Assembly (NCBI GenBank): GCA_902561765.1
Contig: CACEQR010000004.1
Location: 1-64,000 of the forward strand
Length of the DNA: 64,000 nucleotides
DNA from: an uncultured Pelagibacteraceae bacterium
GTDB lineage: Bacteria > Pseudomonadota > Alphaproteobacteria > Pelagibacterales > Pelagibacteraceae
Direction: 5' to 3'
Below are positions 1 to 64,000 of the stretch, piece after piece (position 1 is the stretch's first letter; each line of letters begins with the position of its first letter). The position numbers and the translations under genes were made by a program. Below the pieces are notes generated by a model. That model searched no databases. It was not told where the DNA came from and worked only from the letters and a program-made list of their open reading frames with translations.

Positions 1-1
1 C

Positions 2-463
2 AAAAATGATATGATTTTAATTAAATATGCTTATCAAGGTGAAGAGATAAATGATCTTGCACTTTCACTTTGTCCGACCAAGGAAAGAAAAATAGAATCT
101 ATTGAAATGGGTAATGCTTTTAGAAAAGTTTTAGAAGATAGCTGGAATTACAAAATTCAGGAAAATACTGCTTATCCTATCTCGGTTGGCAAAGCAGCTA
201 AGTACTTTAAAATTCCACTTAACCTCACAATAATATCTTACTTACAATCCTTTGCATCTAATTTAATAAATGTTTGTATAAAACATATACCTATAGGACA
301 AAAAGTAGGACAGGACTGCACTATTCAAACATATGATTTGATAAGAGAAATAGAAAATGAAAGTAAAAATTTAGAGCTAGAAGATTTGGGAGGCGTTTGT
401 TTTAATAGTGATATATATAGTATCAAACATGAAAATTTAAGAACTCGTATATATAAAACATGA
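2..463 (+). CDS. ureF: Urease accessory protein UreF (5' partial)
   Basis: UreF works with UreD and UreG to deliver nickel and CO2 to the urease active site in the cytoplasm. The reading frame is open to the left edge, so the ATG at 11 is probably internal. About 153 residues are visible against roughly 220 in full-length UreF, so the N-terminal part lies outside the window. The C-terminal half contains the helical pattern and the GQxxGQ-like stretch near residue 97 usual for the family. Its stop overlaps the ureG start by 4 bases (ATGA), which is strong operon support for the assignment. Confidence 0.85.
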
Positions 464-1071
464 AAAATATTAATGGACCATTAAAAGTTGGAATAGGTGG
501 ACCCGTAGGTGCTGGAAAGACTAGTTTAACAGCTGAACTTTGCAAATTTTTATCAAAAAAAATTTCTATGGCTGTGATATCTAATGATATTTACACAAAA
601 GAAGATGCAGAATTTTTGATGAAAGCTCAAGCTTTACCGTTAGATAGAATTAAAGGTGTAGAAACTGGAGGGTGTCCACATACTGCAATTCGTGAAGATG
701 CTTCAATCAATATGCTTGCAGTAGAAAATATGAAAAAAAAATTTCCTGACCTTGATCTTATTCTTATTGAGTCAGGAGGTGATAATTTAGCGGCAACTTT
801 TAGTCCTGAATTAGTAGATCTTTCTATTTATGTAATTGATGTTGCAATGGGTGGAGATATTCCTAGAAAAGGTGGGCCGGCAATTCAAAAATCAGATTTG
901 TTAATTGTTAATAAAACAGATTTAGCTCCACACGTAGATGTGAATTTAGAAATTATGAAGGAAGATGTAAAAAAAGCCAGGAATGGCCTCCCATATTTTT
1001 TTTGTGAAATGAAAAGGCAAATTGGAGTTGATAAAATTGCTAAATTTTTATTTTCCTCTGGTGGTCTCTAA
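460..1071 (+). CDS. ureG: Urease accessory GTPase UreG
   Basis: UreG is the SIMIBI-class GTPase that powers nickel insertion into urease. The 203-residue protein has a P-loop [10 protein letters not shown] at residues 13-22, the nickel-binding CPH motif at 72-74 and the NKTDLAP guanine-specificity motif near residue 147. Length is normal for the family. It overlaps ureF by 4 bases and is the last gene of the cluster, since umuC follows on the opposite strand only 2 bases after the stop. The structural urease genes, if present, lie left of the window. Confidence 0.95.
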
Positions 1072-1073
1072 AA

Positions 1074-2351
1074 TTAAGCTCTAATTGTTGGTAGCAGATA
1101 GAAATCGGCTGTGTCTATCTTTGAAGAATGTTCTCTTCTCATATTCCATCTTTTTTGAACACCTGCGCTGGCAAGACTTAAAGTAGATCTTCCATACCGA
1201 TAGTTAGTATTATCTATAGACCTCATTAAACCCTTTATTTTCTCATCTTTTTCAGAAGAAAATAGGTTTTTACTACCATCTTCATTAGATAAACTTGTAA
1301 GCATCACACCTGCTTTTTGATAACGGTAGCCATTTTTAAAGATAGAGTCTAGAGCAACTAAGGCAGTTTTAACTATCTCAATACTATTATTTGTTGAAAT
1401 TGCAAAATCTATTGTCTTTGAGTTTGAATAATATCCAAATCTACTTTGAAAAGGGCTTGTTCTAACAAAAACAGTAATTGACTTTGCAATTAAAGACTCG
1501 GATCTAATTTTTTCAGATGCATTCAAACAATAATTTGCGACTGCTTCTTTTAATTCTTGGTATTTTTCAATTCTTTGACCAAAAGAACGAGATACAACAC
1601 AGCTTTTTCTTTTTGTTTGTGTTGTTTCTAAATCAATACAAGGAACTCCTCTTAATTCCATTGCGGTTCTTGAACCTAAAACGTTTGAGTTTTTCTTTAT
1701 CCATGTATTAGATTTATTTTTAAGCTGTTTCGCATTATAAATTCCATTTTTATGGTAAAACTTTGTTAGTTGCCTTCCCACACCCCATACATCATTAATT
1801 TCTACTTTCTCTAATATAGGGTCAATATTTTCAATTCCTATTAAACTTGTTACACCCGATTTTTTTTTCTTTGCAATATGATTTGCAACCTTACTTAAGG
1901 TTTTTGTTTTGGCAATCCCAATGCTAGTTGGAATACCTGTCCACTTTAAAACTGTCTCTCTGATTTCTCTTCCAACTTTTTCAACTTCATCGTCTGAAAA
2001 ATTTGATAAATCTAAAAATGCCTCATCAATAGAGTAAACTTCGATAGCAGAGTTAAATCTTTTTAACGTTCTCATTACTCTTCTAGATAAATCTCCATAT
2101 AAAGAATAATTAGATGAAAAAACTTCAACTTTATTTTTGATAATAATATCTTTTGCTTTAAAATAAGGCTCTCCCATTTTAATACCTAAAGCTTTTGCTT
2201 CTGTTGATCTCGAAATTATACAGCCGTCATTATTAGATAAAACTACAACAGGTTTTTTTCTTATTTTAGGATTGAATAATCTTTCACAAGAAACATAAAA
2301 AGAGTTACAATCAATAAGTGCTATTTTTTTAGTATACTGAATGGATGACAT
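1074..2351 (-). CDS. umuC: DNA polymerase V catalytic subunit UmuC
   Basis: This is a Y-family translesion polymerase, 425 residues. The N-terminus carries the [14 protein letters not shown] metal-binding motif and the second catalytic motif [11 protein letters not shown] near residues 106-116; a helix-hairpin-helix and little-finger region follow, with a UmuC-type C-terminal domain. It overlaps umuD by 23 bases, so the two are translationally coupled. Expression is expected to be SOS-controlled from the promoter and LexA box in front of umuD. It ends 2 bases from the convergent ureG stop. Confidence 0.95.
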
Positions 2352-2724
2352 AAGTTACAACTCCCCAAATAAATATATCTTCATCTTCGTTAATTAAAAT
2401 TCGATCCGTAAATTCTTTAGAGCCAGATGTTAAAAATTTTTTATCTCTTTCTTGAACTAAACTTTTAACAACTAGTTCATCATGAACATTTGCAATAACT
2501 GTTGAGAAATTCTTTGGTGTTAAACTCTTATCAACAACTAATAGATCGCCATCATTAATTCCAACATCTACCATTGATTTTCCCTGAACTCTTATGATGA
2601 AAGTTGCTGGAACATTTTTGATTAAATGAACATTTAAATCGATATCTTCCTCAATATAGTCTGTGGCAGGGGATGGAAAACCCGCTCCAGCTTTATGTAA
2701 ATAGTAAGGTATAGTTAGCTTCAT
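2329..2724 (-). CDS. umuD: UmuD, LexA-like S24 self-cleaving peptidase subunit
   Basis: UmuD is cleaved on RecA filaments and then pairs with UmuC to form Pol V. The protein has 131 residues. The cleavage site is Ala14-Gly15 in an AGFPSPA context; the catalytic pair is Ser50 (GKSM) and Lys87 (VVKSL). The N-terminal arm is shorter than in E. coli, as in other short UmuD proteins. A consensus promoter and a GAAC-N7-GAAC SOS box lie immediately upstream. umuC overlaps its 3' end. Confidence 0.95.
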
Positions 2725-2728
2725 AAAT

Positions 2729-2743
2729 GTTCTTATTTTGTTC
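2729..2743 (-). promoter_or_regulatory. LexA SOS box at umuD
   Basis: On the minus strand this reads GAACAAAATAAGAAC, an exact alphaproteobacterial SOS operator GAAC-N7-GAAC (GTTC-N7-GTTC on plus). It sits just downstream of the -10 element and ends 4 bases before the umuD ATG, so LexA bound here would cover the transcription start and the ribosome-binding region. The 17 bases around it match the recA-upstream box at 14 positions. Confidence 0.85.
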
Positions 2744-2746
2744 TAA

Positions 2747-2775
2747 TTAATATCCAAGTTACTCAATAGTGTCAA
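2747..2775 (-). promoter_or_regulatory. Sigma-70-type promoter of umuDC
   Basis: On the minus strand an exact TTGACA (-35, plus 2770-2775) is followed after 17 bases by TATTAA (-10, plus 2747-2752). Transcription would start within the SOS box, giving a leader of only about 15-20 bases. The ribosome-binding site is weak (AAGA). Confidence 0.7.
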
Positions 2776-2890
2776 TCAGGTTGTATTTTGAGTCTGTAAC
2801 TGAATCAAAAGTGAATCAAAACGTGAACATCTAAACCATATGTTGTATACATGTGGATAACTTTAACCACAAATAGTTTGAATACAATAA

Positions 2891-3373
2891 ATGGGAAAAA
2901 ACGAAAGCTTAACAGGAAGATGTATTTGTGGTCAGGTTAAATATAGAATTAGAGAAAAACCTCTATTCACCCAAGCTTGTCATTGTAAAGATTGCAAAAT
3001 TATAACTGGGTCTTCTTATGTTATTAATACAAGCGTCTTAGATAATACCTTAATTATAGAAGGAGAGGTTGCATCAACCGAACTCAAAGCAGGAAGCGGC
3101 GCTACTTCCAATGCATATTTTTGTACCAAATGTGGAACTTATATTTATACTGATTATGCCTCAGCCGTTGGTAGATTAACAGTTAGAACTAAAACTTTAG
3201 ATAATTCAGAAAGTTTTCCACCACAAGTACATATTTTTACAAAAGATAAAGATCCATGGCTAAAATTGTCAGATGATGTAATTTGTTTTGAAAAGATGTA
3301 TGATCCAAAAAAAACATGGCCAGAGGAAAGTTTAAAAAGATACGGAGATTATTTAAAAGTTATAAATAAATAA
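2891..3373 (+). CDS. GFA/CENP-V family zinc protein (160 aa)
   Basis: It belongs to the family named after glutathione-dependent formaldehyde-activating enzyme (S-hydroxymethylglutathione synthase). Zinc ligands are visible: C11 and C13 (CxCG), C30, C32 and C35 (CHCKDC), and C78/C81 (CTKC). Length is typical. The family is broad and many members have no proven activity on formaldehyde, so the role in C1 detoxification is an inference. A second, shorter member of the same family follows 20 bases downstream. Confidence 0.8.
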   Translation: MGKNESLTGRCICGQVKYRIREKPLFTQACHCKDCKIITGSSYVINTSVLDNTLIIEGEVASTELKAGSGATSNAYFCTKCGTYIYTDYASAVGRLTVRTKTLDNSESFPPQVHIFTKDKDPWLKLSDDVICFEKMYDPKKTWPEESLKRYGDYLKVINK

Positions 3374-3393
3374 TTTTATTAGGAGATTAAAAT

Positions 3394-3762
3394 ATGAAAA
3401 AGTTAACTTGTCATTGTGGAGCAATTGAAGCCGAAGTTAAAATTCCTATAGGTGGCGTTGAAAAGATTATGCGTTGCAATTGTTCAATCTGCAAAAAAAA
3501 AGGTTATATTATAGGAGTGCTTGGTCCTGATGATTTTAAACTTACAAAAGGAGAGGATAAGTTATCACTTTATCAGTTTTATACTAATACCGCTAAACAT
3601 TATTTTTGTTCTATCTGTGGAATTCACACTCATAACAGACCTAGAAGTAATCCAAAAATATATGGTGTGAATATTGCATGTATAGAAGGTGTAGAGCCAT
3701 TCGAAATTGAGGATGTTCCTGTAAATGATGGAAAGAATCATCCTCTTGATCAAAAACAATAA
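3394..3762 (+). CDS. GFA/CENP-V family zinc protein (122 aa)
   Basis: This is a shorter paralogue-type member of the GFA family. The zinc ligands C6/C8 (CHCG), C28/C30/C33 (CNCSIC) and C72/C75 (CSIC) are all kept. An AGGAG-type site (TTAGGAGATTAAA) precedes the ATG. It lies between the larger GFA protein and a glycerate kinase-like gene with gaps of 20 and 8 bases, so the three are likely one transcript. Substrate is unknown; formaldehyde-glutathione adducts are only one possibility. Confidence 0.8.
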   Translation: MKKLTCHCGAIEAEVKIPIGGVEKIMRCNCSICKKKGYIIGVLGPDDFKLTKGEDKLSLYQFYTNTAKHYFCSICGIHTHNRPRSNPKIYGVNIACIEGVEPFEIEDVPVNDGKNHPLDQKQ

Positions 3763-3770
3763 ATTTCTTT

Positions 3771-4697
3771 ATGCAATCAATTGCAGACTGTTATAGAAAA
3801 GTTAGTAAAGATTGTATTAAATTTATTAGATCTCAAGAAACATCTAAAGTAAAATTTAAAAATAAAGAAAAGATGATAAAGTCTTTTCTTATCCCAGTTA
3901 GTTTTTGGATTTACGAAAGAACAAGTAAATCAAAACCATATATAATAGGTTTGGCAGGAGGGCAAGGTACTGGTAAAACTACTATTAGCTCAATATTAAA
4001 AATTATTTTAGCAAAATATTTTAAGTTAAATGTTTTTAAAATATCTATTGATGATTTATACAAAACAAGAAAAGATAGATTAAAGCTTTCAAGAAAAATT
4101 CATCCTTTATTAATGACTAGGGGTGTTCCAGGAACTCATGATATTGTTTATATGAGTAGTTTTATAAAAAAAGTTAAATCAAATAATTTTTACTCTTATA
4201 AACTTCCAAAATTTAACAAAGCAATTGATGATAGATTAAAAAAAAATAATTGGTATTTAGTTAAAAAAAAGCCAGATGTTATAATTTTTGAAGGTTGGTG
4301 TGTTGGAGCTAGAGCAGAAAATAACTCAACTTTAAAGAAAACGATCAATTCTCTTGAAAAAAAAGAGGATAAAAAAATGATTTGGAGAAAATTTGTAAAT
4401 CAAGAACTTAAAGCCACATATAAAAAATTATATTCTAAATTGGATTGTCTATTGTTTTTAAAAGCTAACAGTTTCAAGCTTTTGCAAAATTGGAGATTGC
4501 AACAAGAAGCAAAATTAAAATTAATATCAAAAAATAAAAAAAATAGTAAAATAATGAGCAAAAATGAGGTCTTAACTTTTATGCAAACTTACCAGAGGGT
4601 TACTCAAAATATGTTTAAATATGCACCAAAATATTCCTCGATTATATTAAATTTAAATAGTAATCATCAGATTAAATCAATAAAATATAATAAATGA
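3771..4697 (+). CDS. D-glycerate 3-kinase-like P-loop kinase
   Basis: The 308-residue protein has a Walker A motif GGQGTGKTT at residues 63-71, an IDDLYKT motif after it and a FEGWCVGAR motif near residue 172, the pattern of plant-type glycerate 3-kinases and their bacterial relatives. The expected reaction is ATP-dependent phosphorylation of glycerate to 3-phosphoglycerate in the cytoplasm, the end of a glycolate/glyoxylate salvage route. Assignment is from motifs; a related P-loop kinase is the alternative. It overlaps the TolC-family gene by 4 bases. Confidence 0.75.
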   Translation: MQSIADCYRKVSKDCIKFIRSQETSKVKFKNKEKMIKSFLIPVSFWIYERTSKSKPYIIGLAGGQGTGKTTISSILKIILAKYFKLNVFKISIDDLYKTRKDRLKLSRKIHPLLMTRGVPGTHDIVYMSSFIKKVKSNNFYSYKLPKFNKAIDDRLKKNNWYLVKKKPDVIIFEGWCVGARAENNSTLKKTINSLEKKEDKKMIWRKFVNQELKATYKKLYSKLDCLLFLKANSFKLLQNWRLQQEAKLKLISKNKKNSKIMSKNEVLTFMQTYQRVTQNMFKYAPKYSSIILNLNSNHQIKSIKYNK

Positions 4698-5992
4698 AAA
4701 AAATAGTTCTAATTACAACAATCATATTGCTCATACCAGTTGTTGCGAATGCAGCAACATTAAGCAGTGCATTGAAAACTACTTTTGAAAATAATTTAGA
4801 GCTACAAGCAGAGCGAAAAAATCTTGAAGTACAAAAAGAAGTATTAAACATTTCTAAAAGTGATTTTTTTCCAACTTTGACTTTATCTGGCACTAAAAAT
4901 TTTGAGAATACAAATGAACTTACAAATCAAAATGGAACAGATGCTTCAATCACCGACACAAACACTATGACCTCGTCAGTTAAATTAGAACAAACGCTAA
5001 TTGATGGTAGCGAGAGAAGCACAAAATATGAGAAAAGTAAATTAGGACTTAATTTGTCTGAAGCAAAACTAATCAAGAAAGAGCAAGATGTTTTTATGAA
5101 AGCAATCGAAGCATATACTGGTTTAATACTTGCTTATGAAAAATTAAGTATTAATCAAGAAAATGTAAATTTGCTTCAAAGACAGTTTGAAATAGATACA
5201 GCAAGATTATCCAGAGCCCAAATTACTGCAACTGATTTAGCACAATCACAATCATCTTTATCAGGAGCACAAGCAGGCTACATAGGAGCACAAAATAATA
5301 TTATAACTAGCAAATTAACTTATGAAAACATAATTGGACCTATAAATGCTAACGAAAAACTAAAAAAAATTTATAATTCAGAAGTACCTATTCCATCAAG
5401 TCTTATTGATGCAAAAAAAATATCTGAGCAAAAAAGTCCTGATCTTATAATTGCTGAAATAGAGTATGGACAATCTGAACTTGATGTTGAAATAGCAAGA
5501 TCAGATTTATCACCTACAGCAAAACTTTCACTTGAAAGATCATATACAGATGATTTAAGTTCAACTTATGATGAACGGGAAAAAGATGTTCTTCAAGCAA
5601 CAGTAAGCTGGCCTTTTCAATTTGGAGGAAAGAATAAATCTAACATAAATAAAAATCTTCAAGTAAAAGGAATGAAAAAATTATTACTTGAAAACGCTTT
5701 TAGAAATAATACTCAAGGTGTTACAGCTGCTTGGTCTACTTTAGAATCTTCAAAAAGTCTTTTAAGAGCAGTTCAATCACAAGTTAAGGCTGCTGAAATT
5801 GCAAATGAGGGAATAAGTTTTGAATACGAGAGTGGTTTAAATAGATCAACCTTTGATGTACTCCAGTCGAGATCAAATTTAATAAATGCAAAAATAAATC
5901 TTGCAGAAGCTGAAAGAAATTATTTATTAGCTCAATATAGATTGCTAAAGTCAGCAGGTTTATTAAATAGTGATTACTTAAAACTTAGATAA
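4694..5992 (+). CDS. TolC-family outer membrane efflux/secretion protein
   Basis: The 432-residue protein begins with a signal peptide (hydrophobic residues 4-18, cleavage expected after ANA at residue 20). The rest shows the two-fold repeat of long coiled-coil helices separated by short strands typical of TolC, with the second repeat containing the usual QSRSNLINAKINLAEAE-like helix near the end. It would form the trimeric outer-membrane channel for type I secretion or RND/ABC efflux. No inner-membrane partner is adjacent. Its start overlaps the kinase gene. Confidence 0.88.
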   Translation: MKKIVLITTIILLIPVVANAATLSSALKTTFENNLELQAERKNLEVQKEVLNISKSDFFPTLTLSGTKNFENTNELTNQNGTDASITDTNTMTSSVKLEQTLIDGSERSTKYEKSKLGLNLSEAKLIKKEQDVFMKAIEAYTGLILAYEKLSINQENVNLLQRQFEIDTARLSRAQITATDLAQSQSSLSGAQAGYIGAQNNIITSKLTYENIIGPINANEKLKKIYNSEVPIPSSLIDAKKISEQKSPDLIIAEIEYGQSELDVEIARSDLSPTAKLSLERSYTDDLSSTYDEREKDVLQATVSWPFQFGGKNKSNINKNLQVKGMKKLLLENAFRNNTQGVTAAWSTLESSKSLLRAVQSQVKAAEIANEGISFEYESGLNRSTFDVLQSRSNLINAKINLAEAERNYLLAQYRLLKSAGLLNSDYLKLR

Positions 5993-6025
5993 TTAAACAC
6001 TTTTTCGAGTAATTTTAAAAAGATA

Positions 6026-6053
6026 TTGCCAATGAGAACAAAATGTGTACATT
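6026..6053 (+). promoter_or_regulatory. recA promoter region
   Basis: TTGCCA at 6026-6031 (-35-like) is followed after 16 bases by TACATT at 6048-6053 (-10-like). The SOS box at 6036-6050 lies inside the spacer, the standard place for LexA to block polymerase. Boxes are inexact, so this is a sequence-based suggestion. Confidence 0.5.
6036..6050 (+). promoter_or_regulatory. LexA SOS box at recA
   Basis: GAACAAAATGTGTAC fits GAAC-N7-GAAC with one mismatch in the second half-site (GTAC). The flanked 17-mer agrees with the umuD operator at 14 of 17 bases, including the AGAACAAAAT left part. recA is a core SOS gene, so the context is right. Confidence 0.75.
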
Positions 6054-6100
6054 TATTTTCATGATTCGATTGTTAAAAAACGAAAAAAAAGAGGCAAAAA

Positions 6101-7225
6101 ATGACTAAAAATAACTTAAAAGTGGTGAAAACCGCAAAAGATAAAGAATTGGAAAATAAAGAGAAAAATAAAGCATTGGACGCAGCAATTAGCCAAATTA
6201 CAGATAGCTTTGGAAAAGGTTCTGTAATGAAGCTTGGAGAGCAGAAGGCTATGGATGTTGAGTCTATTTCAACTGGATCCTTAAGCCTTGATTTAGCACT
6301 TGGGATAGGTGGATTGCCAAAAGGTAGAATTATTGAAATTTATGGCCCAGAGTCGTCTGGAAAAACTACTTTGGCTTTACAAGTAGTTGCTGAAGCACAA
6401 AAAGCTGGAGGAATTTGTGGGTTTGTTGATGCAGAACATGCACTAGACCCAGTTTATGCAAAGAAGTTAGGAGTTAATACTGAAGAATTACTTATTTCTC
6501 AACCTGATACAGGTGAGCAAGCTTTAGAAATAACAGATACTTTAATTAAATCTGGCTCGATGTCAGTACTTGTCGTAGATTCCGTGGCCGCTTTGACTCC
6601 AAGGGCTGAAATTGAAGGTGACATGGGAGATCATCATGTTGGTCTTCAAGCAAGACTGATGTCTCAAGCACTTAGAAAATTAACAGGTTCAATTTCTAGA
6701 ACTAATACAATGGTTATTTTTATTAACCAAATTAGGATGAAAATTGGAGTTATGTTTGGAAGCCCAGAAACAACATCTGGCGGAAACTCTCTTAAATTCT
6801 ATTCTTCAGTAAGAATGGATATTAGAAGAATTGGAGCAATTAAAGATAAGGAACAAATTATTGGAAATACAACGAGAGTTAAAGTTGTAAAAAATAAAGT
6901 TGCACCACCATTTAAAGTTGTTGAATTTGATTTAATGTATGGAAAAGGAATTAGTAAAGTAGGGGAACTAATCGACCTTGGTGCCAAAGCGGAGATTGTT
7001 GAAAAATCAGGTGCTTGGTACGCTTATAAAGGTGAAAAAATTGGTCAAGGTAGAGAGAATGCTAAACTTTACCTTGAGCAAAATCCTAAAGCTGCAGCTG
7101 AGATTGAAATGGCTATCAGAGAAAAAGCTGGCGTTATTTCGAAAAAAATAGAGGGAAATCCTTTAAGCGAAGAGAAGGTTGAAGCTCAGAAAAAAGAGGA
7201 AGAAGTTCCTACTAAAAAAAATTAG
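6101..7225 (+). CDS. recA: Recombinase RecA
   Basis: RecA forms ATP-dependent filaments on single-stranded DNA for strand exchange and triggers LexA and UmuD self-cleavage. The 374-residue protein has Walker [10 protein letters not shown] at residues 82-90, followed by the conserved core and a lysine/glutamate-rich C-terminal tail. The N-terminal extension of about 15 charged residues before the RecA core is slightly long. A GAGGC site precedes the ATG. An SOS box lies upstream and a strong intrinsic terminator follows, so it is a single-gene unit. Confidence 0.99.
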
Positions 7226-7244
7226 CACATAACTTTTAGTTATT

Positions 7245-7275
7245 AAAAAAAGGCGCTCAATTGGGCGCCTTTTTT
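7245..7275 (+). terminator. Intrinsic terminator after recA
   Basis: The stem AGGCGC / GCGCCT (7251-7256 with 7265-7270), extended by C-G and G-T pairs around an AATT loop, is preceded by an A-run and followed by a T-run, so it could act in both directions. It is one of the few GC-rich hairpins in the window. Confidence 0.92.
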
Positions 7276-7324
7276 CCCTTCAGAAGTGTAGACATCATAA
7301 TAAAATGCTGTATTTTGGATAAAT

Positions 7325-9988
7325 ATGGCTAAAACATTAAATGAAATAAGATCAGCATTCTTAGGTTATTTTGAAAAAAATGATCACAAAATAGTAGAAT
7401 CTAGCAATCTAGTTCCAAATAATGATCCAACACTGATGTTTGCCAACTCTGGAATGGTACAATTTAAAAATGTATTCACAGGTCTAGAGAAAAGAGATTA
7501 TAAGAGAGCCACAACATCACAAAAATGTGTAAGAGCTGGAGGAAAGCATAATGATTTAGAAAATGTTGGTTATACACCAAGACACCATACATTTTTTGAA
7601 ATGCTAGGAAACTTTTCATTTGGAGATTATTTTAAAGAGAAAGCAATAGAACTAGCATGGAACTTAATAACAAAAGAATTTGGATTAGATAAAAACAGAC
7701 TTTATGTGACTGTTTATCATGATGATGATGAAGCATTTAATTACTGGAAAAAAATTGCTGGATTAAGTGATAGCAAAATTATTAGAATAGCAACATCTGA
7801 TAACTTTTGGTCTATGGGTGAAACTGGACCATGCGGACCTTGCTCTGAAATATTTTATGATCATGGAGATCATCTCGAAGGTGGTTTGCCTGGTACAAAA
7901 AACGAAGATGGGGATAGATTTATAGAAATTTGGAATTTAGTTTTTATGCAATTCGAGCAAATTTCAAAGGATAAAAGGATTAATCTACCGAAGCCGTCAG
8001 TTGATACAGGTATGGGGCTCGAGAGGATTGCAGCATTACTTCAAGGGACTCATGATAATTATGAAACAGATCATTTTAAAAAAATAATAGATTCTGCAGC
8101 AGAAATTTTAAAAGTAAAACCTAATAAAGATAATTTAGCAAGTTTTAGAGTAATAGCCGATCATTTACGTGCTAGCTCATTTTTAATTGCAGAAGGAGTT
8201 TTACCATCAAATGAAGGTAGGGGTTATGTTTTGAGAAGAATAATGAGAAGAGGAATGAGACATTCTCATTTGCTTGGCTCTAAAGAACCAATTTTTTATA
8301 ATATTTTTAAAACTCTTAAAGATGAAATGAAAGGCAACTATTCAGAAATAGAGAGAGCAGAGTCTTTGATTAAAGAAACTTTAAGAATGGAAGAAGAAAA
8401 ATTTTTAGTTTTGTTAGATAGAGGCATTAAAATATTAAATGATGAAATTACTAAAATTGATAAAATATTGCCAGGAGATGTAGCATTCAAACTTTACGAT
8501 ACCTACGGTTTTCCGTTAGATCTAACACAAGATATTCTTAAAAATAAATCATTGACTATAGATATTGATAAGTTTCAAAATTTAATGAAAGAAAGCAAAG
8601 AGCTTGCAAAGAAAAACTGGAAAGGATCAGGAGATAGTGCTGTTGACGATATTTGGTTTTCAATAAAGGATAAATTAGGTCCCTCAGAATTTTTAGGATA
8701 TGAAACAGATCAAGCTGAAGGAATAATTCTTTCATTATTAAAAGAAAATAAAGAAGTAAATGAGCTTAAAGAAAAAGATGAGGGAATTATTATACTAAAT
8801 CAAACTCCTTTTTATGGTGAGTCTGGAGGACAAGTTGGAGATACAGGTGAAATAACTTCTGGTGAATTTAAGTTTGAGATAACAGACGTTCAAAAAAAAC
8901 TTGGAGATTTATTCGTACATTACGGTAAAGTTATATCAGGCAGTATTAAGGTCAAAGACAATGTAGAGATGAAAATTGATGTTGAAAGACGTAATAATAT
9001 TAGAGCATATCATTCAGCAACTCATCTTTTACACGAGTCATTAAGAAGAGTATTAGGAACACATGTTACTCAAAAAGGGTCTTTAGTAGCTCCCGATAGA
9101 TTAAGGTTCGATTTTAGCCATATGAAACCAATTTCTGAACAAGAAATTGAAAAAATCGAGAGTCATGTAAATTCTATGGTTGAAAAAAGGTCTGAGGTTA
9201 AAACAAGGATCATGACTCCTAAAGAAGCAGTTGATAATGGAGCTCTTGCACTTTTTGGAGAAAAATATGGTGAAGAGGTAAGAGTTTTATCTATGGGAGA
9301 TGAGAAAGAAAATTATTTTTCCACAGAACTTTGCGGAGGTACACATGTAAGAAATACTGGTGATATAGGAAAATTTAAAATTATTAGCCAATCTTCAATT
9401 GCAGCAGGTGTAAGAAGAGTTGAGGCTCTGAGAGAAAATCAATTAAATGAGTTTTTAAAAAATAGAGAAAAATTATCTGATTTATCAGCACAAAAAGACG
9501 AAGAAATGATTAATGATTTATCAAAACAAATAATTAATTTGGGTGGTAAGCCAAATTTAGAAAATGAGGACAATAAAAGTTTGATTAAAGAGTTATCAAA
9601 ACAACTTGAGCTTTTAAAATTTCAATCAATTTTAAAGGATAATTCTAAAAATAAAACTCATGAGGATAAAATTAATAATATAAATGTGAGATTTCAAAAA
9701 GTTGAGGATCTTCCTCCAAAAGAACTTAGAAAATTAGTTGATGTAGGAAAAAAAGACTTAAAAAGTGGTATAATTATAGTTTTTACCAGTTTTGAGAATA
9801 AGGTTGGACTTGCAGTTGGAGTTACTGAAGAACTTATAGAAAAATATGATGCAGTTAAACTTGCAAAAATAGGTTCTGAGATTATTGGTGGTAAAGGTGG
9901 TGGTGGAAGAAAAGATTTTGCGCAAGCTGGCGGACAATTTAAAGATAAAATTGACGAGGCTTTTGAAAAAATTAAATCTTTAATTTAG
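7325..9988 (+). CDS. alaS: Alanyl-tRNA synthetase
   Basis: The 887-residue class II synthetase charges tRNA-Ala. The N-terminal catalytic domain has the [14 protein letters not shown] region near residues 165-180; the editing domain carries HSATHLLH near residue 563 and the CGGTH zinc motif near residue 670; the C-terminal oligomerisation/DHHA1 domain ends with the glycine-rich [17 protein letters not shown] stretch. Full length for the family. It follows the recA terminator and converges on icd with a 9-base overlap. Confidence 0.99.
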
Positions 9989-11194
9989 TTTTTGTCTTAA
10001 TTTTCCATCTAAAGTATCTAAAAATTGATTAGTGGTTAGATACTTAGTCGAAGGACCTATTAATATAGCAAGGTCTTTAGTCATTGAACCCTGTTCAACG
10101 CAATCAACACAGACTTTTTCTAATGTTTCAGCGAATTTTATCAATTCATCGTTTCCGTCCAGTTTTCCTCTATGAGACAATCCTCTTGTCCAAGCAAAAA
10201 TTGATGCAATAGGATTAGTCGAGGTTTCCTTTCCCTGTTGATGCATTCTAAAATGTCTTGTAACTGTTCCATGTGCAGCCTCCGCTTCCATTGTTTTACC
10301 ATCTGGTGCAAGCAATACACTAGTCATTAAACCTAAAGATCCATATCCTTGAGCAACGGTATCAGACTGTACATCTCCATCATAGTTTTTGCATGCCCAA
10401 ATATATTTACCGTGCCATTTCATTGCACATGCAACCATATCATCAATTAATCTATGCTCGTAGGTAATTTTATTTTTTTCAAATTTTTCTTTGAATTCTT
10501 TTTCAAAAACTTCTTGGAAAATATCTTTAAATCTACCATCATATCTTTTTAAAATTGTATTTTTTGTAGATAGATATACTGGCCATTTTTTTATCAACCC
10601 ATAATTAAAACAAGATCTTGCAAAATCCTCTATAGATTTATCCAAATTATACATAGATAATGCAATACCAGGGCCTGGAAAATCAAAAACTTCATATTTT
10701 CTCTCATCTGTTCCATCTTCAGCTGTCCATTTAATTTCTAACTTACCTTTCCCTGGCACTGTAAAATCTGTTGCTCTATATTGATCTCCAAATGCATGTC
10801 TTCCTATAATCAAAGGATCTGTCCAAGATGGAACAAGTTTTGGAATATTTTTACAAATTATTGGCTCTCTAAATACTGTTCCACCAATAATATTTCTTAT
10901 AGTACCATTTGGTGATCTCCACATTTTTTTTAAATTAAATTCTTTAACTCTTGCTTCATCAGGTGTGATGGTTGCACATTTTATTCCTACACCGTTCTTT
11001 TTGATTGCATTGGCACACTCTACAGTGATTTTGTCCTCAGTCTTATCTCTACTTTCCATGCCTAAATCGTAATATTCAATCTTTAGATCAAGGTAGGTAA
11101 GTATTAGTTTATTTTTTATAAAGTCCCAGATTACTCGGGTCATTTCATCGCCATCTAACTCGACAATCGGGTTTTTAACCTTAATTTTACTCAT
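9980..11194 (-). CDS. icd: Isocitrate dehydrogenase (NADP+), homodimeric type
   Basis: The enzyme converts isocitrate to 2-oxoglutarate and CO2 in the TCA cycle. The 404-residue protein is of the eukaryote-like subfamily: it shows the [16 protein letters not shown] substrate-binding stretch, the metal-ligand region [18 protein letters not shown] and the [11 protein letters not shown] cofactor region that favours NADP. It is transcribed alone, facing alaS; its start is divergent from psd with 78 bases between them holding both promoters. Confidence 0.97.
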
Positions 11195-11272
11195 TTTTTC
11201 GATATATCTTATTAGTTGAATTTATTCTTTTTGTATACATATTAATCCAAAATTATCAAATATAGGATTAGC

Positions 11273-11917
11273 ATGAATAAAATATTTCCAAAACTACACA
11301 ACGAAGGATACAAATTTATTATTATTTTTGCAATCGCAACAATAATTCTCTATTTCCTAAATGGTTTTCTAGGCTTCATAGGGTTGATACTAACAATTTG
11401 GTGTTATTATTTTTTTAGAGATCCTGAGAGAATTTCAATAGGAGATGATAATTATTTAACAAGTCCAGCTGATGGAATAGTATTACAAGTGAAGGATACC
11501 AAAGGTCCAAAAGAACTTGGATTAGAAGGTAAACAGATGAAAAAAATAAGCATTTTTATGGATGTTTTTGATTGTCATGTAAATAGATCGCCTTGTTCAG
11601 GAGCAATATCAGAAATACTTTATAAACCAGGAAAATTTTTCAATGCATCTTTAGATAAAGCAAGTGAGGATAATGAGAGGAACTATTATAAAATAAAAAA
11701 TTCTGACGGAAATGAAATAATTGTTGTGCAAATAGCAGGACTTGTTGCAAGAAGAATTGTAACAGAGGTTTCAAAAGATGAACTCGTGGAGCAAGGATCA
11801 CGAATAGGTATGATTAGATTTGGAAGTAGAGCTGATATATATTTTGAAAATTACACTCCACTCGTTAAAATTAATCAAAAAACAATTGCAGGTGAGACTC
11901 TAATTGCAAAAAAATAA
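11273..11917 (+). CDS. psd: Phosphatidylserine decarboxylase proenzyme
   Basis: Psd makes phosphatidylethanolamine from phosphatidylserine at the inner membrane. The 214-residue protein is of the short bacterial type, with two N-terminal hydrophobic segments (about residues 14-45). Self-cleavage is expected between Gly184 and Ser185 in the RFGSRAD motif, giving the pyruvoyl group. It precedes pssA by 4 bases, the usual psd-pss operon that runs the last two steps of the pathway. Confidence 0.97.
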   Translation: MNKIFPKLHNEGYKFIIIFAIATIILYFLNGFLGFIGLILTIWCYYFFRDPERISIGDDNYLTSPADGIVLQVKDTKGPKELGLEGKQMKKISIFMDVFDCHVNRSPCSGAISEILYKPGKFFNASLDKASEDNERNYYKIKNSDGNEIIVVQIAGLVARRIVTEVSKDELVEQGSRIGMIRFGSRADIYFENYTPLVKINQKTIAGETLIAKK

Positions 11918-11921
11918 ACTA

Positions 11922-12719
11922 ATGGAACAACAAAATAAAAATATAAAATTAGTTTCAAATAAAAAAACTAGAGTAATCTTGCCAAATATTTTAACTCTTA
12001 TAGGAGTTTGTATTGGTTTAACTTCAATAAAATTTGCTTTCGATGGTAAGTTTGAGTTATCAATTATTGCTGTAATAGTTGCTGCAATTATTGATGGCTT
12101 AGATGGTAGAATTGCAAGATTAATAAAAGGAACTTCTAAAGTTGGTAAAGAATTGGACTCCCTTACAGATGTAATAAGTTTTGGTGTTGCACCAGCTTTT
12201 ATAATGTATTTTTGGGCTTTATCTGAGACAGGTAGATTGGGTTGGTTGATTTCACTTATATATGTGGTTTGTGTTGCACTGAGACTTGCAAGATTTAATG
12301 TTTCATCAAATGAAGAGAGCTCTTGGAAAGATAATTTTTTTGAAGGTATACCTTCTCCAGCTGGGGGTGTGTTGGTTTTAATGCCATTGATATTAAGTAT
12401 AAGTGAATTTAAATTTTTGAATTTAAATTATCAAATTATTGTACCTATAATGTTTATTACAATTTCAATATTGTTAATTAGTAAAATACCAACTTATTCA
12501 TTTAAAAGGATAGCAGTTCCAAGAAGCGCATCGATATTTTTGTTGTTTGGGATAATTTTGTATTTTGGTCTTATTCTTGTATATACATTTAACGCTATAA
12601 TTATTTCTGGATTAATTTATTTGCTTATGATTCCAATTAGTTCAATGCACTACTTTATGCTTAAAAAAAGTTCTAGATTTGTAGGAGATGATACAGATCA
12701 TCATGAAGATGTGTTATAA
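11922..12719 (+). CDS. pssA: CDP-diacylglycerol-serine O-phosphatidyltransferase
   Basis: The enzyme makes phosphatidylserine from CDP-diacylglycerol and serine. The CDP-alcohol phosphatidyltransferase signature is complete: D61-G62-x2-A65-R66-x8-G75-x3-D79-x3-D83. Several membrane segments follow. I chose the ATG at 11922 (265 aa); an in-frame TTG at 11904 would overlap psd and adds only six polar residues. It ends in a histidine/aspartate-rich tail, directly abutting the next gene. Confidence 0.96.
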   Translation: MEQQNKNIKLVSNKKTRVILPNILTLIGVCIGLTSIKFAFDGKFELSIIAVIVAAIIDGLDGRIARLIKGTSKVGKELDSLTDVISFGVAPAFIMYFWALSETGRLGWLISLIYVVCVALRLARFNVSSNEESSWKDNFFEGIPSPAGGVLVLMPLILSISEFKFLNLNYQIIVPIMFITISILLISKIPTYSFKRIAVPRSASIFLLFGIILYFGLILVYTFNAIIISGLIYLLMIPISSMHYFMLKKSSRFVGDDTDHHEDVL

Positions 12720-13619
12720 ATGAATAATAACACAATAATTTCATTAGCAGACTCAAATTATTTCAATCTTTTAAATGAATTAGTTGACTCAATTAATAGG
12801 TTCCAACAAAGTAAAGAGTTAGATATATGCATTATGGATGCAGGATTAACTGAGGAACAAAAAAAAATATTAGAAAAAAAAGTTTTTAAAATTAAAAAAG
12901 CAGAGTGGGATATAGAAGTACCAAATTTTAAAGTTAAAGGTAGAGAATGGTTAAAAAGTCAGGTATCAAGGGCTTTTTTACCAAACTATTTTCCAGGATA
13001 TAAAAAATATTTATGGATAGATGCAGATGCATGGGTTAATTCGTGGGATGCGATTGATCTCTACTTTAAAGGATGCGAAAATAATAAATTAGCAATAGCG
13101 ACTTCAGCTGATAGATCTTATGGTAGAGTTTTGAGGGCTGAGTGGATTTTTGGTAGTTTTGCAAGAATAAAATCTCAAAATTATAAGCATGCAAAATCAT
13201 CAGGTTTCTCAGAAAAAATCTCAAGAGAGGTAGCACTTAAACCTCATTTAAATATTGGATTATTTTCATTAGAGGCAAATGCCCCTCATTGGGGAGTTTG
13301 GCAAAAAAATCTTAGAAAAGCTTTATCTTCAGGAAAAATTTGGGGGTCAGAGCAAATCGCGATGAATATAACAATTTACTCAGATAATTTAGATGTAGAA
13401 ATTTTACCAGCTTATTGTAATTGGACACTTATAGAAGCATTAAAATTTGATAAAGAAAAAAATACTTTTGTTGAACCTTATTTACCAAATCATGAAATTG
13501 GTATTATTCATCTCGCTGGAAAGAATAATGATAATATAAGAAATGATAAAAATTATATTTCAAAAGTTAAAACCTTAGATGGAGATATAATCGAAAAATC
13601 ATTGAGATTTGAGAATTAA
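12720..13619 (+). CDS. Glycosyltransferase-like protein with DxD motif
   Basis: The 299-residue soluble protein looks like a GT-A-fold glycosyltransferase (GT8-like): an N-terminal region with the TIISLADSNYF strand, then a DAD motif at residues 101-103 in the context YLWIDADAWVN, the usual nucleotide-sugar and metal site. No signal peptide or membrane segment is seen. Its start directly follows the pssA stop and its stop directly precedes the rlmE start, so it is embedded in the phospholipid operon. Acceptor and donor cannot be told from sequence. Confidence 0.65.
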   Translation: MNNNTIISLADSNYFNLLNELVDSINRFQQSKELDICIMDAGLTEEQKKILEKKVFKIKKAEWDIEVPNFKVKGREWLKSQVSRAFLPNYFPGYKKYLWIDADAWVNSWDAIDLYFKGCENNKLAIATSADRSYGRVLRAEWIFGSFARIKSQNYKHAKSSGFSEKISREVALKPHLNIGLFSLEANAPHWGVWQKNLRKALSSGKIWGSEQIAMNITIYSDNLDVEILPAYCNWTLIEALKFDKEKNTFVEPYLPNHEIGIIHLAGKNNDNIRNDKNYISKVKTLDGDIIEKSLRFEN

Positions 13620-14231
13620 TTGAAAAAAAACAAATTTTCAAAAAATTGGATAATTAAGCAAAAAAGAGATCTATACGTAAAAAAATCAAAGTTAGAAGGT
13701 TATAGATCAAGAGCTGTTTATAAATTACAAGAAATAAATGACAAGTTTAAAATAATTAAAAATAATATTTTAGTAGTAGATTTAGGTGCTGCTCCGGGAA
13801 GTTGGTCACAATACATATCAAGAAATTTCAAAAATTCTAAAATAATCTCGATTGATTTAAAAGATATTGAACCAATTAAAAATGTAACACACATTATAGG
13901 CGATTTTACTGATGAAAATGAAAAACTAAAAATTCAAAATTATTTTAGAAAGAAAGTAGATCTTATAGTTTCTGATATGGCTGTTAATACTACAGGGAAT
14001 AAAAGTGTAGATTCGTTGGTTACGGGTGAGCTATGTATTGAGGCAATTAGTTTTGCAAATGATCATTTAAATAAAAATGGAAGTTTTATTTCAAAACTTT
14101 TTATGGGTTCATCTTTTAACGAAATTGTCGCATTAGGTAAAAAATCTTTTAAAGAAGTGGATATTTTTAAGCCACCATCAAGTAGAAAAGTTTCAAAAGA
14201 AAATTTTATAATTTGTAGAAATTTAAGATAG
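13620..14231 (+). CDS. rlmE: 23S rRNA 2'-O-ribose U2552 methyltransferase RlmE (FtsJ)
   Basis: RlmE methylates the A-loop uridine of 23S rRNA using SAM. The 203-residue protein has the SAM motif DLGAAPGSWSQY near residue 54 and the K-D-K-E catalytic set: Lys in SRAVYKL, Asp in VSDMAVN, Lys in ISKLFMG and Glu in SKENFII. It starts at TTG, with TAATTG joining the upstream stop to this start. A gap of 39 bases with an AAGGAC site separates it from guaB. Confidence 0.95.
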   Translation: MKKNKFSKNWIIKQKRDLYVKKSKLEGYRSRAVYKLQEINDKFKIIKNNILVVDLGAAPGSWSQYISRNFKNSKIISIDLKDIEPIKNVTHIIGDFTDENEKLKIQNYFRKKVDLIVSDMAVNTTGNKSVDSLVTGELCIEAISFANDHLNKNGSFISKLFMGSSFNEIVALGKKSFKEVDIFKPPSSRKVSKENFIICRNLR

Positions 14232-14270
14232 ATACTCTTTTATTTTTTCAAGAATCATTTATATAAGGAC

Positions 14271-15335
14271 ATGGATAGTATTAAAGAAGCTTTAACATTT
14301 GATGATGTTACATTAGCTCCCAATTTCTCAGAAATTTTACCTAGTGAAGTCAACACCTCTACAAATTTATCTAAATATCTAAGTATAAAAATACCAATAT
14401 TATCATCAGCAATGGATACCGTAACCGAGTCTTCAATGGGAATTGCCATGGCAAAAGCTGGTGGAATAGGAATAATTCACAGAAATTTAAAAATATCTGA
14501 ACAAATTAAAGAGATCAGAAAAGTAAAATTAAAAAAACTTATTGTAGGTGCTGCGGTTGGAGCAAGTGAAAATGAATATAAAAGAGTAGAAAAAATATTA
14601 AAGGAAAATCTGGATATAATTGTAATTGATACAGCTCATGGACATACAAAAAAAGTAGGATCTATGATTAAAAAAATAAAAAAATTACGTCCAAAAAAAA
14701 CTGCTATTTGTGCTGGAAATATAGCTACTGCTGAAGCAGCAAAATTTTTGATTAAATTAGGTGTTGATATTATTAAAGTAGGCATAGGCCCAGGTTCAAT
14801 TTGTACTACAAGGCTTGTTGCAGGTATAGGAGTTCCACAATTAAGTGCAATAATGAATGTTAAAAAAGGTATTGGAAAAAATAAAACAAAATTAATTGCT
14901 GATGGAGGTATAAAATTTTCTGGAGATATTGCAAAAGCATTAGCAGCAGGAGCAGACGCAGTTATGATAGGATCATTATTTGCGGGAACAGACCAAGCCC
15001 CAGGCAGAATAATAAAAAAAAATGGTGGTACATATAAGTATTTTAGAGGCATGGGATCAATTGGTGCGATGAATAAAGGATCTGCAGATAGATATTTTCA
15101 ATCTAAACAAAAAGACACATCTAAATACGTAGCGGAAGGAGTAGAAGGTTATATCAAATATAAAGGAACAGTGGATAAAATCATATATAGTCTTGTGGGT
15201 GGTTTAAAATCATCAATGGGCTACATGGGGGCAAAAAAAGTTGTAGATTTAAGAAAAAAACCAAAATTTTTAAAAATTACCAAAGCCGGTTTCTATGAAA
15301 GTATGGTACATAATATAGATCTAGTAAAAAAATAA
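14271..15335 (+). CDS. guaB: IMP dehydrogenase lacking CBS domains
   Basis: IMP dehydrogenase oxidises IMP to XMP, the first committed step to GMP. The catalytic barrel is complete: the loop GPGSICTT with Cys178, RGMGS phosphate site, and the flap Arg-Tyr pair in ADRYFQ near residue 272 with EGVEG after it, which separates it from GMP reductase. At 354 residues it is about 130 shorter than usual; the sequence passes from RNLKISEQI straight to KLIVGAAVG, so the CBS (Bateman) pair is absent. guaA follows two genes on. Confidence 0.93.
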   Translation: MDSIKEALTFDDVTLAPNFSEILPSEVNTSTNLSKYLSIKIPILSSAMDTVTESSMGIAMAKAGGIGIIHRNLKISEQIKEIRKVKLKKLIVGAAVGASENEYKRVEKILKENLDIIVIDTAHGHTKKVGSMIKKIKKLRPKKTAICAGNIATAEAAKFLIKLGVDIIKVGIGPGSICTTRLVAGIGVPQLSAIMNVKKGIGKNKTKLIADGGIKFSGDIAKALAAGADAVMIGSLFAGTDQAPGRIIKKNGGTYKYFRGMGSIGAMNKGSADRYFQSKQKDTSKYVAEGVEGYIKYKGTVDKIIYSLVGGLKSSMGYMGAKKVVDLRKKPKFLKITKAGFYESMVHNIDLVKK

Positions 15336-15337
15336 TT

Positions 15338-15766
15338 ATGAAACATTTTATTTTAATATTAACATTTACATTAATATGCATTACTTCAAAAGCACATGAT
15401 CATAATTTTTTTAACGAGGCTAAAAATTTATTTGATAAAGAACAATATGAAGATTCAAAATTTTTATTTCATAGGAATATAGTTTATAACCCAAAAGACT
15501 CAGAATCTTATCTTTATTTAGCTAAAATTTTTAAAATTGAAGATGATAAAAAACAAGAGGAAAAAAATATTAGAACTGCTTTACTTTTAGATCCAAAAAA
15601 TGAAGAGGCAATGTATCTTTTAATAGATATTGAATTAGAAAGATCTAACTTTTCTAAAGCTGAAGAATTAAGTAAAGATTTTAAAAAAATCTGTGTAAAG
15701 ATGTGTCAAAAATTAGCTTCAATAGAAAGTCGCATAAAAGATTTTGAGAGAAAAGATGCCTCTTGA
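15338..15766 (+). CDS. Small exported TPR-like protein
   Basis: The 142-residue protein starts with a signal peptide (hydrophobic residues 4-15, cleavage expected after SKA near residue 19) and continues as two to three TPR-like helical pairs, e.g. the [13 protein letters not shown] and [13 protein letters not shown] units. It probably binds other proteins in the periplasm. It lies 2 bases after guaB and overlaps guaA by 11 bases, so it is inside the guanine operon with no evident functional link. Function unknown. Confidence 0.65.
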
Positions 15767-17318
15767 TGGCAATCTCAAAAAAATACTAATAGTAGACTTT
15801 GGCTCACAATTTACTCAATTAATAGCACGCAAAATAAGAGAATTAGGCGTTTATTGTGAAATAATAAGTCACAATAAATTAAAAAAAATTAAAAATTTTG
15901 AAACAAATATAAAAGGTTTAGTTCTTTCTGGAGGACCCTTAAATGTTTACGAAAACAAAAAGGTAAAATTTAACAATAAGCTTTTAAAATTAGGCGTCCC
16001 TGTTTTGGGTATTTGCTTCGGTCATCAAATTATCTCAAAAGAATTAGGTGGTAGAGTTAAAAGCTCAAAATATCGAGAGTTTGGCCTTGCAGAAGTACAA
16101 GAGATTAAAAAAAGTAAACTTACGAAAGATTTCTTTTCCAAAGGTAAAAACAATGTATGGATGAGTCACGCAGATCAAGTAATTAAATTACCTAAAAATT
16201 TTCAAGCAATAGCAAAAAGTGAAAATTCTAAATTATGCATAATAGAAAATTTAGAAAAGAAAATGTATGGTATTCAGTTTCATCCTGAGGTTAGTCATAC
16301 GAATAAAGGAAATCAAATACTTAAAAATTTTGTTTTTTCTATATGTAAAATCAAAAGAAATTGGTCCTCGAGTGACCAAAAAATAAAATTAATAAATGAA
16401 GTTAAACAATTAGTAGGAAACTCCAAAGTTATATGCGCACTATCCGGAGGTGTCGACAGCAGTGTAGTCGCAAAATTATTATCAAATGCTATTGGAAAAA
16501 AATTGATTTGTATTTTTGTTAATACTGGCCTTTTGAGAAAAAATGAAGAAACGCAAGTAATTAATACATTTAAAAAAAGATTTAAAATTAATCTAATTTA
16601 TGTGAATGCAGAAAACATATTTATATCAAAATTAAAAAATATAACCGATCCAGAAAAAAAAAGACGGATAATTGGTAATCTTTTTATAAAAATTTTTGAA
16701 AAGTATGCTAAGAAAATTAAAAATGTGAAATTCTTAGCACAAGGTACTTTATATCCTGATATAATAGAGAGCAAATCTGTAACTGGTAGTCAAACTTCAA
16801 AAATTAAATCACATCATAATGTAGGTGGTTTACCAAAAAAAATGAATTTAAAGTTAGTCGAACCTCTTAAATATCTTTTTAAAGATGAAGTAAGAAAATT
16901 AGGATTAAAACTTGGATTAAATAGAGAAATTATTTCCAGACATCCTTTTCCAGGACCTGGTCTTGCTATTAGGATGCCTGGCAAAATAACTAAAGAAAAA
17001 ATTAAAATTTTAAAGGAGGCTGATAACTATTTTATTCAGTCTTTAAAAGATAACAATTTATATGATAAAATATGGCAAGCATATGCTGCTTTACTACCAG
17101 TAAAGACAGTTGGTGTGATGGGTGATAACAGAACTTATGAATATTTATGTCTTCTAAGAGCTATAACATCTGAAGATGGGATGACAGCCGATTTCTACCA
17201 ATTCAAAAAGTCATACATTCAATCAATATCTAATACTATTGTAAATAATATAAAAGGTATTAATAGAGTTGTTTATGATGTAACTTCTAAACCACCAAGT
17301 ACTATTGAATTGGAATAA
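15756..17318 (+). CDS. guaA: GMP synthase (glutamine-hydrolysing)
   Basis: GuaA converts XMP to GMP. The N-terminal class I glutamine amidotransferase domain has the nucleophile Cys87 (GICFGHQ) and HPEVSH histidine; the ATP pyrophosphatase domain has SGGVDSSV near residue 228; the C-terminal dimerisation domain ends in the usual PPSTIELE. I chose the ATG at 15756 (520 aa) with a GAGAG site before it; a TTG 12 bases upstream is possible. It overlaps the TPR gene. Confidence 0.98.
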
Positions 17319-17339
17319 TAAGCATATATAAATAAACCT

Positions 17340-17759
17340 ATGAAATATTTACACACAATGATTAGAGTCTCAAATATCGAAGACTCATTACGATTTTTTT
17401 GTGAAGGTTTAGGTCTAAAAGAAACTAGAAGAAAAGAAAATGAAAAGGGCAGATATACCTTGGTATTTCTTGCTGCTCCTAATGATAAAAGTGCAGAAAT
17501 AGAATTAACTTATAATTGGGATGGCGATAATCTGGGTGAAGGTTCAAGAAATTTTGGACATTTGGCTTATAGAGTTGAGAATATATATGAGACATGCCAA
17601 AGATTAAAAGACATGGGATATACAATTAATAGACCACCTAGAGATGGTCATATGGCTTTCGTAAAATCTCCAGATAAAATTTCAGTTGAAATACTTCAAG
17701 ATGGATATTTGGAACCATTGGAACCATGGAAGTCCATGGAAAACACAGGCACTTGGTAA
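17340..17759 (+). CDS. gloA: Lactoylglutathione lyase (glyoxalase I)
   Basis: The 139-residue vicinal-oxygen-chelate protein detoxifies methylglyoxal as the glutathione hemithioacetal. The metal ligands are in the expected places: His5 in KYLHTMIRV, Glu in AEIELTYN near residue 55, His in FGHLAYRV near residue 74 and Glu in ISVEILQDG near residue 120. Length is normal. It sits 21 bases after guaA and 9 before panB on the same strand. Confidence 0.92.
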   Translation: MKYLHTMIRVSNIEDSLRFFCEGLGLKETRRKENEKGRYTLVFLAAPNDKSAEIELTYNWDGDNLGEGSRNFGHLAYRVENIYETCQRLKDMGYTINRPPRDGHMAFVKSPDKISVEILQDGYLEPLEPWKSMENTGTW

Positions 17760-17768
17760 CAGATAATT

Positions 17769-18548
17769 ATGCTTACAAAAATAAGTAGGCTTTCAATACA
17801 AAAAAAAAATAAATCTAAAATTGTTTGTTTAACTGCATATTCAAAAAATATAGCTGAAGAAATTGACAAATATGCAGACATAATACTTGTAGGAGATTCT
17901 TTAGGCTCAGTCTTGTATAATTATGATACCACAAGGAAAGTAAGTCTTAAGATGATGATTGAACATTCAAAAAGTGTGAGAAAAGGTGTGAAAAAAAGCT
18001 TAATGATAGTAGATATGCCTTTCAATACTTATAAAAATAAATTTCAAGCACTTAAAAATTGTAAAAAAGTATTAAAAGAGACAAAGTGCGATGGTATTAA
18101 ATTAGAGGGAGGCAGAAAATTAAATGGAGTTATTAGGTATTTAACCATGAACAAAATTCCAGTAATGGGTCATATAGGCATAACTCCTCAAACAATAAGA
18201 GGAAAATATAGATACAAAGGTAAAACAAATTTAGAAAAAAAAAAATTAATAAAGGACTCTAAATCCTTAGAGGAAGCGGGTGTGTTTGCGATAGTTTTAG
18301 AATGCGTTGAAAGAAAATTATCAAAACAAATTACTGAAACTGTTAAAATACCAACTATTGGAATTGGCTCGTCAAAATTTTGTGATGGTCAAATATTAGT
18401 AACAGATGATATGTTGGGTTTAACAGAATCAAAAATTAAATTTGTTAAAAAATATATTGATTTAAAGAAAAATATAAGACAAGCAGTTAAAAAATTTAAG
18501 TTAGACGTAAAAAAAAGCTCCTATCCATCAATTAAATATTCATATTAA
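17769..18548 (+). CDS. panB: 3-methyl-2-oxobutanoate hydroxymethyltransferase
   Basis: PanB transfers a one-carbon unit from methylene-THF to 2-oxoisovalerate to make ketopantoate, for coenzyme A. The 259-residue barrel shows VLVGDSLG (here ILVGDSLGSVLY), the KLEGG motif near residue 113, GHIGITPQ near 133 and ending region GIGSSKFCDGQILVTDD, all family hallmarks. It has no panC neighbour. Its stop overlaps the terC 3' end by 4 bases on the other strand. Confidence 0.96.
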   Translation: MLTKISRLSIQKKNKSKIVCLTAYSKNIAEEIDKYADIILVGDSLGSVLYNYDTTRKVSLKMMIEHSKSVRKGVKKSLMIVDMPFNTYKNKFQALKNCKKVLKETKCDGIKLEGGRKLNGVIRYLTMNKIPVMGHIGITPQTIRGKYRYKGKTNLEKKKLIKDSKSLEEAGVFAIVLECVERKLSKQITETVKIPTIGIGSSKFCDGQILVTDDMLGLTESKIKFVKKYIDLKKNIRQAVKKFKLDVKKSSYPSIKYSY

Positions 18549-19159
18549 AAATATTTTTTAAATTGTTCATTAATATTTAAAACTTCTAAATCTACTAGTC
18601 CTCCAATAATAAGTTGTATTGCGAGTATAAGAATAAATGCCATTCCAACATAGACGACCCATAAATGTTTCTGAACATAATTAGCTAAATAAGTGGCCAT
18701 TGCACCAGTAAGTACAACAGATAAAATTAAACCAAAAATCATAAATCCAAAGTTACCCTTAGAAGCACCAACAACACCTATCACATTGTCAAAACTAATT
18801 GTGATATCTGCAAAAAGAACCTTGTACATACCCTTTGCAAATGATGGTTCTAAAGATTTTTTTGTTGGTGATTTAGTTTGCTTTTGAACTTGTAAAAGAT
18901 CTTTTCTTAAATCGTTAACTATCCAAATTAACAGCAAACCTCCAAGAATTTTTATAAAGTAAAATTTGAATAAATAGGTTGCGAATACTGCAAATAAAAC
19001 TTTAAAGACTAAAGCCCCAACTACTCCCCAAAATATAATTTTTTTTCTGTTTTTAGGGACAAAATTAGATGCAATAAGGCCAATTATTATGGCATTATCA
19101 GCAGTTAAAATTATATTTATAAATATAATTTGCAGTAAAATAAGGGCTTCTTCTATCAA
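18545..19159 (-). CDS. TerC-family integral membrane protein
   Basis: The 204-residue protein has about seven membrane segments and two TerC signature sites with acidic residues in the membrane: TADNAIIIGL near residue 20 and ITISFDNVIGV near residue 122. Related proteins (Alx, YkoY, YceF/MeeF) take part in manganese or other metal handling during secretion. The start is a TTG at 19159; no better ATG is available without losing the first helix. It is divergent from dctP. Confidence 0.85.
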   Translation of the reverse strand: MIEEALILLQIIFINIILTADNAIIIGLIASNFVPKNRKKIIFWGVVGALVFKVLFAVFATYLFKFYFIKILGGLLLIWIVNDLRKDLLQVQKQTKSPTKKSLEPSFAKGMYKVLFADITISFDNVIGVVGASKGNFGFMIFGLILSVVLTGAMATYLANYVQKHLWVVYVGMAFILILAIQLIIGGLVDLEVLNINEQFKKYF

Positions 19160-19260
19160 GATAGTAATATAATAATAAAAAATTCTTTTTTTTCAATAAA
19201 ACATGGAAATTTTTATTGATTTAACAATTAATACATAATGAGATGTACTTTTTAAAAATT

Positions 19261-19267
19261 AAGGAGG
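19261..19267 (+). promoter_or_regulatory. Strong Shine-Dalgarno site for dctP
   Basis: AAGGAGG lies 4 bases before the dctP ATG. It is a near-perfect anti-16S match and much stronger than most sites in this window, consistent with high expression of a periplasmic binding protein. Confidence 0.85.
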
Positions 19268-19271
19268 ATTA

Positions 19272-20243
19272 ATGAAAATTTTAAAAACTTTGTTTTCTGT
19301 TTTATTTTCTGTCTTATTAATAGCAAATGTAAATGCTTCTGAAAAGTGGGATATGGCTTTAGCTTATGGTGCGAGTAACTTTCACTCAGCAAATGCAGCA
19401 GAATTTGCTAAAAATGTTTCAGAGAAAAGTGGAGGAAAACTTACAATAGTTACGCATCCTGGTGGATCATTATTTAAAGGTGGAGAAATCTTTAGAGCGG
19501 TAAGAACTGGTCAAGCACAGATGGGTGAAAGATTTATGTCAGCATTGGGAAAAGTTGACCCTATTCTTGAAATTGACTCACAACCTTTTTTAGCAACTTC
19601 ATATGACGATGCTATGAAACTTTATCAAGCTTCAAAGCCAGCAATCATTGAAAGTTTAAACCAAAAAGGATTAGTATTTTTATATGCTGTTCCATGGCCT
19701 GCACAAGGACTATACAGCAAAAATGAAATCAATAGTGTTTCAGATCTAGAAGGTTTAAAATTTAGAGCTTACAATTCTGCAACAATTAGAATTGCAGAGC
19801 TTACAGGTATGGCTCCAACTAAAATTGAGGCGGCTGAAATCAGTCAAGCATTTTCAACAGGGGCAGTCGAAAGTATGATTACATCACCAACAACTGGTAA
19901 AAATAGTAAAATATGGGAGAACGGTGTTAAATATTTCTATGACATCGCTGCTTGGTTCCCAAAAAATATGGTTGTTGCGCATAGAGGATCTTGGAACAAG
20001 TTAGATGCAGATACTCAACTTTTAATTAAAAGAGAAGCTGCTGCTGCAGAAGAAAAAGGCTGGATGCTTTCTAGAGTAGGAAATATTGAAGATAAAAAAG
20101 CTCTTGCTGCTGCAGGAATGGTAGTAGGCAAAGTAAATGCTGATTTAGAAAAACATTTCCAAAAAGTTGGAAAAAAAATGGCAAAAGAATGGAAGAAAAA
20201 AGCTGGCAAAACAGGTGCTAGTGTACTTGCCGCATACAAATAA
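19272..20243 (+). CDS. dctP: TRAP transporter periplasmic substrate-binding protein (DctP family)
   Basis: The 323-residue protein has a signal peptide (cleavage after VNA near residue 22) and the DctP fold: the GGSLFKGGEIFRAVRTGQAQMG stretch and the LKFRAYNSATIRIAELTGM region, where the conserved Arg binds a substrate carboxylate. Ligand is probably an organic acid, but its identity cannot be read. It has a strong ribosome site and is followed by a hairpin before the two membrane genes, fitting excess of the binding protein over the membrane subunits. Confidence 0.93.
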   Translation: MKILKTLFSVLFSVLLIANVNASEKWDMALAYGASNFHSANAAEFAKNVSEKSGGKLTIVTHPGGSLFKGGEIFRAVRTGQAQMGERFMSALGKVDPILEIDSQPFLATSYDDAMKLYQASKPAIIESLNQKGLVFLYAVPWPAQGLYSKNEINSVSDLEGLKFRAYNSATIRIAELTGMAPTKIEAAEISQAFSTGAVESMITSPTTGKNSKIWENGVKYFYDIAAWFPKNMVVAHRGSWNKLDADTQLLIKREAAAAEEKGWMLSRVGNIEDKKALAAAGMVVGKVNADLEKHFQKVGKKMAKEWKKKAGKTGASVLAAYK

Positions 20244-20254
20244 AATAAATATAA

Positions 20255-20286
20255 TAAAAAAGGCTGTTTAAAAGACAGCCTTTTTT
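20255..20286 (+). terminator. Intrinsic terminator / attenuator between dctP and dctQ
   Basis: A stem GGCTGT (20262-20267) and ACAGCC (20275-20280) with a 7-base loop is preceded by an A-run and followed by six T (20281-20286). The dctQ ATG begins at the next base. It probably stops most transcripts after dctP and stabilises the dctP mRNA 3' end; it also occupies the place where a dctQ ribosome site would be. Confidence 0.85.
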
Positions 20287-20772
20287 ATGTTACAGAAATT
20301 AAATAAATCATTAAATAGTATTTATAATTATTCAGGATATATAGCTGCAGTTTTTTTAATTCTTATTGCAGTATTTATATTAACCGGAATTGCATCTAGA
20401 ATTTTCGGTTTTTATATAAGGGGGTTAGCTGAATACTCTGGGTATTGTATGGCTGCCTCATCTTTTTTTGCTCTTTCATATACATTTATAAATGGGGGAC
20501 ATATAAGAATTACGTTATTTTTAGAAAAATCTACAGGTTTTAAAAAAAGATTTTTAGAAGTTTGGAGCTTAGTCGTCACAACAATATTCGCAGGATATAT
20601 GTCATATTATTTTATCAAAATGTTAAAAATCTCATACGAATTTGAGGAAAGAAGCGAGGGTGCTGATGAAATTTTAATATGGATACCTCAGTCTAGTGTT
20701 GCTATTGGAGCAACACTTTTTTTTATATGTGCTTTTCATCTCCTAATCTTAAAAATTTATAATAATGATTGA
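20287..20772 (+). CDS. dctQ: TRAP transporter small permease (DctQ family)
   Basis: The 161-residue protein has four membrane segments (about residues 17-35, 50-65, 88-110 and 130-155), normal for DctQ. It pairs with DctM in the inner membrane. The ATG directly follows the T-run of an intrinsic terminator, so there is no visible Shine-Dalgarno sequence; no later ATG would keep the first helix. It overlaps dctM by 8 bases. Confidence 0.9.
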   Translation: MLQKLNKSLNSIYNYSGYIAAVFLILIAVFILTGIASRIFGFYIRGLAEYSGYCMAASSFFALSYTFINGGHIRITLFLEKSTGFKKRFLEVWSLVVTTIFAGYMSYYFIKMLKISYEFEERSEGADEILIWIPQSSVAIGATLFFICAFHLLILKIYNND

Positions 20773-22075
20773 AATTTTATTAGCTATTTTTTTTATTACA
20801 GTTTTACTACTTTTTTTAAGCTCTGGAATATGGGTAGCAATAAGTATGATTGGTGTTTCTTCTATTGGAATGATTTTATTTACTTCCCGACCAGTTGGAG
20901 ATGCAATGGCCACAACAATTTGGGGTGCATCATCATCGTGGACACTTACTGCTTTACCTCTTTTTGTATGGATGGGAGAAATTTTATTCAGGACTAAATT
21001 ATCTGAAAATTTATTTGAAGGACTGGCTCCTTGGTTACAGAAACTTCCTGGAGGGTTAATACACGTTAATGTAGTTGGATGTGCATTGTTTGCCGCTATA
21101 TCTGGATCTTCAGCAGCAACAGTCGCCACTGTTGGTAAAATGTCAATTCCAGAGTTAAGAAAAAGAAAATATCCTGAAAAAATCCTACTTGGTAGTCTCG
21201 CGGGCTCAGGCACTTTAGGATTACTAATCCCTCCTTCAATTATTCTAATTATTTATGGAGTAACAGTTCAAGAGTCTATTGCTAAATTATTTATAGCAGG
21301 AATTATTCCTGGTATTATGATCGCTCTAATTTTTATGGGCTATGTAATCATTTGGTCTTTATTAAATAAAAATAAAATGCCGTTAACAGATGAAAATTTT
21401 TCATTTTTAAATAAACTTAATAAATCAAAACAATTAATACCCGTAATTTTATTAATACTAGGTGTAATTGGCTCTATTTATACTGGAATTGCAACTGCAA
21501 CTGAAGCTGCATCTTTAGGTGTCGTGGGAGCTTTAATACTCTCCTATTTTCAAAAAAGTTTGAACCTAAAAACTTTTAAGGAGTCATTACTTGGTGCAAC
21601 AAAAACCTCATGTATGATTGCATTTATATTAGCTGGAGCAACATTTTTATCACTGGCTATGGGATTTACAGGACTTCCTAGAAATCTAGCAATTTGGATT
21701 CAAAATATGGAATTATCACCATATGTTTTGATTTTTGTATTAATGATTTTTTATATAATTTTAGGGATGTTCCTTGATGGGATATCAGCTGTTGTACTTA
21801 CAATGGCAATAATTGAACCTATGATAAGGCAAGCTGGCTTTGATATGATTTGGTTTGGTATTTTTTTAGTGATAGTTGTTGAAATGGCTCAAATTACTCC
21901 ACCAGTAGGTTTTAATTTATTTGTTCTGCAAGGTATGGCTAATAAAGATATGGGATACATTGCAAAGAGTGCTTTTCCATTATTTTTGTTAATGATATTT
22001 GCAGTGCTACTAATTGTGTTGTTTCCACAAATAGCTCTATGGATGCCAGAGCAAATGATTCAAAATATAAACTAA
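20765..22075 (+). CDS. dctM: TRAP transporter large permease (DctM family)
   Basis: The 436-residue protein has about 12 membrane segments and carries the sodium-coupled transport path of the TRAP system. Family features include SGSSAATVATVGKMSIPEL near residue 117 and the LIPPSIILIIYG segment near residue 157, plus AEITPPVGFNLFVLQG-like VVEMAQITPPVGFN near the C-terminus. It overlaps dctQ at the start and the convergent TPR gene at the stop by 4 bases. Confidence 0.95.
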   Translation: MIEILLAIFFITVLLLFLSSGIWVAISMIGVSSIGMILFTSRPVGDAMATTIWGASSSWTLTALPLFVWMGEILFRTKLSENLFEGLAPWLQKLPGGLIHVNVVGCALFAAISGSSAATVATVGKMSIPELRKRKYPEKILLGSLAGSGTLGLLIPPSIILIIYGVTVQESIAKLFIAGIIPGIMIALIFMGYVIIWSLLNKNKMPLTDENFSFLNKLNKSKQLIPVILLILGVIGSIYTGIATATEAASLGVVGALILSYFQKSLNLKTFKESLLGATKTSCMIAFILAGATFLSLAMGFTGLPRNLAIWIQNMELSPYVLIFVLMIFYIILGMFLDGISAVVLTMAIIEPMIRQAGFDMIWFGIFLVIVVEMAQITPPVGFNLFVLQGMANKDMGYIAKSAFPLFLLMIFAVLLIVLFPQIALWMPEQMIQNIN

Positions 22076-22557
22076 TATTTTGATTTTTTTGTTCCGTCGA
22101 TGATTTCTTTTAACTCTTGATATTCTTCGCAATTACAACTTTTTAAAATTTCTAATCTTTCCTTGGCTAAATTTATTCTATCAGTAACAACATATAATTC
22201 TCCTAAGTACTCATTAATACCAACATGTTTTGGATCAACTTGCAAACCGAGTAAGTAGTATTTTTCTCCAGTCTCAAAATCTCCAAGTTTTCTAGTTGTA
22301 AAACCTAAATAATTTAAAGTATCAGCTTGTAGGGGTTTTTTTTTATCTAATTCTAATAAAATCTTTTGAGCCTTTTTGTATCTTTTTAAAGCCTTATCCA
22401 TTTTATCTTTTGACTCATATTTTTTTGCAGCTTCAATCAATTTTACTGCATTTTTATAACTTGGTTTCTTATCTGATGAGCTTGTTCCTGCGCTAAAAGC
22501 CTGAGCAGTTAAGCTTAAAAGCAAAGCTAATGTTAAAAATAATTTATTAATTTTCAT
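22072..22557 (-). CDS. Exported TPR-repeat protein
   Basis: The 161-residue protein has a signal peptide (hydrophobic 6-20, cleavage near AFSA at residue 22-23) and about three TPR units, clearest in KPLQADTLNYLGFTTRKLG and VGINEYLGELYVVTDR. A Cys pair (SCNCEE) lies near residue 145. It is read from the pxpA transcript, whose stop overlaps this start by 4 bases (ATGA). A protein-protein scaffold in the periplasm is likely; the partner is unknown. Confidence 0.7.
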   Translation of the reverse strand: MKINKLFLTLALLLSLTAQAFSAGTSSSDKKPSYKNAVKLIEAAKKYESKDKMDKALKRYKKAQKILLELDKKKPLQADTLNYLGFTTRKLGDFETGEKYYLLGLQVDPKHVGINEYLGELYVVTDRINLAKERLEILKSCNCEEYQELKEIIDGTKKSKY

Positions 22558-23327
22558 AAAAATTTACTCATTTTATTTAAGGGTTTTAAACTTAAATTAT
22601 TCTCCAATAAATTTTTTTTTACAAACATAGCAGTATCTAATGAGCTTTTATTATCTCCATGTATGCAGACAGAGTCAATTTCACAAGGTATTTGTTTACC
22701 ACTGTGACAATTAAGGGTTTGGTTTTTGACCATGCTCAAAACGTGTTTTTTAGCTTGGTTAGGATCTGTAATTAAAGCATGATTTTTGGTTCTTGAAACC
22801 AGTGTTCCGTCATCCTCGTAATTTCTATCTGCAAATATTTCACACGCAATTTTCATATTCAGTTTCTTTGCTGCTATTTCCATTTTAGAACCAGTGGGTA
22901 CTAAATAAATAATGTCTTTATCGATCTTATATATTGCTTTAGCTAATGTTGTTGCCAATTCTAAATCCTCACACGCCATATTATTCAATGCACCATGCGG
23001 TTTTATATGTGAAACATTTTCTCCTTGTAGATTAGCTATGTTTTGTAATATCTCATATTGATCAGTAATTAGTTTGGTAATTTCACTAGTTGAAAGGTTC
23101 ATTCTTTTTCGTCCAAAATTCTCAGGATCATTAAACGATGGATGTGCTCCAATACTAACATTGTTTGCTTTAGAAATTTTAACCACTTCTTTCATTGTTT
23201 GTTCGTCACCTGCGTGGTAACCACAAGCTATGTTAGCAGAATTAACAATTTTTAGCAGCTCTGGATCATTTTCATTTGAATGATGCTTAGATTTTTCGCC
23301 TAAATCACAATTTAAATTAATTTCCAT
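22554..23327 (-). CDS. pxpA: 5-oxoprolinase subunit A (LamB/YcsF family)
   Basis: PxpA with PxpB and PxpC opens 5-oxoproline to glutamate using ATP. The 257-residue form from the ATG at 23327 begins MEINLNCDLGE, the conserved family N-terminus; a start at 23351 would add eight residues and is less likely. Also seen: NIACGYHAGD, IGAHPSFNDPENFGR and HIKPHGALNN, all hallmark motifs. Unusually, it is divergent from pxpBC, with only 27 bases between the starts, instead of being in one operon. Confidence 0.93.
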   Translation of the reverse strand: MEINLNCDLGEKSKHHSNENDPELLKIVNSANIACGYHAGDEQTMKEVVKISKANNVSIGAHPSFNDPENFGRKRMNLSTSEITKLITDQYEILQNIANLQGENVSHIKPHGALNNMACEDLELATTLAKAIYKIDKDIIYLVPTGSKMEIAAKKLNMKIACEIFADRNYEDDGTLVSRTKNHALITDPNQAKKHVLSMVKNQTLNCHSGKQIPCEIDSVCIHGDNKSSLDTAMFVKKNLLENNLSLKPLNKMSKFL

Positions 23328-23354
23328 AGTTAATAGCTTAAAGTATAACATGAC

Positions 23355-24029
23355 ATGATTAAAAATATATCAAATCTTGGTGACGCAGCTTTGTACTGTG
23401 ATTTTGGTAATGAAGTAAATAAATCAATAAATTCAAAAGTAATAAAATATTTTAAAGCCATTAAAGAAAAAAAATTTGAAGGGATAAATAATTTAACACC
23501 TTCGTACAATAAATTAATAATTTCTTATGATCTAAAAAAAATAAATTTTAAAGAAGTTAAAAAATTTGTAGAAAACATTAATATTGAAGACTCAGAAAAA
23601 ACAAATTCTAAAAAATTGGAAATACCAGTTTGTTGTCACGAAAATTTCTCCATGGATATTAAAAGATTGGAAGAAATATTAAAATTAAGTAGAGAAAAAA
23701 TTTTAGAGAATTTTTTAAATAAGGAATATTTCTGTTACATGACAGGTTTCATTGCTGGCATGCCTTTTCTTGGTGATTTAGATGAGAATATGCGAGCGCA
23801 ACGTTTAGAAACTCCAAGAGTAAAAGTGCCTAAGGGGTCTGTTGCGTTAACCGAGCAATTCGCAAATATTTATACATTTGAAAGTCCTGGTGGATGGAAT
23901 ATTTTAGGAAACACGCCTTTGAAAGTTTTTGATAGCTCAAAAGAAGATAAACCAAATCTAATTAACCCAGGAGATACAGTAATTTTTAAAGAAATTACTT
24001 TAGATCATTATAAAAATTTTAATGAGTAA
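23355..24029 (+). CDS. pxpB: 5-oxoprolinase subunit B (KipI family)
   Basis: The 224-residue protein carries the cyclophilin-like KipI fold, with the GFIAGMPFLGDLD motif near residue 131 and the SPGGWNILGNTP motif near residue 180 that mark the family. It forms a complex with PxpC. Its stop lies inside the start of pxpC (8-base overlap), giving translational coupling. Start ATG at 23355 is the first possible and gives the expected N-terminus. Confidence 0.92.
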   Translation: MIKNISNLGDAALYCDFGNEVNKSINSKVIKYFKAIKEKKFEGINNLTPSYNKLIISYDLKKINFKEVKKFVENINIEDSEKTNSKKLEIPVCCHENFSMDIKRLEEILKLSREKILENFLNKEYFCYMTGFIAGMPFLGDLDENMRAQRLETPRVKVPKGSVALTEQFANIYTFESPGGWNILGNTPLKVFDSSKEDKPNLINPGDTVIFKEITLDHYKNFNE

Positions 24030-24966
24030 TAATTATTTAGATATAATCAGACCTGGAATTAATACTACCTTTCAAGACAAAGGTAGGAACCATCTATATC
24101 ATATTGGTATCCCCTTTAGTGGTGCTATGGATAACAGGAATTATCTTATAGCCAACAAACTTGTTAACAATAAATTAGATGCTGCAGTTATAGAGTTTGC
24201 TTATCAAGGACCTTATATAAAATATACGGGAGAAAAAATTAATTTTGCTGTTACTGGAGATGTAATTTTTACAATTAAAAAAAAAGATACTAAAATTGAG
24301 GGCAATTGCTATCAAAGCTATCAAATTGAACGTGGAGATGAGATAAATATCATTTCTACAAATAAATCAGTTTATGGATATTTAGCATTAGGTGGAGAAC
24401 TAGATTTAAAATTTCAATGGAATAGTTGTTCTATAAATACGAAAGCAAATATTGGATCTAATGATGGAAAAAAATTAGAAGCAGGACAGAGAATTAATTT
24501 TAAAAAAATAAATTCAAATAAAGATATAAAAAAAACTAATTATATAAATACAAAAATAGAAAATATTAGGGTGATGAAGGGTACAAATTTTGATTATTTT
24601 TCAGAGCATGGAAAACAAATATTTTATGAAAAAGAATTTATTGTTTCAAAACTTTCAGACAGAATGGGCATGAGACTTGAGGGTCCTAAAATAGAGAATA
24701 TAGTAAATACCAATATTAAATCAGAGGGATTAATCAAAGGTGTTATTCAGGTACCTGCTGATGGCAATCCAATAATAATGCTTTCAGATCATGGAACTGT
24801 TGGTGGCTATCCAAAAATTGGTGCAGTCGCAAGTGTTGATTATGATCGATTAGTACAAATGGCACCAGGATCAAAAATAAAATTTAAAGAGATTAATTTA
24901 TCTGATGCAGAGACTCTATTTAAGTTATATGAAATTGAAACTCAAATTTTACTTTCACAAATTTAA
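24022..24966 (+). CDS. pxpC: 5-oxoprolinase subunit C (KipA family)
   Basis: The 314-residue protein is the biotin-dependent carboxylase-like (AHS2) partner of PxpB. Family motifs: PGINTTFQDKGR at the N-terminus, GIPFSGAMD near residue 30, and the SDHGTVGGYPKIGAV motif near residue 255. It completes the 5-oxoprolinase set, so the cell can recycle spontaneous pyroglutamate. It overlaps pxpB and shares one base with the DMT permease start (TAATG). Confidence 0.93.
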   Translation: MSNNYLDIIRPGINTTFQDKGRNHLYHIGIPFSGAMDNRNYLIANKLVNNKLDAAVIEFAYQGPYIKYTGEKINFAVTGDVIFTIKKKDTKIEGNCYQSYQIERGDEINIISTNKSVYGYLALGGELDLKFQWNSCSINTKANIGSNDGKKLEAGQRINFKKINSNKDIKKTNYINTKIENIRVMKGTNFDYFSEHGKQIFYEKEFIVSKLSDRMGMRLEGPKIENIVNTNIKSEGLIKGVIQVPADGNPIIMLSDHGTVGGYPKIGAVASVDYDRLVQMAPGSKIKFKEINLSDAETLFKLYEIETQILLSQI

Positions 24967-25838
24967 TGAATTTTTTATCAAAAATACCAGGACCTTTTTT
25001 AGTTTTTTTGGGAGCATGTGCGCTAAGTTTTGGTGGTTTAATAGTAAAATCTTTTGAAGGATCAACCCTTTGGCAAATATTATTTTGGAGATCACTTTTC
25101 TTTATTGGTGTAATTTCAATTTTTTTAATATTTACTTACAAAGGAAAAATTTTCAGTGCTCTGTATAAATCTGGTTTCCCAGGTTTAATTGGAGGTATAA
25201 TTTTATCCATTGGATTTGCTAGCTATGTATTTGCTATGTATGAAACAACAGTAGCTAACGCAAACTTTATAATACAAACTCAAGCTTTGTTTTTAGCAAT
25301 TTTTGGTTATGTATTTTTAAAAGAAAAAATTTCAAAAATTACATTAACTTGCATCATTACAGCAGTAATTGGTATTATATTGATGTTAGGAAGTTCACTA
25401 ACACCAGGTCAAATGACTGGAAATTTGGTTGCATTCATTATGCCAATATCATTTGCGATTTTAATATTAATTGTTAGAAAATATCCTAAAGTTGACATGA
25501 TACCTTTGCAACTTGTTGCTGGAATATTTGCAACATTAATAGGTTTGTTTATGTCGCCAAGCATCATTGTTTCATCAAGTGATATTTTTTTAGGTTTCAT
25601 AGCAGGTTTTTTTCAAGTCGGACTTGGATTCATTCTGATAACAATAGGTGCAAGATCAACTCCTTCAGCAATTGTTGGTATTATTATGCTTACTGAGGCA
25701 GTTCTAGGACCTTTTTGGGCGTGGATGTTTGTTAATGAAATCCCACCAATTATTGTATTAATTGGAGGTGCTGTTGTTATAACAGCCGTAGTAACGCAGT
25801 TTTTATCAACATTAATTGTTCAAAAGTTAGCTAAATAA
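24966..25838 (+). CDS. DMT-superfamily (EamA) permease
   Basis: The 290-residue protein has ten membrane segments in two EamA halves, including the YETTVANANFIIQTQALFLAIFGY-type loop at the end of the first half. EamA proteins export or import amino acids and other metabolites; the specificity is not predictable. It is last in the pxpBC transcript, so a link to oxoproline or glutamate is possible but not shown. It ends ahead of the gcv promoter and riboswitch. Confidence 0.85.
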   Translation: MNFLSKIPGPFLVFLGACALSFGGLIVKSFEGSTLWQILFWRSLFFIGVISIFLIFTYKGKIFSALYKSGFPGLIGGIILSIGFASYVFAMYETTVANANFIIQTQALFLAIFGYVFLKEKISKITLTCIITAVIGIILMLGSSLTPGQMTGNLVAFIMPISFAILILIVRKYPKVDMIPLQLVAGIFATLIGLFMSPSIIVSSSDIFLGFIAGFFQVGLGFILITIGARSTPSAIVGIIMLTEAVLGPFWAWMFVNEIPPIIVLIGGAVVITAVVTQFLSTLIVQKLAK

Positions 25839-25840
25839 AT

Positions 25841-25870
25841 TTCACATTTAAACTCTAAATGTGTTATAAA
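25841..25870 (+). promoter_or_regulatory. Promoter of the gcv operon with internal palindrome
   Basis: TTCACA (25841-25846, -35-like, 5 of 6) and TATAAA (25865-25870, -10-like) are 18 bases apart. Transcription would start near 25877, the first pairing base of aptamer 1. The perfect inverted repeat CACATTTA-N5-TAAATGTG (25843-25863) fills the spacer and could be an operator. Confidence 0.6.
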
Positions 25871-25874
25871 TATT

Positions 25875-26031
25875 TATACGGGAGAGACTACTATTGTAGA
25901 GCCGAAGGAGCAACCACCCCGGAAACTCTCAGGCAAAAGGACCGTACATATTAACTCTGGAAAGAGAATTATTCTCGCCGAAGGAGCAAATCTCTCAGGC
26001 ACCAAGACAGAGGGGGCAAATAAGAGTTAAT
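25875..26031 (+). ncRNA. Tandem glycine riboswitch upstream of gcvT
   Basis: Two glycine aptamers in series are recognised by GGAGAGAC...GCCGAAGGAGCAA...ACTCTCAGGCAAAAGGACCG (aptamer 1, P1 TACGG 25877-25881 with CCGTA 25942-25946) and GCCGAAGGAGCAA...CTCTCAGGCACCAAGACAGAG (aptamer 2, P1 CTCTG 25955-25959 with CAGAG 26008-26012). TTAACTCT (25951-25958) is also fully complementary to AGAGTTAA (26023-26030), which covers the gcvT ribosome site. The two pairings exclude each other, pointing to a translational ON switch for glycine. Confidence 0.96.
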
Positions 26032-27135
26032 ATGGAAATAAAAAAAACATCACTAAATAAACTTCATCAAAGTAATAACGCTAAGTTTGTGGAGTTTGCT
26101 GGATATGAAATGCCTATTCAGTATAGCAAAGGTATTATTGAAGAGCATAAATTCACAAGATCACATTCTGGAATATTTGATGTATCTCATATGGGCCAAT
26201 TATTCATATATGGTGATGAAAGCTTAACAGAGGAATTAGAAAAAATATTTCCATTAGATTTAAAAAATTTAAAACAAAACTGCTCTAAGTATAGTTTTTT
26301 AATGAATGAAGATGCTGGAATTTATGATGATTTAATCATTACTAAAATTGAGGAAGGATATTTAATTATCCTAAATGCTGCATGCAAAGATAAAGATTTT
26401 GAGATTTTATCTAATTTACTAAGTTCAAAATTTAAAATGAATTTAGATAACAATAGATCTTTAATAGCAATTCAAGGACCTAAGTCTGTTGAAATTTTAA
26501 ATTCAATTATAAATGGGGTTGATCAACTTAATTTTATGACAGGAAATTGGTTCGACTCTGATAATCAAAAATTATTTGTCACACGATCTGGTTATACAGG
26601 GGAAGATGGATTTGAAATTTCAATTTCTAACGATAAAGCTGAAAAATTCGTTGAAAATTTAATAGAAAAGGGAGCACAACTTATAGGACTTGGGGCAAGA
26701 GATACCTTGAGATTAGAAGCTGGATTATGTTTATATGGTCACGAATTAGATATTAATAAAACACCAGTTGAGGCAAACCTTAGATGGGCAATCTCAAAAT
26801 CTAGATTATCAAATGGAGGTTTTATTGGATCAAAAAAAATTATGAACCAAATTCAAGATGGAGCTAGCCAAATAAGAGTAGGGATAAAGCCTGAAGGTAG
26901 AGTGATTGCAAGAGAAAAAACTAAAATATTTAATGATACTGATAAACAAATTGGTGAGATAACTAGTGGAACCTTTGGACCAAGTGTAAAGGGTCCTATA
27001 GCGATGGGTTATGTTGATAAGGAGTTTTCAAAAATTGATACTAAAATTTTGCTTGAAGTAAGAGGGAAAAAACATCCAGCAAATGTTTGTGAATTACCAT
27101 TTTATAAAAAAAATTATGTGATAGGAGTTAATTAA
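26032..27135 (+). CDS. gcvT: Glycine cleavage system T protein (aminomethyltransferase)
   Basis: GcvT moves the methylene group from aminomethyl-lipoyl GcvH to tetrahydrofolate, releasing ammonia. The 367-residue protein has the [11 protein letters not shown]-like region ([11 protein letters not shown] near residue 45), the folate-site region [11 protein letters not shown] near residue 187 and [13 protein letters not shown] near 225. It is first in the operon and directly under the glycine riboswitch. Its stop shares one base with the gcvH start. Confidence 0.97.
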
Positions 27136-27515
27136 TGAGTGAAGTAAAATTTTCTAAAGAACATGAGTGGATTACTTTAGATGGAGATGTAGCCACAATA
27201 GGAATTACAAAACATGCAACAGAAATGCTTGGCGACATAGTTTTTGCAGAACTTCCTGAAAAAGGATCTAATGTTGAAAAAGATGGTACTGCAGGAGTAG
27301 TAGAATCTACGAAAGCTGCAAGTGATGTTTATACTCCAGTTAGTGGTGAAGTAGTAGATATTAACCAAGCTATTGTAGATGATCCTTCTAAAATTAATGA
27401 TGATCCAGAGGGTTCAGCATGGTTTTTTAAACTTAAAATGAAAGATCAATCTGAAATGGATAATCTTATGAACAAAGAAGAATATGATAAATTTGCAAAG
27501 GAGAGTGCTAGCTAA
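27135..27515 (+). CDS. gcvH: Glycine cleavage system H protein
   Basis: The 126-residue lipoyl carrier shuttles the aminomethyl group among P, T and L proteins. The lipoylated residue is Lys60 in [14 protein letters not shown]. The N-terminal FSKEHEWI and the C-terminal GSAWFFKLK motifs are typical. It overlaps gcvT and gcvP by one base each, so the three are tightly coupled. The L protein (lipoamide dehydrogenase) is not in the window. Confidence 0.98.
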
Positions 27516-30385
27516 TGTTACATAATTCTCAAAAAGATTTTTTAAAAAGGCACATTGGACCTTCAAATGAAGATCAAAATAAAATGCTTAAGGAACTTAA
27601 TTATAAATCTCTTGATGATTTAATCAAAAGTACAGTTCCAGAAAAAATCCAATTGAAAGATGAATTAAATATTGGTGACTCAAATTCAGAATATGAAGCA
27701 TTAAGAAAATTAAAAGCAATTTCAAAAAAAAATCAAATTTACTCTAACTTCATAGGAATGGGTTACTATGGCACTTATACGCCATATGTAATTTTAAGAA
27801 ATATTTTAGAAAATCCAGGTTGGTATACTTCTTATACACCATATCAACCCGAGGTGGCTCAAGGAAGATTGGAAATGCTGCTTAATTTCCAACAAATGAT
27901 AGTTGATTTCACAGGGATGGATATCGCAAATGCATCTTTATTAGATGAAGGAACAGCAGCTGCTGAGGCTATGGGATTAAGTCATAGATTAAATAAAAAG
28001 GACAGCAATTTAGTTTTTGTCTCAGAAAATTGTCACCCACAAACAATAAACGTAATTCAGACAAGAGCAGAACCAATGGGATTAAAAGTACTTGTTGGTG
28101 ATGAAGATAAAATAATAGATCAATTAAGAGAAGATTTAGTTTGTGGTATATTGCAATATCCGGGAACATTAGGAGATATAAAAGATCCTAGTGAAGCAAT
28201 AAGTAAAATTCGTAAAAAAAATGGTAAAGCAATATTAGCTTGTGATTTACTAGCACTTGCCAAGTTAAAAACACCAAGAGAACTAGGAGCAGATATTGCT
28301 ATAGGAAGCTCTCAAAGATTTGGAATTCCAATGGGTTATGGTGGACCTCATGCAGCATTCTTTGCAACTAAAGATGAATACAAAAGATCTATGCCAGGAA
28401 GAATTGTAGGGGTCTCTGTTGATAGACATGGAAACAAAGCATACAGATTATCATTACAAACTAGGGAACAACATATAAGAAGAGATAAAGCTACAAGTAA
28501 TATTTGTACTGCCCAAGCATTGTTAGCAATTGTATCAGCAGCATATGCTATTTATCATGGCCCAGAGGGTATCAAAATTATTGCAGAGAGAGTTTCTCAA
28601 TTAGCTAAAAATTTTGCAGACAAATTAAAACAATCAGGATATGAAATTTATTCAGATCATTTCTTTGATACAGTTACAATTGTTACTAAAGATAAAACTG
28701 ATCAAATCTATAAAAATGCTTTAGATCAAAAAGTAAATATCAGAAAAGTAAATTCTAAAATGCTAGCAGCTTCTTTCGATGAAAAGAAAAATGTTTATAG
28801 AGTAAATCAATTACTAAAAATTTTTAATGCAGCTGAGTCAATTAAAAAAGAAGATCCAACAGTAAGTTTACCTAATTTACCAAAAAATTTATTAAGAACT
28901 TCAAAATATTTAGAGCACCCAGTTTTTAATTCTTATCATTCAGAAACCGAGATGCTTAGATATTTAAAAAAGTTAGAAGATAAAGATATAGCTCTTAATA
29001 GAACTATGATTGCACTTGGTTCATGTACCATGAAATTAAATGCTACTGCAGAAATGATACCTATTTCATGGAGAGAATTAGCTGAGCCTCATCCATTTGT
29101 GCCTATTGAGCAGATGGAAGGATATAGAGATTTATTCACTGACCTTAAAAATTGGCTTAGATCAATTACTGGTTTCTCTGGTGTTTCACTTCAACCAAAT
29201 GCAGGCGCTCAAGGGGAATATGCAGGATTAATGGTTATCAGAAAGTATCATTTAGATAGAGGTGAGGAAAAAAGAAATATATGTTTAATACCAAGTTCAG
29301 CACATGGAACTAATCCTGCTAGTGCTCAAATGGTTGGAATGAAAGTCGTTGTTGTCGATTGCGATAAAGAAGGAAATGTTGATTTTGAGGATTTAAAGAA
29401 AAAAGCAGAAATGCATTCTGAAAATCTTGGAGCATTAATGGTCACTTACCCGTCTACTCATGGTGTATTTGAGGAAAAAATTACAGAAATATGTGAGTTA
29501 ATTCATAAACATGGTGGTCAAGTTTATATGGATGGTGCAAATTTAAATGCACTTGTTGGTATAGCAAGACCAGGAAATTTTGGTCCAGATGTTTGTCATA
29601 TTAATTTACATAAAACATTCTGCATTCCACATGGTGGTGGAGGGCCTGGAATGGGGCCAATTGCATGTAAAAGACATTTACAAGTTTATCTGCCCAATCA
29701 TCCAGTTGTTAAAGACTGTGGACCTGCAACGGGAATAGGAGCAGTTTCAGCAGCACCTTGGGGGAGTTCAAGTATTTTATCAATTTCTTGGATGTATATT
29801 AAAATGATGGGTGCCGAAGGTTTAAAACTAGCTACCCAAGTTGCAATACTTAATGCAAATTATATAGCTCATAGACTCAAAGATCATTATCCAATTCTTT
29901 ATAAAGGCTCAAATGGAAATGTAGCACACGAATGTATAATTGATATAAGATCTATTAAAAGTGAAACAGGGATTACAGAAGAAGATATAGCTAAAAGATT
30001 GATCGATTATGGTTTTCATGCACCAACAATGTCATGGCCTGTAGCAGGCACAATGATGATTGAACCAACTGAAAGTGAGAGTTTGTCTGAACTTGATAGA
30101 TTTTGTGATACTTTAATTAGTATTAAATCAGAAATAGATATGATCAAGTTAGGAAAATTTGATAAAGTTGATAATCCAATTAAAAATGCGCCTCATACTG
30201 ATATTGAATTAGCTTCAGATGAATGGAGTCATAAATATACAAGAGAGCAAGCTGCATATCCGGCAAAATTTTTAAAAGTAAATAAATTTTGGCCTCCAGT
30301 TGCAAGAGTTGACAATGTATACGGAGATAAAAATATTTTTTGCACCTGTCCTAGTATGGATGAGTTTAAAGAAGATGCAGCATAA
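27515..30385 (+). CDS. gcvP: Glycine dehydrogenase (decarboxylating), P protein
   Basis: The 956-residue PLP enzyme decarboxylates glycine and loads the aminomethyl group on GcvH. It is the single-chain form, with N-terminal (FIGMGYYGTYTP) and C-terminal halves; the PLP lysine is in HINLHKTFCIPHGGGGPG near residue 700. Length and motifs are normal. Only 6 bases separate its stop from the following FAD oxidase gene, without a visible terminator. Confidence 0.98.
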   Translation: MLHNSQKDFLKRHIGPSNEDQNKMLKELNYKSLDDLIKSTVPEKIQLKDELNIGDSNSEYEALRKLKAISKKNQIYSNFIGMGYYGTYTPYVILRNILENPGWYTSYTPYQPEVAQGRLEMLLNFQQMIVDFTGMDIANASLLDEGTAAAEAMGLSHRLNKKDSNLVFVSENCHPQTINVIQTRAEPMGLKVLVGDEDKIIDQLREDLVCGILQYPGTLGDIKDPSEAISKIRKKNGKAILACDLLALAKLKTPRELGADIAIGSSQRFGIPMGYGGPHAAFFATKDEYKRSMPGRIVGVSVDRHGNKAYRLSLQTREQHIRRDKATSNICTAQALLAIVSAAYAIYHGPEGIKIIAERVSQLAKNFADKLKQSGYEIYSDHFFDTVTIVTKDKTDQIYKNALDQKVNIRKVNSKMLAASFDEKKNVYRVNQLLKIFNAAESIKKEDPTVSLPNLPKNLLRTSKYLEHPVFNSYHSETEMLRYLKKLEDKDIALNRTMIALGSCTMKLNATAEMIPISWRELAEPHPFVPIEQMEGYRDLFTDLKNWLRSITGFSGVSLQPNAGAQGEYAGLMVIRKYHLDRGEEKRNICLIPSSAHGTNPASAQMVGMKVVVVDCDKEGNVDFEDLKKKAEMHSENLGALMVTYPSTHGVFEEKITEICELIHKHGGQVYMDGANLNALVGIARPGNFGPDVCHINLHKTFCIPHGGGGPGMGPIACKRHLQVYLPNHPVVKDCGPATGIGAVSAAPWGSSSILSISWMYIKMMGAEGLKLATQVAILNANYIAHRLKDHYPILYKGSNGNVAHECIIDIRSIKSETGITEEDIAKRLIDYGFHAPTMSWPVAGTMMIEPTESESLSELDRFCDTLISIKSEIDMIKLGKFDKVDNPIKNAPHTDIELASDEWSHKYTREQAAYPAKFLKVNKFWPPVARVDNVYGDKNIFCTCPSMDEFKEDAA

Positions 30386-30391
30386 TAATTA

Positions 30392-31630
30392 ATGAAAATT
30401 GCTGTTGTCGGGTCAGGTATTTCTGGACTAAGCGCTGCTTATTATTTATCTAAAAAATATCATGTAGATCTTTTTGAGAGAGAGGATCATTTCGGTGGAC
30501 ATTCTCACACAATTGATTTGTTTTTTAATGAAAAAAAGGTTTCAGTTGATATTGGGTTTATTGTTTTTAATTTTCAAACTTATCCAAACTTAATTAATTT
30601 TTTTAAGGAAAACGATATCCAAATTGAAAAAAGCAATATGTCTTTTTCAGTTTCAGTAGACAATACAAATTTTGAATATTGTGGCAAAGGATTGAACGGC
30701 ATATTTTCTAATAAATCAAATTTATTTAACATTGAATTCTTAAAAATGTTTTTTGATATAATAAAATTTTATAAAAAAAGTGATAAAGCAAGTTTATCTA
30801 ATGAAAAAATCACTTTAGGAGAATATTTAAAACTTAACAAACTATCAAAAACTTTTGTTGATTATCATATAATACCAATGGTTTCTGCAATTTGGTCTAT
30901 GCCTCCATATGAAGCAAATAAGATGCCAATTATTTTTTTTCTAAAATTTTTTCAAAATCATGGTTTATTTAAATTAAAAAATAGACCACAATGGTATACT
31001 GTATCTAATAGAAGCAGAACTTATGTTAGTAAAATAATTTCTCAAATAAGTGGGGAACATTACAAAAATTATAAAGTCACAAAAATAAAAAGAAAATCAA
31101 TAGGTTTAGACTTATATTATGGTGGAGAAAGTGAATTCTTTGATTATGATAAAGTAGTTTTAGCAACACATGCTGATGAAGCTTTAAAATTAATCGAAAA
31201 TCCCACTAGTGATGAGAAAAATATTTTATCTAATTTTAATTACAAAGAAAATACTGCTTTTGTTCACACAGACAACCGGGCAATGCCAAAAAATAAAAAA
31301 GCTTGGTCATCTTGGAACTCTTCAATGGATGAGAATAATTTAGAGAAAAATTCAATTACATATTGGTTAAATTTATTACAAAATTTAAAGTGTGAAGAAA
31401 ATATTTTTTTAACACTAAATCCTTATTTTAAAATTGATGAGGATAAAATTTTAAAAAAAATTAAGTTTACGCACCCATGTTATGATCAAAAAGCATTAGA
31501 TGCTCAATCTGAGCTTGTTAAAATACAAAATCAAAAGGATTTACTTTTTTGTGGAAGTTATTTTGGGTATGGTTTCCATGAAGATGGTATAAAATCATCA
31601 TTGGATATGATGAATTATATTAATGCTTAA
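30392..31630 (+). CDS. FAD-dependent amine-oxidase-like protein (COG2907 type)
   Basis: The 412-residue flavoprotein has the dinucleotide-binding GSGISGLSAAYYLS motif at residues 7-20 and the DLFEREDHFGGHSHT continuation typical of this family; the C-terminal FAD motif is in CGSYFGYGFHEDGIKSS. Family members sit beside DUF1365 and cyclopropane fatty acid synthase genes, as here, and are thought to act on membrane lipid acyl chains. It overlaps the DUF1365 gene by 8 bases. Exact reaction is not established. Confidence 0.82.
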   Translation: MKIAVVGSGISGLSAAYYLSKKYHVDLFEREDHFGGHSHTIDLFFNEKKVSVDIGFIVFNFQTYPNLINFFKENDIQIEKSNMSFSVSVDNTNFEYCGKGLNGIFSNKSNLFNIEFLKMFFDIIKFYKKSDKASLSNEKITLGEYLKLNKLSKTFVDYHIIPMVSAIWSMPPYEANKMPIIFFLKFFQNHGLFKLKNRPQWYTVSNRSRTYVSKIISQISGEHYKNYKVTKIKRKSIGLDLYYGGESEFFDYDKVVLATHADEALKLIENPTSDEKNILSNFNYKENTAFVHTDNRAMPKNKKAWSSWNSSMDENNLEKNSITYWLNLLQNLKCEENIFLTLNPYFKIDEDKILKKIKFTHPCYDQKALDAQSELVKIQNQKDLLFCGSYFGYGFHEDGIKSSLDMMNYINA

Positions 31631-32399
31631 AAATTCAAAGATTTATGTTGGGCAAGTAATCCATAGAAGATTTAAACCTAAAAATCACTATTTTAGGTAT
31701 AAAGTATTTTCTTTGTTGATCGATCTTGATGATTTAGAGGAAATTAATAATAAAATTGCAATTTTTTCTTACAATAAATTTAATATTATAAGTTTTTTTG
31801 ATAAAGATCATGGAGCTCGTGATGGATCATCTTTAAAAAACTGGGTTAAAAAAAATTTATCAAATATTGGTATAAATGAAACTGAAGTAAAAATTAAAAT
31901 ACTTTGTTATCCAAGAATCCTTGGTTATGTATTTAATCCTTTAAGTGTTTTTTATATTTATAATAAAGATGATAAGATTATTTCAATTTTTTATGAAGTC
32001 AAAAACACATTTGGTGAACAGCATACATATATTTTTAAAACACAAGATTCAGACGTCATTAAAAATAGTTGTGTGAAAAAATTTCATGTATCGCCTTTCA
32101 TAGAAATGACATGCAATTATAAATTTAGAGTTATTAAACCCTCTAACAAAATATCAGTAATAATTGATCAATCAGATAAAGAAGGCAAACTATTATTTGC
32201 ATCGCAAGATGGAATAGTAAAAAATTTTACTAACAAAAATTTGCTGTTTTACTATATTTTACACCCATTAATGACATTCAAAGTTATTGTCGCAATCCAT
32301 TATGAGGCATTTAAATTATGGATAAAAGGAATAAAGTTTATAAAAAAAGAGTTAAGTATTAAAAATAATATCTCAGAAGAAAAAAATGAATTTAAATAA
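31623..32399 (+). CDS. DUF1365 family protein
   Basis: The 258-residue protein has the family features YVGQVIHRRFKPKNHYF at the N-terminus, DHGARDGS near residue 60, and LGYVFNPLSVFYIY near residue 99, followed by KFHVSPFIEM. No biochemical function is firmly known; its constant association with CFA-type methyltransferases and the FAD oxidase suggests lipid acyl modification. It overlaps both neighbours (8 and 14 bases), so all three are made together. Confidence 0.85.
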   Translation: MLKNSKIYVGQVIHRRFKPKNHYFRYKVFSLLIDLDDLEEINNKIAIFSYNKFNIISFFDKDHGARDGSSLKNWVKKNLSNIGINETEVKIKILCYPRILGYVFNPLSVFYIYNKDDKIISIFYEVKNTFGEQHTYIFKTQDSDVIKNSCVKKFHVSPFIEMTCNYKFRVIKPSNKISVIIDQSDKEGKLLFASQDGIVKNFTNKNLLFYYILHPLMTFKVIVAIHYEAFKLWIKGIKFIKKELSIKNNISEEKNEFK

Positions 32400-33558
32400 A
32401 CTGTCAGACAAGATTGTATTCGGTTCACTTAAATATATTAAACATGGAACATTAAAAATAATTAACTATGATGGCAAAGAATATAATTTTGGGGATAGTA
32501 ATGAAAAATTACATGCCCATTTAAAAATAAATAAACCAGGCCTTACTTTCAAGGTTATCAAAAATGGTAGTATAGGATTAGCAGAAGCATACATGGATAA
32601 TAATTTTGAAGCAGATAATTTAACAAATCTTATAGAGTTGGCGGCGAAAAATATCAAAATAATCCATAAATTTTCTGGGTCTTTTGATTTAGCTATATTT
32701 AATAAAATCAAAAAATTCTTTGTTAAAAATAATAAATCTAGAAGTAAAGAGAATATTAGAAAACATTACGATTTAGGTAATGAATTTTTCTCCTTATGGC
32801 TTGATAAAACATTAACTTACTCGAGTGCAATTTTTGAAGATGGTAATGACTTAGAAAAAGCCCAAATAAATAAATATAAAAAACTTTCTAGTCTGGTAAA
32901 GCCTAAGTCGGGTGACAAGATGCTTGAGATTGGATGTGGATGGGGTGGATTTGCAGAATATATCGGCAAAAATTATGATGTGAAGTTAGATTGTATTACT
33001 ATTTCAAGAAAACAATATGAATTTTCTAAGGAAAGAATTCATAAAAATGGTTTAAATGAAAAGATCAACATACAAATGTTGGACTTTAGAGATATAAAAA
33101 ATAAATATAATTCAATCGCTTCAATAGAAATGATAGAGGCCGTAGGTCAGAATTATTTAAAAAATTACTTTAATACTATAAAACACAATTTAGTTGATAA
33201 TGGTACCGCAGCTATTCAAGCAATTACTATTGATGATAGTATTTACGATAGGTATAAAAATAAGACTGACTTTATCCAAAAATATATTTTTCCTGGTGGT
33301 TTTTTACCAAGTAAGAATGAGTTAGTTTCTCTATCAAATCAATCAGGACTTAAATTTGAACAATGTAGTTCTTACGGAGATCATTATTCAAATACACTGA
33401 GTATTTGGCGAGATGAGTTTTTCAACAAGTGGGATCAAATATCATCTCAAGGATTTGATAATACATTTAAAAGAATGTGGAACTTCTATTTATCTTATTG
33501 CGAAGCTGGGTTTAAATCTAAAAATATCGATTTAATACAGTTTGCTCTTCAAAAATAA
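32386..33558 (+). CDS. Cyclopropane-fatty-acyl-phospholipid synthase family methyltransferase
   Basis: The 390-residue SAM-dependent enzyme shows IRKHYDLGNEFFSLWLD near residue 124, the SAM motif MLEIGCGWGGFAEYI near residue 180, and SIEMIEAVGQ near residue 245. In classical CFA synthase a Cys follows the YS motif; here the sequence is LTYSSAIF, as in members clustered with DUF1365, some of which make methylated or furan fatty acids rather than cyclopropanes. Product is therefore uncertain. Confidence 0.88.
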   Translation: MNLNKLSDKIVFGSLKYIKHGTLKIINYDGKEYNFGDSNEKLHAHLKINKPGLTFKVIKNGSIGLAEAYMDNNFEADNLTNLIELAAKNIKIIHKFSGSFDLAIFNKIKKFFVKNNKSRSKENIRKHYDLGNEFFSLWLDKTLTYSSAIFEDGNDLEKAQINKYKKLSSLVKPKSGDKMLEIGCGWGGFAEYIGKNYDVKLDCITISRKQYEFSKERIHKNGLNEKINIQMLDFRDIKNKYNSIASIEMIEAVGQNYLKNYFNTIKHNLVDNGTAAIQAITIDDSIYDRYKNKTDFIQKYIFPGGFLPSKNELVSLSNQSGLKFEQCSSYGDHYSNTLSIWRDEFFNKWDQISSQGFDNTFKRMWNFYLSYCEAGFKSKNIDLIQFALQK

Positions 33559-33562
33559 ATTT

Positions 33563-34099
33563 ATGAAATTTAAATATTTTTTATTGATAATAATTACAGT
33601 ATTGATTACAAATTGTTCATCAAACCAAAGCATGAAACCAGAAGATTTTAAAAACCAAAAACCTAGACTTATAATTGAAGAATACTTATCTGGAAATGTA
33701 AAAGCATGGGGAATTTTACAAAACAGATCAGGTAAAGTTACTAGACAATTCTCTGCAGATTTAAATGGTAAGTGGGATGGCAAGCAGCTGATACTTGATG
33801 AAAAATTTATTTGGAATGATGGAGAAATACAAGAGAGAAAGTGGACAATAGACAAAATTGACGAGCATAATTATGAGGGCACTGCTAGTGATGTAGTTGG
33901 TACCGCAAAAGGATATTCTTATGGACCTACGTTTAAATTTGAATATGTGTTATTAGTTCCAGTTAAAGGAAGAGAAATTAAAATTACTTTTGACGATTGG
34001 ATTTTCATGCAAGATGAAAGGGTAGCAATCAATAGAGCAAAAATGACTAAGTTTGGATTTAAGGTTGCAGAATTAACTGTTATGTTTGTTAAAGAATAA
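33563..34099 (+). CDS. DUF3833-like lipoprotein
   Basis: Starting at the ATG at 33563, the 178-residue product has a lipoprotein signal peptide with lipobox LITNC (Cys near residue 19). The body matches the lipocalin-like DUF3833 pattern: LIIEEYLSGNVKAWGILQNRSGKVTR-type strand, then FIWNDGEIQERKW and a FEYVLLVPVKGREI strand. Such genes accompany the FAD oxidase/DUF1365/CFA set in other proteobacteria. It converges on an SDR gene 3 bases away. Confidence 0.78.
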   Translation: MKFKYFLLIIITVLITNCSSNQSMKPEDFKNQKPRLIIEEYLSGNVKAWGILQNRSGKVTRQFSADLNGKWDGKQLILDEKFIWNDGEIQERKWTIDKIDEHNYEGTASDVVGTAKGYSYGPTFKFEYVLLVPVKGREIKITFDDWIFMQDERVAINRAKMTKFGFKVAELTVMFVKE

Positions 34100-34102
34100 G
34101 TT

Positions 34103-34858
34103 TTATTTTTTTTGTAATTTAGTCATCTTTTTTACTAAATAAAAATATAACTTATCAGGGATTATTTTAAAAAACTTTAATATTAAAGTTAATGTTTTTG
34201 GAAAATGTATTTCAAATTTAGTACTATTTATTAAACCATCATAAATTTTTTCTGCAGAATATTTAGGTGTTTTAAGAAATGGCATTTTAAAATCATTTTT
34301 GTCTGTCATTGGTGTTTTTATGAAACCTGGGGAAACTAAACATACTCTCACACCATATCTTCCAAAATCAAAATAAAGACTTTCTGCAAGATTATTCAAT
34401 GCAGCTTTAGATGGGCCATAACCTGTTGAGTTTGGCAAACCTTTGTAGCCCGCAATAGAGGAAACTATTGTTATTATTCCATTTTTCTTGTTTCTAAAAT
34501 GATCTTCAACAGCTTTAATACAGTTGAGAGTCCCAAAAAAATTTACCTTAAATACTTTTTCAATTTGTTCTACGTCAATCTCTCTTTCTTTTTTTGGATC
34601 CCATGTTCCAGTAGAAAAGAAACAGATATCAATGTCTCCAAATTCTTTTTTTATATTTTTTGCAACTTCGAAACATTTTTCCTTATCATTTACATCTAGC
34701 GGGAATGATTTGATATTTTGATTACAATTTTCAACCTCTTTTAATATAGTTTCTCTTCTACCTGAAATAGCAACATTCCATCCTTGATTTGCAAATTTAG
34801 ATGCTACTGCTTTTCCTATACCGGTGCCTCCACCAGTTATCCAAATTACTTTTTTCAT
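34103..34858 (-). CDS. Short-chain dehydrogenase/reductase (canonical)
   Basis: The 251-residue Rossmann protein has the cofactor motif TGGGTGIGKAVA near residue 8, catalytic Ser in VSSIAGYKG near residue 138 and Tyr/Lys in GYGPSKAAL near residue 151. The C-terminal segment is hydrophobic and basic, perhaps membrane associated. It is part of the group of genes around the CFA synthase and photolyase, where an SDR is usual. Substrate unknown. Confidence 0.85.
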   Translation of the reverse strand: MKKVIWITGGGTGIGKAVASKFANQGWNVAISGRRETILKEVENCNQNIKSFPLDVNDKEKCFEVAKNIKKEFGDIDICFFSTGTWDPKKEREIDVEQIEKVFKVNFFGTLNCIKAVEDHFRNKKNGIITIVSSIAGYKGLPNSTGYGPSKAALNNLAESLYFDFGRYGVRVCLVSPGFIKTPMTDKNDFKMPFLKTPKYSAEKIYDGLINSTKFEIHFPKTLTLILKFFKIIPDKLYFYLVKKMTKLQKK

Positions 34859-34946
34859 ATATTATTACTGTTTTATCACACAAAAATACTTAGACATGCG
34901 ACAAGAATAGAATAGTATTAATTATAATGAGAATTATATCAAGTTT

Positions 34947-35189
34947 ATGTTCAAAATTATAATTATATATGAGCTAATTTTTGTAATGTTTTGGAATATA
35001 CTTTATTATTCTAATTCAGGAATTGAAAATTGGTTCCAAGAAAAAATTTTAACAGCAATATTTGTAGTTCTATCTACAATGGCTTTGGGACTTACTCTAA
35101 TTTACGTAATATATTATAGCCTGAAAATAACTGGATTATCAAAAATATTAACATCCTTGAAAGATCCAAGAAAAAGCAAAACCCAATAA
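34947..35189 (+). CDS. Small two-helix membrane protein (80 aa)
   Basis: The protein has two hydrophobic segments (about residues 3-20 and 36-57) and a basic C-terminal tail ending KDPRKSKTQ. No family is recognised. It lies alone on the plus strand between two minus-strand genes; its stop abuts the end of the DUF2256 gene. The position inside the photolyase/CFA group may point to a membrane or light-stress role, but nothing in the sequence proves this. Confidence 0.55.
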   Translation: MFKIIIIYELIFVMFWNILYYSNSGIENWFQEKILTAIFVVLSTMALGLTLIYVIYYSLKITGLSKILTSLKDPRKSKTQ

Positions 35190-35318
35190 TTAACTATTTG
35201 AAGCACATTTTTTTGAACAATATTTCACCTTATCCCAATTTTGTTTCCATTTTTTTCTCCATGTAAAAGAGCGATTACAAACTTTACATATTTTTGTAGG
35301 TAAATTTTGTTTCTTCAT
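35190..35318 (-). CDS. DUF2256 zinc-ribbon-like mini-protein (42 aa)
   Basis: A 42-residue frame encodes KICKVCNRSFTWRKKW followed by WDKVKYCSKKC, i.e. CxxC...CxxxC with the FTWRKKW signature of DUF2256. The start ATG overlaps the stop of the DCC-family gene (ATGA), as expected for a coupled gene. In other bacteria DUF2256 is found next to or fused with photolyase/cryptochrome proteins, which agrees with the gene two places upstream. It is easily missed because of its size. Confidence 0.85.
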   Translation of the reverse strand: MKKQNLPTKICKVCNRSFTWRKKWKQNWDKVKYCSKKCASNS

Positions 35319-35665
35319 TTTAATTGTTTTCTATTTTTTAAAAATAAAAAATATGCTGCAATTTCATATAAACAATGAAAAACAAAGAAGAATGGTTTGA
35401 TAGAAAATATTTTAGATAAAAATTTATATTTTGGTATTTTTGACCAAATAATAATGAAAGCTTTTGCGCCTCCAACAATTTCACCATTGTTTATAACATG
35501 AAGTCTTCTAAGCAATTCCTTTTGAGATTTAGAAGTTATTCTAATAGCTTCTTCGTTATTTGTAATATCTATCCACTCTAAGTCATTATTAGCAATTTTT
35601 TTATAATGGTTAATTTCCATTCTGCAAATATTACATGAGTCGTTAAAATAAACTTTAATTCCCAT
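35315..35665 (-). CDS. DCC-family (DUF393) thiol-disulfide oxidoreductase-like protein
   Basis: The 116-residue protein begins with the family signature VYFNDSCNICRMEI, giving a CxxC pair at about residues 11-14 after a conserved Asp. The C-terminal half has a hydrophobic stretch near residues 88-108. It is thought to be a thioredoxin-like redox protein. It overlaps the photolyase gene by 11 bases and the DUF2256 gene by 4, forming a three-gene operon. Confidence 0.85.
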   Translation of the reverse strand: MGIKVYFNDSCNICRMEINHYKKIANNDLEWIDITNNEEAIRITSKSQKELLRRLHVINNGEIVGGAKAFIIIWSKIPKYKFLSKIFSIKPFFFVFHCLYEIAAYFLFLKNRKQLK

Positions 35666-37151
35666 AAGTATTATTCTTAATAAATTTGTCTGCTTCTGAT
35701 AATATTAACTTTTTTCTATCATTTTTCATTTTATCAAAAATTCTTACCATCATTGACAGTCTAGGATTCTTTAAAAAAAATTTTCTATTTCTATCAATAA
35801 ATCGCCAATAAAGACCATCCATAATATTGCACCAGTTGCCTCTTTTGAAGTCCATCATTTTCATGAAATAACTAGAACCGCAGATATAAGGCTTAGTTGC
35901 AAATATACCACCATCACTAAATAATCCCATACCATAAACATTTGGCACCATTACCCAATCTGAAGAGTCAACAAACATTTCCATAAACCACTTGTAAACT
36001 GATTTTGGTTCAACTTCGCATAAATTCATAATGTTAGATAAAATCATTAATCTTTCAATATGATGTGACCAGCCGTACTTGTTTGCATTTTGAATGGAGT
36101 GATCCAGAGGGTCTAGCCCTGTAGTACCATTGTAAAATGAAATTTTCATTTTCCTTGAATGTTTAAAGAAATTTCCATTTTCCATTTCTTTGCTAAAACT
36201 TTGGTAAATTCCTCTCATAAATTCTCTCCACCCAATTATTTGCCTAATGTATCCTTCTAAGGAATTAAGTCTGATACCTTTACTGTGGTGGAAATTGATT
36301 ATTTTTTGAATGATTATATCAGGTGTTATTAAACCCAAATTTAGATATGGACTAAGTGCACTATGGAACAAAACATTATTTTTTTGATCAACCGCATCCT
36401 CGTAATCTCCAAATAAGTTAAGTTTATCTTTTATAAAATAATCCAATAATTTTAAAACATCTTTATATTCAGTTACAAACCAGAAATTTTTAGTATCACC
36501 AGGATGTTTACTAAATAATTTTTCAATAATAGGTTTTAAATTTTTGGTATGATTGGTTTCTCTAAAAATAGGTTGTTTAGGTATTTGGATATTTTTAGGT
36601 AATTTTTTTCTGTTATCTTCGTCAAAGCTCCATTTTCCTCCCTCAGGCGAACCATCTTTATTTAATAATATATTTAACCTCTCTCTTTTTTCTTTATAAT
36701 ATTTTGCCATAAAAGGTTTCTTTGTTTTTGATAAATATTTCTTGAAATCCTCTCGATTATCTAAAAACATAGGAGACTGTAAAATATTCCACTTTATATT
36801 TTGTTTTTTTAAAAATTTTTTTATTTTTGATTCAAAAAACTTATCTTCTATTTCAAAACTTGTGATTTCCGTTATCTTATTTTTTTTTGATATTGTCTCT
36901 AATTTTTTAGTATAATCTTTCTTAAAATCACTCGAATCAATCTTTGAATAAATTAGTTTAAAGTTGTTCTCCTTTAATCTTTCTGCATAGGATCTCATTG
37001 AGGACAAAAATAATAGTATTTTTAATTTATGATGTCTTTCATATGTGCACAAATGGTAGTCTTCTGACATAAAAAACAGGTGGTCTTTTTTGTAGCGGTC
37101 AAGGTTTTTTAATGGAAATAATTGATTTCCAAGTATAAAAAATAATTTCAT
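35655..37151 (-). CDS. Bacterial cryptochrome / photolyase-related protein (COG3046 type)
   Basis: The 498-residue flavoprotein resembles the PhrB/CryB group: N-terminal FILGNQLF domain, FAD-binding core with GWREFMRGIYQ and WSHHIERLMILSNI, then YDWVMVPNVYGMGLFSDGG-like sequence. The group usually binds a [4Fe-4S] cluster; here one Cys (NLCEVEP) and one late Cys (NWCNIMDGLYWRF) are present but the CxxC region reads MMDFKRGNW, so the cluster may be missing. It is divergent from an SDR gene by 11 bases. Confidence 0.88.
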   Translation of the reverse strand: MKLFFILGNQLFPLKNLDRYKKDHLFFMSEDYHLCTYERHHKLKILLFLSSMRSYAERLKENNFKLIYSKIDSSDFKKDYTKKLETISKKNKITEITSFEIEDKFFESKIKKFLKKQNIKWNILQSPMFLDNREDFKKYLSKTKKPFMAKYYKEKRERLNILLNKDGSPEGGKWSFDEDNRKKLPKNIQIPKQPIFRETNHTKNLKPIIEKLFSKHPGDTKNFWFVTEYKDVLKLLDYFIKDKLNLFGDYEDAVDQKNNVLFHSALSPYLNLGLITPDIIIQKIINFHHSKGIRLNSLEGYIRQIIGWREFMRGIYQSFSKEMENGNFFKHSRKMKISFYNGTTGLDPLDHSIQNANKYGWSHHIERLMILSNIMNLCEVEPKSVYKWFMEMFVDSSDWVMVPNVYGMGLFSDGGIFATKPYICGSSYFMKMMDFKRGNWCNIMDGLYWRFIDRNRKFFLKNPRLSMMVRIFDKMKNDRKKLILSEADKFIKNNTYGN

Positions 37152-37162
37152 TACATAATTAT

Positions 37163-37873
37163 ATGTCAGAAAAATATCTAATTGTCGGTGCGACAGGTTC
37201 TATCGGATCCAATTTAGCAGAACAAATGCACTCTTCTGGTAGAGAAATTCACTTAGTTGGTAGAGATGAAAGTCAACTTAAAAATTTATCTGAAAAATTA
37301 AACTCTCCTTATACTGTTGCAGATGTCTTAGGCGATGGATTTGTCGATAAGATAAAGTCAGATATTCCAGAAATTAAGGGTGTAGCTTATTGTGTTGGGT
37401 CAATAGATCTTAAGCCTTTAAAATTAGCAACAGAAAATGATTTTAATAAATGTATGAAACTAAATTTTTATTCAGCTGTAGATTTAATTAAAGGATACCA
37501 GGATAATCTTAAACAAAATAATGGTTCAATTGTTTTATTTTCAACTGTAGCTGCTCAAAAGGGATTTACAAACCACTCAATAATTGCATCAACTAAAGCT
37601 GCTATAGAAGGTTTAACAGTATCTTTAGCCGCAGAATTTGCACCCAACATAAGAGTAAACACTGTTGCGCTAAGTCTAACAAATTCAAAAATAGCACAAC
37701 CAATGTTAAAAAATACAGCCCTCGCGCAAGGAATAGCTAAGGCACACCCCCTTAAAAGATTAGGAGAAGGTAAAGATGGAGCTGCACTAGCAAAATTTTT
37801 ACTTACAGAGGAAAGTTCTTGGGTAACAGGACAAATAATTGGTGTTGATGGAGGAAGATCAAAGCTTTCCTGA
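37163..37873 (+). CDS. SDR-family protein without the catalytic tyrosine
   Basis: The 236-residue Rossmann protein has VGATGSIGSNLA at residues 8-19 and ends in GQIIGVDGGRSKL, the usual SDR C-terminus. Ser127 and Lys145 are in place but the Tyr of the YxxxK motif is Ile141 (NHSIIASTKAA). Relatives beside photolyase genes show the same kind of sequence. It may be a non-classical reductase or a binding protein. It starts 11 bases from the photolyase start on the other strand. Confidence 0.8.
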   Translation: MSEKYLIVGATGSIGSNLAEQMHSSGREIHLVGRDESQLKNLSEKLNSPYTVADVLGDGFVDKIKSDIPEIKGVAYCVGSIDLKPLKLATENDFNKCMKLNFYSAVDLIKGYQDNLKQNNGSIVLFSTVAAQKGFTNHSIIASTKAAIEGLTVSLAAEFAPNIRVNTVALSLTNSKIAQPMLKNTALAQGIAKAHPLKRLGEGKDGAALAKFLLTEESSWVTGQIIGVDGGRSKLS

Positions 37874-37874
37874 G

Positions 37875-38939
37875 GTGAAAATAAAATTTTTAATTATAAT
37901 CTTAACTCTATTATTCACCTCAAAATCTTACTGTGAAAAAATAGTTTTAAAAAAATTAGTAGAATTAGACTCTCCCTGGGGATCTTCTTTCATAAGTAAT
38001 AATGAGATTATTGTAACAGAAAAAAGTGGAAGAATAAAAATAGTAGACATATCATCAAAAGAAATACAAGAAGTAGCTCATCAACTTGACTTTGTGGTTC
38101 ATGGGCAAGGAGGTTTGTTAGACATAATCTATAAAGATAATAATGTTTGGATTTCATATACTGAAGATAGAGGTAATTATAAAACAAGTACTTCTATAGC
38201 TAGAGCGGAGTTAAATAAAAAAAAATTAGACTTTAAAAATATTTTTCAAGCTAATCCGCCAATAGACTCAGGATATCATTTTGGTTCGAGACTAGCGATA
38301 AAAGATAATTATATCTACGCGTCTGCTGGTGAAAGGGGACAAGGTATGATTGCACAAGATGCATCAAAGCATCCTGGAAGCATAATTAGAGTCCATTTAG
38401 ATGGAAGCATTCCAAAAGACAACCCAAAGTTTGAAGGCAAATCAGATTGGTTACCAGAAATCTATCAAATAGGAATAAGAAACCCACAAGGAATGGTGTT
38501 ATCTCCATTTGACAGAAAAATTTATATAAGTAACCATGGCGCTAAAGGTGGAGATTGGTTTGGAGAAGTTAAAAAAGGAGAAAACTATGGGTGGAAAATA
38601 TTAGGATGGGGAGGAAAAAACTACTCTGGAATATCAATTGGTCCAAAATGGAAACCTGGTTTTACTAAAGCTATTCAGTATTGGGTACCATCAATTGCTA
38701 CAAGCGCTATAACTATTTATAATGGTGAAGAGTTTAAAGAGTGGAATGGTCATGCATTGATTACATCGCTAAAAGATAAGTCACTAAGAAAATTGATATT
38801 TGATGATTTATCTAATGTTAAGGAAGAGATTATTTTTAAAAATAAAATTGGAAGAATAAGAGATATACAAGTGCATCCAGCGACTGGAAAAATTTACTTT
38901 TTAAGCCAGGATGCAATGTGGTTAATGCAAAAAAAATAG
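37875..38939 (+). CDS. PQQ-dependent aldose-sugar-dehydrogenase-like beta-propeller protein
   Basis: From the GTG at 37875, one base after the SDR stop, the 354-residue protein starts with a signal peptide (hydrophobic 4-15, cleavage near SYC/E). The propeller carries the GSD/sorbosone dehydrogenase signature: HGQGGLLDI, YHFGSRLAIKDNYIYASAGERG, RNPQGMVLSP and GENYGWKILGWGG. It would oxidise sugars in the periplasm using PQQ; no PQQ synthesis genes are in the window. Fold assignment is firm, cofactor use is inferred. Confidence 0.82.
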   Translation: MKIKFLIIILTLLFTSKSYCEKIVLKKLVELDSPWGSSFISNNEIIVTEKSGRIKIVDISSKEIQEVAHQLDFVVHGQGGLLDIIYKDNNVWISYTEDRGNYKTSTSIARAELNKKKLDFKNIFQANPPIDSGYHFGSRLAIKDNYIYASAGERGQGMIAQDASKHPGSIIRVHLDGSIPKDNPKFEGKSDWLPEIYQIGIRNPQGMVLSPFDRKIYISNHGAKGGDWFGEVKKGENYGWKILGWGGKNYSGISIGPKWKPGFTKAIQYWVPSIATSAITIYNGEEFKEWNGHALITSLKDKSLRKLIFDDLSNVKEEIIFKNKIGRIRDIQVHPATGKIYFLSQDAMWLMQKK

Positions 38940-38954
38940 TATATAATAAGGCTT

Positions 38955-40058
38955 ATGGATGATGTAGTTATAGTCGGCGGAGGTATTATTGGTGCAGCTA
39001 CTGCTTACTTTATGTCTTTAGAAGGTAGAAAGGTGAAGGTAATTGAAAGAGATCCAACTTACAAGACTGCCTCATTTCCACTATCATTAGGTGGGTTCAG
39101 AAGACAATTTTATCAGAAAGAAAACATTCTACTCGGTAAATTTGCAAGAGAATTTATTTTTAAAATTCCTGAATTGCTTAAAACAAAAAAAAATCCAAAC
39201 CCAACAGCTAGTATGGTTCCTAATGGATATCTATTAATGTTTGGACCTGAACATGCAGAAGAGCAATACCGGGCTTTAGAAAATCATAAAGAGTGTGATG
39301 CTGGTACAAAAAATATTAAAGGTTCAGAATTAAATAAAATTTTTCCATACATAAATAATGAAGGTATAGAAACAGCAACATATACTGATAACAAAAGTGA
39401 GGGATGGATAGATCCTTTTATGTTTCATAGCGCATTAAAAAGTAAGGCTATAGAGCTTGGTGCTGAATTTGTAAAAGGTGATGTAAAAGATTTATCCGAG
39501 CTAAATGCAAAGACTATTATTTCAGCAGCCGGTTGTTGGACAAAAGAATTGTTATCAGATATTCCTGTAGAACCACAAAAACACACTGTCTTTAGAGTCA
39601 AATGTCCCAAACATTTTCCTGATATGCCTTTATCAGGGGACTTAACTACGGGTGTATATTGGAGACCTGAAGGCAAGGAATTTTTAGCTGGATCTCCAAT
39701 ATCTGTATTTGATGCAAAGGATTTAGAACCAGCATGGAATGATTTTGAAGAACTTGTTTGGCCTGCTCTTGCAAAAAGAGTACCTGCTTTTGAAGAGCTT
39801 AAATTGACAGGAGGCTGGGCAGGATTTTATGATTGTAATAAGCTAGATAATAATGCAGTTGTTGGAAAGCACCCAAAATATGAAAATGTTTATTTAGCTT
39901 CTGGATTTACTGGGAGAGGCTTAATGCAAGCCCCAGGTATTGGGAGAGCTCTTACAGAGTTAATAAATACAGGCAGTTATCAATCAATAGATATAAGTGT
40001 TTTTGATGTTGAAAGAGTTTTAAAAAGTAATGCTAGACCTGAGCCTTACGTATTATAA
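38955..40058 (+). CDS. FAD-dependent oxidoreductase (DAO family)
   Basis: The 367-residue flavoprotein has VVIVGGGIIGAATAYFMSLEG at the N-terminus (dinucleotide motif residues 7-12) and the C-terminal FAD segment YLASGFTGRGLMQAPGIGRAL. This is the D-amino-acid oxidase / glycine oxidase / sarcosine dehydrogenase superfamily, and the substrate is probably an amine or N-methyl amino acid. No partner subunits are nearby. It overlaps the 3' end of a small membrane gene on the other strand. Confidence 0.85.
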   Translation: MDDVVIVGGGIIGAATAYFMSLEGRKVKVIERDPTYKTASFPLSLGGFRRQFYQKENILLGKFAREFIFKIPELLKTKKNPNPTASMVPNGYLLMFGPEHAEEQYRALENHKECDAGTKNIKGSELNKIFPYINNEGIETATYTDNKSEGWIDPFMFHSALKSKAIELGAEFVKGDVKDLSELNAKTIISAAGCWTKELLSDIPVEPQKHTVFRVKCPKHFPDMPLSGDLTTGVYWRPEGKEFLAGSPISVFDAKDLEPAWNDFEELVWPALAKRVPAFEELKLTGGWAGFYDCNKLDNNAVVGKHPKYENVYLASGFTGRGLMQAPGIGRALTELINTGSYQSIDISVFDVERVLKSNARPEPYVL

Positions 40059-40232
40059 TTTTTTTATATAAAAACCTAGAAAACCATTAAAAGTAGATAC
40101 AGCCAAAATTAACAATTGTCCTTTGAGTGAATAAAATTCAAATGATGGATAGAAACTTATACCAATAGAAAAGAAAAGATAAGTTAAAATAAAAGGTCGG
40201 TAGAATTTTTTTATAAAATAAATAATTTTCAT
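40053..40232 (-). CDS. Small membrane protein (59 aa)
   Basis: A 59-residue frame starts with MKIIYFIKKFYRP and has two hydrophobic stretches (about residues 15-27 and 40-56), ending FYIKKL. Its ATG directly follows the stop of the DMT permease (TAAATG), giving translational coupling, and it fills the gap to the next gene almost exactly. No family is recognised; a small accessory membrane protein is the best description. Confidence 0.6.
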   Translation of the reverse strand: MKIIYFIKKFYRPFILTYLFFSIGISFYPSFEFYSLKGQLLILAVSTFNGFLGFYIKKL

Positions 40233-41081
40233 TTATTTTCTTGTAGCAATATAAACACCTATAGTTGCTAAAATAAAACCTATTATGTCGATATTTGATA
40301 ATTTTTCTCCTAAAAATAAATATGCCATGATAGCTGTTGTAGGTGGAACAAGAAAAAATAATGTTGAAGTTTTACTTACTGAACCTGCTTTTATTAAAAA
40401 CATTAAAATTGTAAAAGCTCCAAAGGACACCAGTATAATTTGATGTGTCATTCCCAATATAAATCCAGCTGAAAAGTTAATATAAGGTGTTTCTAATATA
40501 AATATTAAAATTAGATTAAAAAAACAGCCACCAAATGCTTGAAAACCATTATTTACTGATAAAGGGACATTTTCACTTAATTTTTTTTGCCATAAAGTAC
40601 CTGTAGTGATTGCAGCAAGAGCTATAAAACAAGTAATAATTCCATCTTTAGGAAATTCATTTCCAAAATCAATTCCTAGCACCATCAAGGAACCAACAAA
40701 ACCAAATACAATACCAACCCACTGTCTCCACCCTATAACTTCATTATAAATTGGTCCTGATAATAAGTTAGTTAAAATAGGTTGAAGAGTAACTATTAAT
40801 GCAACTACGCTTGCAGGAACTCCTACATGAAAAGCGTACCAACATCCACCAAGATATAATCCATGAAATAATACACCTGAAGTTATGCTTTCTAAAATAT
40901 ATCTTATTTTTGTAAAAATTATTTCTTTTTTAAATATTGAAAATAAAAAAAAACCTAGAGTAACAATTCCAAATCTAAAAGCAAGAGCGGCAAAGGGTGA
41001 TGCGTTCTGAACAATAATATCACCAGATATGAAAGCAGAGGACCATAATAGTATAAATAGCAAAGGGAAGGTTTTTATCAT
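40233..41081 (-). CDS. DMT-superfamily (EamA) permease
   Basis: The 282-residue protein has about ten membrane segments with the EamA duplications (LWSSAFISGDIIVQNASPFAALAFR at the N-terminus and FFLVPPTTAIMAYLFLGEKLS near the end). Substrate unknown. It sits 32 bases downstream of the zinc-free MDR oxidoreductase gene on the same strand and is joined to the 59-residue membrane protein gene. Confidence 0.88.
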   Translation of the reverse strand: MIKTFPLLFILLWSSAFISGDIIVQNASPFAALAFRFGIVTLGFFLFSIFKKEIIFTKIRYILESITSGVLFHGLYLGGCWYAFHVGVPASVVALIVTLQPILTNLLSGPIYNEVIGWRQWVGIVFGFVGSLMVLGIDFGNEFPKDGIITCFIALAAITTGTLWQKKLSENVPLSVNNGFQAFGGCFFNLILIFILETPYINFSAGFILGMTHQIILVSFGAFTILMFLIKAGSVSKTSTLFFLVPPTTAIMAYLFLGEKLSNIDIIGFILATIGVYIATRK

Positions 41082-41113
41082 TTATTGAGGATTTATATTG
41101 CCATAAATTTTAA

Positions 41114-42121
41114 CTAAATTTTGACAAGCATTTTACCGATATTTTTACCCTCTAATAAATCAATAAATGATTTAGGAGCATTTTCGATCCCTTGATAAAT
41201 AGTTTCTTTAAACTTTATTTTACCCTCTGATAACCACTTCAACATATCAGTTTCAAATGGTTCTTTTTCATTTTCATGGTCAAAGATTAAAAAACCTTTA
41301 ATCGTAAGTCTTTTTACAAGAACATATGCCATATTTTTCAATCCAGACCCAGGTGTTGTCACATTCATTTGAGAAATTCTTCCACAGATAACTATACGAC
41401 CATAATTCTTCATTTGGAAAATGGTAGATTCTAAAAAATCACCACCAACATTATCAAAGTATAGATCGAAACCTTCAGGACAAATCTCTTTAAAATATAA
41501 TACAAGGTTCTTTATTTTTTTATAATTAAAGGCATGATCAACTTTTAATTCTTTTTTTAACCAGCCAACTTTTTCATCAGATCCTGTGCTAGCAATAACT
41601 TTGCAACCAAGATTTTTTGCAATTTGACAAACTGTTGAACCAACACTTCCTCCAGCTGATGAAACTAAAACTGTCTGTCCAGTTTTTAATTCTCCATGTT
41701 TTAACAATCCTATATATGCGGTATGTCCTGTCATGCCTAGAGGACCTAAATAAGTTTGTATAGGAATATCAATTGGTTTTAGCTTTTTTAATTGATTAGA
41801 ATTGCAAACAAAATTATCTCTCATACCAAGGTTGCTAAATACTAAATCTCCAACATTAAAATTTTTATCATTTGAAGTTTCTACTTTGCCAATAGCATAT
41901 CCTTCCATTTCTTCACCAATTTTAAATGGAGGCTTATAATTTTTTCTTTCAGTCATTCTTGCTCTCATATATGGATCAACTGATATCCATGAATTTGATA
42001 CTAAGATATTATTTTCTTCATTAACTGAAATTTCTCTGGATTTTATCTCAAAGTCTGTTTCTTTTGGTAAGCCAGTTGGAATATAATTTTTTAAAGTTAC
42101 ATATTTGGTGATTATTGACAC
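41114..42121 (-). CDS. Zinc-free MDR NADP-dependent oxidoreductase (CurA/leukotriene B4 dehydrogenase type)
   Basis: The 335-residue medium-chain reductase has SWISVDPYMRARM near residue 45, LGMTGHTAYIGLL near residue 128 and the cofactor motif SSAGGSVGSTVCQIA near residue 153; the zinc-ligand residues of alcohol dehydrogenases are missing. Such enzymes reduce alpha,beta-unsaturated carbonyls and may remove lipid peroxidation products. It starts at GTG, one base after the msrA stop. Confidence 0.88.
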   Translation of the reverse strand: MSIITKYVTLKNYIPTGLPKETDFEIKSREISVNEENNILVSNSWISVDPYMRARMTERKNYKPPFKIGEEMEGYAIGKVETSNDKNFNVGDLVFSNLGMRDNFVCNSNQLKKLKPIDIPIQTYLGPLGMTGHTAYIGLLKHGELKTGQTVLVSSAGGSVGSTVCQIAKNLGCKVIASTGSDEKVGWLKKELKVDHAFNYKKIKNLVLYFKEICPEGFDLYFDNVGGDFLESTIFQMKNYGRIVICGRISQMNVTTPGSGLKNMAYVLVKRLTIKGFLIFDHENEKEPFETDMLKWLSEGKIKFKETIYQGIENAPKSFIDLLEGKNIGKMLVKI

Positions 42122-42122
42122 T

Positions 42123-42701
42123 TTATGATCCCCAGATATTACTTAACGTCGCCTCACGTCTACATGCTTTTTTATATCTTAAATAATTAACAAAATTTAT
42201 TTGATAATAATCTTGATGAAATGCCTCTGCTTTATAAAATTTATCAAATTTTCTTACGTAGGTTACCACTTTCTTTTTAAATTTTTTTTCTATTTCCTTA
42301 ATACTATTTTTTATTAAATTTTTTTGTTTTTCATTTTGATAAAATGCTACTGATCTGTAACTATAACCTTTATCACAAAATTGTCCTGCAGCATCAAATG
42401 GATCGATATTTAACCAGAATTCTTTTAAGAGCTTTTCATAACTGACAACTTCTGGGATATATATTACTTCAATAACTTCAAAATGACCTGTGTTTCCATA
42501 TGTTACTTCTTTATAGGTTGGATTTTCTGTAGTACCACCTGAATAACCTGAAATAACTTTTGAAACACCAAGGATATTTTCAAAAGACTCTTCCATACAC
42601 CAAAAGCACCCACCAGCAAAATAAGCTTTAGAAAAATTCTGAGCTTTTAAAACTACAGAAGAATTAATTAGAATTATAATACTTATAAATAATACCTTCA
42701 T
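42123..42701 (-). CDS. msrA: Peptide-methionine (S)-S-oxide reductase MsrA, exported form
   Basis: MsrA repairs methionine sulfoxide. The 192-residue protein has the catalytic GCFWCMEES motif (Cys32, Cys35) and the downstream FDAAGQFCDKGYSYRS region. A hydrophobic N-terminus (residues 3-18, cleavage near LKA/Q) suggests export to the periplasm, unlike the usual cytoplasmic form. It lies between the MDR oxidoreductase and a TSUP permease, separated by 1 and 0 bases, so the three form an operon. Confidence 0.95.
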   Translation of the reverse strand: MKVLFISIIILINSSVVLKAQNFSKAYFAGGCFWCMEESFENILGVSKVISGYSGGTTENPTYKEVTYGNTGHFEVIEVIYIPEVVSYEKLLKEFWLNIDPFDAAGQFCDKGYSYRSVAFYQNEKQKNLIKNSIKEIEKKFKKKVVTYVRKFDKFYKAEAFHQDYYQINFVNYLRYKKACRREATLSNIWGS

Positions 42702-43451
42702 TTAAATATTTAAAATATTAAATCCCATCCTAATTGCAACAATAATTACCAATATAGAAGTTATTAATGCTAAAGTTTTAGTTGAAAATATTTTTAAATT
42801 TATAAAATTTCCCACTTGTCCACCAACTAAAACGATAAGTAATAAAAAAAGATATTCTTTGAACTCAAATAAAACTTGATTCTTAGTTAATTGTCCAATT
42901 ATTCCAAATATAGAATTTATTAAAATAAATAAAGATACTGTTATTGTTATATTTTTAGGGTTTGCTACCTTCAATAAATAAAGTATTGGACTTAGAAATA
43001 TTCCTCCACCAATGCCCACTACACCAGAAACAAAACCTAAAACGGCACCTATAAGAGACGATAAATATATTGGCAAAGTTTTATAAATTCTTGGATTATT
43101 TTCATATGATCTAAAATTTACCAGTAATAATAAACCAGCGATAATAAGTACAAAAAATAATAATATTTCAAATAATTCTTTTTCAACCTGTATTGAGCCA
43201 CCTATAAATGCAAAAGGTATAGAACCTATTAAGTATGGAAATAGAAGTTTCAGGTTATAACTTCCTACTCTTATATAATTAAACGAATTACCCGAAACTA
43301 CAATAATATTACAAGCCAAGGCAATTATAGGGAAAATTTGATATGATACACCAGACAAAAGAAGTAGAGCTAGATAAGTGGACCCACCACCAAAACCTAC
43401 ACTTGAGTAAATTAATGCAGTTACAAAAAAAAGAATTGATAATATAATCAT
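42702..43451 (-). CDS. TauE/SafE (TSUP) family permease
   Basis: The 249-residue protein has eight membrane segments and the family pattern SSVGFGGGSTYLALLLL near residue 17 and VSGVVGIGGGIFLSPIL near residue 141. TSUP members export sulfite, sulfoacetate or other small anions. It shares an operon with msrA and the MDR gene; sulfur-oxidation stress would be one theme, but this is inference. It starts 9 bases from the divergent moaB. Confidence 0.88.
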   Translation of the reverse strand: MIILSILFFVTALIYSSVGFGGGSTYLALLLLSGVSYQIFPIIALACNIIVVSGNSFNYIRVGSYNLKLLFPYLIGSIPFAFIGGSIQVEKELFEILLFFVLIIAGLLLLVNFRSYENNPRIYKTLPIYLSSLIGAVLGFVSGVVGIGGGIFLSPILYLLKVANPKNITITVSLFILINSIFGIIGQLTKNQVLFEFKEYLFLLLIVLVGGQVGNFINLKIFSTKTLALITSILVIIVAIRMGFNILNI

Positions 43452-43460
43452 ATAAATATT

Positions 43461-43961
43461 ATGAAAGTAAATATAGCATTATTAACCGTTACTGACACTA
43501 GAACTTTAAAAACAGATAAATCAGGTAATTTGCTTTCTACCAAAATAAAAAAAGCAAAACATAATTTAATTGATAGAAAAATTTGTAAGGATAATAAAAA
43601 GGACATAAAAAAAATAATTAAATTATGGCTCAAAAAGAAAAAAATAGATGTGATTATTACTACTGGAGGAACTGGTTTGACTGGAAGAGACATTACTCCA
43701 GAAGCAGTTCATGATTTGGCAGACAAAGAAATCCCTGGATTTGGAGAAATTTTCAGAGTTATAAGTCTTAAAACGGTTGGAACTTCTTCAATACAATCAC
43801 GGGCTTGTGCAGCACTGGCGAAAGGAAAATATATTTTTGCTTTACCTGGCTCATCTGGAGGAGTTACAGATGCTTGGGATAAAATTCTAGTACACCAGTT
43901 AGATATAAATCATAAGCCTTGTAATTTTGTTGAATTATTTCCACGCCTTAAAGAAAAATAA
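43461..43961 (+). CDS. moaB: Molybdenum cofactor biosynthesis protein MoaB/MogA family
   Basis: The 166-residue protein adenylylates molybdopterin before metal insertion. It has LLTVTDTRTLKTDKSG at the N-terminus, TTGGTGLTGRDITPEA near residue 73 and LPGSSGGVTDAWDKIL near residue 133. MoaB and MogA cannot be fully told apart by eye, though VGTSSIQSRACAAL fits MoaB. It is monocistronic, pointing at the DUF1244 gene whose stop abuts it, and is part of the Moco region that continues to 55.6 kb. Confidence 0.92.
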   Translation: MKVNIALLTVTDTRTLKTDKSGNLLSTKIKKAKHNLIDRKICKDNKKDIKKIIKLWLKKKKIDVIITTGGTGLTGRDITPEAVHDLADKEIPGFGEIFRVISLKTVGTSSIQSRACAALAKGKYIFALPGSSGGVTDAWDKILVHQLDINHKPCNFVELFPRLKEK

Positions 43962-44207
43962 TTATTTTTGATATTTTTTTTTCCAATCAGAGTAGGGCAT
44001 GCCATAAACATGCTCTCTTGCGCTGGGGTCAGAAATCTCTATTCCCTTTTTTTCTGCTTCTTCACGATACCATTTAGATAAACAATTCCTACAAAATCCA
44101 GCAAGATTCATTAAATCTATATTTTGAACATCATTTCTCTCTCTCAAGTGATTTAACAAACGTTCAAAAGCTGCTGATTGTAAATCTTTTTTAGTGTTTT
44201 CATTCAT
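43962..44207 (-). CDS. DUF1244 family protein
   Basis: The 81-residue protein matches DUF1244: LLNHLRERNDVQNIDLMNLAGFCRNCLSKWY with the conserved FCRNCL cysteines near residues 38-41, and the C-terminal YGMPYSDWKKKYQ. The function of the family is unknown; it is common in alpha- and gammaproteobacteria. It lies alone between moaB and the xdhC-like pair. Confidence 0.9.
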   Translation of the reverse strand: MNENTKKDLQSAAFERLLNHLRERNDVQNIDLMNLAGFCRNCLSKWYREEAEKKGIEISDPSAREHVYGMPYSDWKKKYQK

Positions 44208-44294
44208 AAATTATTATATTTTTAATATGAAATATAACTAATCTTATCAAAAAAATTTGGAAAAACAAAAATAACTATGTAATAAATTTATTAA

Positions 44295-44624
44295 ATGAGA
44301 AATTTATTAAATGAAAAAATTTTAGAAGAAGCCAATACATGGATAAAATCTAAAGAAAAAGTTGTTCTTGCTACAGTTATTCAAACTTGGGGATCATCTC
44401 CACTTCAAACTGGTAGTAAAATGATAATTAATGAAAAAGGGAATTTTTCTGGCTCTGTTTCTGGGGGGTGCGTTGAAACGTCTGTAATTAAAGAAAGTAT
44501 AAATTTAATAAAAAGTAAAAAAAATTTTAAAAAATTAGAATTTGAAGTTTCAAACGAAAACGCATGGAACATAGGTCTTGCATGTGGGGGTAAAATTCAA
44601 ATTTTTATTGAACAGATTAATTAA
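44295..44624 (+). CDS. XdhC/CoxI-type N-terminal domain protein
   Basis: The 109-residue protein equals the N-terminal XdhC_CoxI domain: VVLATVIQTWGSSPLQTGSKM near residue 24, then GNFSGSVSGGCVETSV with the conserved Cys near residue 66, and WNIGLACGGKI with a Cys near residue 100. The family brings sulfurated molybdenum cofactor to dehydrogenases. The Rossmann half is made from the next gene, joined by TAATG. No matching xanthine or CO dehydrogenase genes are in the window. Confidence 0.88.
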   Translation: MRNLLNEKILEEANTWIKSKEKVVLATVIQTWGSSPLQTGSKMIINEKGNFSGSVSGGCVETSVIKESINLIKSKKNFKKLEFEVSNENAWNIGLACGGKIQIFIEQIN

Positions 44625-45304
44625 TGAAAATTGAGTTACTTGAAGAAATCATTAAAAAAAGATCCTTAAAGAAAGAATTTGCCTTATTAACAAATTTAGA
44701 AACTAGCTATAGTGAAATATTTGAAATAGGAGAACCACTAAGTAAAGAATTTGAGAATAATAAAAATGAAATTATTAATCACTGTAAATTAAAAAAAAAT
44801 GGTATAATTGAGAAAACACAAATATTTATACAGAACTATACCAATCCCATCAATGTTGTAGTTATTGGAGCCGTTCATATAACTCAATATTTAGTAGAAT
44901 TTGCTAAAAATCTTAATTTTGAAATTACCATTATTGATCCAAGATCATATTTTACATCTGAAAATAGATTTAAAGATATTAAAATTATAAATGATTGGCC
45001 TAGCGAAGCTTTTAAAAAAATTGTAACAAATTCAAATACTGCATTAGTTGCCCTTACTCATGATCCAAAAATTGATGATCCATCCCTACAGTACGCTTTA
45101 AAGAATAAATTTTTTTATATTGGCGCTCTTGGTAGCAAAAAAACCCATATTAATAGATGCGAAAGACTGAGAGAATTAGGTTTTGCAGAGAAAGAAATTT
45201 CTAGTATACACAGTCCAATTGGTATTAAACTTGGCGGAAAATCTGCTTCAGAAATAGCATTGTCAATTATTTCACAATTAGTTTCTGAGTCTAACAAATC
45301 TTAA
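44624..45304 (+). CDS. XdhC-type Rossmann domain protein
   Basis: The 226-residue protein is the C-terminal half of XdhC: a variable N-terminus, then NVVVIGAVHITQYLVEFAKNL (nucleotide-binding, near residue 84), LVALTHDPKIDDPSLQYAL near residue 145, GALGSKKTHINRCERL and the conserved IHSPIGIKLGGKSASEIALSI end. Together with the preceding gene it forms a complete two-piece XdhC. Its stop overlaps moaE by 4 bases on the other strand. Confidence 0.88.
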   Translation: MKIELLEEIIKKRSLKKEFALLTNLETSYSEIFEIGEPLSKEFENNKNEIINHCKLKKNGIIEKTQIFIQNYTNPINVVVIGAVHITQYLVEFAKNLNFEITIIDPRSYFTSENRFKDIKIINDWPSEAFKKIVTNSNTALVALTHDPKIDDPSLQYALKNKFFYIGALGSKKTHINRCERLRELGFAEKEISSIHSPIGIKLGGKSASEIALSIISQLVSESNKS

Positions 45305-45747
45305 ATTTGTTGAATAGTTACACCTTTTAGCCATTCACTTTCGTGATTTGTATAATGCTCTTTTTTCCATATAGGAGTTCTTTTTTTAATTTCTTCTATG
45401 ATGTATCTTGATAAATTGTAAGCATCTTTACGATGCTTACATCCAACACCAATAATAATGCTCTTTTCTTCTACTTCTACATAGCCTTTTACATGTTCAA
45501 TGAAAACAGCCTTTTGCTTAATATTTAATTTTGTTTCAGCTTCTTTATATATTTCTTCAAAACTTTTTATAACCATTGTATCCTTTGAGTCATAAGTTAT
45601 ACCAATTACTTTTTTATTTTCATTGATATCTCTCACTGTTCCAACAAAATATATAATGGCACCAAATTTAGAAGAGTTCAGAAATTTTTCAGCATTTGAT
45701 ATTTCTATCTTCTGATTTGATGCATCAAGGACTTTAGCATGTAACAT
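45301..45747 (-). CDS. moaE: Molybdopterin synthase catalytic subunit MoaE
   Basis: MoaE holds cyclic pyranopterin monophosphate and accepts sulfur from thiocarboxylated MoaD. The 148-residue protein has GAIIYFVGTVRD near residue 30, VGCKHRKDAYNLSRYIIEEIKKRTPIWKKE-type sequence (with the catalytic Lys pair) near residue 105 and a terminal W. Its start overlaps the moaD stop (TAATG), part of moaA-moaC-moaD-moaE. Confidence 0.95.
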   Translation of the reverse strand: MLHAKVLDASNQKIEISNAEKFLNSSKFGAIIYFVGTVRDINENKKVIGITYDSKDTMVIKSFEEIYKEAETKLNIKQKAVFIEHVKGYVEVEEKSIIIGVGCKHRKDAYNLSRYIIEEIKKRTPIWKKEHYTNHESEWLKGVTIQQI

Positions 45748-46019
45748 TATCCACCTCCTATTGGAGGTATAATTCCTACAATTTGATTTTGATTAATTTT
45801 ATGATTCTCATAAATTATCTCATCTTTATCAGAGCAAAAAACTGAGTTTTGAATCAATTTTTTAAAATTTTCATTTCCATTAAAATTTTGTTCAATAAAT
45901 TTTAGTAATTGTAATCTTATATCTTTAATGGTGCTATTTTTTTTAATTTTGATTTCTATAGAATTATCTTTACTAAGGTCTCTTGTTGCACCATATAATT
46001 CTATTGTTATTTTGATCAT
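45747..46019 (-). CDS. moaD: Molybdopterin synthase sulfur carrier subunit MoaD
   Basis: The 90-residue ubiquitin-like protein ends in PPIGGG, the Gly-Gly tail that is thiocarboxylated. I chose the ATG at 46019 (MIKITIELYG), which shares one base with the moaC stop; a TTG one codon before is less likely. It works with MoaE in sulfur transfer to the pterin precursor. Coupled on both sides. Confidence 0.92.
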   Translation of the reverse strand: MIKITIELYGATRDLSKDNSIEIKIKKNSTIKDIRLQLLKFIEQNFNGNENFKKLIQNSVFCSDKDEIIYENHKINQNQIVGIIPPIGGG

Positions 46020-46564
46020 CAAAAAATATCATTTAAAAAACTTGGTAATCCATCAGGATTTTTCCAAATCCCTGTTTTTCCACCTTCTTTAATAAGAAGC
46101 TTAACATTATTTATTTCTAGATAGGGATTTACTATTTTGCACAAATCATAAATTGTAATTAAAGCTGCATTTACACCCATTATAGCTTCCATCTCTACAC
46201 CAGTTTTAGCAACAGCAGAAACAACACAGAAAACTTCTAATAAATCTTCTTTTTCATTAATAACTATTTTGGTAGCAGTATGATCAATTGGCAAAGGATG
46301 GCACAACGGTATTAACTCACTTGTCTTTTTTACACCCAACACAGCAGATACTTCAGCCAATGCTAACGGATCTCCTTTTGGCATTTGGTTAGTTTTAATT
46401 AGATCTAAAACTTCTCTTCCAACCCTAATACTTCCAGAAGCCAAAGCTCTTCTAAAAGTTTGTTTTTTTGATGAAACATCGACCATATTAAATGAATTTT
46501 TTTTGAATAGTTCATTTGCCCAATCTCTTAAATCTTGGTGATTTATAATTTTTAATTCAGTCAT
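46019..46564 (-). CDS. moaC: Cyclic pyranopterin monophosphate synthase MoaC
   Basis: The 181-residue protein has the MVDVSSK motif near residue 27, KTSELIPLCHPLPI near residue 80 and AKTGVEMEAIMGVNAAL near residue 118, all family markers. It converts the MoaA product to cPMP. An N-terminal extension of about 25 residues is longer than in E. coli. The stop of moaA overlaps its ATG by one base. Confidence 0.96.
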   Translation of the reverse strand: MTELKIINHQDLRDWANELFKKNSFNMVDVSSKKQTFRRALASGSIRVGREVLDLIKTNQMPKGDPLALAEVSAVLGVKKTSELIPLCHPLPIDHTATKIVINEKEDLLEVFCVVSAVAKTGVEMEAIMGVNAALITIYDLCKIVNPYLEINNVKLLIKEGGKTGIWKNPDGLPSFLNDIF

Positions 46565-47556
46565 TATCCTCCTGTTTGAGATAAATTATCTGTTAATCCT
46601 GTTTCACCCAACTCTAAATAATGTGACTCTTTTTTAAATTTCAATTGTTTTAATATTAAATCTTTTAACTCTTCTAATTGGTCATCTCTTTGAATTAAAT
46701 GCCTTATGTTTATTCCAGTATTTCCAAATAAACATAATCTTAAGTCACCTCTTGCTGTAATCCTTAATCTATTACATGATTTACAAAAATCTTTTGAATA
46801 TGGTGCAATTAAACCAAATTTACCTTTATAGTTTGGGTTAATATAATTTTTTGAGGGTCCAGAGTCTTTACCATGTGTTTGAAATATCCAATTATTTTCA
46901 TTTAAATAGTTAGTAAAAACTTTTGAGGAAATATGGTATTTTTTAAAATAATCTATACTATCACCAGTTTGCATAAGTTCTATATATCTTAATGTAATTT
47001 CATTTGATTTTATAAAATTAGCCCACTCATTAAAACTTTTTTCATTAGCATTTATCCCATTTAATAAAACTGCATTTATTTTAATATTTTTAAAATTTAA
47101 TTTTTGAAGTTCTTCAATTCCTTTAAGGATTTCTAATAGGCGATCGTGTCCAGTTATCTTTTTAAACGCTTCCTTATTGAGGCTATCGATACTAATATTT
47201 ATTCCATCAATTTCAGATTCAACAAGTTTTTCTGCAATCTGATCTAGTTTATATCCATTTGTTGTAACAACTGTTTTTTTTATACCTGATTTTTTTTTTA
47301 AAATTTTTAATATTTCAAAAAAGTCTTTTCTGATTGTTGGCTCACCACCTGTTAACCTAATTTTACTCACACCTAACTCTGATAAACCTTTAGCTAGTCT
47401 TTCAATTTCGTCTAGAGATAAAAATTTTCTGTTATCGCCTTTGTTTTTTTGATAACCATTTGGCAAACAATATCCACATTTAAAATTACAAACATCAGAT
47501 ATTGAAAGTCTAATATATGGAAATTTACGGCCAAAATTATCTTTAAGCAGATTCAT
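46564..47556 (-). CDS. moaA: GTP 3',8-cyclase MoaA (radical SAM)
   Basis: MoaA starts molybdenum cofactor synthesis from GTP. From the ATG at 47556 the 330-residue protein has the radical-SAM cluster C23-x3-C27-x2-C30 (CNFKCGYC), LTGGEPTIRKD near residue 72, the second cluster CKSCNRLRITARGDLRLCLFG near residue 254 and the C-terminal GG needed for activity. A GTG at 47565 would add three residues. It begins 38 bases after the fdsA stop on the same strand. Confidence 0.96.
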   Translation of the reverse strand: MNLLKDNFGRKFPYIRLSISDVCNFKCGYCLPNGYQKNKGDNRKFLSLDEIERLAKGLSELGVSKIRLTGGEPTIRKDFFEILKILKKKSGIKKTVVTTNGYKLDQIAEKLVESEIDGINISIDSLNKEAFKKITGHDRLLEILKGIEELQKLNFKNIKINAVLLNGINANEKSFNEWANFIKSNEITLRYIELMQTGDSIDYFKKYHISSKVFTNYLNENNWIFQTHGKDSGPSKNYINPNYKGKFGLIAPYSKDFCKSCNRLRITARGDLRLCLFGNTGINIRHLIQRDDQLEELKDLILKQLKFKKESHYLELGETGLTDNLSQTGG

Positions 47557-47593
47557 TAATACCACTCTAGCACAGTTTTAAATGCAAAATGAA

Positions 47594-50368
47594 TTAATTT
47601 TGAGTTAATTCAGCTTGATTTTCGGTGGGTTCAATTTCAGTTTTAAATTGATTTGAAATTTTTTGAACTTCTACTGAAGAAACTTTGTATTCTGCACATT
47701 TTGTTTCCTCATCCTTACCATGACCAGTTACCATATTGACCATGTATTCTGGGAAGTGAAATGTTGTAAATACAATTCCCTCTTTAACTTTATCAGTAAC
47801 TTCGACTTTAAGAGCTACTTCTCCTCTTCCAGAATAAAGTCTTCCAATGTCTCCGGTATTTAAATCTCTTTTCTCAGCATCTTTTGGATGAACAAGCAAA
47901 ATATCTTCAGAAACAATATTTACGTTTTTTGTTCTTCTAGTCATTGTAGCTGCATTATAATGTTGTAAAACTCTACTTGTTGTCAAAATTAACGGATAAT
48001 CTTTTTTATTTTCTTCTATCTCAGATGACTCTTTCCAGTCAAAATTTTTAAGTCTTCCTTTTCCAAGTTTAAATGTTTCCTTGTGTAGAATCTTGGTATC
48101 TGTACCATCTTCTTGCACCGGCCATTGTAAACCTAGTTTTCCAAGTCTTTCTCTTGTAACTCCTTTAAAAAAAGGAACTACATCTGCTATTTCTGCAAGC
48201 ACTTGATCAGCATCATAGTCAGGTTGGTTAAAACCAAGTTTCTGCATCATATCAGTAACTATTACACCATCAGGTTTTGTTCCAGTTAAAGGTTCAGCAG
48301 CACGATTTACTCTTTGTATTCTTCTCTCTGTGTTTGTAAATGTTCCATCTTTTTCTAAAAAAGTTGTTCCAGGTAGAACCACGGTTGCTAGCTTTGCGGT
48401 CTCACTCATAAATATTTCTTGAACTACTAATAACTCTAGTGAATTCATAGCTTCTATTACATGATTACTGTTAGGATCAGTTTGTACAATGTCTTCTCCA
48501 ATTATCCAAAGAGCTTTTACATCTTTATTTATGGCTGCATCAAAAATTTCAGGTATTTTTAATCCTGCTTTTGTTGGATGTACTACTCCATATTTTTCTG
48601 TATAGAATTCTTGAACTTTCTTATCTGCAACTTCAAAATACCCTGCTCCTTGATGAGGTTGACAACCCATATCGGCAGCTCCCTGAACATTATTTTGACC
48701 TCTTAAAGGATTTACTCCAACTCCAGGTCTTCCAATATTCCCAGTTATCATTGCAAGGTCAGCAATTAACATGACAGTTTTTGAACCTTGTTCATGCTCT
48801 GTTACACCTAGGCCATGAAATTCCATAGAATTTTTGGCTGTTGCATATGCAATTGCAGCTTCTTTAACTAATTGTTTATCTACTCCTGCAACTTCAGCAA
48901 GTTTATCTACATCTTGTCTTAAAATTTCTTTAACAAATGTCTCAAAGCCCTCTGTTCTATTATCTATAAATTTTTTATCATACATTTTATATTTTAAAAT
49001 AAAATGTAACATCATATTTAAAACTGCAACATTAGTTCCAGGTCTTAGCTTAATATGATAATCAGCAAGTTTAGCTACTTCGGTAGTTACAGGATCTAAA
49101 ACTATTAATTTTTTTCCTTTCATAACTTGTTGTTTAATTTTTGCTCCAGTTACAGGATGTGCATTTGTTGGATTTGCTCCAATAACCAAAAATAAATCAG
49201 CGTGATATATGTCTTCAGTTGAATTTGTTGCTGCACCTGTTCCGAAGGTTTGTTGCATTCCCCAAGCTGTTGGAGAATGACAAATTCTTGCACAACAATC
49301 TATATTGTTAGTCCCTACCGCAGCTCTTATCATTTTTTGAAAAACATAATTTTCCTCATTTGTACATCTTGCTGATGAAATACCTGCAACTGCATCTGGT
49401 CCATTTTTCTTAGTAATTCTATTTAATTCATTTTTGATAAAATCATAAGCTTCATCCCAAGTCACTTTTTCAAATTTTCCATTTTTTTTAATTAAAGGAC
49501 TTCTAAGTCTATCTGGATGATCATAAAAACCAAAAGCATATCTCCCCTTAATGCATGTGTGTCCGGCATTTACTTCAGTTTCTTTTGGCGTATCTATTGC
49601 AACAACTTTGTTGTCTTTTATAGATGCTTCTAAATTGCATCCAACACCGCAATAAGAACAAGTAGTTCTTACTTTTTTATCAACTTTTACTGATTTAGAC
49701 TGAAATACATCTGATATGGCATCTGTTGGACACGTGTGTGCACATGCACCACAAGATACACAAGACGAGTCCCCAAACAACATATCATTATCTGTTGTTA
49801 TTTTAGACTCAAATCCTCTTCCACTCATTGTAAGAACAAAAGATCCTTGAATTTCATCGCATGCCCTAACACATCTTCCACAATTAATACAATTATCTAA
49901 GTTCATTCTCATATAATCATGAGAAGTATCTTTAGGAATTCCTTTGTGTTGTTTTGGATTATTATATCTATGATCGTTTATGCCTAAGTCATTAGCTACA
50001 TCTTGTAATTCACAGTTTTTATCAACCTCACATGTATCACACTCCATTGGATGATCTGTTAAAACTAATTCAACAATATTTTTTCTAAGATCTTTTAAGG
50101 CATCATTGTTTGTGAATATATGTTGATTTTCTCCCACTGGTGTATGGCATGATGCTACTACTTTTGTAGGACCATCTTTTTCTAATGCAACTTCAACAGA
50201 ACAAACCCTGCATGCCCCATAAGGAGCTAAATTAGGATCATCACACAAAGTTGGAACTTTTTTTTCTCCCAAATAACTTTTAACAAATTTTAAAATTGAG
50301 GAATGTTTTGGACCTATTTCATATGGTTTTCCATCAATATATGCTATTTTTCTTTTTTCAGAACTCAT
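47594..50368 (-). CDS. fdsA: NAD-dependent formate dehydrogenase, catalytic alpha subunit
   Basis: The 924-residue molybdopterin enzyme oxidises formate to CO2. The N-terminal NuoG-like part holds a [2Fe-2S] site (YGACRVCSVE), a His/Cys ligand region and two ferredoxin-type clusters (CINCGRCVRACDE, CVSCGACAHTCPTDAI), then the bis-MGD domain with its own cluster CSYCGVGC and the catalytic Cys in CARICHSPTAWG near residue 365, i.e. Cys rather than selenocysteine. It abuts fdsB and works with it as a soluble NAD-linked complex. Confidence 0.95.
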   Translation of the reverse strand: MSSEKRKIAYIDGKPYEIGPKHSSILKFVKSYLGEKKVPTLCDDPNLAPYGACRVCSVEVALEKDGPTKVVASCHTPVGENQHIFTNNDALKDLRKNIVELVLTDHPMECDTCEVDKNCELQDVANDLGINDHRYNNPKQHKGIPKDTSHDYMRMNLDNCINCGRCVRACDEIQGSFVLTMSGRGFESKITTDNDMLFGDSSCVSCGACAHTCPTDAISDVFQSKSVKVDKKVRTTCSYCGVGCNLEASIKDNKVVAIDTPKETEVNAGHTCIKGRYAFGFYDHPDRLRSPLIKKNGKFEKVTWDEAYDFIKNELNRITKKNGPDAVAGISSARCTNEENYVFQKMIRAAVGTNNIDCCARICHSPTAWGMQQTFGTGAATNSTEDIYHADLFLVIGANPTNAHPVTGAKIKQQVMKGKKLIVLDPVTTEVAKLADYHIKLRPGTNVAVLNMMLHFILKYKMYDKKFIDNRTEGFETFVKEILRQDVDKLAEVAGVDKQLVKEAAIAYATAKNSMEFHGLGVTEHEQGSKTVMLIADLAMITGNIGRPGVGVNPLRGQNNVQGAADMGCQPHQGAGYFEVADKKVQEFYTEKYGVVHPTKAGLKIPEIFDAAINKDVKALWIIGEDIVQTDPNSNHVIEAMNSLELLVVQEIFMSETAKLATVVLPGTTFLEKDGTFTNTERRIQRVNRAAEPLTGTKPDGVIVTDMMQKLGFNQPDYDADQVLAEIADVVPFFKGVTRERLGKLGLQWPVQEDGTDTKILHKETFKLGKGRLKNFDWKESSEIEENKKDYPLILTTSRVLQHYNAATMTRRTKNVNIVSEDILLVHPKDAEKRDLNTGDIGRLYSGRGEVALKVEVTDKVKEGIVFTTFHFPEYMVNMVTGHGKDEETKCAEYKVSSVEVQKISNQFKTEIEPTENQAELTQN

Positions 50369-50369
50369 T

Positions 50370-52028
50370 TTAATTTTCTTTTACTATATCATCTTTCACT
50401 TCGTCACCAAAATATTTCAGTATATTCATTATTGGCGTTGGAATGGCTCCACAAAGTGCACATAAGCAACCTTTTTTCATTGTGATGAGCAGATCATTTA
50501 ATAATTTGAGAGGTATTTTGGCACTTTTATTTTTAACTTGATCAAACATTTCTTTTCCTCTGTAAGATCCAAGTCTCCCTGGAAAACATTTACCGCACGA
50601 TTCCTCTGCTGAAAATTCAAATAAATGATGAATATAATCGATCATATTAAAGTTACTTGGAATACTCACTACACTCGCATGACCTAACATAAATCCAGCT
50701 TTTGTAAATTCTTGGAAGTCTAAATTTAAGTTTTCAATTTCTTGAGTTGGAACCACTCCCCCTAAAGGACCTCCAATTTGAAAAGCCTTTACAGGCTTGT
50801 TAAGACCTCCTCCAATATCATAAAATATTTTTTTCATTGGAGTGCACATATCAATTTCATAAACACCGGGATTGTTAAAAAAACTATCTAAACAAACTAA
50901 TTTAGTTCCTGCTGATTTTTTATTTCCAATTGAGGAGAATTTTTCAGCTCCGTTCAATAAAATTCCAGCTGCTGCCGCAAGTGTTTCAACGTTATTTACT
51001 ACAGTTGGTTTTTTGTATAAGCCTTCAGTAACAGGAAAGGGTGGTCTTACATCTACTTCAGCTCTTCTCCCTTCTATAGATGCAATCAAAGCAGTTTCTT
51101 CACCACAAATATATGCACCTTGACCTATGCAAATATTTAAATCAAAGCAAAAATCTGTTCCCAAAATTTTTTCTCCCAAAAGACCAGCCTCTTTTAATGC
51201 ATTAATGCTGGCATTTAAGGCTTCAATTGATTTTGGATATTCTCCTCTAATATACAGAACACCTTCATTTCCACCAATTACATATCCACAAATTACCATC
51301 CCAAAAATTACTTTAAGAGGTTGATCTTCAAGTAGATATCTATCTGAGAATGCACCAGAGTCCCCTTCATCTGCATTACATATAACATATTTTTTCTCTG
51401 ACTTTGCTTTACTACAAAAATCCCATTTCATACCAGTTGGAAAGCCTGCGCCACCTCTACCGGTTAGATTTGATAACAATAAGGATTTAATTATTTCTTC
51501 TTTGTCTTTTTTAAGAAATTTTCCCAAATGATCTTTAAATTTATTTAGATCAGATAATTTATCATCCATTAAAAAACTTGTTGTTGCATAACTTTTAGAA
51601 ACAAACTTATCTTGGATAATAGATTTCCCTTTAATTATGTCGTCGATTTTATTTATATCATTCCCTGCATAATTTTCTCCATCATAATGAAACGCATTAT
51701 TTTCGTAACAGTACCCCAAACAAAACATTTCGCCGACTTTATCCGAACCTAATTTATCTTGTAATTTTTTTTTTAAAGGCTCTTGAGTTCCTGCACACAT
51801 ACAAGCGCTGCCATTACAAACAAAGGCTTTTTTTTCTCTATGAGATGGACGTAAAAATTCATAAAAACTCTCAGCTCCATGAATTGTTGATACACCCAAT
51901 TTATATTCATTAGCTATTTCTTTCATGCCAGCTGAGTCTTTTGATTTTAAAGATCTTTCCGAAATTTTATGAAAAAGATTATTTTTCAACCCAATTCTGC
52001 CAGATAAATTACTTATATTTTTTGACAT
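50370..52028 (-). CDS. fdsB: Formate dehydrogenase beta subunit, NuoE-NuoF fusion
   Basis: The 552-residue protein joins an N-terminal NuoE-like [2Fe-2S] thioredoxin domain (CNGSACMCAG near residue 71; CLGYC near residue 103) to a NuoF-like domain with the FMN site GRGGAGFPTGMKWDFC near residue 191, the NADH site region NADEGDSGAFSDR and a [4Fe-4S] site ESCGKCFPGR near residue 477. It passes electrons from FdsA to NAD+. The usual separate FdsG is therefore fused here. One base from fdsA. Confidence 0.93.
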   Translation of the reverse strand: MSKNISNLSGRIGLKNNLFHKISERSLKSKDSAGMKEIANEYKLGVSTIHGAESFYEFLRPSHREKKAFVCNGSACMCAGTQEPLKKKLQDKLGSDKVGEMFCLGYCYENNAFHYDGENYAGNDINKIDDIIKGKSIIQDKFVSKSYATTSFLMDDKLSDLNKFKDHLGKFLKKDKEEIIKSLLLSNLTGRGGAGFPTGMKWDFCSKAKSEKKYVICNADEGDSGAFSDRYLLEDQPLKVIFGMVICGYVIGGNEGVLYIRGEYPKSIEALNASINALKEAGLLGEKILGTDFCFDLNICIGQGAYICGEETALIASIEGRRAEVDVRPPFPVTEGLYKKPTVVNNVETLAAAAGILLNGAEKFSSIGNKKSAGTKLVCLDSFFNNPGVYEIDMCTPMKKIFYDIGGGLNKPVKAFQIGGPLGGVVPTQEIENLNLDFQEFTKAGFMLGHASVVSIPSNFNMIDYIHHLFEFSAEESCGKCFPGRLGSYRGKEMFDQVKNKSAKIPLKLLNDLLITMKKGCLCALCGAIPTPIMNILKYFGDEVKDDIVKEN

Positions 52029-52037
52029 ATTAATATT

Positions 52038-52874
52038 TTAAATTATTACTCTATTTTCGTTACAGTAAATGTTAAAACTGTCGCTCTTTGCAAAGCCTAC
52101 AAGTGTCATATCAAACCTTTTAGCTAGATCAATAGCTAAACTTGTAGGTGCTCCTACTCCAACCATAATACCTATGTCTGACATTAATGCTTTCTGAACT
52201 AGTTCGAAGTTTAATCTGCCTGAGCAAGCAATAAATTGAGAATTATTATCAATTAATTTGTTATAATGAGAAAATCCTATAAGCTTGTCTAGTGCATTGT
52301 GTCTGCCAACATCTTCCTTTAATGCAATAGTATTTCCAGAAATATCTATCAGAGCACTGGCATGTATTCCTCCTGTTTTAGCAAATTCAGACTGCATATT
52401 TCTTAATGATTCTGGAGACTTAACAATGATTTCCTTTTTAAGTTTGGGAAAATTTAAATCTAATTTTTCATTTTTAATTATTTTGATTGCATCTAAAGAA
52501 GTTTTACCACAAACACCACAAGAAGAATTAGTAACAAAATTTCTTTTTAGTTTTCCAATTTCTAAATTTTTTGTATCATCTATGGTAGCCTCAATTATAT
52601 TTTTTAAATTATAGTCACCAACAGGATCTCCTATTTGTTCTATTGAAGTTATTTTATTTACATTTTCAATAATTTTTTCATTTAACAAAAAACCTCTAAT
52701 TAAATCTTCATCACTTCCTGGAGTTCTCATGGTAATAGATATATTTTGAGATACCCATTCATTATCTTTTTTAAATTTAAGCCTCATTTCTAATGGCTCC
52801 TCAACCGATACAGGATCCTTGATTTTTTCAATTTCTGAATTTTTAATTTTTGAAATTATATATTTTATATCCAT
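52038..52874 (-). CDS. fdhD: Formate dehydrogenase sulfurtransferase FdhD
   Basis: FdhD moves sulfur from IscS to the molybdenum cofactor of formate dehydrogenase. The 278-residue protein carries the Cys pair C119-G-V-C122 (SSCGVCGK) needed for sulfur transfer, GGIHASALID near residue 165, EDVGRHNALDKLIG near residue 183 and VGAPTSLAIDLA near the end. It is 9 bases upstream of fdsB in the same operon. Confidence 0.95.
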   Translation of the reverse strand: MDIKYIISKIKNSEIEKIKDPVSVEEPLEMRLKFKKDNEWVSQNISITMRTPGSDEDLIRGFLLNEKIIENVNKITSIEQIGDPVGDYNLKNIIEATIDDTKNLEIGKLKRNFVTNSSCGVCGKTSLDAIKIIKNEKLDLNFPKLKKEIIVKSPESLRNMQSEFAKTGGIHASALIDISGNTIALKEDVGRHNALDKLIGFSHYNKLIDNNSQFIACSGRLNFELVQKALMSDIGIMVGVGAPTSLAIDLAKRFDMTLVGFAKSDSFNIYCNENRVII

Positions 52875-53339
52875 TTATAGAGGATATTTCTTTTTTAAAA
52901 TTAGTCGATTTAAAATTATACCAAAGACCAAAATTATTATTGATCCTAAAATAACAGGATTAATTAAATAATCCAACGAAACACTACCAATTATAACTAT
53001 TATTGGGTTTCCACCCGCTGGTGGGTGAGTAACATTTAAAGCAATCATTAAAGTAACACCAATACCTACTGCTAAAGGAATAATTACAAAGATAGGCAAT
53101 GGTAAAAAATATAAAAATATAACTCCTACACAAGATGTTAAAAGGTGACCAAAAAAAATATTTTTTGGTTGTGCAAATGGACTTTCTGGATATCCATATA
53201 AAAGAACCATTGAAGATCCGAATGAGGCAATAATAAAAACACCAAGTTCTGTTTTATATGTAAGCAAAGTTAAAATACCTATGGTAAAAGTCGAAAAAAG
53301 ACCTGCAATGATAGCTCTAACTAAATTTTCTTTTGTCAT
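52875..53339 (-). CDS. HPP-family membrane protein
   Basis: The 154-residue protein has four to five membrane segments and the HPP signature HPPAGGNPIIVI near residue 105, after LLYGYPESPFAQPKNIFFGHLL. The family is linked to nitrite or other small-anion transport in some organisms. Because it is directly joined to fdhD (stop-start abutting) with the formate dehydrogenase genes, transport of formate or a related anion is a reasonable guess, not shown. Confidence 0.82.
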   Translation of the reverse strand: MTKENLVRAIIAGLFSTFTIGILTLLTYKTELGVFIIASFGSSMVLLYGYPESPFAQPKNIFFGHLLTSCVGVIFLYFLPLPIFVIIPLAVGIGVTLMIALNVTHPPAGGNPIIVIIGSVSLDYLINPVILGSIIILVFGIILNRLILKKKYPL

Positions 53340-53738
53340 TTAAGATTTTAATGTTTTTGATAAAGTTTTAAAGGGCAATAAGATACATTCTTTTCTTGAT
53401 ATATTTTTTTTATTAAAGAGTATTTTTAATTCTTTCCACTCTTTAGAAAATTTAAGTTCTGAAGTTTTTGAAAATTTTTCAACTAAATTAATAAGTTCAT
53501 TAATTTTGTCTAAAGATTTATTTGTAGATATTCTAGATAGAGTGCTAGCAGAAGCTTGGCAATAAATACACGATTTACACTCATAACCAAATTTAATTAT
53601 TTGATCATTTACAATTTTGATGGTAATTTGCATCTCATCTCCACAAGGCATACTTTTCAGTTTTGATTTATGGGTATAATTATTGAAAATTTTGTGATTT
53701 TCCGTATTAGACGCTATTTTTAAAATTTTTAAATCCAT
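53340..53738 (-). CDS. NifU/IscU-like iron-sulfur scaffold-type protein
   Basis: The 132-residue protein has the three-Cys layout of the IscU/NifU N-terminal scaffold: MPCGDEMQI (C32, next to the conserved Gly-Asp), a CKSCIYC cluster (C54, C57, C60) and RKEC (C118). It differs from standard IscU by the extra cysteines and lack of the LPPVK chaperone motif. It heads the fdh operon on the minus strand, so it may help load the many Fe-S centres of FdsA/FdsB. The match is by motif only. Confidence 0.68.
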   Translation of the reverse strand: MDLKILKIASNTENHKIFNNYTHKSKLKSMPCGDEMQITIKIVNDQIIKFGYECKSCIYCQASASTLSRISTNKSLDKINELINLVEKFSKTSELKFSKEWKELKILFNKKNISRKECILLPFKTLSKTLKS

Positions 53739-53782
53739 TTATTGATCTTTATTTGAAAGATATATGACTTATATTTAATTTA

Positions 53783-54388
53783 ATGAGTGAAAACAATATT
53801 TTAGCAGTCATTTTAGCTGGCGGGAGATCAAAAAGATTTGGAGATGATAAAACATATGCAAAACTAGGAAATAAAAGATTAATTGATCACTCAATAGCAA
53901 AGTTAAAAAAAGCTTATTCTGAAATCTTGGTTATATCAAACAATGAAAATATAAATCTTCAACAAAAAAATGTTTTTTTAACACAAGATATAGTCAAAGG
54001 ACATCTTGGACCATTAGCCGGAGTAGTAACGGCAATGGAATGGATTAATCAAAATAAAAAAAAATATAGTTGGGTTGCAACATATCCTTGTGATACACCT
54101 TTTTTTGATGAAAGTATTATAAAACTAATTAAAGATTGCCCAAATAAATACTATCAAAAATTGTTTTTTCTAAAAAATCAAAACAAAAGACACAATATTT
54201 TTGGTTTATGGTCTATCGAATTAAAAGAGATTTTGATGAAAGATATAAAAAATGGTCATAGAAAAGTAGAGGAGTGGGCAAATAAAATGGATTGCAAGAT
54301 TATTGAGGTGGAAACTCAAAATGAATATAACTTTCTTAACATTAATACAAAAGAAGACTTAGAAGAGGCAGAAAAAAAAATAAAATGA
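53783..54388 (+). CDS. mobA: Molybdenum cofactor guanylyltransferase MobA
   Basis: MobA adds GMP to molybdopterin to make the dinucleotide (MGD) form needed by formate dehydrogenase. The 201-residue protein has LAGGRSKRFGDDKTYA at residues 11-26 (nucleotide-binding), GPLAGVVTAMEW near residue 77 and the metal-site region YPCDTPFF near residue 99. It is divergent from the NifU-like gene by 44 bases and overlaps moeA by 4. Confidence 0.93.
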   Translation: MSENNILAVILAGGRSKRFGDDKTYAKLGNKRLIDHSIAKLKKAYSEILVISNNENINLQQKNVFLTQDIVKGHLGPLAGVVTAMEWINQNKKKYSWVATYPCDTPFFDESIIKLIKDCPNKYYQKLFFLKNQNKRHNIFGLWSIELKEILMKDIKNGHRKVEEWANKMDCKIIEVETQNEYNFLNINTKEDLEEAEKKIK

Positions 54389-55638
54389 AATCTTACAATT
54401 CAGCTTTAGGCAAATTAAATAAAAATAATTTATTTATAAAAAATGAGCTTATATCAATAAAAGAGACTTTGAATCGCATCTCAGCATCAGATGTTTTTTC
54501 TAAAAATAATTATCCCTCATCTGATAATACAGCTTTTGATGGTTATGCAGTAAATTCAAAAGAAACAATCTCATTAAATAATAAAAAATACAAAAAGTTT
54601 AAAATAATTAAAACTTTAGCTGCTGGAGACAACCCAAAAATAAAAAGAATACCCAAGAATTCATGTATTGAGGTAATGACCGGTGCAATAATTAAAAAAC
54701 CATTTGATACAGTTATTCCCATAGAAAAAATTAAATTTTATCCTGATAAAAAAAAACCAAAATATATTGTTTTAAATCAAAAAATAACAAAAAATGAATT
54801 TATAAGAAAAGTAGGCTCAGATTTTAGACAAGGTGATAAAATAATTAGTAAAGGTCAATACATAAACTCTTCTCATATTTTAGCACTTAAAACACTTGGT
54901 ATAGAAAAAATAAAAGTAAAAAAAAAATTGAATATTGTCTTTTATCCAACTGGTGATGAGCTTTCAGATAAAAAAAAAATTCCCTTTTGGAAAATTAAAA
55001 ATTCAAACACAAGTTATTTAAATTCTTACATTAAAAATCTACCTATAAACTTGGAAATAAAAAAAATTGTAAGAGATAAACAAACTGCTTTTTTTAAAAA
55101 AGAAATACAAAAAAAAATTAATTCTAATGCAGATATTATAATTACCTCAGGCGCTATCTCTGCAGGAAAATTTGATTTTATTCCAAATATAATTAAACAA
55201 TTCAAACCAAAAGATATTTTTAAGGGTGTTTCAATAAGACCGGGAAAACCAATAATGTTTGCTAAGTTTATTAACAATAAATGCTTTTTTGGATTGCCAG
55301 GCAATCCTATTTCCACGGCGGCATGCTTTAGATTTTTTGTAATGCCCTTTATTTTTAAATCTTTAAATATTTCACCGGAAAAACCAATTTTAGCAAAATT
55401 AAAAGGTAATTTTTCAAAAAAAAGAAAGTTTACTAGATTTATTAAAGGTAGATTATCATTTTCAAAAAAAGGAAATGTTGAATTTAAAATATTAAAAGGC
55501 CAAGAATCTTATAAAATAAAACCTTTTGCTAAATCAAATTCTTGGGGTGTTTTTAAAAATGGTAAAGCTAAATTTAAAAAAGGTGAATACATTGCATGCT
55601 ACTCATCCTCAGGAATTAATGAATTTTTGATTAATTAA
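54385..55638 (+). CDS. moeA: Molybdopterin molybdenumtransferase MoeA
   Basis: MoeA inserts molybdate into adenylylated molybdopterin. The 417-residue protein has the NTAFDGYAVN motif near residue 46, EVMTGAIIK near residue 92, VGSDFRQGD near residue 145, YPTGDELSD near residue 188, TSGAISAGKFDFI near residue 253, and the GLPGNPISTAACF motif near residue 304. Length and domain order are normal. It overlaps mobA and closes the Moco set. Confidence 0.95.
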   Translation: MKSYNSALGKLNKNNLFIKNELISIKETLNRISASDVFSKNNYPSSDNTAFDGYAVNSKETISLNNKKYKKFKIIKTLAAGDNPKIKRIPKNSCIEVMTGAIIKKPFDTVIPIEKIKFYPDKKKPKYIVLNQKITKNEFIRKVGSDFRQGDKIISKGQYINSSHILALKTLGIEKIKVKKKLNIVFYPTGDELSDKKKIPFWKIKNSNTSYLNSYIKNLPINLEIKKIVRDKQTAFFKKEIQKKINSNADIIITSGAISAGKFDFIPNIIKQFKPKDIFKGVSIRPGKPIMFAKFINNKCFFGLPGNPISTAACFRFFVMPFIFKSLNISPEKPILAKLKGNFSKKRKFTRFIKGRLSFSKKGNVEFKILKGQESYKIKPFAKSNSWGVFKNGKAKFKKGEYIACYSSSGINEFLIN

Positions 55639-55683
55639 ATATATTTTCTTGTTTCATAATTAAAAAAATAATAAAAAGCAAAA

Positions 55684-56589
55684 ATGCTAAACTTCAGAAA
55701 TCCTAAGGTTGCTATACCAATTGTGTTAATAGCTGGTATATTTTGGTCATTCGGACCATATGTTGTAAGACACATAGATCAACCTGAAACAGTTCCTTGG
55801 CAATATTTATTTACTCGAGGATTAGTTATTTTTCTCCTTTTAAATATGTATCTATTTCTTGAAGAGGGTAAAGAATTTTATAAAAATTATTTTAAAATAG
55901 GTATTTCAGGATTTATTGGTGGAATTGGTCTTGGTACCGCAATGATTGCATTCATTTGGTCAATTACAAATACAACAGCTGCTATTACTTTGCTTTGTCT
56001 TGCTGCAATGCCCTTTATAACCGCCTTGTTAGGTTTTTTATTTTTAAAGGAAAAAATTTCATTAACGGTATGGATTGCAATTATAATAGCAACTATAGGC
56101 ATATGTATAATGGCATTTGACAATTCGGAAAAAAATACATTGCAAGGACTTATTTTTGGCCTTATTTCTGCATTGGGTTTTTCAATTTTCTCAGTTTCTC
56201 TAAGATGGAGAAAAGAAACTCCTAAATTTACAACAGTTGCATTTGCTGGATTTTTCTGTTTCATATTTTCTGCAGTAATTCTGATAAGTGACGGTTCCAG
56301 TTTTTTATCTACTGGAAAGAATGAAGCTTTATTCGCAACCCATGGGACCTTAGTTTGTATGGGCCTGATTTTATATTCTATTGGTTCCAAAAATATACCA
56401 GCAGCTGAATTAACTTTGCTTTCTTTGACTGAAGTTATAGGTGGTATTTTTTGGGTATGGTTACCATGGTTAGGAATTAATGAAATTCCATCGACAAATA
56501 CTATAATTGGTGGATTTTTTATCTTTATGTCAATTTTCTATTATAGTTTAATAATGCAATCTAATAGAAGATTTATTGGCCTAAATTAA
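55684..56589 (+). CDS. DMT-superfamily (EamA) permease
   Basis: The 301-residue protein has ten membrane segments, with EamA repeats at SFGPYVVRHI and in the second half at GLISALGFSIFSVSLRW. The C-terminal half ends at YSLIMQSNRRFIG. Substrate cannot be predicted. It is separated by only 1 base from the amidinotransferase gene, so it may move a substrate or product of that enzyme. Confidence 0.87.
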   Translation: MLNFRNPKVAIPIVLIAGIFWSFGPYVVRHIDQPETVPWQYLFTRGLVIFLLLNMYLFLEEGKEFYKNYFKIGISGFIGGIGLGTAMIAFIWSITNTTAAITLLCLAAMPFITALLGFLFLKEKISLTVWIAIIIATIGICIMAFDNSEKNTLQGLIFGLISALGFSIFSVSLRWRKETPKFTTVAFAGFFCFIFSAVILISDGSSFLSTGKNEALFATHGTLVCMGLILYSIGSKNIPAAELTLLSLTEVIGGIFWVWLPWLGINEIPSTNTIIGGFFIFMSIFYYSLIMQSNRRFIGLN

Positions 56590-56590
56590 T

Positions 56591-57706
56591 ATGAGTGATG
56601 AAAAAATAATTGTTAATAGTTGGAATGAGTGGGATCCTTTAAAACATGTCATTGTAGGTAAGGCAGATGGTACATGCATTCCAGCCCCTGAACCTGCATT
56701 AGATGCAAAGGTTCCTGAAGATAGTGATATGAGGGGTCAATTTGGACCTCGTACCAAAGATACCGTTGATAAAGCAAATCAACTTTTGGATGATTTCTCA
56801 GACATATTAAGAAAAAAAGGGATTAAAGTAGATAGACCGGATCCAATTGATTTCAATCAAAAAATATCTACGCCAGATTGGAAAGCTGAAACGATGTTTG
56901 GATGCATGCCACCCAGAGATGTATTATTAACTGTTGGTAATGAAATTTTAGAGGCTACTATGAGTTATAGATGTAGATGGTTCGAATATCTTTGCTATAG
57001 ACCCTTATTAAAGAAATATTATGATTCTGATCCTAACATGAGACATGAATCAGCACCTAAACCAAGATTAACAGATGCTGATTATCGAAAAGATTATCTA
57101 TCAGATAAAATTGGTATTCAAAAAAGATTAGAATGGACAGAAAAAAAATATTTTGTAACTACTGAAGAGGAACCATTATTTGATGCTGCCGATGTTTTAA
57201 GATTTGGTAAGGATTTGGTTGTTCAACATGGTTTTACAACAAATTTAAAAGGAATTGATTGGTTAAAAAGACATTACAAGGAACATAGAGTCCATACCGT
57301 TAATTTTCCTGGCGACCCATATCCTATTCATATAGATGCAACTTTTACACCTATAAAAGAAGGTTTAATAATTAACAATCCTCAAAGGAGACTACCTAAA
57401 GAACAAAGAAAATTATTTGAAGATAATGGATGGGAAATAGTTGATAGTGCTCAGCCAGCACATAATGAGCCTCCACCTTTATGTTACTCATCAACTTGGT
57501 TATCAATGAATGTATTAGTTTTAGACTCTAAAACTGTATGTGTTGAAAAAAGTGAAGTATATCAAGCAGAACAACTTGATAAGTTAGGCATGGAAGTTCT
57601 TCCTATTGAATTAAGAGATGCTTATGCATTTGGAGGTGGATTACACTGTTGCACGGCAGATGTATATCGAGAGGGTGAATTAAAAGACTATTTTCCAAAA
57701 CAATAA
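56591..57706 (+). CDS. Glycine amidinotransferase-like protein
   Basis: The 371-residue protein is of the pentein superfamily and resembles arginine:glycine amidinotransferase, which makes guanidinoacetate. It has the N-terminal NSWNEWDPLKHVIVGKADG motif, HHFGLD-like HIDATFTPIKEG (catalytic His near residue 250) and the catalytic Cys in FGGGLHCCTADV (Cys353/354). The acidic residue at DAADVLRFG near residue 202 fits the catalytic Asp. True substrates (glycine, or another amine) are not certain. The next gene makes glycine from threonine. Confidence 0.8.
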   Translation: MSDEKIIVNSWNEWDPLKHVIVGKADGTCIPAPEPALDAKVPEDSDMRGQFGPRTKDTVDKANQLLDDFSDILRKKGIKVDRPDPIDFNQKISTPDWKAETMFGCMPPRDVLLTVGNEILEATMSYRCRWFEYLCYRPLLKKYYDSDPNMRHESAPKPRLTDADYRKDYLSDKIGIQKRLEWTEKKYFVTTEEEPLFDAADVLRFGKDLVVQHGFTTNLKGIDWLKRHYKEHRVHTVNFPGDPYPIHIDATFTPIKEGLIINNPQRRLPKEQRKLFEDNGWEIVDSAQPAHNEPPPLCYSSTWLSMNVLVLDSKTVCVEKSEVYQAEQLDKLGMEVLPIELRDAYAFGGGLHCCTADVYREGELKDYFPKQ

Positions 57707-57708
57707 TT

Positions 57709-58755
57709 GTGGCTCAGATTAAAACAAAGAGAGAAAGAGTAAAATTTGCATCAGACAATGTAACAGGTGCTTGTCCAGAAGTTTTGGAGGCAATTCTTAA
57801 AAGTAATGATGAGGATAGAACTCCTTATGGTAATGACGAGCTTTCAAAAAATTTACAAAATAAATTCTCTGAAATTTTTGAGAAGGAAGTAGTAGTTTTT
57901 CCAACAGCTTCTGGAACTGCTGCAAATGCTTTGGCTTTATCAACAATGACACCTTCTTTTGGAAATATATACTGTCATAGACTTTCTCATATTAATGTAG
58001 ATGAATGTGGGGCACCAGAGTTTTATACTGGAGGAGCAAAGTTAATTAATCTTGAAGGAATTAATGGTAAGATTATTGCCGAAGAATTAGATAATAGTAT
58101 AACTGGCAGAGGTGTTGTTCACCACACTCAACCCTCGTCGGTTAGTATAACACAACTTTGCGAAACAGGTGTTTCATATCAATTAGGTGAAATTAAAAAA
58201 ATATCAGAAGTTGCCCATAAACATAAGTTAAATATTCATATGGATGGTGCAAGATTCGCAAACGCTCTTGTTTCATTAAACTGTTCTCCTGCAGAAATGA
58301 CTTGGAAATCAGGTATAGATGTTTTGTCATTTGGAGCTACTAAAAATGGATGTTTCGCAGCTGAAGCAATTATTTTTTTTAATAAAGATTTAGTAGGTAA
58401 CTTACCTTTCTTAATGAAGAGAGCAGGGCATTTATTATCAAAAATGCGTTTTGTATCAGCGCAATTAGATGCATATATATCAAATGATGTTTGGTTAAAA
58501 AACGCAAAACATGCAAACGCTATGGGAAAAAAATTAAGTCAAGGTTTAACAAGTCATAAAAATATAGAATTAGCTTACCCAACAGATGCAAATGAAGTTT
58601 TTGTCAAAATTCCAAAAAATGTAATTGATCAATTTAATTCACAAGGTTACAAAATAAACGATGAAGAGTGGGAAGATAAAGCGGTAAGATTAGTTACTGC
58701 CTGGAATACAGATCCATCTGATGTTGAGTCATTTTTAAGAATAATTAAGTCTTAA
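57709..58755 (+). CDS. ltaE: Low-specificity L-threonine aldolase
   Basis: The PLP enzyme splits threonine to glycine and acetaldehyde. The 348-residue protein starts at GTG, two bases after the upstream stop, and has FPTASGTAANALAL near residue 66, HMDGARFANALV near residue 178 and the PLP lysine in LSFGATKNGCFAAE near residue 212. Some members act on other beta-hydroxy amino acids. With the amidinotransferase gene it suggests a glycine-consuming module. Confidence 0.9.
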   Translation: MAQIKTKRERVKFASDNVTGACPEVLEAILKSNDEDRTPYGNDELSKNLQNKFSEIFEKEVVVFPTASGTAANALALSTMTPSFGNIYCHRLSHINVDECGAPEFYTGGAKLINLEGINGKIIAEELDNSITGRGVVHHTQPSSVSITQLCETGVSYQLGEIKKISEVAHKHKLNIHMDGARFANALVSLNCSPAEMTWKSGIDVLSFGATKNGCFAAEAIIFFNKDLVGNLPFLMKRAGHLLSKMRFVSAQLDAYISNDVWLKNAKHANAMGKKLSQGLTSHKNIELAYPTDANEVFVKIPKNVIDQFNSQGYKINDEEWEDKAVRLVTAWNTDPSDVESFLRIIKS

Positions 58756-58756
58756 T

Positions 58757-58984
58757 TTAACTAGGGTTTTCTCTGAGAAAATTAATATAACTTACTACTT
58801 CATCAAATTTTTCATCCTCAATATCTTTATAACTTGCATTAAATTTACTTTTTACACAAATTGCAACATGAGCATAAGGGTTTCGTCCTTTTGAGTGATT
58901 AGGATGATCTGGAAGTTGTCCTTGTAAATAATCGCCAGCTTCCTGTATCATTTTCCACAGTTTGCTTGCGTTTTCTTTGTTCAA
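58757..58984 (-). CDS. Hypothetical protein (75 aa) with ORF6C-like C-terminus
   Basis: The 75-residue frame starts at TTG (58984). Its C-terminal AHVAICVKSKFNASYKDIEDEKF resembles the ORF6C domain of phage antirepressor-type proteins, which are often small mobile-region genes; this similarity is by eye. Its first 20 codons and about 40 bases of upstream sequence are repeated as a truncated copy at 63448-63546. A promoter-proximal GTTCTAG repeat lies 18-50 bases upstream. Confidence 0.55.
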   Translation of the reverse strand: MNKENASKLWKMIQEAGDYLQGQLPDHPNHSKGRNPYAHVAICVKSKFNASYKDIEDEKFDEVVSYINFLRENPS

Positions 58985-59023
58985 ACTACTTCAATCCTTG
59001 TTTTATCTCAAAAAGTTCTAGTT
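58924..59023. repeat. Direct repeat, left copy (about 100 bp)
   Basis: The first 60 bases (58924-58983) match 63448-63507 at 56 of 60 positions, and similarity goes on to the GTTCTAG motif at 59014-59021. It covers the 5' end of the 75-residue gene and its upstream region. The right copy lies 4.5 kb away in the same orientation, enclosing the helicase region. Confidence 0.85.
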
Positions 59024-59034
59024 AAAGTTCTAGT
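59002..59034 (-). repeat. Repeated promoter-proximal motif, copy 1
   Basis: TTTATCTCAAAAAGTTCTAG is followed by a second GTTCTAG 12 bases after the first (GTTCTAG-TTAAA-GTTCTAG). It lies between the divergent 75-residue gene and the helicase gene. The same 22-base block (to AGTT) occurs at 63299-63320. Confidence 0.75.
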
Positions 59035-59091
59035 ATCTTATAAAATCCTATGTTCAATTTCTACCTATAATTTTGTAGGCTTAAAATTATT

Positions 59092-61947
59092 ATGAGTTTT
59101 AATTTAGAAGATTCTGAAATTTCAGAAATTAATTTTAACAGCGATAAATTAGAAATAATAACAGAGAAAGAAACAAGAGCATTTGATCTTTCCTCAATAA
59201 AGGATCTCGAAATAACTGAACTTGACCAAGAAGACTCAACTGGAATTTTTACAACAATTGGAACGATAGCAGGTTTTGCAGCTGGAGATTTTACAGGAGC
59301 AATTGGCGGTGGCTTCAGTGGTTGGTTGGCATCTAAAATATTTAGCAAAAAAAAAATATTTTTTATGACTTTCATTTTCAATAACAATGAAAAAATCTCA
59401 TTTACAACCAAAGAGAATCATAAAGACATGTTCTATGATAGAATTAGAGAATACTTTAATGAATATTTTTCTAAAAAAATTAAAGAAAATAATTCATTAT
59501 CTAAAAAGTGGGAAAACAATTTTAAAGAGAAAACAAAAGATAAAAAATATATTTCATTTTCTGACATATTTTCTGGAATAAATATTTTGATACATGATAC
59601 TTGTGAAGCTCAAATGAACAACTCATCATTGCTAAATAGTAGCAATTTAAATAAGCTTTATAACTATTTTTTAAAATTTAAAAAAATAAATCTCGAAAGA
59701 AAAAAACATAATCAAAATTTTATTAATAAAAATTTAGATGATTCAAATTTAAAAGGTCTAATATTATCACAAAAGAAAGCAGTTTTAACAGATGATGATA
59801 GTACTTTAATTAATGCAGGAGCTGGATCTGGAAAAACAAAAACTATTTTACATAAATTATCATACTTGATTGATAATAATATATGTGATCCAGAGGAAAT
59901 TTTAGTATTGGCATACAATAGAAATGTAAAAGAAGAATTAGTTGAACGAATTAAATCAGTTAGAAATCAAAAAATAAAAAATAAGCTAGTAGAAGTTGCT
60001 GAAAATAATGTTCACACTTTTCATGGTTATGGAATGAAACAATTAAGAAATAGACAAGTTGCAGAATTTACAAAAAAGGTATCTGATTTTGAGAGCGAAT
60101 TAAGAATTAAGAAGGGCAAAGAGATAGATATAATTATAAATGAACTTTATAAAGAAAAGAGTTTTAAAGATGATCTATTAACTTATTTCTCGGAGTATTT
60201 TTATACTTATAAAGATTATTTTACTGATATAGAAAATTTTGATGACTATGTAAAATACATCAGAAATATTGGGCAAATTACTCTAAGCGGTGATGCAATG
60301 CGAAGTTATGAAGAAGTTGAAATAGCCAACTATTTATTCATTAATGGAATAAAATTTGAGTACGAAAAAGAGTATGATGGTCACTATTTATACGAAAGTG
60401 ATGAAGCAGATTTTTCTGTTAAAGATAAAAATCATTTAAAAATTAAAGATGACAAAAAATATCATCCTGATTTTTATTTGACAGACTATAAAATATATTT
60501 AGAGCATTTTGCATTGAATAAAAACAATGAAGCTCCAAGCTTTTTTAAAAATCCATATGGCTATTACAATCAATATTTGGAAAAAATAAAAGTTCATAAA
60601 AATAATAAAACAAAACTAATCACAACATTTAGTTGGGAAAAATCTGAAGGCAAATTATTAAAGAATTTAGAAAAAAAATTAAAAAAACATAATGTAAAAT
60701 TTAAAAAAATTAAAGATGACGATTTACTTAAAATATTTAAATCCTCTGGCAAACTCAGCAGATTTACTGAATTAGTAAGTACTTTTATGTCTCATTATAA
60801 ATCAAATGAATTAAATGAAAAAAAAGTTAAGGATAAAATTTTAACGATAATTGGAGATAACAACAAAAGAAGATGTTTGGTATTTTTAAACTTATTTATA
60901 AAAATTTTTAATAAATATCAGGCTGATTTAAAAAAAGATTACTCGATTGATTTTGATGACATGATCATCGAAGGTAGAAAAGAACTTCAAACACAAAATT
61001 TGAAATATATAATTGTTGATGAATTTCAAGATATATCGCAAGCAAGAGCAAAGTTTTTGAGAAAAATACAAGAAATAAATCAAGCCAAACTTTATTGTGT
61101 AGGAGACGATTGGCAAGCAATTAATAAATTTAGTGGGGGTGATGTAACTATATTTACATTGGATTTTAAAAAATTATTCGGTCACTATGAAAGAGTAGAT
61201 ATTGATACAACATTTAGGTATGGCAATCTAATAAATAACATTTCCTCACAATTTATCCAAAAAAATCCATCTCAGTTAGAAAAAAAAGTCTCTCCATTTA
61301 GAGATGTAAAAGGAAGCTCTATTAACATTTATGAAAGAAATGTATTTTCGGAGACAATGAATAAGATAACAAAAAAAAATAAAAATATTTTTATTTTAGG
61401 TAGGTATAACTTAGATAAGTATGACAATACTATAAGAAAACGTTTTTATAAAAGCAATATAACTACTAAATATGAAATTAATAAGTTTACAAAAAATAAA
61501 TCTCTAGATGTAAGTTATAAAACTATACATGCTGCAAAAGGTCTTGAAGCTGATGTTGTTTGTTTAGTAAATATGTTTCCTGGAATATTAGGGTTTCCAA
61601 GTCAAATGGAAAATGATGAGATATTGGCTTTAGTATTGCCAAACCCCGAAATGTATCAGAACGCAGAGGAAAGACGTTTGATGTATGTTGCAATGACTAG
61701 AGCCAAGAAAGAAGTTCATTTATTTAGTGGAAATGGCTTTTATTCCTCTGAATTTGTTAAAGAAATAAAAAATGAATTTAGATCTATTAACCTAATTGGT
61801 TCAGATGATGAGAGAGAAGATACTGGAAGAATATGTCCAACACATAAAGTTAAACTACAAAAAAGAAAAGGTTATAGAGGTCCTTTTTATGGATGCCCAA
61901 AATATTTTAGTTCAGAAAAGTGTCGATATACTGAAGATGCATCTTAA
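59092..61947 (+). CDS. Helicase IV-like SF1A protein with nuclease-like insert and C-terminal zinc finger
   Basis: The 951-residue protein has an N-terminal domain with a short glycine-zipper stretch (AGFAAGDFTGAIGGGFSGWLA, near residues 60-80), then UvrD-type helicase motifs: Walker A GAGSGKT at about 243-249, motif II VDEFQD at about 642-647, motif V IHAAKGLEADVV and motif VI RRLMYVAMTRAKKE. Between, EVEIANYLF, YHPDFYL and IYLEHF (residues 408-470) look like a PD-(D/E)xK-type fold. A topoisomerase-like Cys4 zinc finger (CPTHK...YGCPKY...KCRY) ends the protein. Role in repair or defence is inference. Confidence 0.85.
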   Translation: MSFNLEDSEISEINFNSDKLEIITEKETRAFDLSSIKDLEITELDQEDSTGIFTTIGTIAGFAAGDFTGAIGGGFSGWLASKIFSKKKIFFMTFIFNNNEKISFTTKENHKDMFYDRIREYFNEYFSKKIKENNSLSKKWENNFKEKTKDKKYISFSDIFSGINILIHDTCEAQMNNSSLLNSSNLNKLYNYFLKFKKINLERKKHNQNFINKNLDDSNLKGLILSQKKAVLTDDDSTLINAGAGSGKTKTILHKLSYLIDNNICDPEEILVLAYNRNVKEELVERIKSVRNQKIKNKLVEVAENNVHTFHGYGMKQLRNRQVAEFTKKVSDFESELRIKKGKEIDIIINELYKEKSFKDDLLTYFSEYFYTYKDYFTDIENFDDYVKYIRNIGQITLSGDAMRSYEEVEIANYLFINGIKFEYEKEYDGHYLYESDEADFSVKDKNHLKIKDDKKYHPDFYLTDYKIYLEHFALNKNNEAPSFFKNPYGYYNQYLEKIKVHKNNKTKLITTFSWEKSEGKLLKNLEKKLKKHNVKFKKIKDDDLLKIFKSSGKLSRFTELVSTFMSHYKSNELNEKKVKDKILTIIGDNNKRRCLVFLNLFIKIFNKYQADLKKDYSIDFDDMIIEGRKELQTQNLKYIIVDEFQDISQARAKFLRKIQEINQAKLYCVGDDWQAINKFSGGDVTIFTLDFKKLFGHYERVDIDTTFRYGNLINNISSQFIQKNPSQLEKKVSPFRDVKGSSINIYERNVFSETMNKITKKNKNIFILGRYNLDKYDNTIRKRFYKSNITTKYEINKFTKNKSLDVSYKTIHAAKGLEADVVCLVNMFPGILGFPSQMENDEILALVLPNPEMYQNAEERRLMYVAMTRAKKEVHLFSGNGFYSSEFVKEIKNEFRSINLIGSDDEREDTGRICPTHKVKLQKRKGYRGPFYGCPKYFSSEKCRYTEDAS

Positions 61948-61972
61948 ACTTAGTTAGAAAATTAATCTTTAA

Positions 61973-62401
61973 TTATTGATAAACAAATATACTTAAAATT
62001 ATAATAATAATAATAGCTATAACTAAAGGGTTGGCAAATATATTGTCACTTAGCGCCCAGCGAAAAGTTGGATCCTCTTTTAATTTATCTCTTATTTCTT
62101 TTTCACTCAGATATTCACCTTTTTTTAAGTTCTTTAAATTTTTAATTTCATCAATTTCATTTTGAAAATTTTCATTATCTAAATTTTTATCTTCAAAATT
62201 TGGCTCAATTTCACTATCTAAACTTATTTCGCTATAAGTATCATTCTTATTTCTCTTTTTTTCTTTTTTCTGTATTGTTTTTTTTTTAGAACATTTATGT
62301 GGATTGTCAGTAGCAACATCAAAAGCAACCCATTGTTGATGGGGCATTTGTCTTATGCTTATTCTCTCACCACATTTATTGCATGGTCTTATAGAGGCCA
62401 T
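61973..62401 (-). CDS. Zinc-ribbon protein with C-terminal membrane anchor (142 aa)
   Basis: The N-terminus has CNKCGE and a later HKCSK, giving a CxxC...HxC zinc-binding layout near residues 7-37. A long charged linker rich in Lys, Glu and Asn follows, and the C-terminus is a single hydrophobic helix (about residues 125-141). This predicts a tail-anchored protein with a cytoplasmic zinc ribbon. No family was recognised. It is the last of a minus-strand group that converges on the helicase gene 25 bases away. Confidence 0.6.
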   Translation of the reverse strand: MASIRPCNKCGERISIRQMPHQQWVAFDVATDNPHKCSKKKTIQKKEKKRNKNDTYSEISLDSEIEPNFEDKNLDNENFQNEIDEIKNLKNLKKGEYLSEKEIRDKLKEDPTFRWALSDNIFANPLVIAIIIIIILSIFVYQ

Positions 62402-62403
62402 AT

Positions 62404-62613
62404 TTAATTATGATTATTAAATCTATCTCTAGTTTGTTGGTTTATATTATTTATATAAACTCTTATCTTTTCCTCTTCAGAAACATATTTTGCTTCTTTA
62501 ATCTTCTCATTAATTCTATTTTCTTCAAATCTTTTTTTATAAGTATAATATATAGGGAAAATAACTGATAAGCTTATAACTATTACTGAAAATATTAATG
62601 GCAAACTTATCAT
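62404..62613 (-). CDS. Small single-span membrane protein (69 aa)
   Basis: The 69-residue product has an N-terminal hydrophobic helix (about residues 3-24) followed by a highly charged, probably coiled-coil segment rich in Glu, Lys and Arg. No family is recognised. Its ATG overlaps the stop of a tiny upstream frame (TAATG) and its stop lies 2 bases before the next gene, so it belongs to the four-gene minus-strand group. Confidence 0.5.
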   Translation of the reverse strand: MISLPLIFSVIVISLSVIFPIYYTYKKRFEENRINEKIKEAKYVSEEEKIRVYINNINQQTRDRFNNHN

Positions 62614-62678
62614 TAATTAGAAAGATACAATCCAACTCCTAAAGCCACAAGCTCAATTATTATTATTGTTTCAAGCAT
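62613..62678 (-). CDS. Possible 21-residue membrane peptide
   Basis: A 21-codon frame MLETIIIIELVALGVGLYLS begins inside the end of the 196-residue gene (ATG overlaps its last codons) and stops on the next gene's start (TAATG). The product would be almost purely hydrophobic. Overlaps on both sides are what one expects of a coupled small gene, but such a short frame in AT-rich DNA could arise by chance. Confidence 0.35.
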   Translation of the reverse strand: MLETIIIIELVALGVGLYLSN

Positions 62679-63261
62679 TTTTGTATGTCAACAATCTTAA
62701 AGAAATAAATTCTCTTCTTGTCATTTCCTTTTTCAATTTTGGAATTTTTAACCTTAATTTTCTTAAGAATTTTGTGTATTCAAATAATCTTAATATACCC
62801 ACAGTTTTTCTTATTGTTGCTGCTATACAAATACCAATTAAGAAACTAATTAAAGATGTTCCCATAGCTTTGGTTGTTATTGCAAAAACTCCTACACCAA
62901 CAGTACCTTTAAATATACCCCATTTTAAATTTCTTAGTTCAATTTTATTTTTTCTTTTATTGTATCTATAGGCTAAAACTACTATTGCAGTAATAGTACC
63001 TAAGGGATCTCCATGTACTGAACTTGATGCTAGTACACCAGACGCAATCTCAGCAAATTCTTCTTTATTTTTTTTGTTCCAAGAAAAAAAAATTGCAAGA
63101 GGTCCAATAGATGATGATAATATCTCGTTGTATTCAATATGTTTTAAATCTTCAATCCATTGCTCAGGTATGTCTTTTAGTCCTTTTGTAATTTCATAAG
63201 ATTTTGTGTAGCTGGAATGTAATATGCTAGATAAATATGGACTTAATTTATTAAAGTTCAT
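62671..63261 (-). CDS. Hypothetical membrane-associated protein (196 aa)
   Basis: The N-terminal half is polar (KGLKDIPEQWIEDLKHIEY), the middle has a hydrophobic region (about residues 75-97 and 115-148, including GTVGVGVFAI and GTSLISFLIGICIA), and the C-terminus is basic. Two or three membrane segments are likely. No family is recognised. It is the first gene of the minus-strand group and has the repeated GTTCTAG motif 38 bases before its start. Confidence 0.55.
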   Translation of the reverse strand: MNFNKLSPYLSSILHSSYTKSYEITKGLKDIPEQWIEDLKHIEYNEILSSSIGPLAIFFSWNKKNKEEFAEIASGVLASSSVHGDPLGTITAIVVLAYRYNKRKNKIELRNLKWGIFKGTVGVGVFAITTKAMGTSLISFLIGICIAATIRKTVGILRLFEYTKFLRKLRLKIPKLKKEMTRREFISLRLLTYKNA

Positions 63262-63298
63262 TATTAATAAATATTTATAAATTTTGACTACTTTATGA

Positions 63299-63332
63299 TT
63301 TATCTCAAAAAGTTCTAGTTCTGGTTCTAGTT
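63299..63332 (-). repeat. Repeated promoter-proximal motif, copy 2
   Basis: The first 22 bases are identical to 59002-59023, followed by CTG and a second GTTCTAG. The 19 bases 63312-63330 recur exactly at 63902-63920. It lies 38 bases upstream of the 196-residue gene start. Confidence 0.8.
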
Positions 63333-63398
63333 TTTTGCTTAATTTGATGAATCTTTATGCGATTTATTTTTAATGAAAGTTAAATAGTCCGCATAACT

Positions 63399-63434
63399 AG
63401 TGTGAAGTAGTGTGAGGTAGTGTGAGGTAGTGTG
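63399..63434. repeat. Ten-base tandem repeat
   Basis: TGTGAAGTAG, TGTGAGGTAG, TGTGAGGTAG and a partial TGTG follow each other from 63401. CTAGTG (63397-63402) and CACTAG (63438-63443) frame the array as an inverted repeat. The array directly precedes the truncated gene copy. Confidence 0.8.
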
Positions 63435-63438
63435 TACC

Positions 63439-63507
63439 ACTAGCCCCGTAAATAATCGCCAGCTTCCTGAATAATTTTCCAGAGTTTACTTGCGTTTTCT
63501 TTGTTCA
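63439..63507 (-). pseudogene. Truncated second copy of the 75-residue gene
   Basis: On the minus strand from the GTG at 63505-63507 it reads the same first residues (MNKENASKLWK then IIQEAGDYL) and stops at TAG after 22 codons, where the similarity ends. The 60-base match to 58924-58983 has 4 mismatches. It is a remnant left by duplication or recombination. Confidence 0.7.
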
Positions 63508-63546
63508 CACCTTCACTTTTTTTGTTTTACATCAAAAGTTCTAGTT
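63448..63546. repeat. Direct repeat, right copy (about 100 bp)
   Basis: It pairs with 58924-59023 in the same orientation. The coding part is 93 percent identical over 60 bases; the upstream part is more divergent but keeps TTGTTTTA and the CAAAAGTTCTAGTT block. Confidence 0.85.
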
Positions 63547-63557
63547 TAGGAACTAGT
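63527..63557 (-). repeat. Repeated promoter-proximal motif, copy 3 (diverged)
   Basis: TTTACATCAAAAGTTCTAGTTTAGGAACTAGTT keeps the core, but the second half-site is inverted (GAACTAG), making a partly palindromic element 20 bases upstream of the truncated gene. Confidence 0.6.
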
Positions 63558-63814
63558 TACATTATTTTCTCAAGTTTCCAAGCTTCATCTTTAGCATTAA
63601 ACTTTGCATTCCAGTCTTTAGATCTTTGATCTTCAAATAACGCATAAAATTTTTCTTCATCAGTGACATTTGCAATAAAAATCATTTTACCCTCACGAAT
63701 GTGTGCCCATTCAAATGATGACGTGCATTTTGCAAGGTCATCTTTAAACATACTGTATAATTCATCTGCATCTTTTTTAGTTCCTTGATATGTTGTTGTT
63801 CCAACAAAGTTCAT
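63557..63814 (-). CDS. Hypothetical protein (85 aa)
   Basis: The 85-residue soluble protein has an even mix of helix and strand, with EWAHIREGKMIFIANVTDEEKFYALFEDQR in the middle, which looks like an alpha/beta barrel (dimeric ferredoxin-like) fold. No family is recognised. A TTTCCT-type purine site on the minus strand (AGGAAAAAC) lies just before its ATG, supporting the start. A copy of the GTTCTAG motif lies 88 bases upstream. Confidence 0.6.
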   Translation of the reverse strand: MNFVGTTTYQGTKKDADELYSMFKDDLAKCTSSFEWAHIREGKMIFIANVTDEEKFYALFEDQRSKDWNAKFNAKDEAWKLEKIM

Positions 63815-63901
63815 AGTTTTTCCTTTCTTAAATTAATTAAGCTAATATAGGCTCAACAAATTTCCAATCAATAAAATTTTTCAACAAATTTACCTCACCT
63901 T

Positions 63902-63920
63902 GTTCTAGTTCTGGTTCTAG
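63902..63920 (-). repeat. Repeated promoter-proximal motif, copy 4
   Basis: GTTCTAGTTCTGGTTCTAG is identical over 19 bases to 63312-63330. It lies upstream of the 85-residue gene and just after the end of the edge gene. Confidence 0.75.
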
Positions 63921-63928
63921 ATTGACCT

Positions 63929-64000
63929 TCAAAATCCACCACGCCAATTATTTTTAGATTTCAAATCTTTCTCTTCTTGTTTTGAAGTAGGTCTAAATAA
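63929..64000 (-). CDS. C-terminal end of a gene cut by the window edge
   Basis: A frame open to the right edge encodes 23 residues ending KSKNNWRGGF and stops at 63929-63931. Its charged composition fits a real protein tail, but nothing can be said about the product. Confidence 0.35.
   Translation of the reverse strand, partial: LFRPTSKQEEKDLKSKNNWRGGF

What the first reader, a model, noticed from the sequence alone, without database searches (positions are those of the whole stretch)
58924..63546. Accessory segment bounded by 100-bp imperfect direct repeats
The 5' end and upstream region of the 75-residue gene occur again as a truncated copy 4.5 kb away in the same orientation. Between them lie the helicase IV-like gene and a group of small unknown membrane proteins. 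This looks like an insertion or a duplication with later loss, i.e. a variable island next to a conserved metabolic block.
Basis: partly seen in the sequence, partly recalled or inferred. Interest (0 to 1): 0.7.

Follow-up and report, generated by a model that had tools for sequence, protein, structure and literature searches.

The report
Gene-cassette docking site in SAR11
In SAR11, very abundant ocean bacteria, small packets of foreign genes appear to be inserted again and again at one exact point inside a conserved little gene, each bringing a fresh start for that gene; the likely insertion enzyme is found on 9-kb elements that look like virus hitchhikers.

Summary
The 63-bp repeats at 58924-58986 and 63448-63510 are the intact and displaced 5' ends of a 75-aa gene found across Pelagibacterales. 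The 4.5 kb between them is an insertion: two relatives have the site without it, and its helicase was found in only 2 of 299 other same-genus genomes, with no such site in the DNA held there. The same event recurs: 30 partial copies in 24 of 151 same-genus genomes, and 109 junction-bearing stretches in a GTDB-wide scan (all 80 listed are SAR11). 26 of 26 truncated copies in the main set keep the gene to the same codon. 62 inserts compared (0.2-6.8 kb) carry diverse cargo and no integrase, yet keep a full attachment site: an arm pair before the start codon, the gene core, and a second arm pair with the same element-specific word (0 of 100,000 permutations in each of three tests). Free ~9 kb satellite-like elements carry this site beside a tyrosine-recombinase integrase. 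Best reading: non-autonomous cargo cassettes docked into this gene by satellite integrases acting in trans. Integration is well supported; the enzyme and its action in trans are inferred. Related to dusA islands, tycheposons and satellites, with a new target, integrase-free stacked cassettes and element-specific arm words.

The parts
58757..58984 (-). Intact 75-aa gene, the docking (attB) gene; its first ~20 codons and promoter side now come from the inserted cassette
   Evidence: found in 183 of 297 genomes of the order, 9 of 11 genera; AF2 model mean pLDDT 90, helix 1 = residues 3-20, so the junction falls at the end of helix 1
58924..58986 (-). Core of the attachment site on the gene side (attR)
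59001..59036 (-). P arm: tandem pair ACTAGAAC...ACTAGAAC + TTTTTGAGATAAAACAA, about 52 nt before the start codon
59092..61947 (+). Cargo: 951-aa UvrD/helicase IV-like SF1 helicase
   Evidence: 84% partial relative in G061
61973..62401 (-). Cargo: 142-aa protein, C-terminal hydrophobic segment (by eye)
   Evidence: no family above cut-off
62404..62613 (-). Cargo: 69-aa protein, N-terminal hydrophobic segment (by eye)
   Evidence: no family above cut-off
62671..63261 (-). Cargo: 196-aa protein with hydrophobic segments (by eye)
   Evidence: no family
63298..63333 (-). P' arm: same word as the P arm (30 of 34 nt), 112 nt beyond the core; reads in frame KLEPELELFEINHK, like the N-terminus encoded by the free elements' integrases
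   Evidence: reading frame by inspection
63397..63443 (-). Element end: TAG-TGGTACACACTACC-type start and 10-bp tandem repeats next to the core
63448..63510 (-). Displaced core (attL): truncated 5' end of the 75-aa gene
63440..63508 (-). 22-codon ORF left by the truncation, ending at a TAG seen at the same place in most other truncated copies
63524..63559 (-). Decayed P arm of an older cassette (ACTAGTTC...ACTAGAAC); nearly the same sequence stands before the intact gene in relatives without the 4.5 kb insert
   Evidence: (L062, L064)
63557..63814 (-). Older cassette cargo: 85-aa protein, shared by 7 of the 41 loci compared
63888..63923 (-). Probable P' arm of the older cassette (ACTAGAAC pair); its outer core copy was not recognised
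   Evidence: outer copy absent

Best explanation
58924-63510 is a 4.5 kb cargo cassette inserted by site-specific recombination into the 5' part of a conserved 75-aa SAR11 gene. The cassette carries a complete attachment site: an arm pair, then a copy of the gene's start with about 20 codons (core), then an element end with short tandem repeats and a second arm pair of the same word. Recombination within the shared core puts the cassette in, gives the resident gene a new promoter side and new first helix, and leaves the old 5' end as a truncated copy at the far side. Repeated events stack cassettes. The cassette has no recombinase. The enzyme is most likely the ~575-aa tyrosine-recombinase integrase of ~9 kb phage-satellite-like elements that carry the same site next to the integrase gene. 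Shown by comparison: recurrent insertion at one codon, empty sites, 5'-end exchange, matched arm words, the integrase next to the site. Inferred: catalysis by that integrase, action in trans on cassettes, arm words as integrase-binding sites, and spread in phage particles.
For: Partial copies in 24 of 151 genomes; in 19 of 19 genomes with both kinds on one contig they are upstream of the intact gene on the same strand. 26 of 26 truncated copies in the 41 loci keep the gene to GATTAT[T/C]T and then leave it. Empty sites. Changed N-termini (L044, L045, L050). Full copies split by upstream type: 43 of 89 score 9.5 or more for the P arm, 41 score -6.7 or less, 5 lie between; all 18 loci with both copies are in the high group, lowest 15.3. 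P/P' matching: 27.2 vs 21.8 of 34 in 27 elements, 28.4 vs 22.3 in 38 further cassettes, 26.1 vs 21.8 with one cassette per cluster of related ones, 18; 0 of 100,000 permutations each. Free elements L104, L113, L129 with 29/98/81 nt exact terminal redundancy; L104 integrase matches phrog_1 (1e-22), L113 has primase, RusA-like and terminase-small-subunit-like proteins. Integrase beside the site in a SAG contig (L203/L321), and a broken one next to the intact gene in G159 (L192). Truncated plus full copy in the single-contig genomes G309, G311 and G300, DNA printed for G311.
Against: No recombination was assayed. None of 62 cassettes carries a protein of the free elements (E<=1e-5), and the own genome (84% complete) shows no integrase of this type, so the enzyme must come from outside or be another one; the own genome has two other tyrosine recombinases. 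Only four intact and one broken integrase of this type were found, plus a ~35-codon remnant. Both arms were recognised in 52 of 65 elements; own P' was best or tied best in only 13 of 27 and 15 of 38, since elements share words. The relatedness clusters are crude (single linkage lumps 44 cassettes). The integrase model failed (pLDDT 35), its profile found no solved relative, and Phage_integrase scores fell just below the Pfam cut-off. DNA constraint on codons 2-21 is modest (synonymous difference 0.26 vs 0.38, p = 0.016). L051's outermost copy lacks the element end, and the copy on L188 (G149) departs before GATTATTT and lacks it too. The 75-aa gene was not found in 7 of 22 well-assembled genomes.
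Confidence: 0.82

Rival explanations
1. Replacement island exchanged by ordinary homologous recombination between repeated 5' ends; no site-specific enzyme.
For: The 63-nt core is long enough for homologous exchange, and islands of that type are described for aquatic bacteria (title and abstract start of PMC4033161).
Against: Same end codon in 26 of 26 copies, shared element ends, matched arm words, and the site placed beside an integrase on free elements.
Confidence: 0.06
2. Gene duplication (tandem copy) followed by decay of the second copy and chance gene gain between.
Against: Would not end at one codon in many lineages, nor give empty sites, changed N-termini or a promoter side that predicts occupancy.
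Confidence: 0.02
3. The host's own Xer-type recombinase (~325 aa) integrates the cassettes, the satellites merely sharing the site.
For: 17 of the 24 genomes with partial copies show exactly one Phage_integrase match, 3 show more, 4 are not among the genomes with a match.
Against: The paired-arm layout does not look like a Xer core site (recalled); in four elements the site adjoins a dedicated integrase whose first codons contain the P' arm.
Confidence: 0.08
4. An integron: array of cassettes with attC sites run by IntI.
For: Works like one in outline: cargo cassettes without a recombinase stacked at one dock.
Against: Site is a coding 5' end with matched arm pairs on both sides; the integrase matches a phage integrase family. 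attC folding and IntI were not tested.
Confidence: 0.02

Closest known systems
dusA-associated islands (Farrugia et al. 2015, PMC4482086; abstract and section 18 read)
   Same: Tyrosine-recombinase islands in the 5' end of a protein gene, replacing that 5' end with sequence from the island
   Different: There the integrase is the only universal feature; here 62 of 62 cassettes lack it. Different host gene; stacked cassettes; element-specific arm words
Tycheposons (Hackl et al. 2023 not held; described in PMC10872708, passages seen)
   Same: Cargo-bearing elements of streamlined marine bacteria with a tyrosine recombinase
   Different: Those are described with a tRNA at their borders and 4-200 kb long; these dock in a protein gene and are 0.2-6.8 kb. 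Distant sister integrases in SAR11 do follow the first 39 nt of a tRNA-Leu
Marine phage satellites: VEIMEs (Eppley et al. 2022, not held, recalled) and PICMIs (PMC10803314, passages seen)
   Same: Free elements ~9 kb with integrase and primase, no structural genes recognised, terminal redundancy as from a circle or concatemer
   Different: Site in the 75-aa SAR11 gene; a large population of integrase-free cargo cassettes sharing the site
Integron cassettes / CALINs (PMC11389934, passages seen)
   Same: Works like: recombinase-free cassettes collected at one dock and, by inference, mobilised in trans
   Different: Different site type and recombinase; no membership claimed
SXT/R391 ICEs in prfC (recalled)
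   Same: Element supplies new promoter and 5' codons to the target gene
   Different: Large conjugative element

Membership tests
Integrative element in a gene's 5' end (dusA/prfC type) | Target 5' end replaced, old 5' end displaced as direct repeat | tested here: met
Integrative element in a gene's 5' end (dusA/prfC type) | Element encodes its tyrosine-recombinase integrase | tested here: not met
   0 of 62 cassettes; met only by L104, L113, L129, L203
Integrative element in a gene's 5' end (dusA/prfC type) | Excision as a circle | not testable with these tools
   terminal redundancy of the free elements is suggestive only
Tyrosine recombinase (free-element integrase) | Family profile match and R..K/H-x-x-R..H..Y residues | tested here: met
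   phrog_1 1e-22 for L104; PF00589 8.6e-6 to 5.9e-5 for L104, L113, L203, just under the gathering cut-off; invariant R391, K511, R514, H538, Y548 in 4 sequences, motif recalled
Tycheposon | Integration at a tRNA gene | tested here: not met
   no tRNA found in the window or L007
Phage satellite (free elements) | Integrase and replication genes, no capsid/tail genes | tested here: met
   1 L104 and 8 L113 proteins scanned with PHROGs, nothing structural named except a terminase-small-subunit-like hit; not every ORF was scanned
Phage satellite (free elements) | Packaged by a helper phage | not testable with these tools
   contigs are in IMG/VR; terminase-small-subunit-like hit 1.7e-5
Phage satellite (window cassette) | Own integration and replication genes | tested here: not met
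   no integrase or primase among the cassette's four ORFs; helicase only
Integron | attC hairpin sites and IntI | not tested
   site architecture differs

The most novel reading that the evidence does not exclude
SAR11 has a lineage-wide cassette dock that works like an integron but is run by phage-satellite integrases: cassettes of one or a few genes keep only the attachment site, are moved in trans, and fall into about 20 specificity classes set by the arm word. In the satellites the second arm lies inside the integrase's own first codons, so the enzyme's N-terminus and the site it reads would change together.
Probability: 0.4. Interest if true: 0.9.

Novelty: new variant of a known kind. 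Interest (0 to 1): 0.78.

Why it matters
SAR11 genomes are streamlined, and in my view how they gain single genes is poorly explained: the 2007 metagenome study found no attC sites at their hypervariable regions (PMC2217521, passages seen). A dock with exact ends gives a direct handle: one can count gains and losses per population, list the mobile gene pool from junction reads, and ask whether phage satellites deliver restriction systems, transporters and enzymes to some of the most abundant cells in the sea. The matched arm words offer a natural data set for integrase-site recognition.

Tried and rejected
Integrase inside the cassettes: rejected (0 of 62). A signal shared by the free elements and helper phages: the conserved 26-mer upstream of the P arm was found only in the three free elements of the viral collection. 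A common virus with the element-end repeat: exact 21-mer only in L104. 75-aa homologue in 50,697 phage records: none at E<=0.01. Fold of the 75-aa protein: no PDB match at E<=0.001; the viral library gives weak hits to ORF6C/Bro-N/repressor-domain proteins (prob up to 0.99 but E>=0.15), agreeing with weak PHROG hits; suggestive only. Integrase structure: unusable. Defence-system naming of the window helicase: PADLOC matches are mainly generic UvrD/GajB, not accepted. Literature: searches listed nothing that I recognised as this dock (titles and abstract starts seen), but the two most relevant papers (Eppley 2022, Hackl 2023) are not held, so prior description cannot be excluded. PWM occupancy: L178, L167 and L159 may score through the coding C-terminus of an upstream ORF, not through an arm; one spurious full-length hit (L142 at 286) was dropped before the counts.
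Full report
What is there. The window is the first 64,000 bases of a 113,690-base contig in a 1.21 Mb, 36-contig, 84% complete genome whose named relatives are SAR11. Two 63-nt direct repeats, 92% identical, stand at 58924-58986 and 63448-63510. The first is the 5' end of a 75-aa gene (58757-58984, -). The second keeps the start codon and about 20 codons and then runs into a TAG. No third copy was found in the genome. A second motif, GTTCTAGTTNNGGTTCTAG, occurs four times in the genome with up to two mismatches, all between 59015 and 63920 and all in one orientation; the pattern read backwards, as control, gave two matches.

The repeat is not a private duplication. The 75-aa protein was found in 92 of 151 same-genus genomes and 183 of 297 genomes of the order, 9 of 11 genera. 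Of the 151 genomes, 24 also have partial copies, 30 in all, ending at residues 20-32 of the query. Where a full and a partial copy share a contig (19 genomes), the partial one is always upstream and on the same strand (19 of 19). Some loci hold two or three. In the 41 loci (20 of them chosen because they hold partial copies) there are 26 truncated copies; all 26 keep the gene to GATTAT[T/C]T (codon 20) and then leave it, and 25 enter an element end of the type RNGGNNNTAGNGG..CACACTAC or a variant, while the outermost copy of L051 does not. One search printed four more from further loci: three of the same kind (L189, L190, L191) and one (L188) that departs earlier and lacks the element end. A scan of 84,980 species genomes for the truncated junction gave 109 stretches; the 80 listed are all Pelagibacteraceae, Pelagibacterales or Ca. 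Pelagibacter, 29 were not shown.

Insertion, not duplication. Joining the window's two flanks at the repeat gives a sequence that aligns through the junction with L062 (2803 bp, 90.2%, five gap openings) and L064 (2145 bp, 89.9%, three), each with one intact gene; of the three other loci compared, none is collinear across the start codon. In L044, L045 and L050 the intact gene has a different N-terminus (MTEENRRKLW, MSPEKSQKLW, MDEENRRKLW), while the truncated copy in L044 and L045 has the common MNKENASKLW, as expected if the insert brought a new 5' end. In the AlphaFold model of the 75-aa protein (mean pLDDT 90) helix 1 spans residues 3-20, so the exchange replaces just that helix. The upstream side of the intact gene is of two kinds: with a profile trained on 31 other elements, 43 of 89 scored copies reach 9.5 or more, 41 lie at -6.7 or below and 5 between; all 18 loci with both a truncated and a full copy fall in the first group. 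Seven of the 43 are near-identical relatives, and L178 may score for another reason.

The attachment site. About 52 nt before the start codon of the intact gene stands a tandem pair of 8-nt words (period 11-12) followed by GAGATAAAACAA. A second pair lies about 112 nt beyond the core at the other end of the same insert. The word differs between inserts (21 second words among the 56 of 65 elements where a pair was recognised) but is shared by both ends of one insert: 49 of 52 match at 7 or 8 of 8 positions, against 26% of pairs taken from different elements. Permutation tests: 27 elements (24 cassettes, 3 free elements), mean 27.2 vs 21.8 of 34, and the 24 cassettes alone, 0 of 100,000 each; 38 further cassettes from the named loci, after removing 9 already used, 28.4 vs 22.3, 0 of 100,000. 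The two sets are not fully independent by descent (two clusters of related cassettes hold members of both), so I also kept one cassette per cluster: 18 cassettes, 26.1 vs 21.8, 0 of 100,000; that clustering is crude, single linkage putting 44 of 62 into one group. Against this, own P' is best or tied in only 13 of 27 and 15 of 38, since elements share words, and several cassettes show no clear P' arm.

The likely enzyme. An IMG/VR scan for the core gave 51 stretches; three show the 75-aa gene start before the core, 48 do not. L104 and L113 are ~9 kb elements with the site followed directly by a 575-581 aa integrase; a search with that integrase added L129. They end in 29, 98 and 81 nt exact terminal redundancy. 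The L104 integrase matches phrog_1 (1e-22); L113 has a primase with AEP and DUF5906 domains, a RusA-like resolvase and a terminase-small-subunit-like protein, and no capsid or tail protein was named among those scanned: the anatomy of a phage satellite. The third core hit, L125, is a viral-collection contig with an intact 75-aa gene and a primase-like ORF on the same stretch (the primase named by likeness to L113). In cellular data the integrase stands beside the site on the 8,864-base SAG contig L203/L321, is present but broken next to the intact gene in G159 (L192), and survives as about 35 codons in L320, fused in frame to the C-terminal part of a DUF520 protein (YajQ by recall), the family of the host gene next to the dock, inside a cassette. 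This last case suggests that cassettes can arise by losing the integrase body and catching host DNA. In the four intact elements the P' arm lies within the integrase's first codons (frames by inspection).

The cargo. 62 cassettes compared (24 and 38; median 1.9 kb) hold 121 ORFs of 80 aa or more in 96 families, 79 of them singletons, 89 on the strand of the 75-aa gene; none matches a free-element protein at E<=1e-5. I scanned 20 of the 40 ORFs of 140 aa or more of the first set (list) with Pfam, and 10 of these with PADLOC. Recognised: an EcoRI-type methylase with a GmrSD/HNH nuclease, a type IIG enzyme, a Z1-domain helicase, TRAP transporter parts with an amidohydrolase, DHDPS, BipA, a short-chain dehydrogenase, hydrolases, a trypsin-like protease; some had no family. 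The window's own cargo is the helicase IV-like protein and three small ORFs. An 84% partial relative of the helicase sits in G061 and a 40% relative in G242; neither stretch held shows the core.

How it most likely works. Shown by comparison: one target codon, repeated insertion, exchange of the 5' end, conserved ends, matched arms, site beside integrase. Inferred: the satellite integrase binds the arm words, recombines the core, and acts in trans on cassettes that kept only the site; stacking results from repeated use of the restored site at the intact gene; spread in phage particles. No such integrase was found in the own genome, as expected if the enzyme visits with a satellite, though the genome is incomplete.

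What it resembles. Integration into a gene's 5' end with replacement of that end is known for dusA islands (PMC4482086, abstract and section 18 read). Cargo elements of streamlined marine bacteria are known as tycheposons at tRNA genes (PMC10872708, passages), and marine satellites as VEIMEs and PICMIs (PMC10803314, PMC11389934, passages). Distant sister integrases of the present family (about 30% identity) stand in G120 and G168 directly after a copy of the first 39 nt of tRNA-Leu(UAA), with the intact tRNA-Leu about 8 kb away. The present case differs in target, in the dominance of integrase-free small cassettes, in their stacking, and in the element-specific arm words. I file it as a new variant of a known kind. 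The key papers by Eppley and Hackl were not held, so earlier mention of part of this cannot be ruled out.

Noticed in passing
window 63511-63923: What looks like an older cassette (85-aa ORF) lies between the truncated copy and the DUF520 gene; its P arm is decayed and its outer core copy was not recognised.
   Followed up: partly
L193:6972-8747 and L194:7544-9315: Distant sister integrases follow the first 39 nt of tRNA-Leu(UAA), with the intact tRNA-Leu about 8 kb away: the same family seems to use a tRNA as target elsewhere.
   Followed up: partly
L320:3012-3278: Inside a cassette, about 35 codons of the integrase 5' end are fused in frame to the C-terminal part of a DUF520 protein, the family of the host gene next to the dock: a possible record of cassette birth.
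   Followed up: partly
truncated copies, e.g. window 63440-63442: An in-frame TAG follows most truncated copies at codon 23 or so; whether this is part of the recombination site or ends a short peptide is unexplained.
   Followed up: no
L326:90-160: The helicase relative in G061 lies near what looks (recalled) like the 5' half of a tRNA-Ser; ARAGORN finds no intact tRNA on the DNA held.
   Followed up: no
window 58757-58984: The 75-aa protein weakly resembles ORF6C/antirepressor-type phage domains (PHROGs E 0.01-0.07; viral fold search E>=0.15).
   Followed up: partly
L038, L039, L048, L049, L054 cassettes: Several cassette genes begin with nearly the same signal-peptide-like start, MKKLLGI..., often about 250 nt after the truncated start.
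   Followed up: no
L215 and L279: Elements of only 227 and 443 bp between starts: little more than a bare attachment site.
   Followed up: no
G057 contig C3:4-165: A contig begins at codon 22 of the 75-aa gene, as if assembly broke at the repeated core.
   Followed up: no
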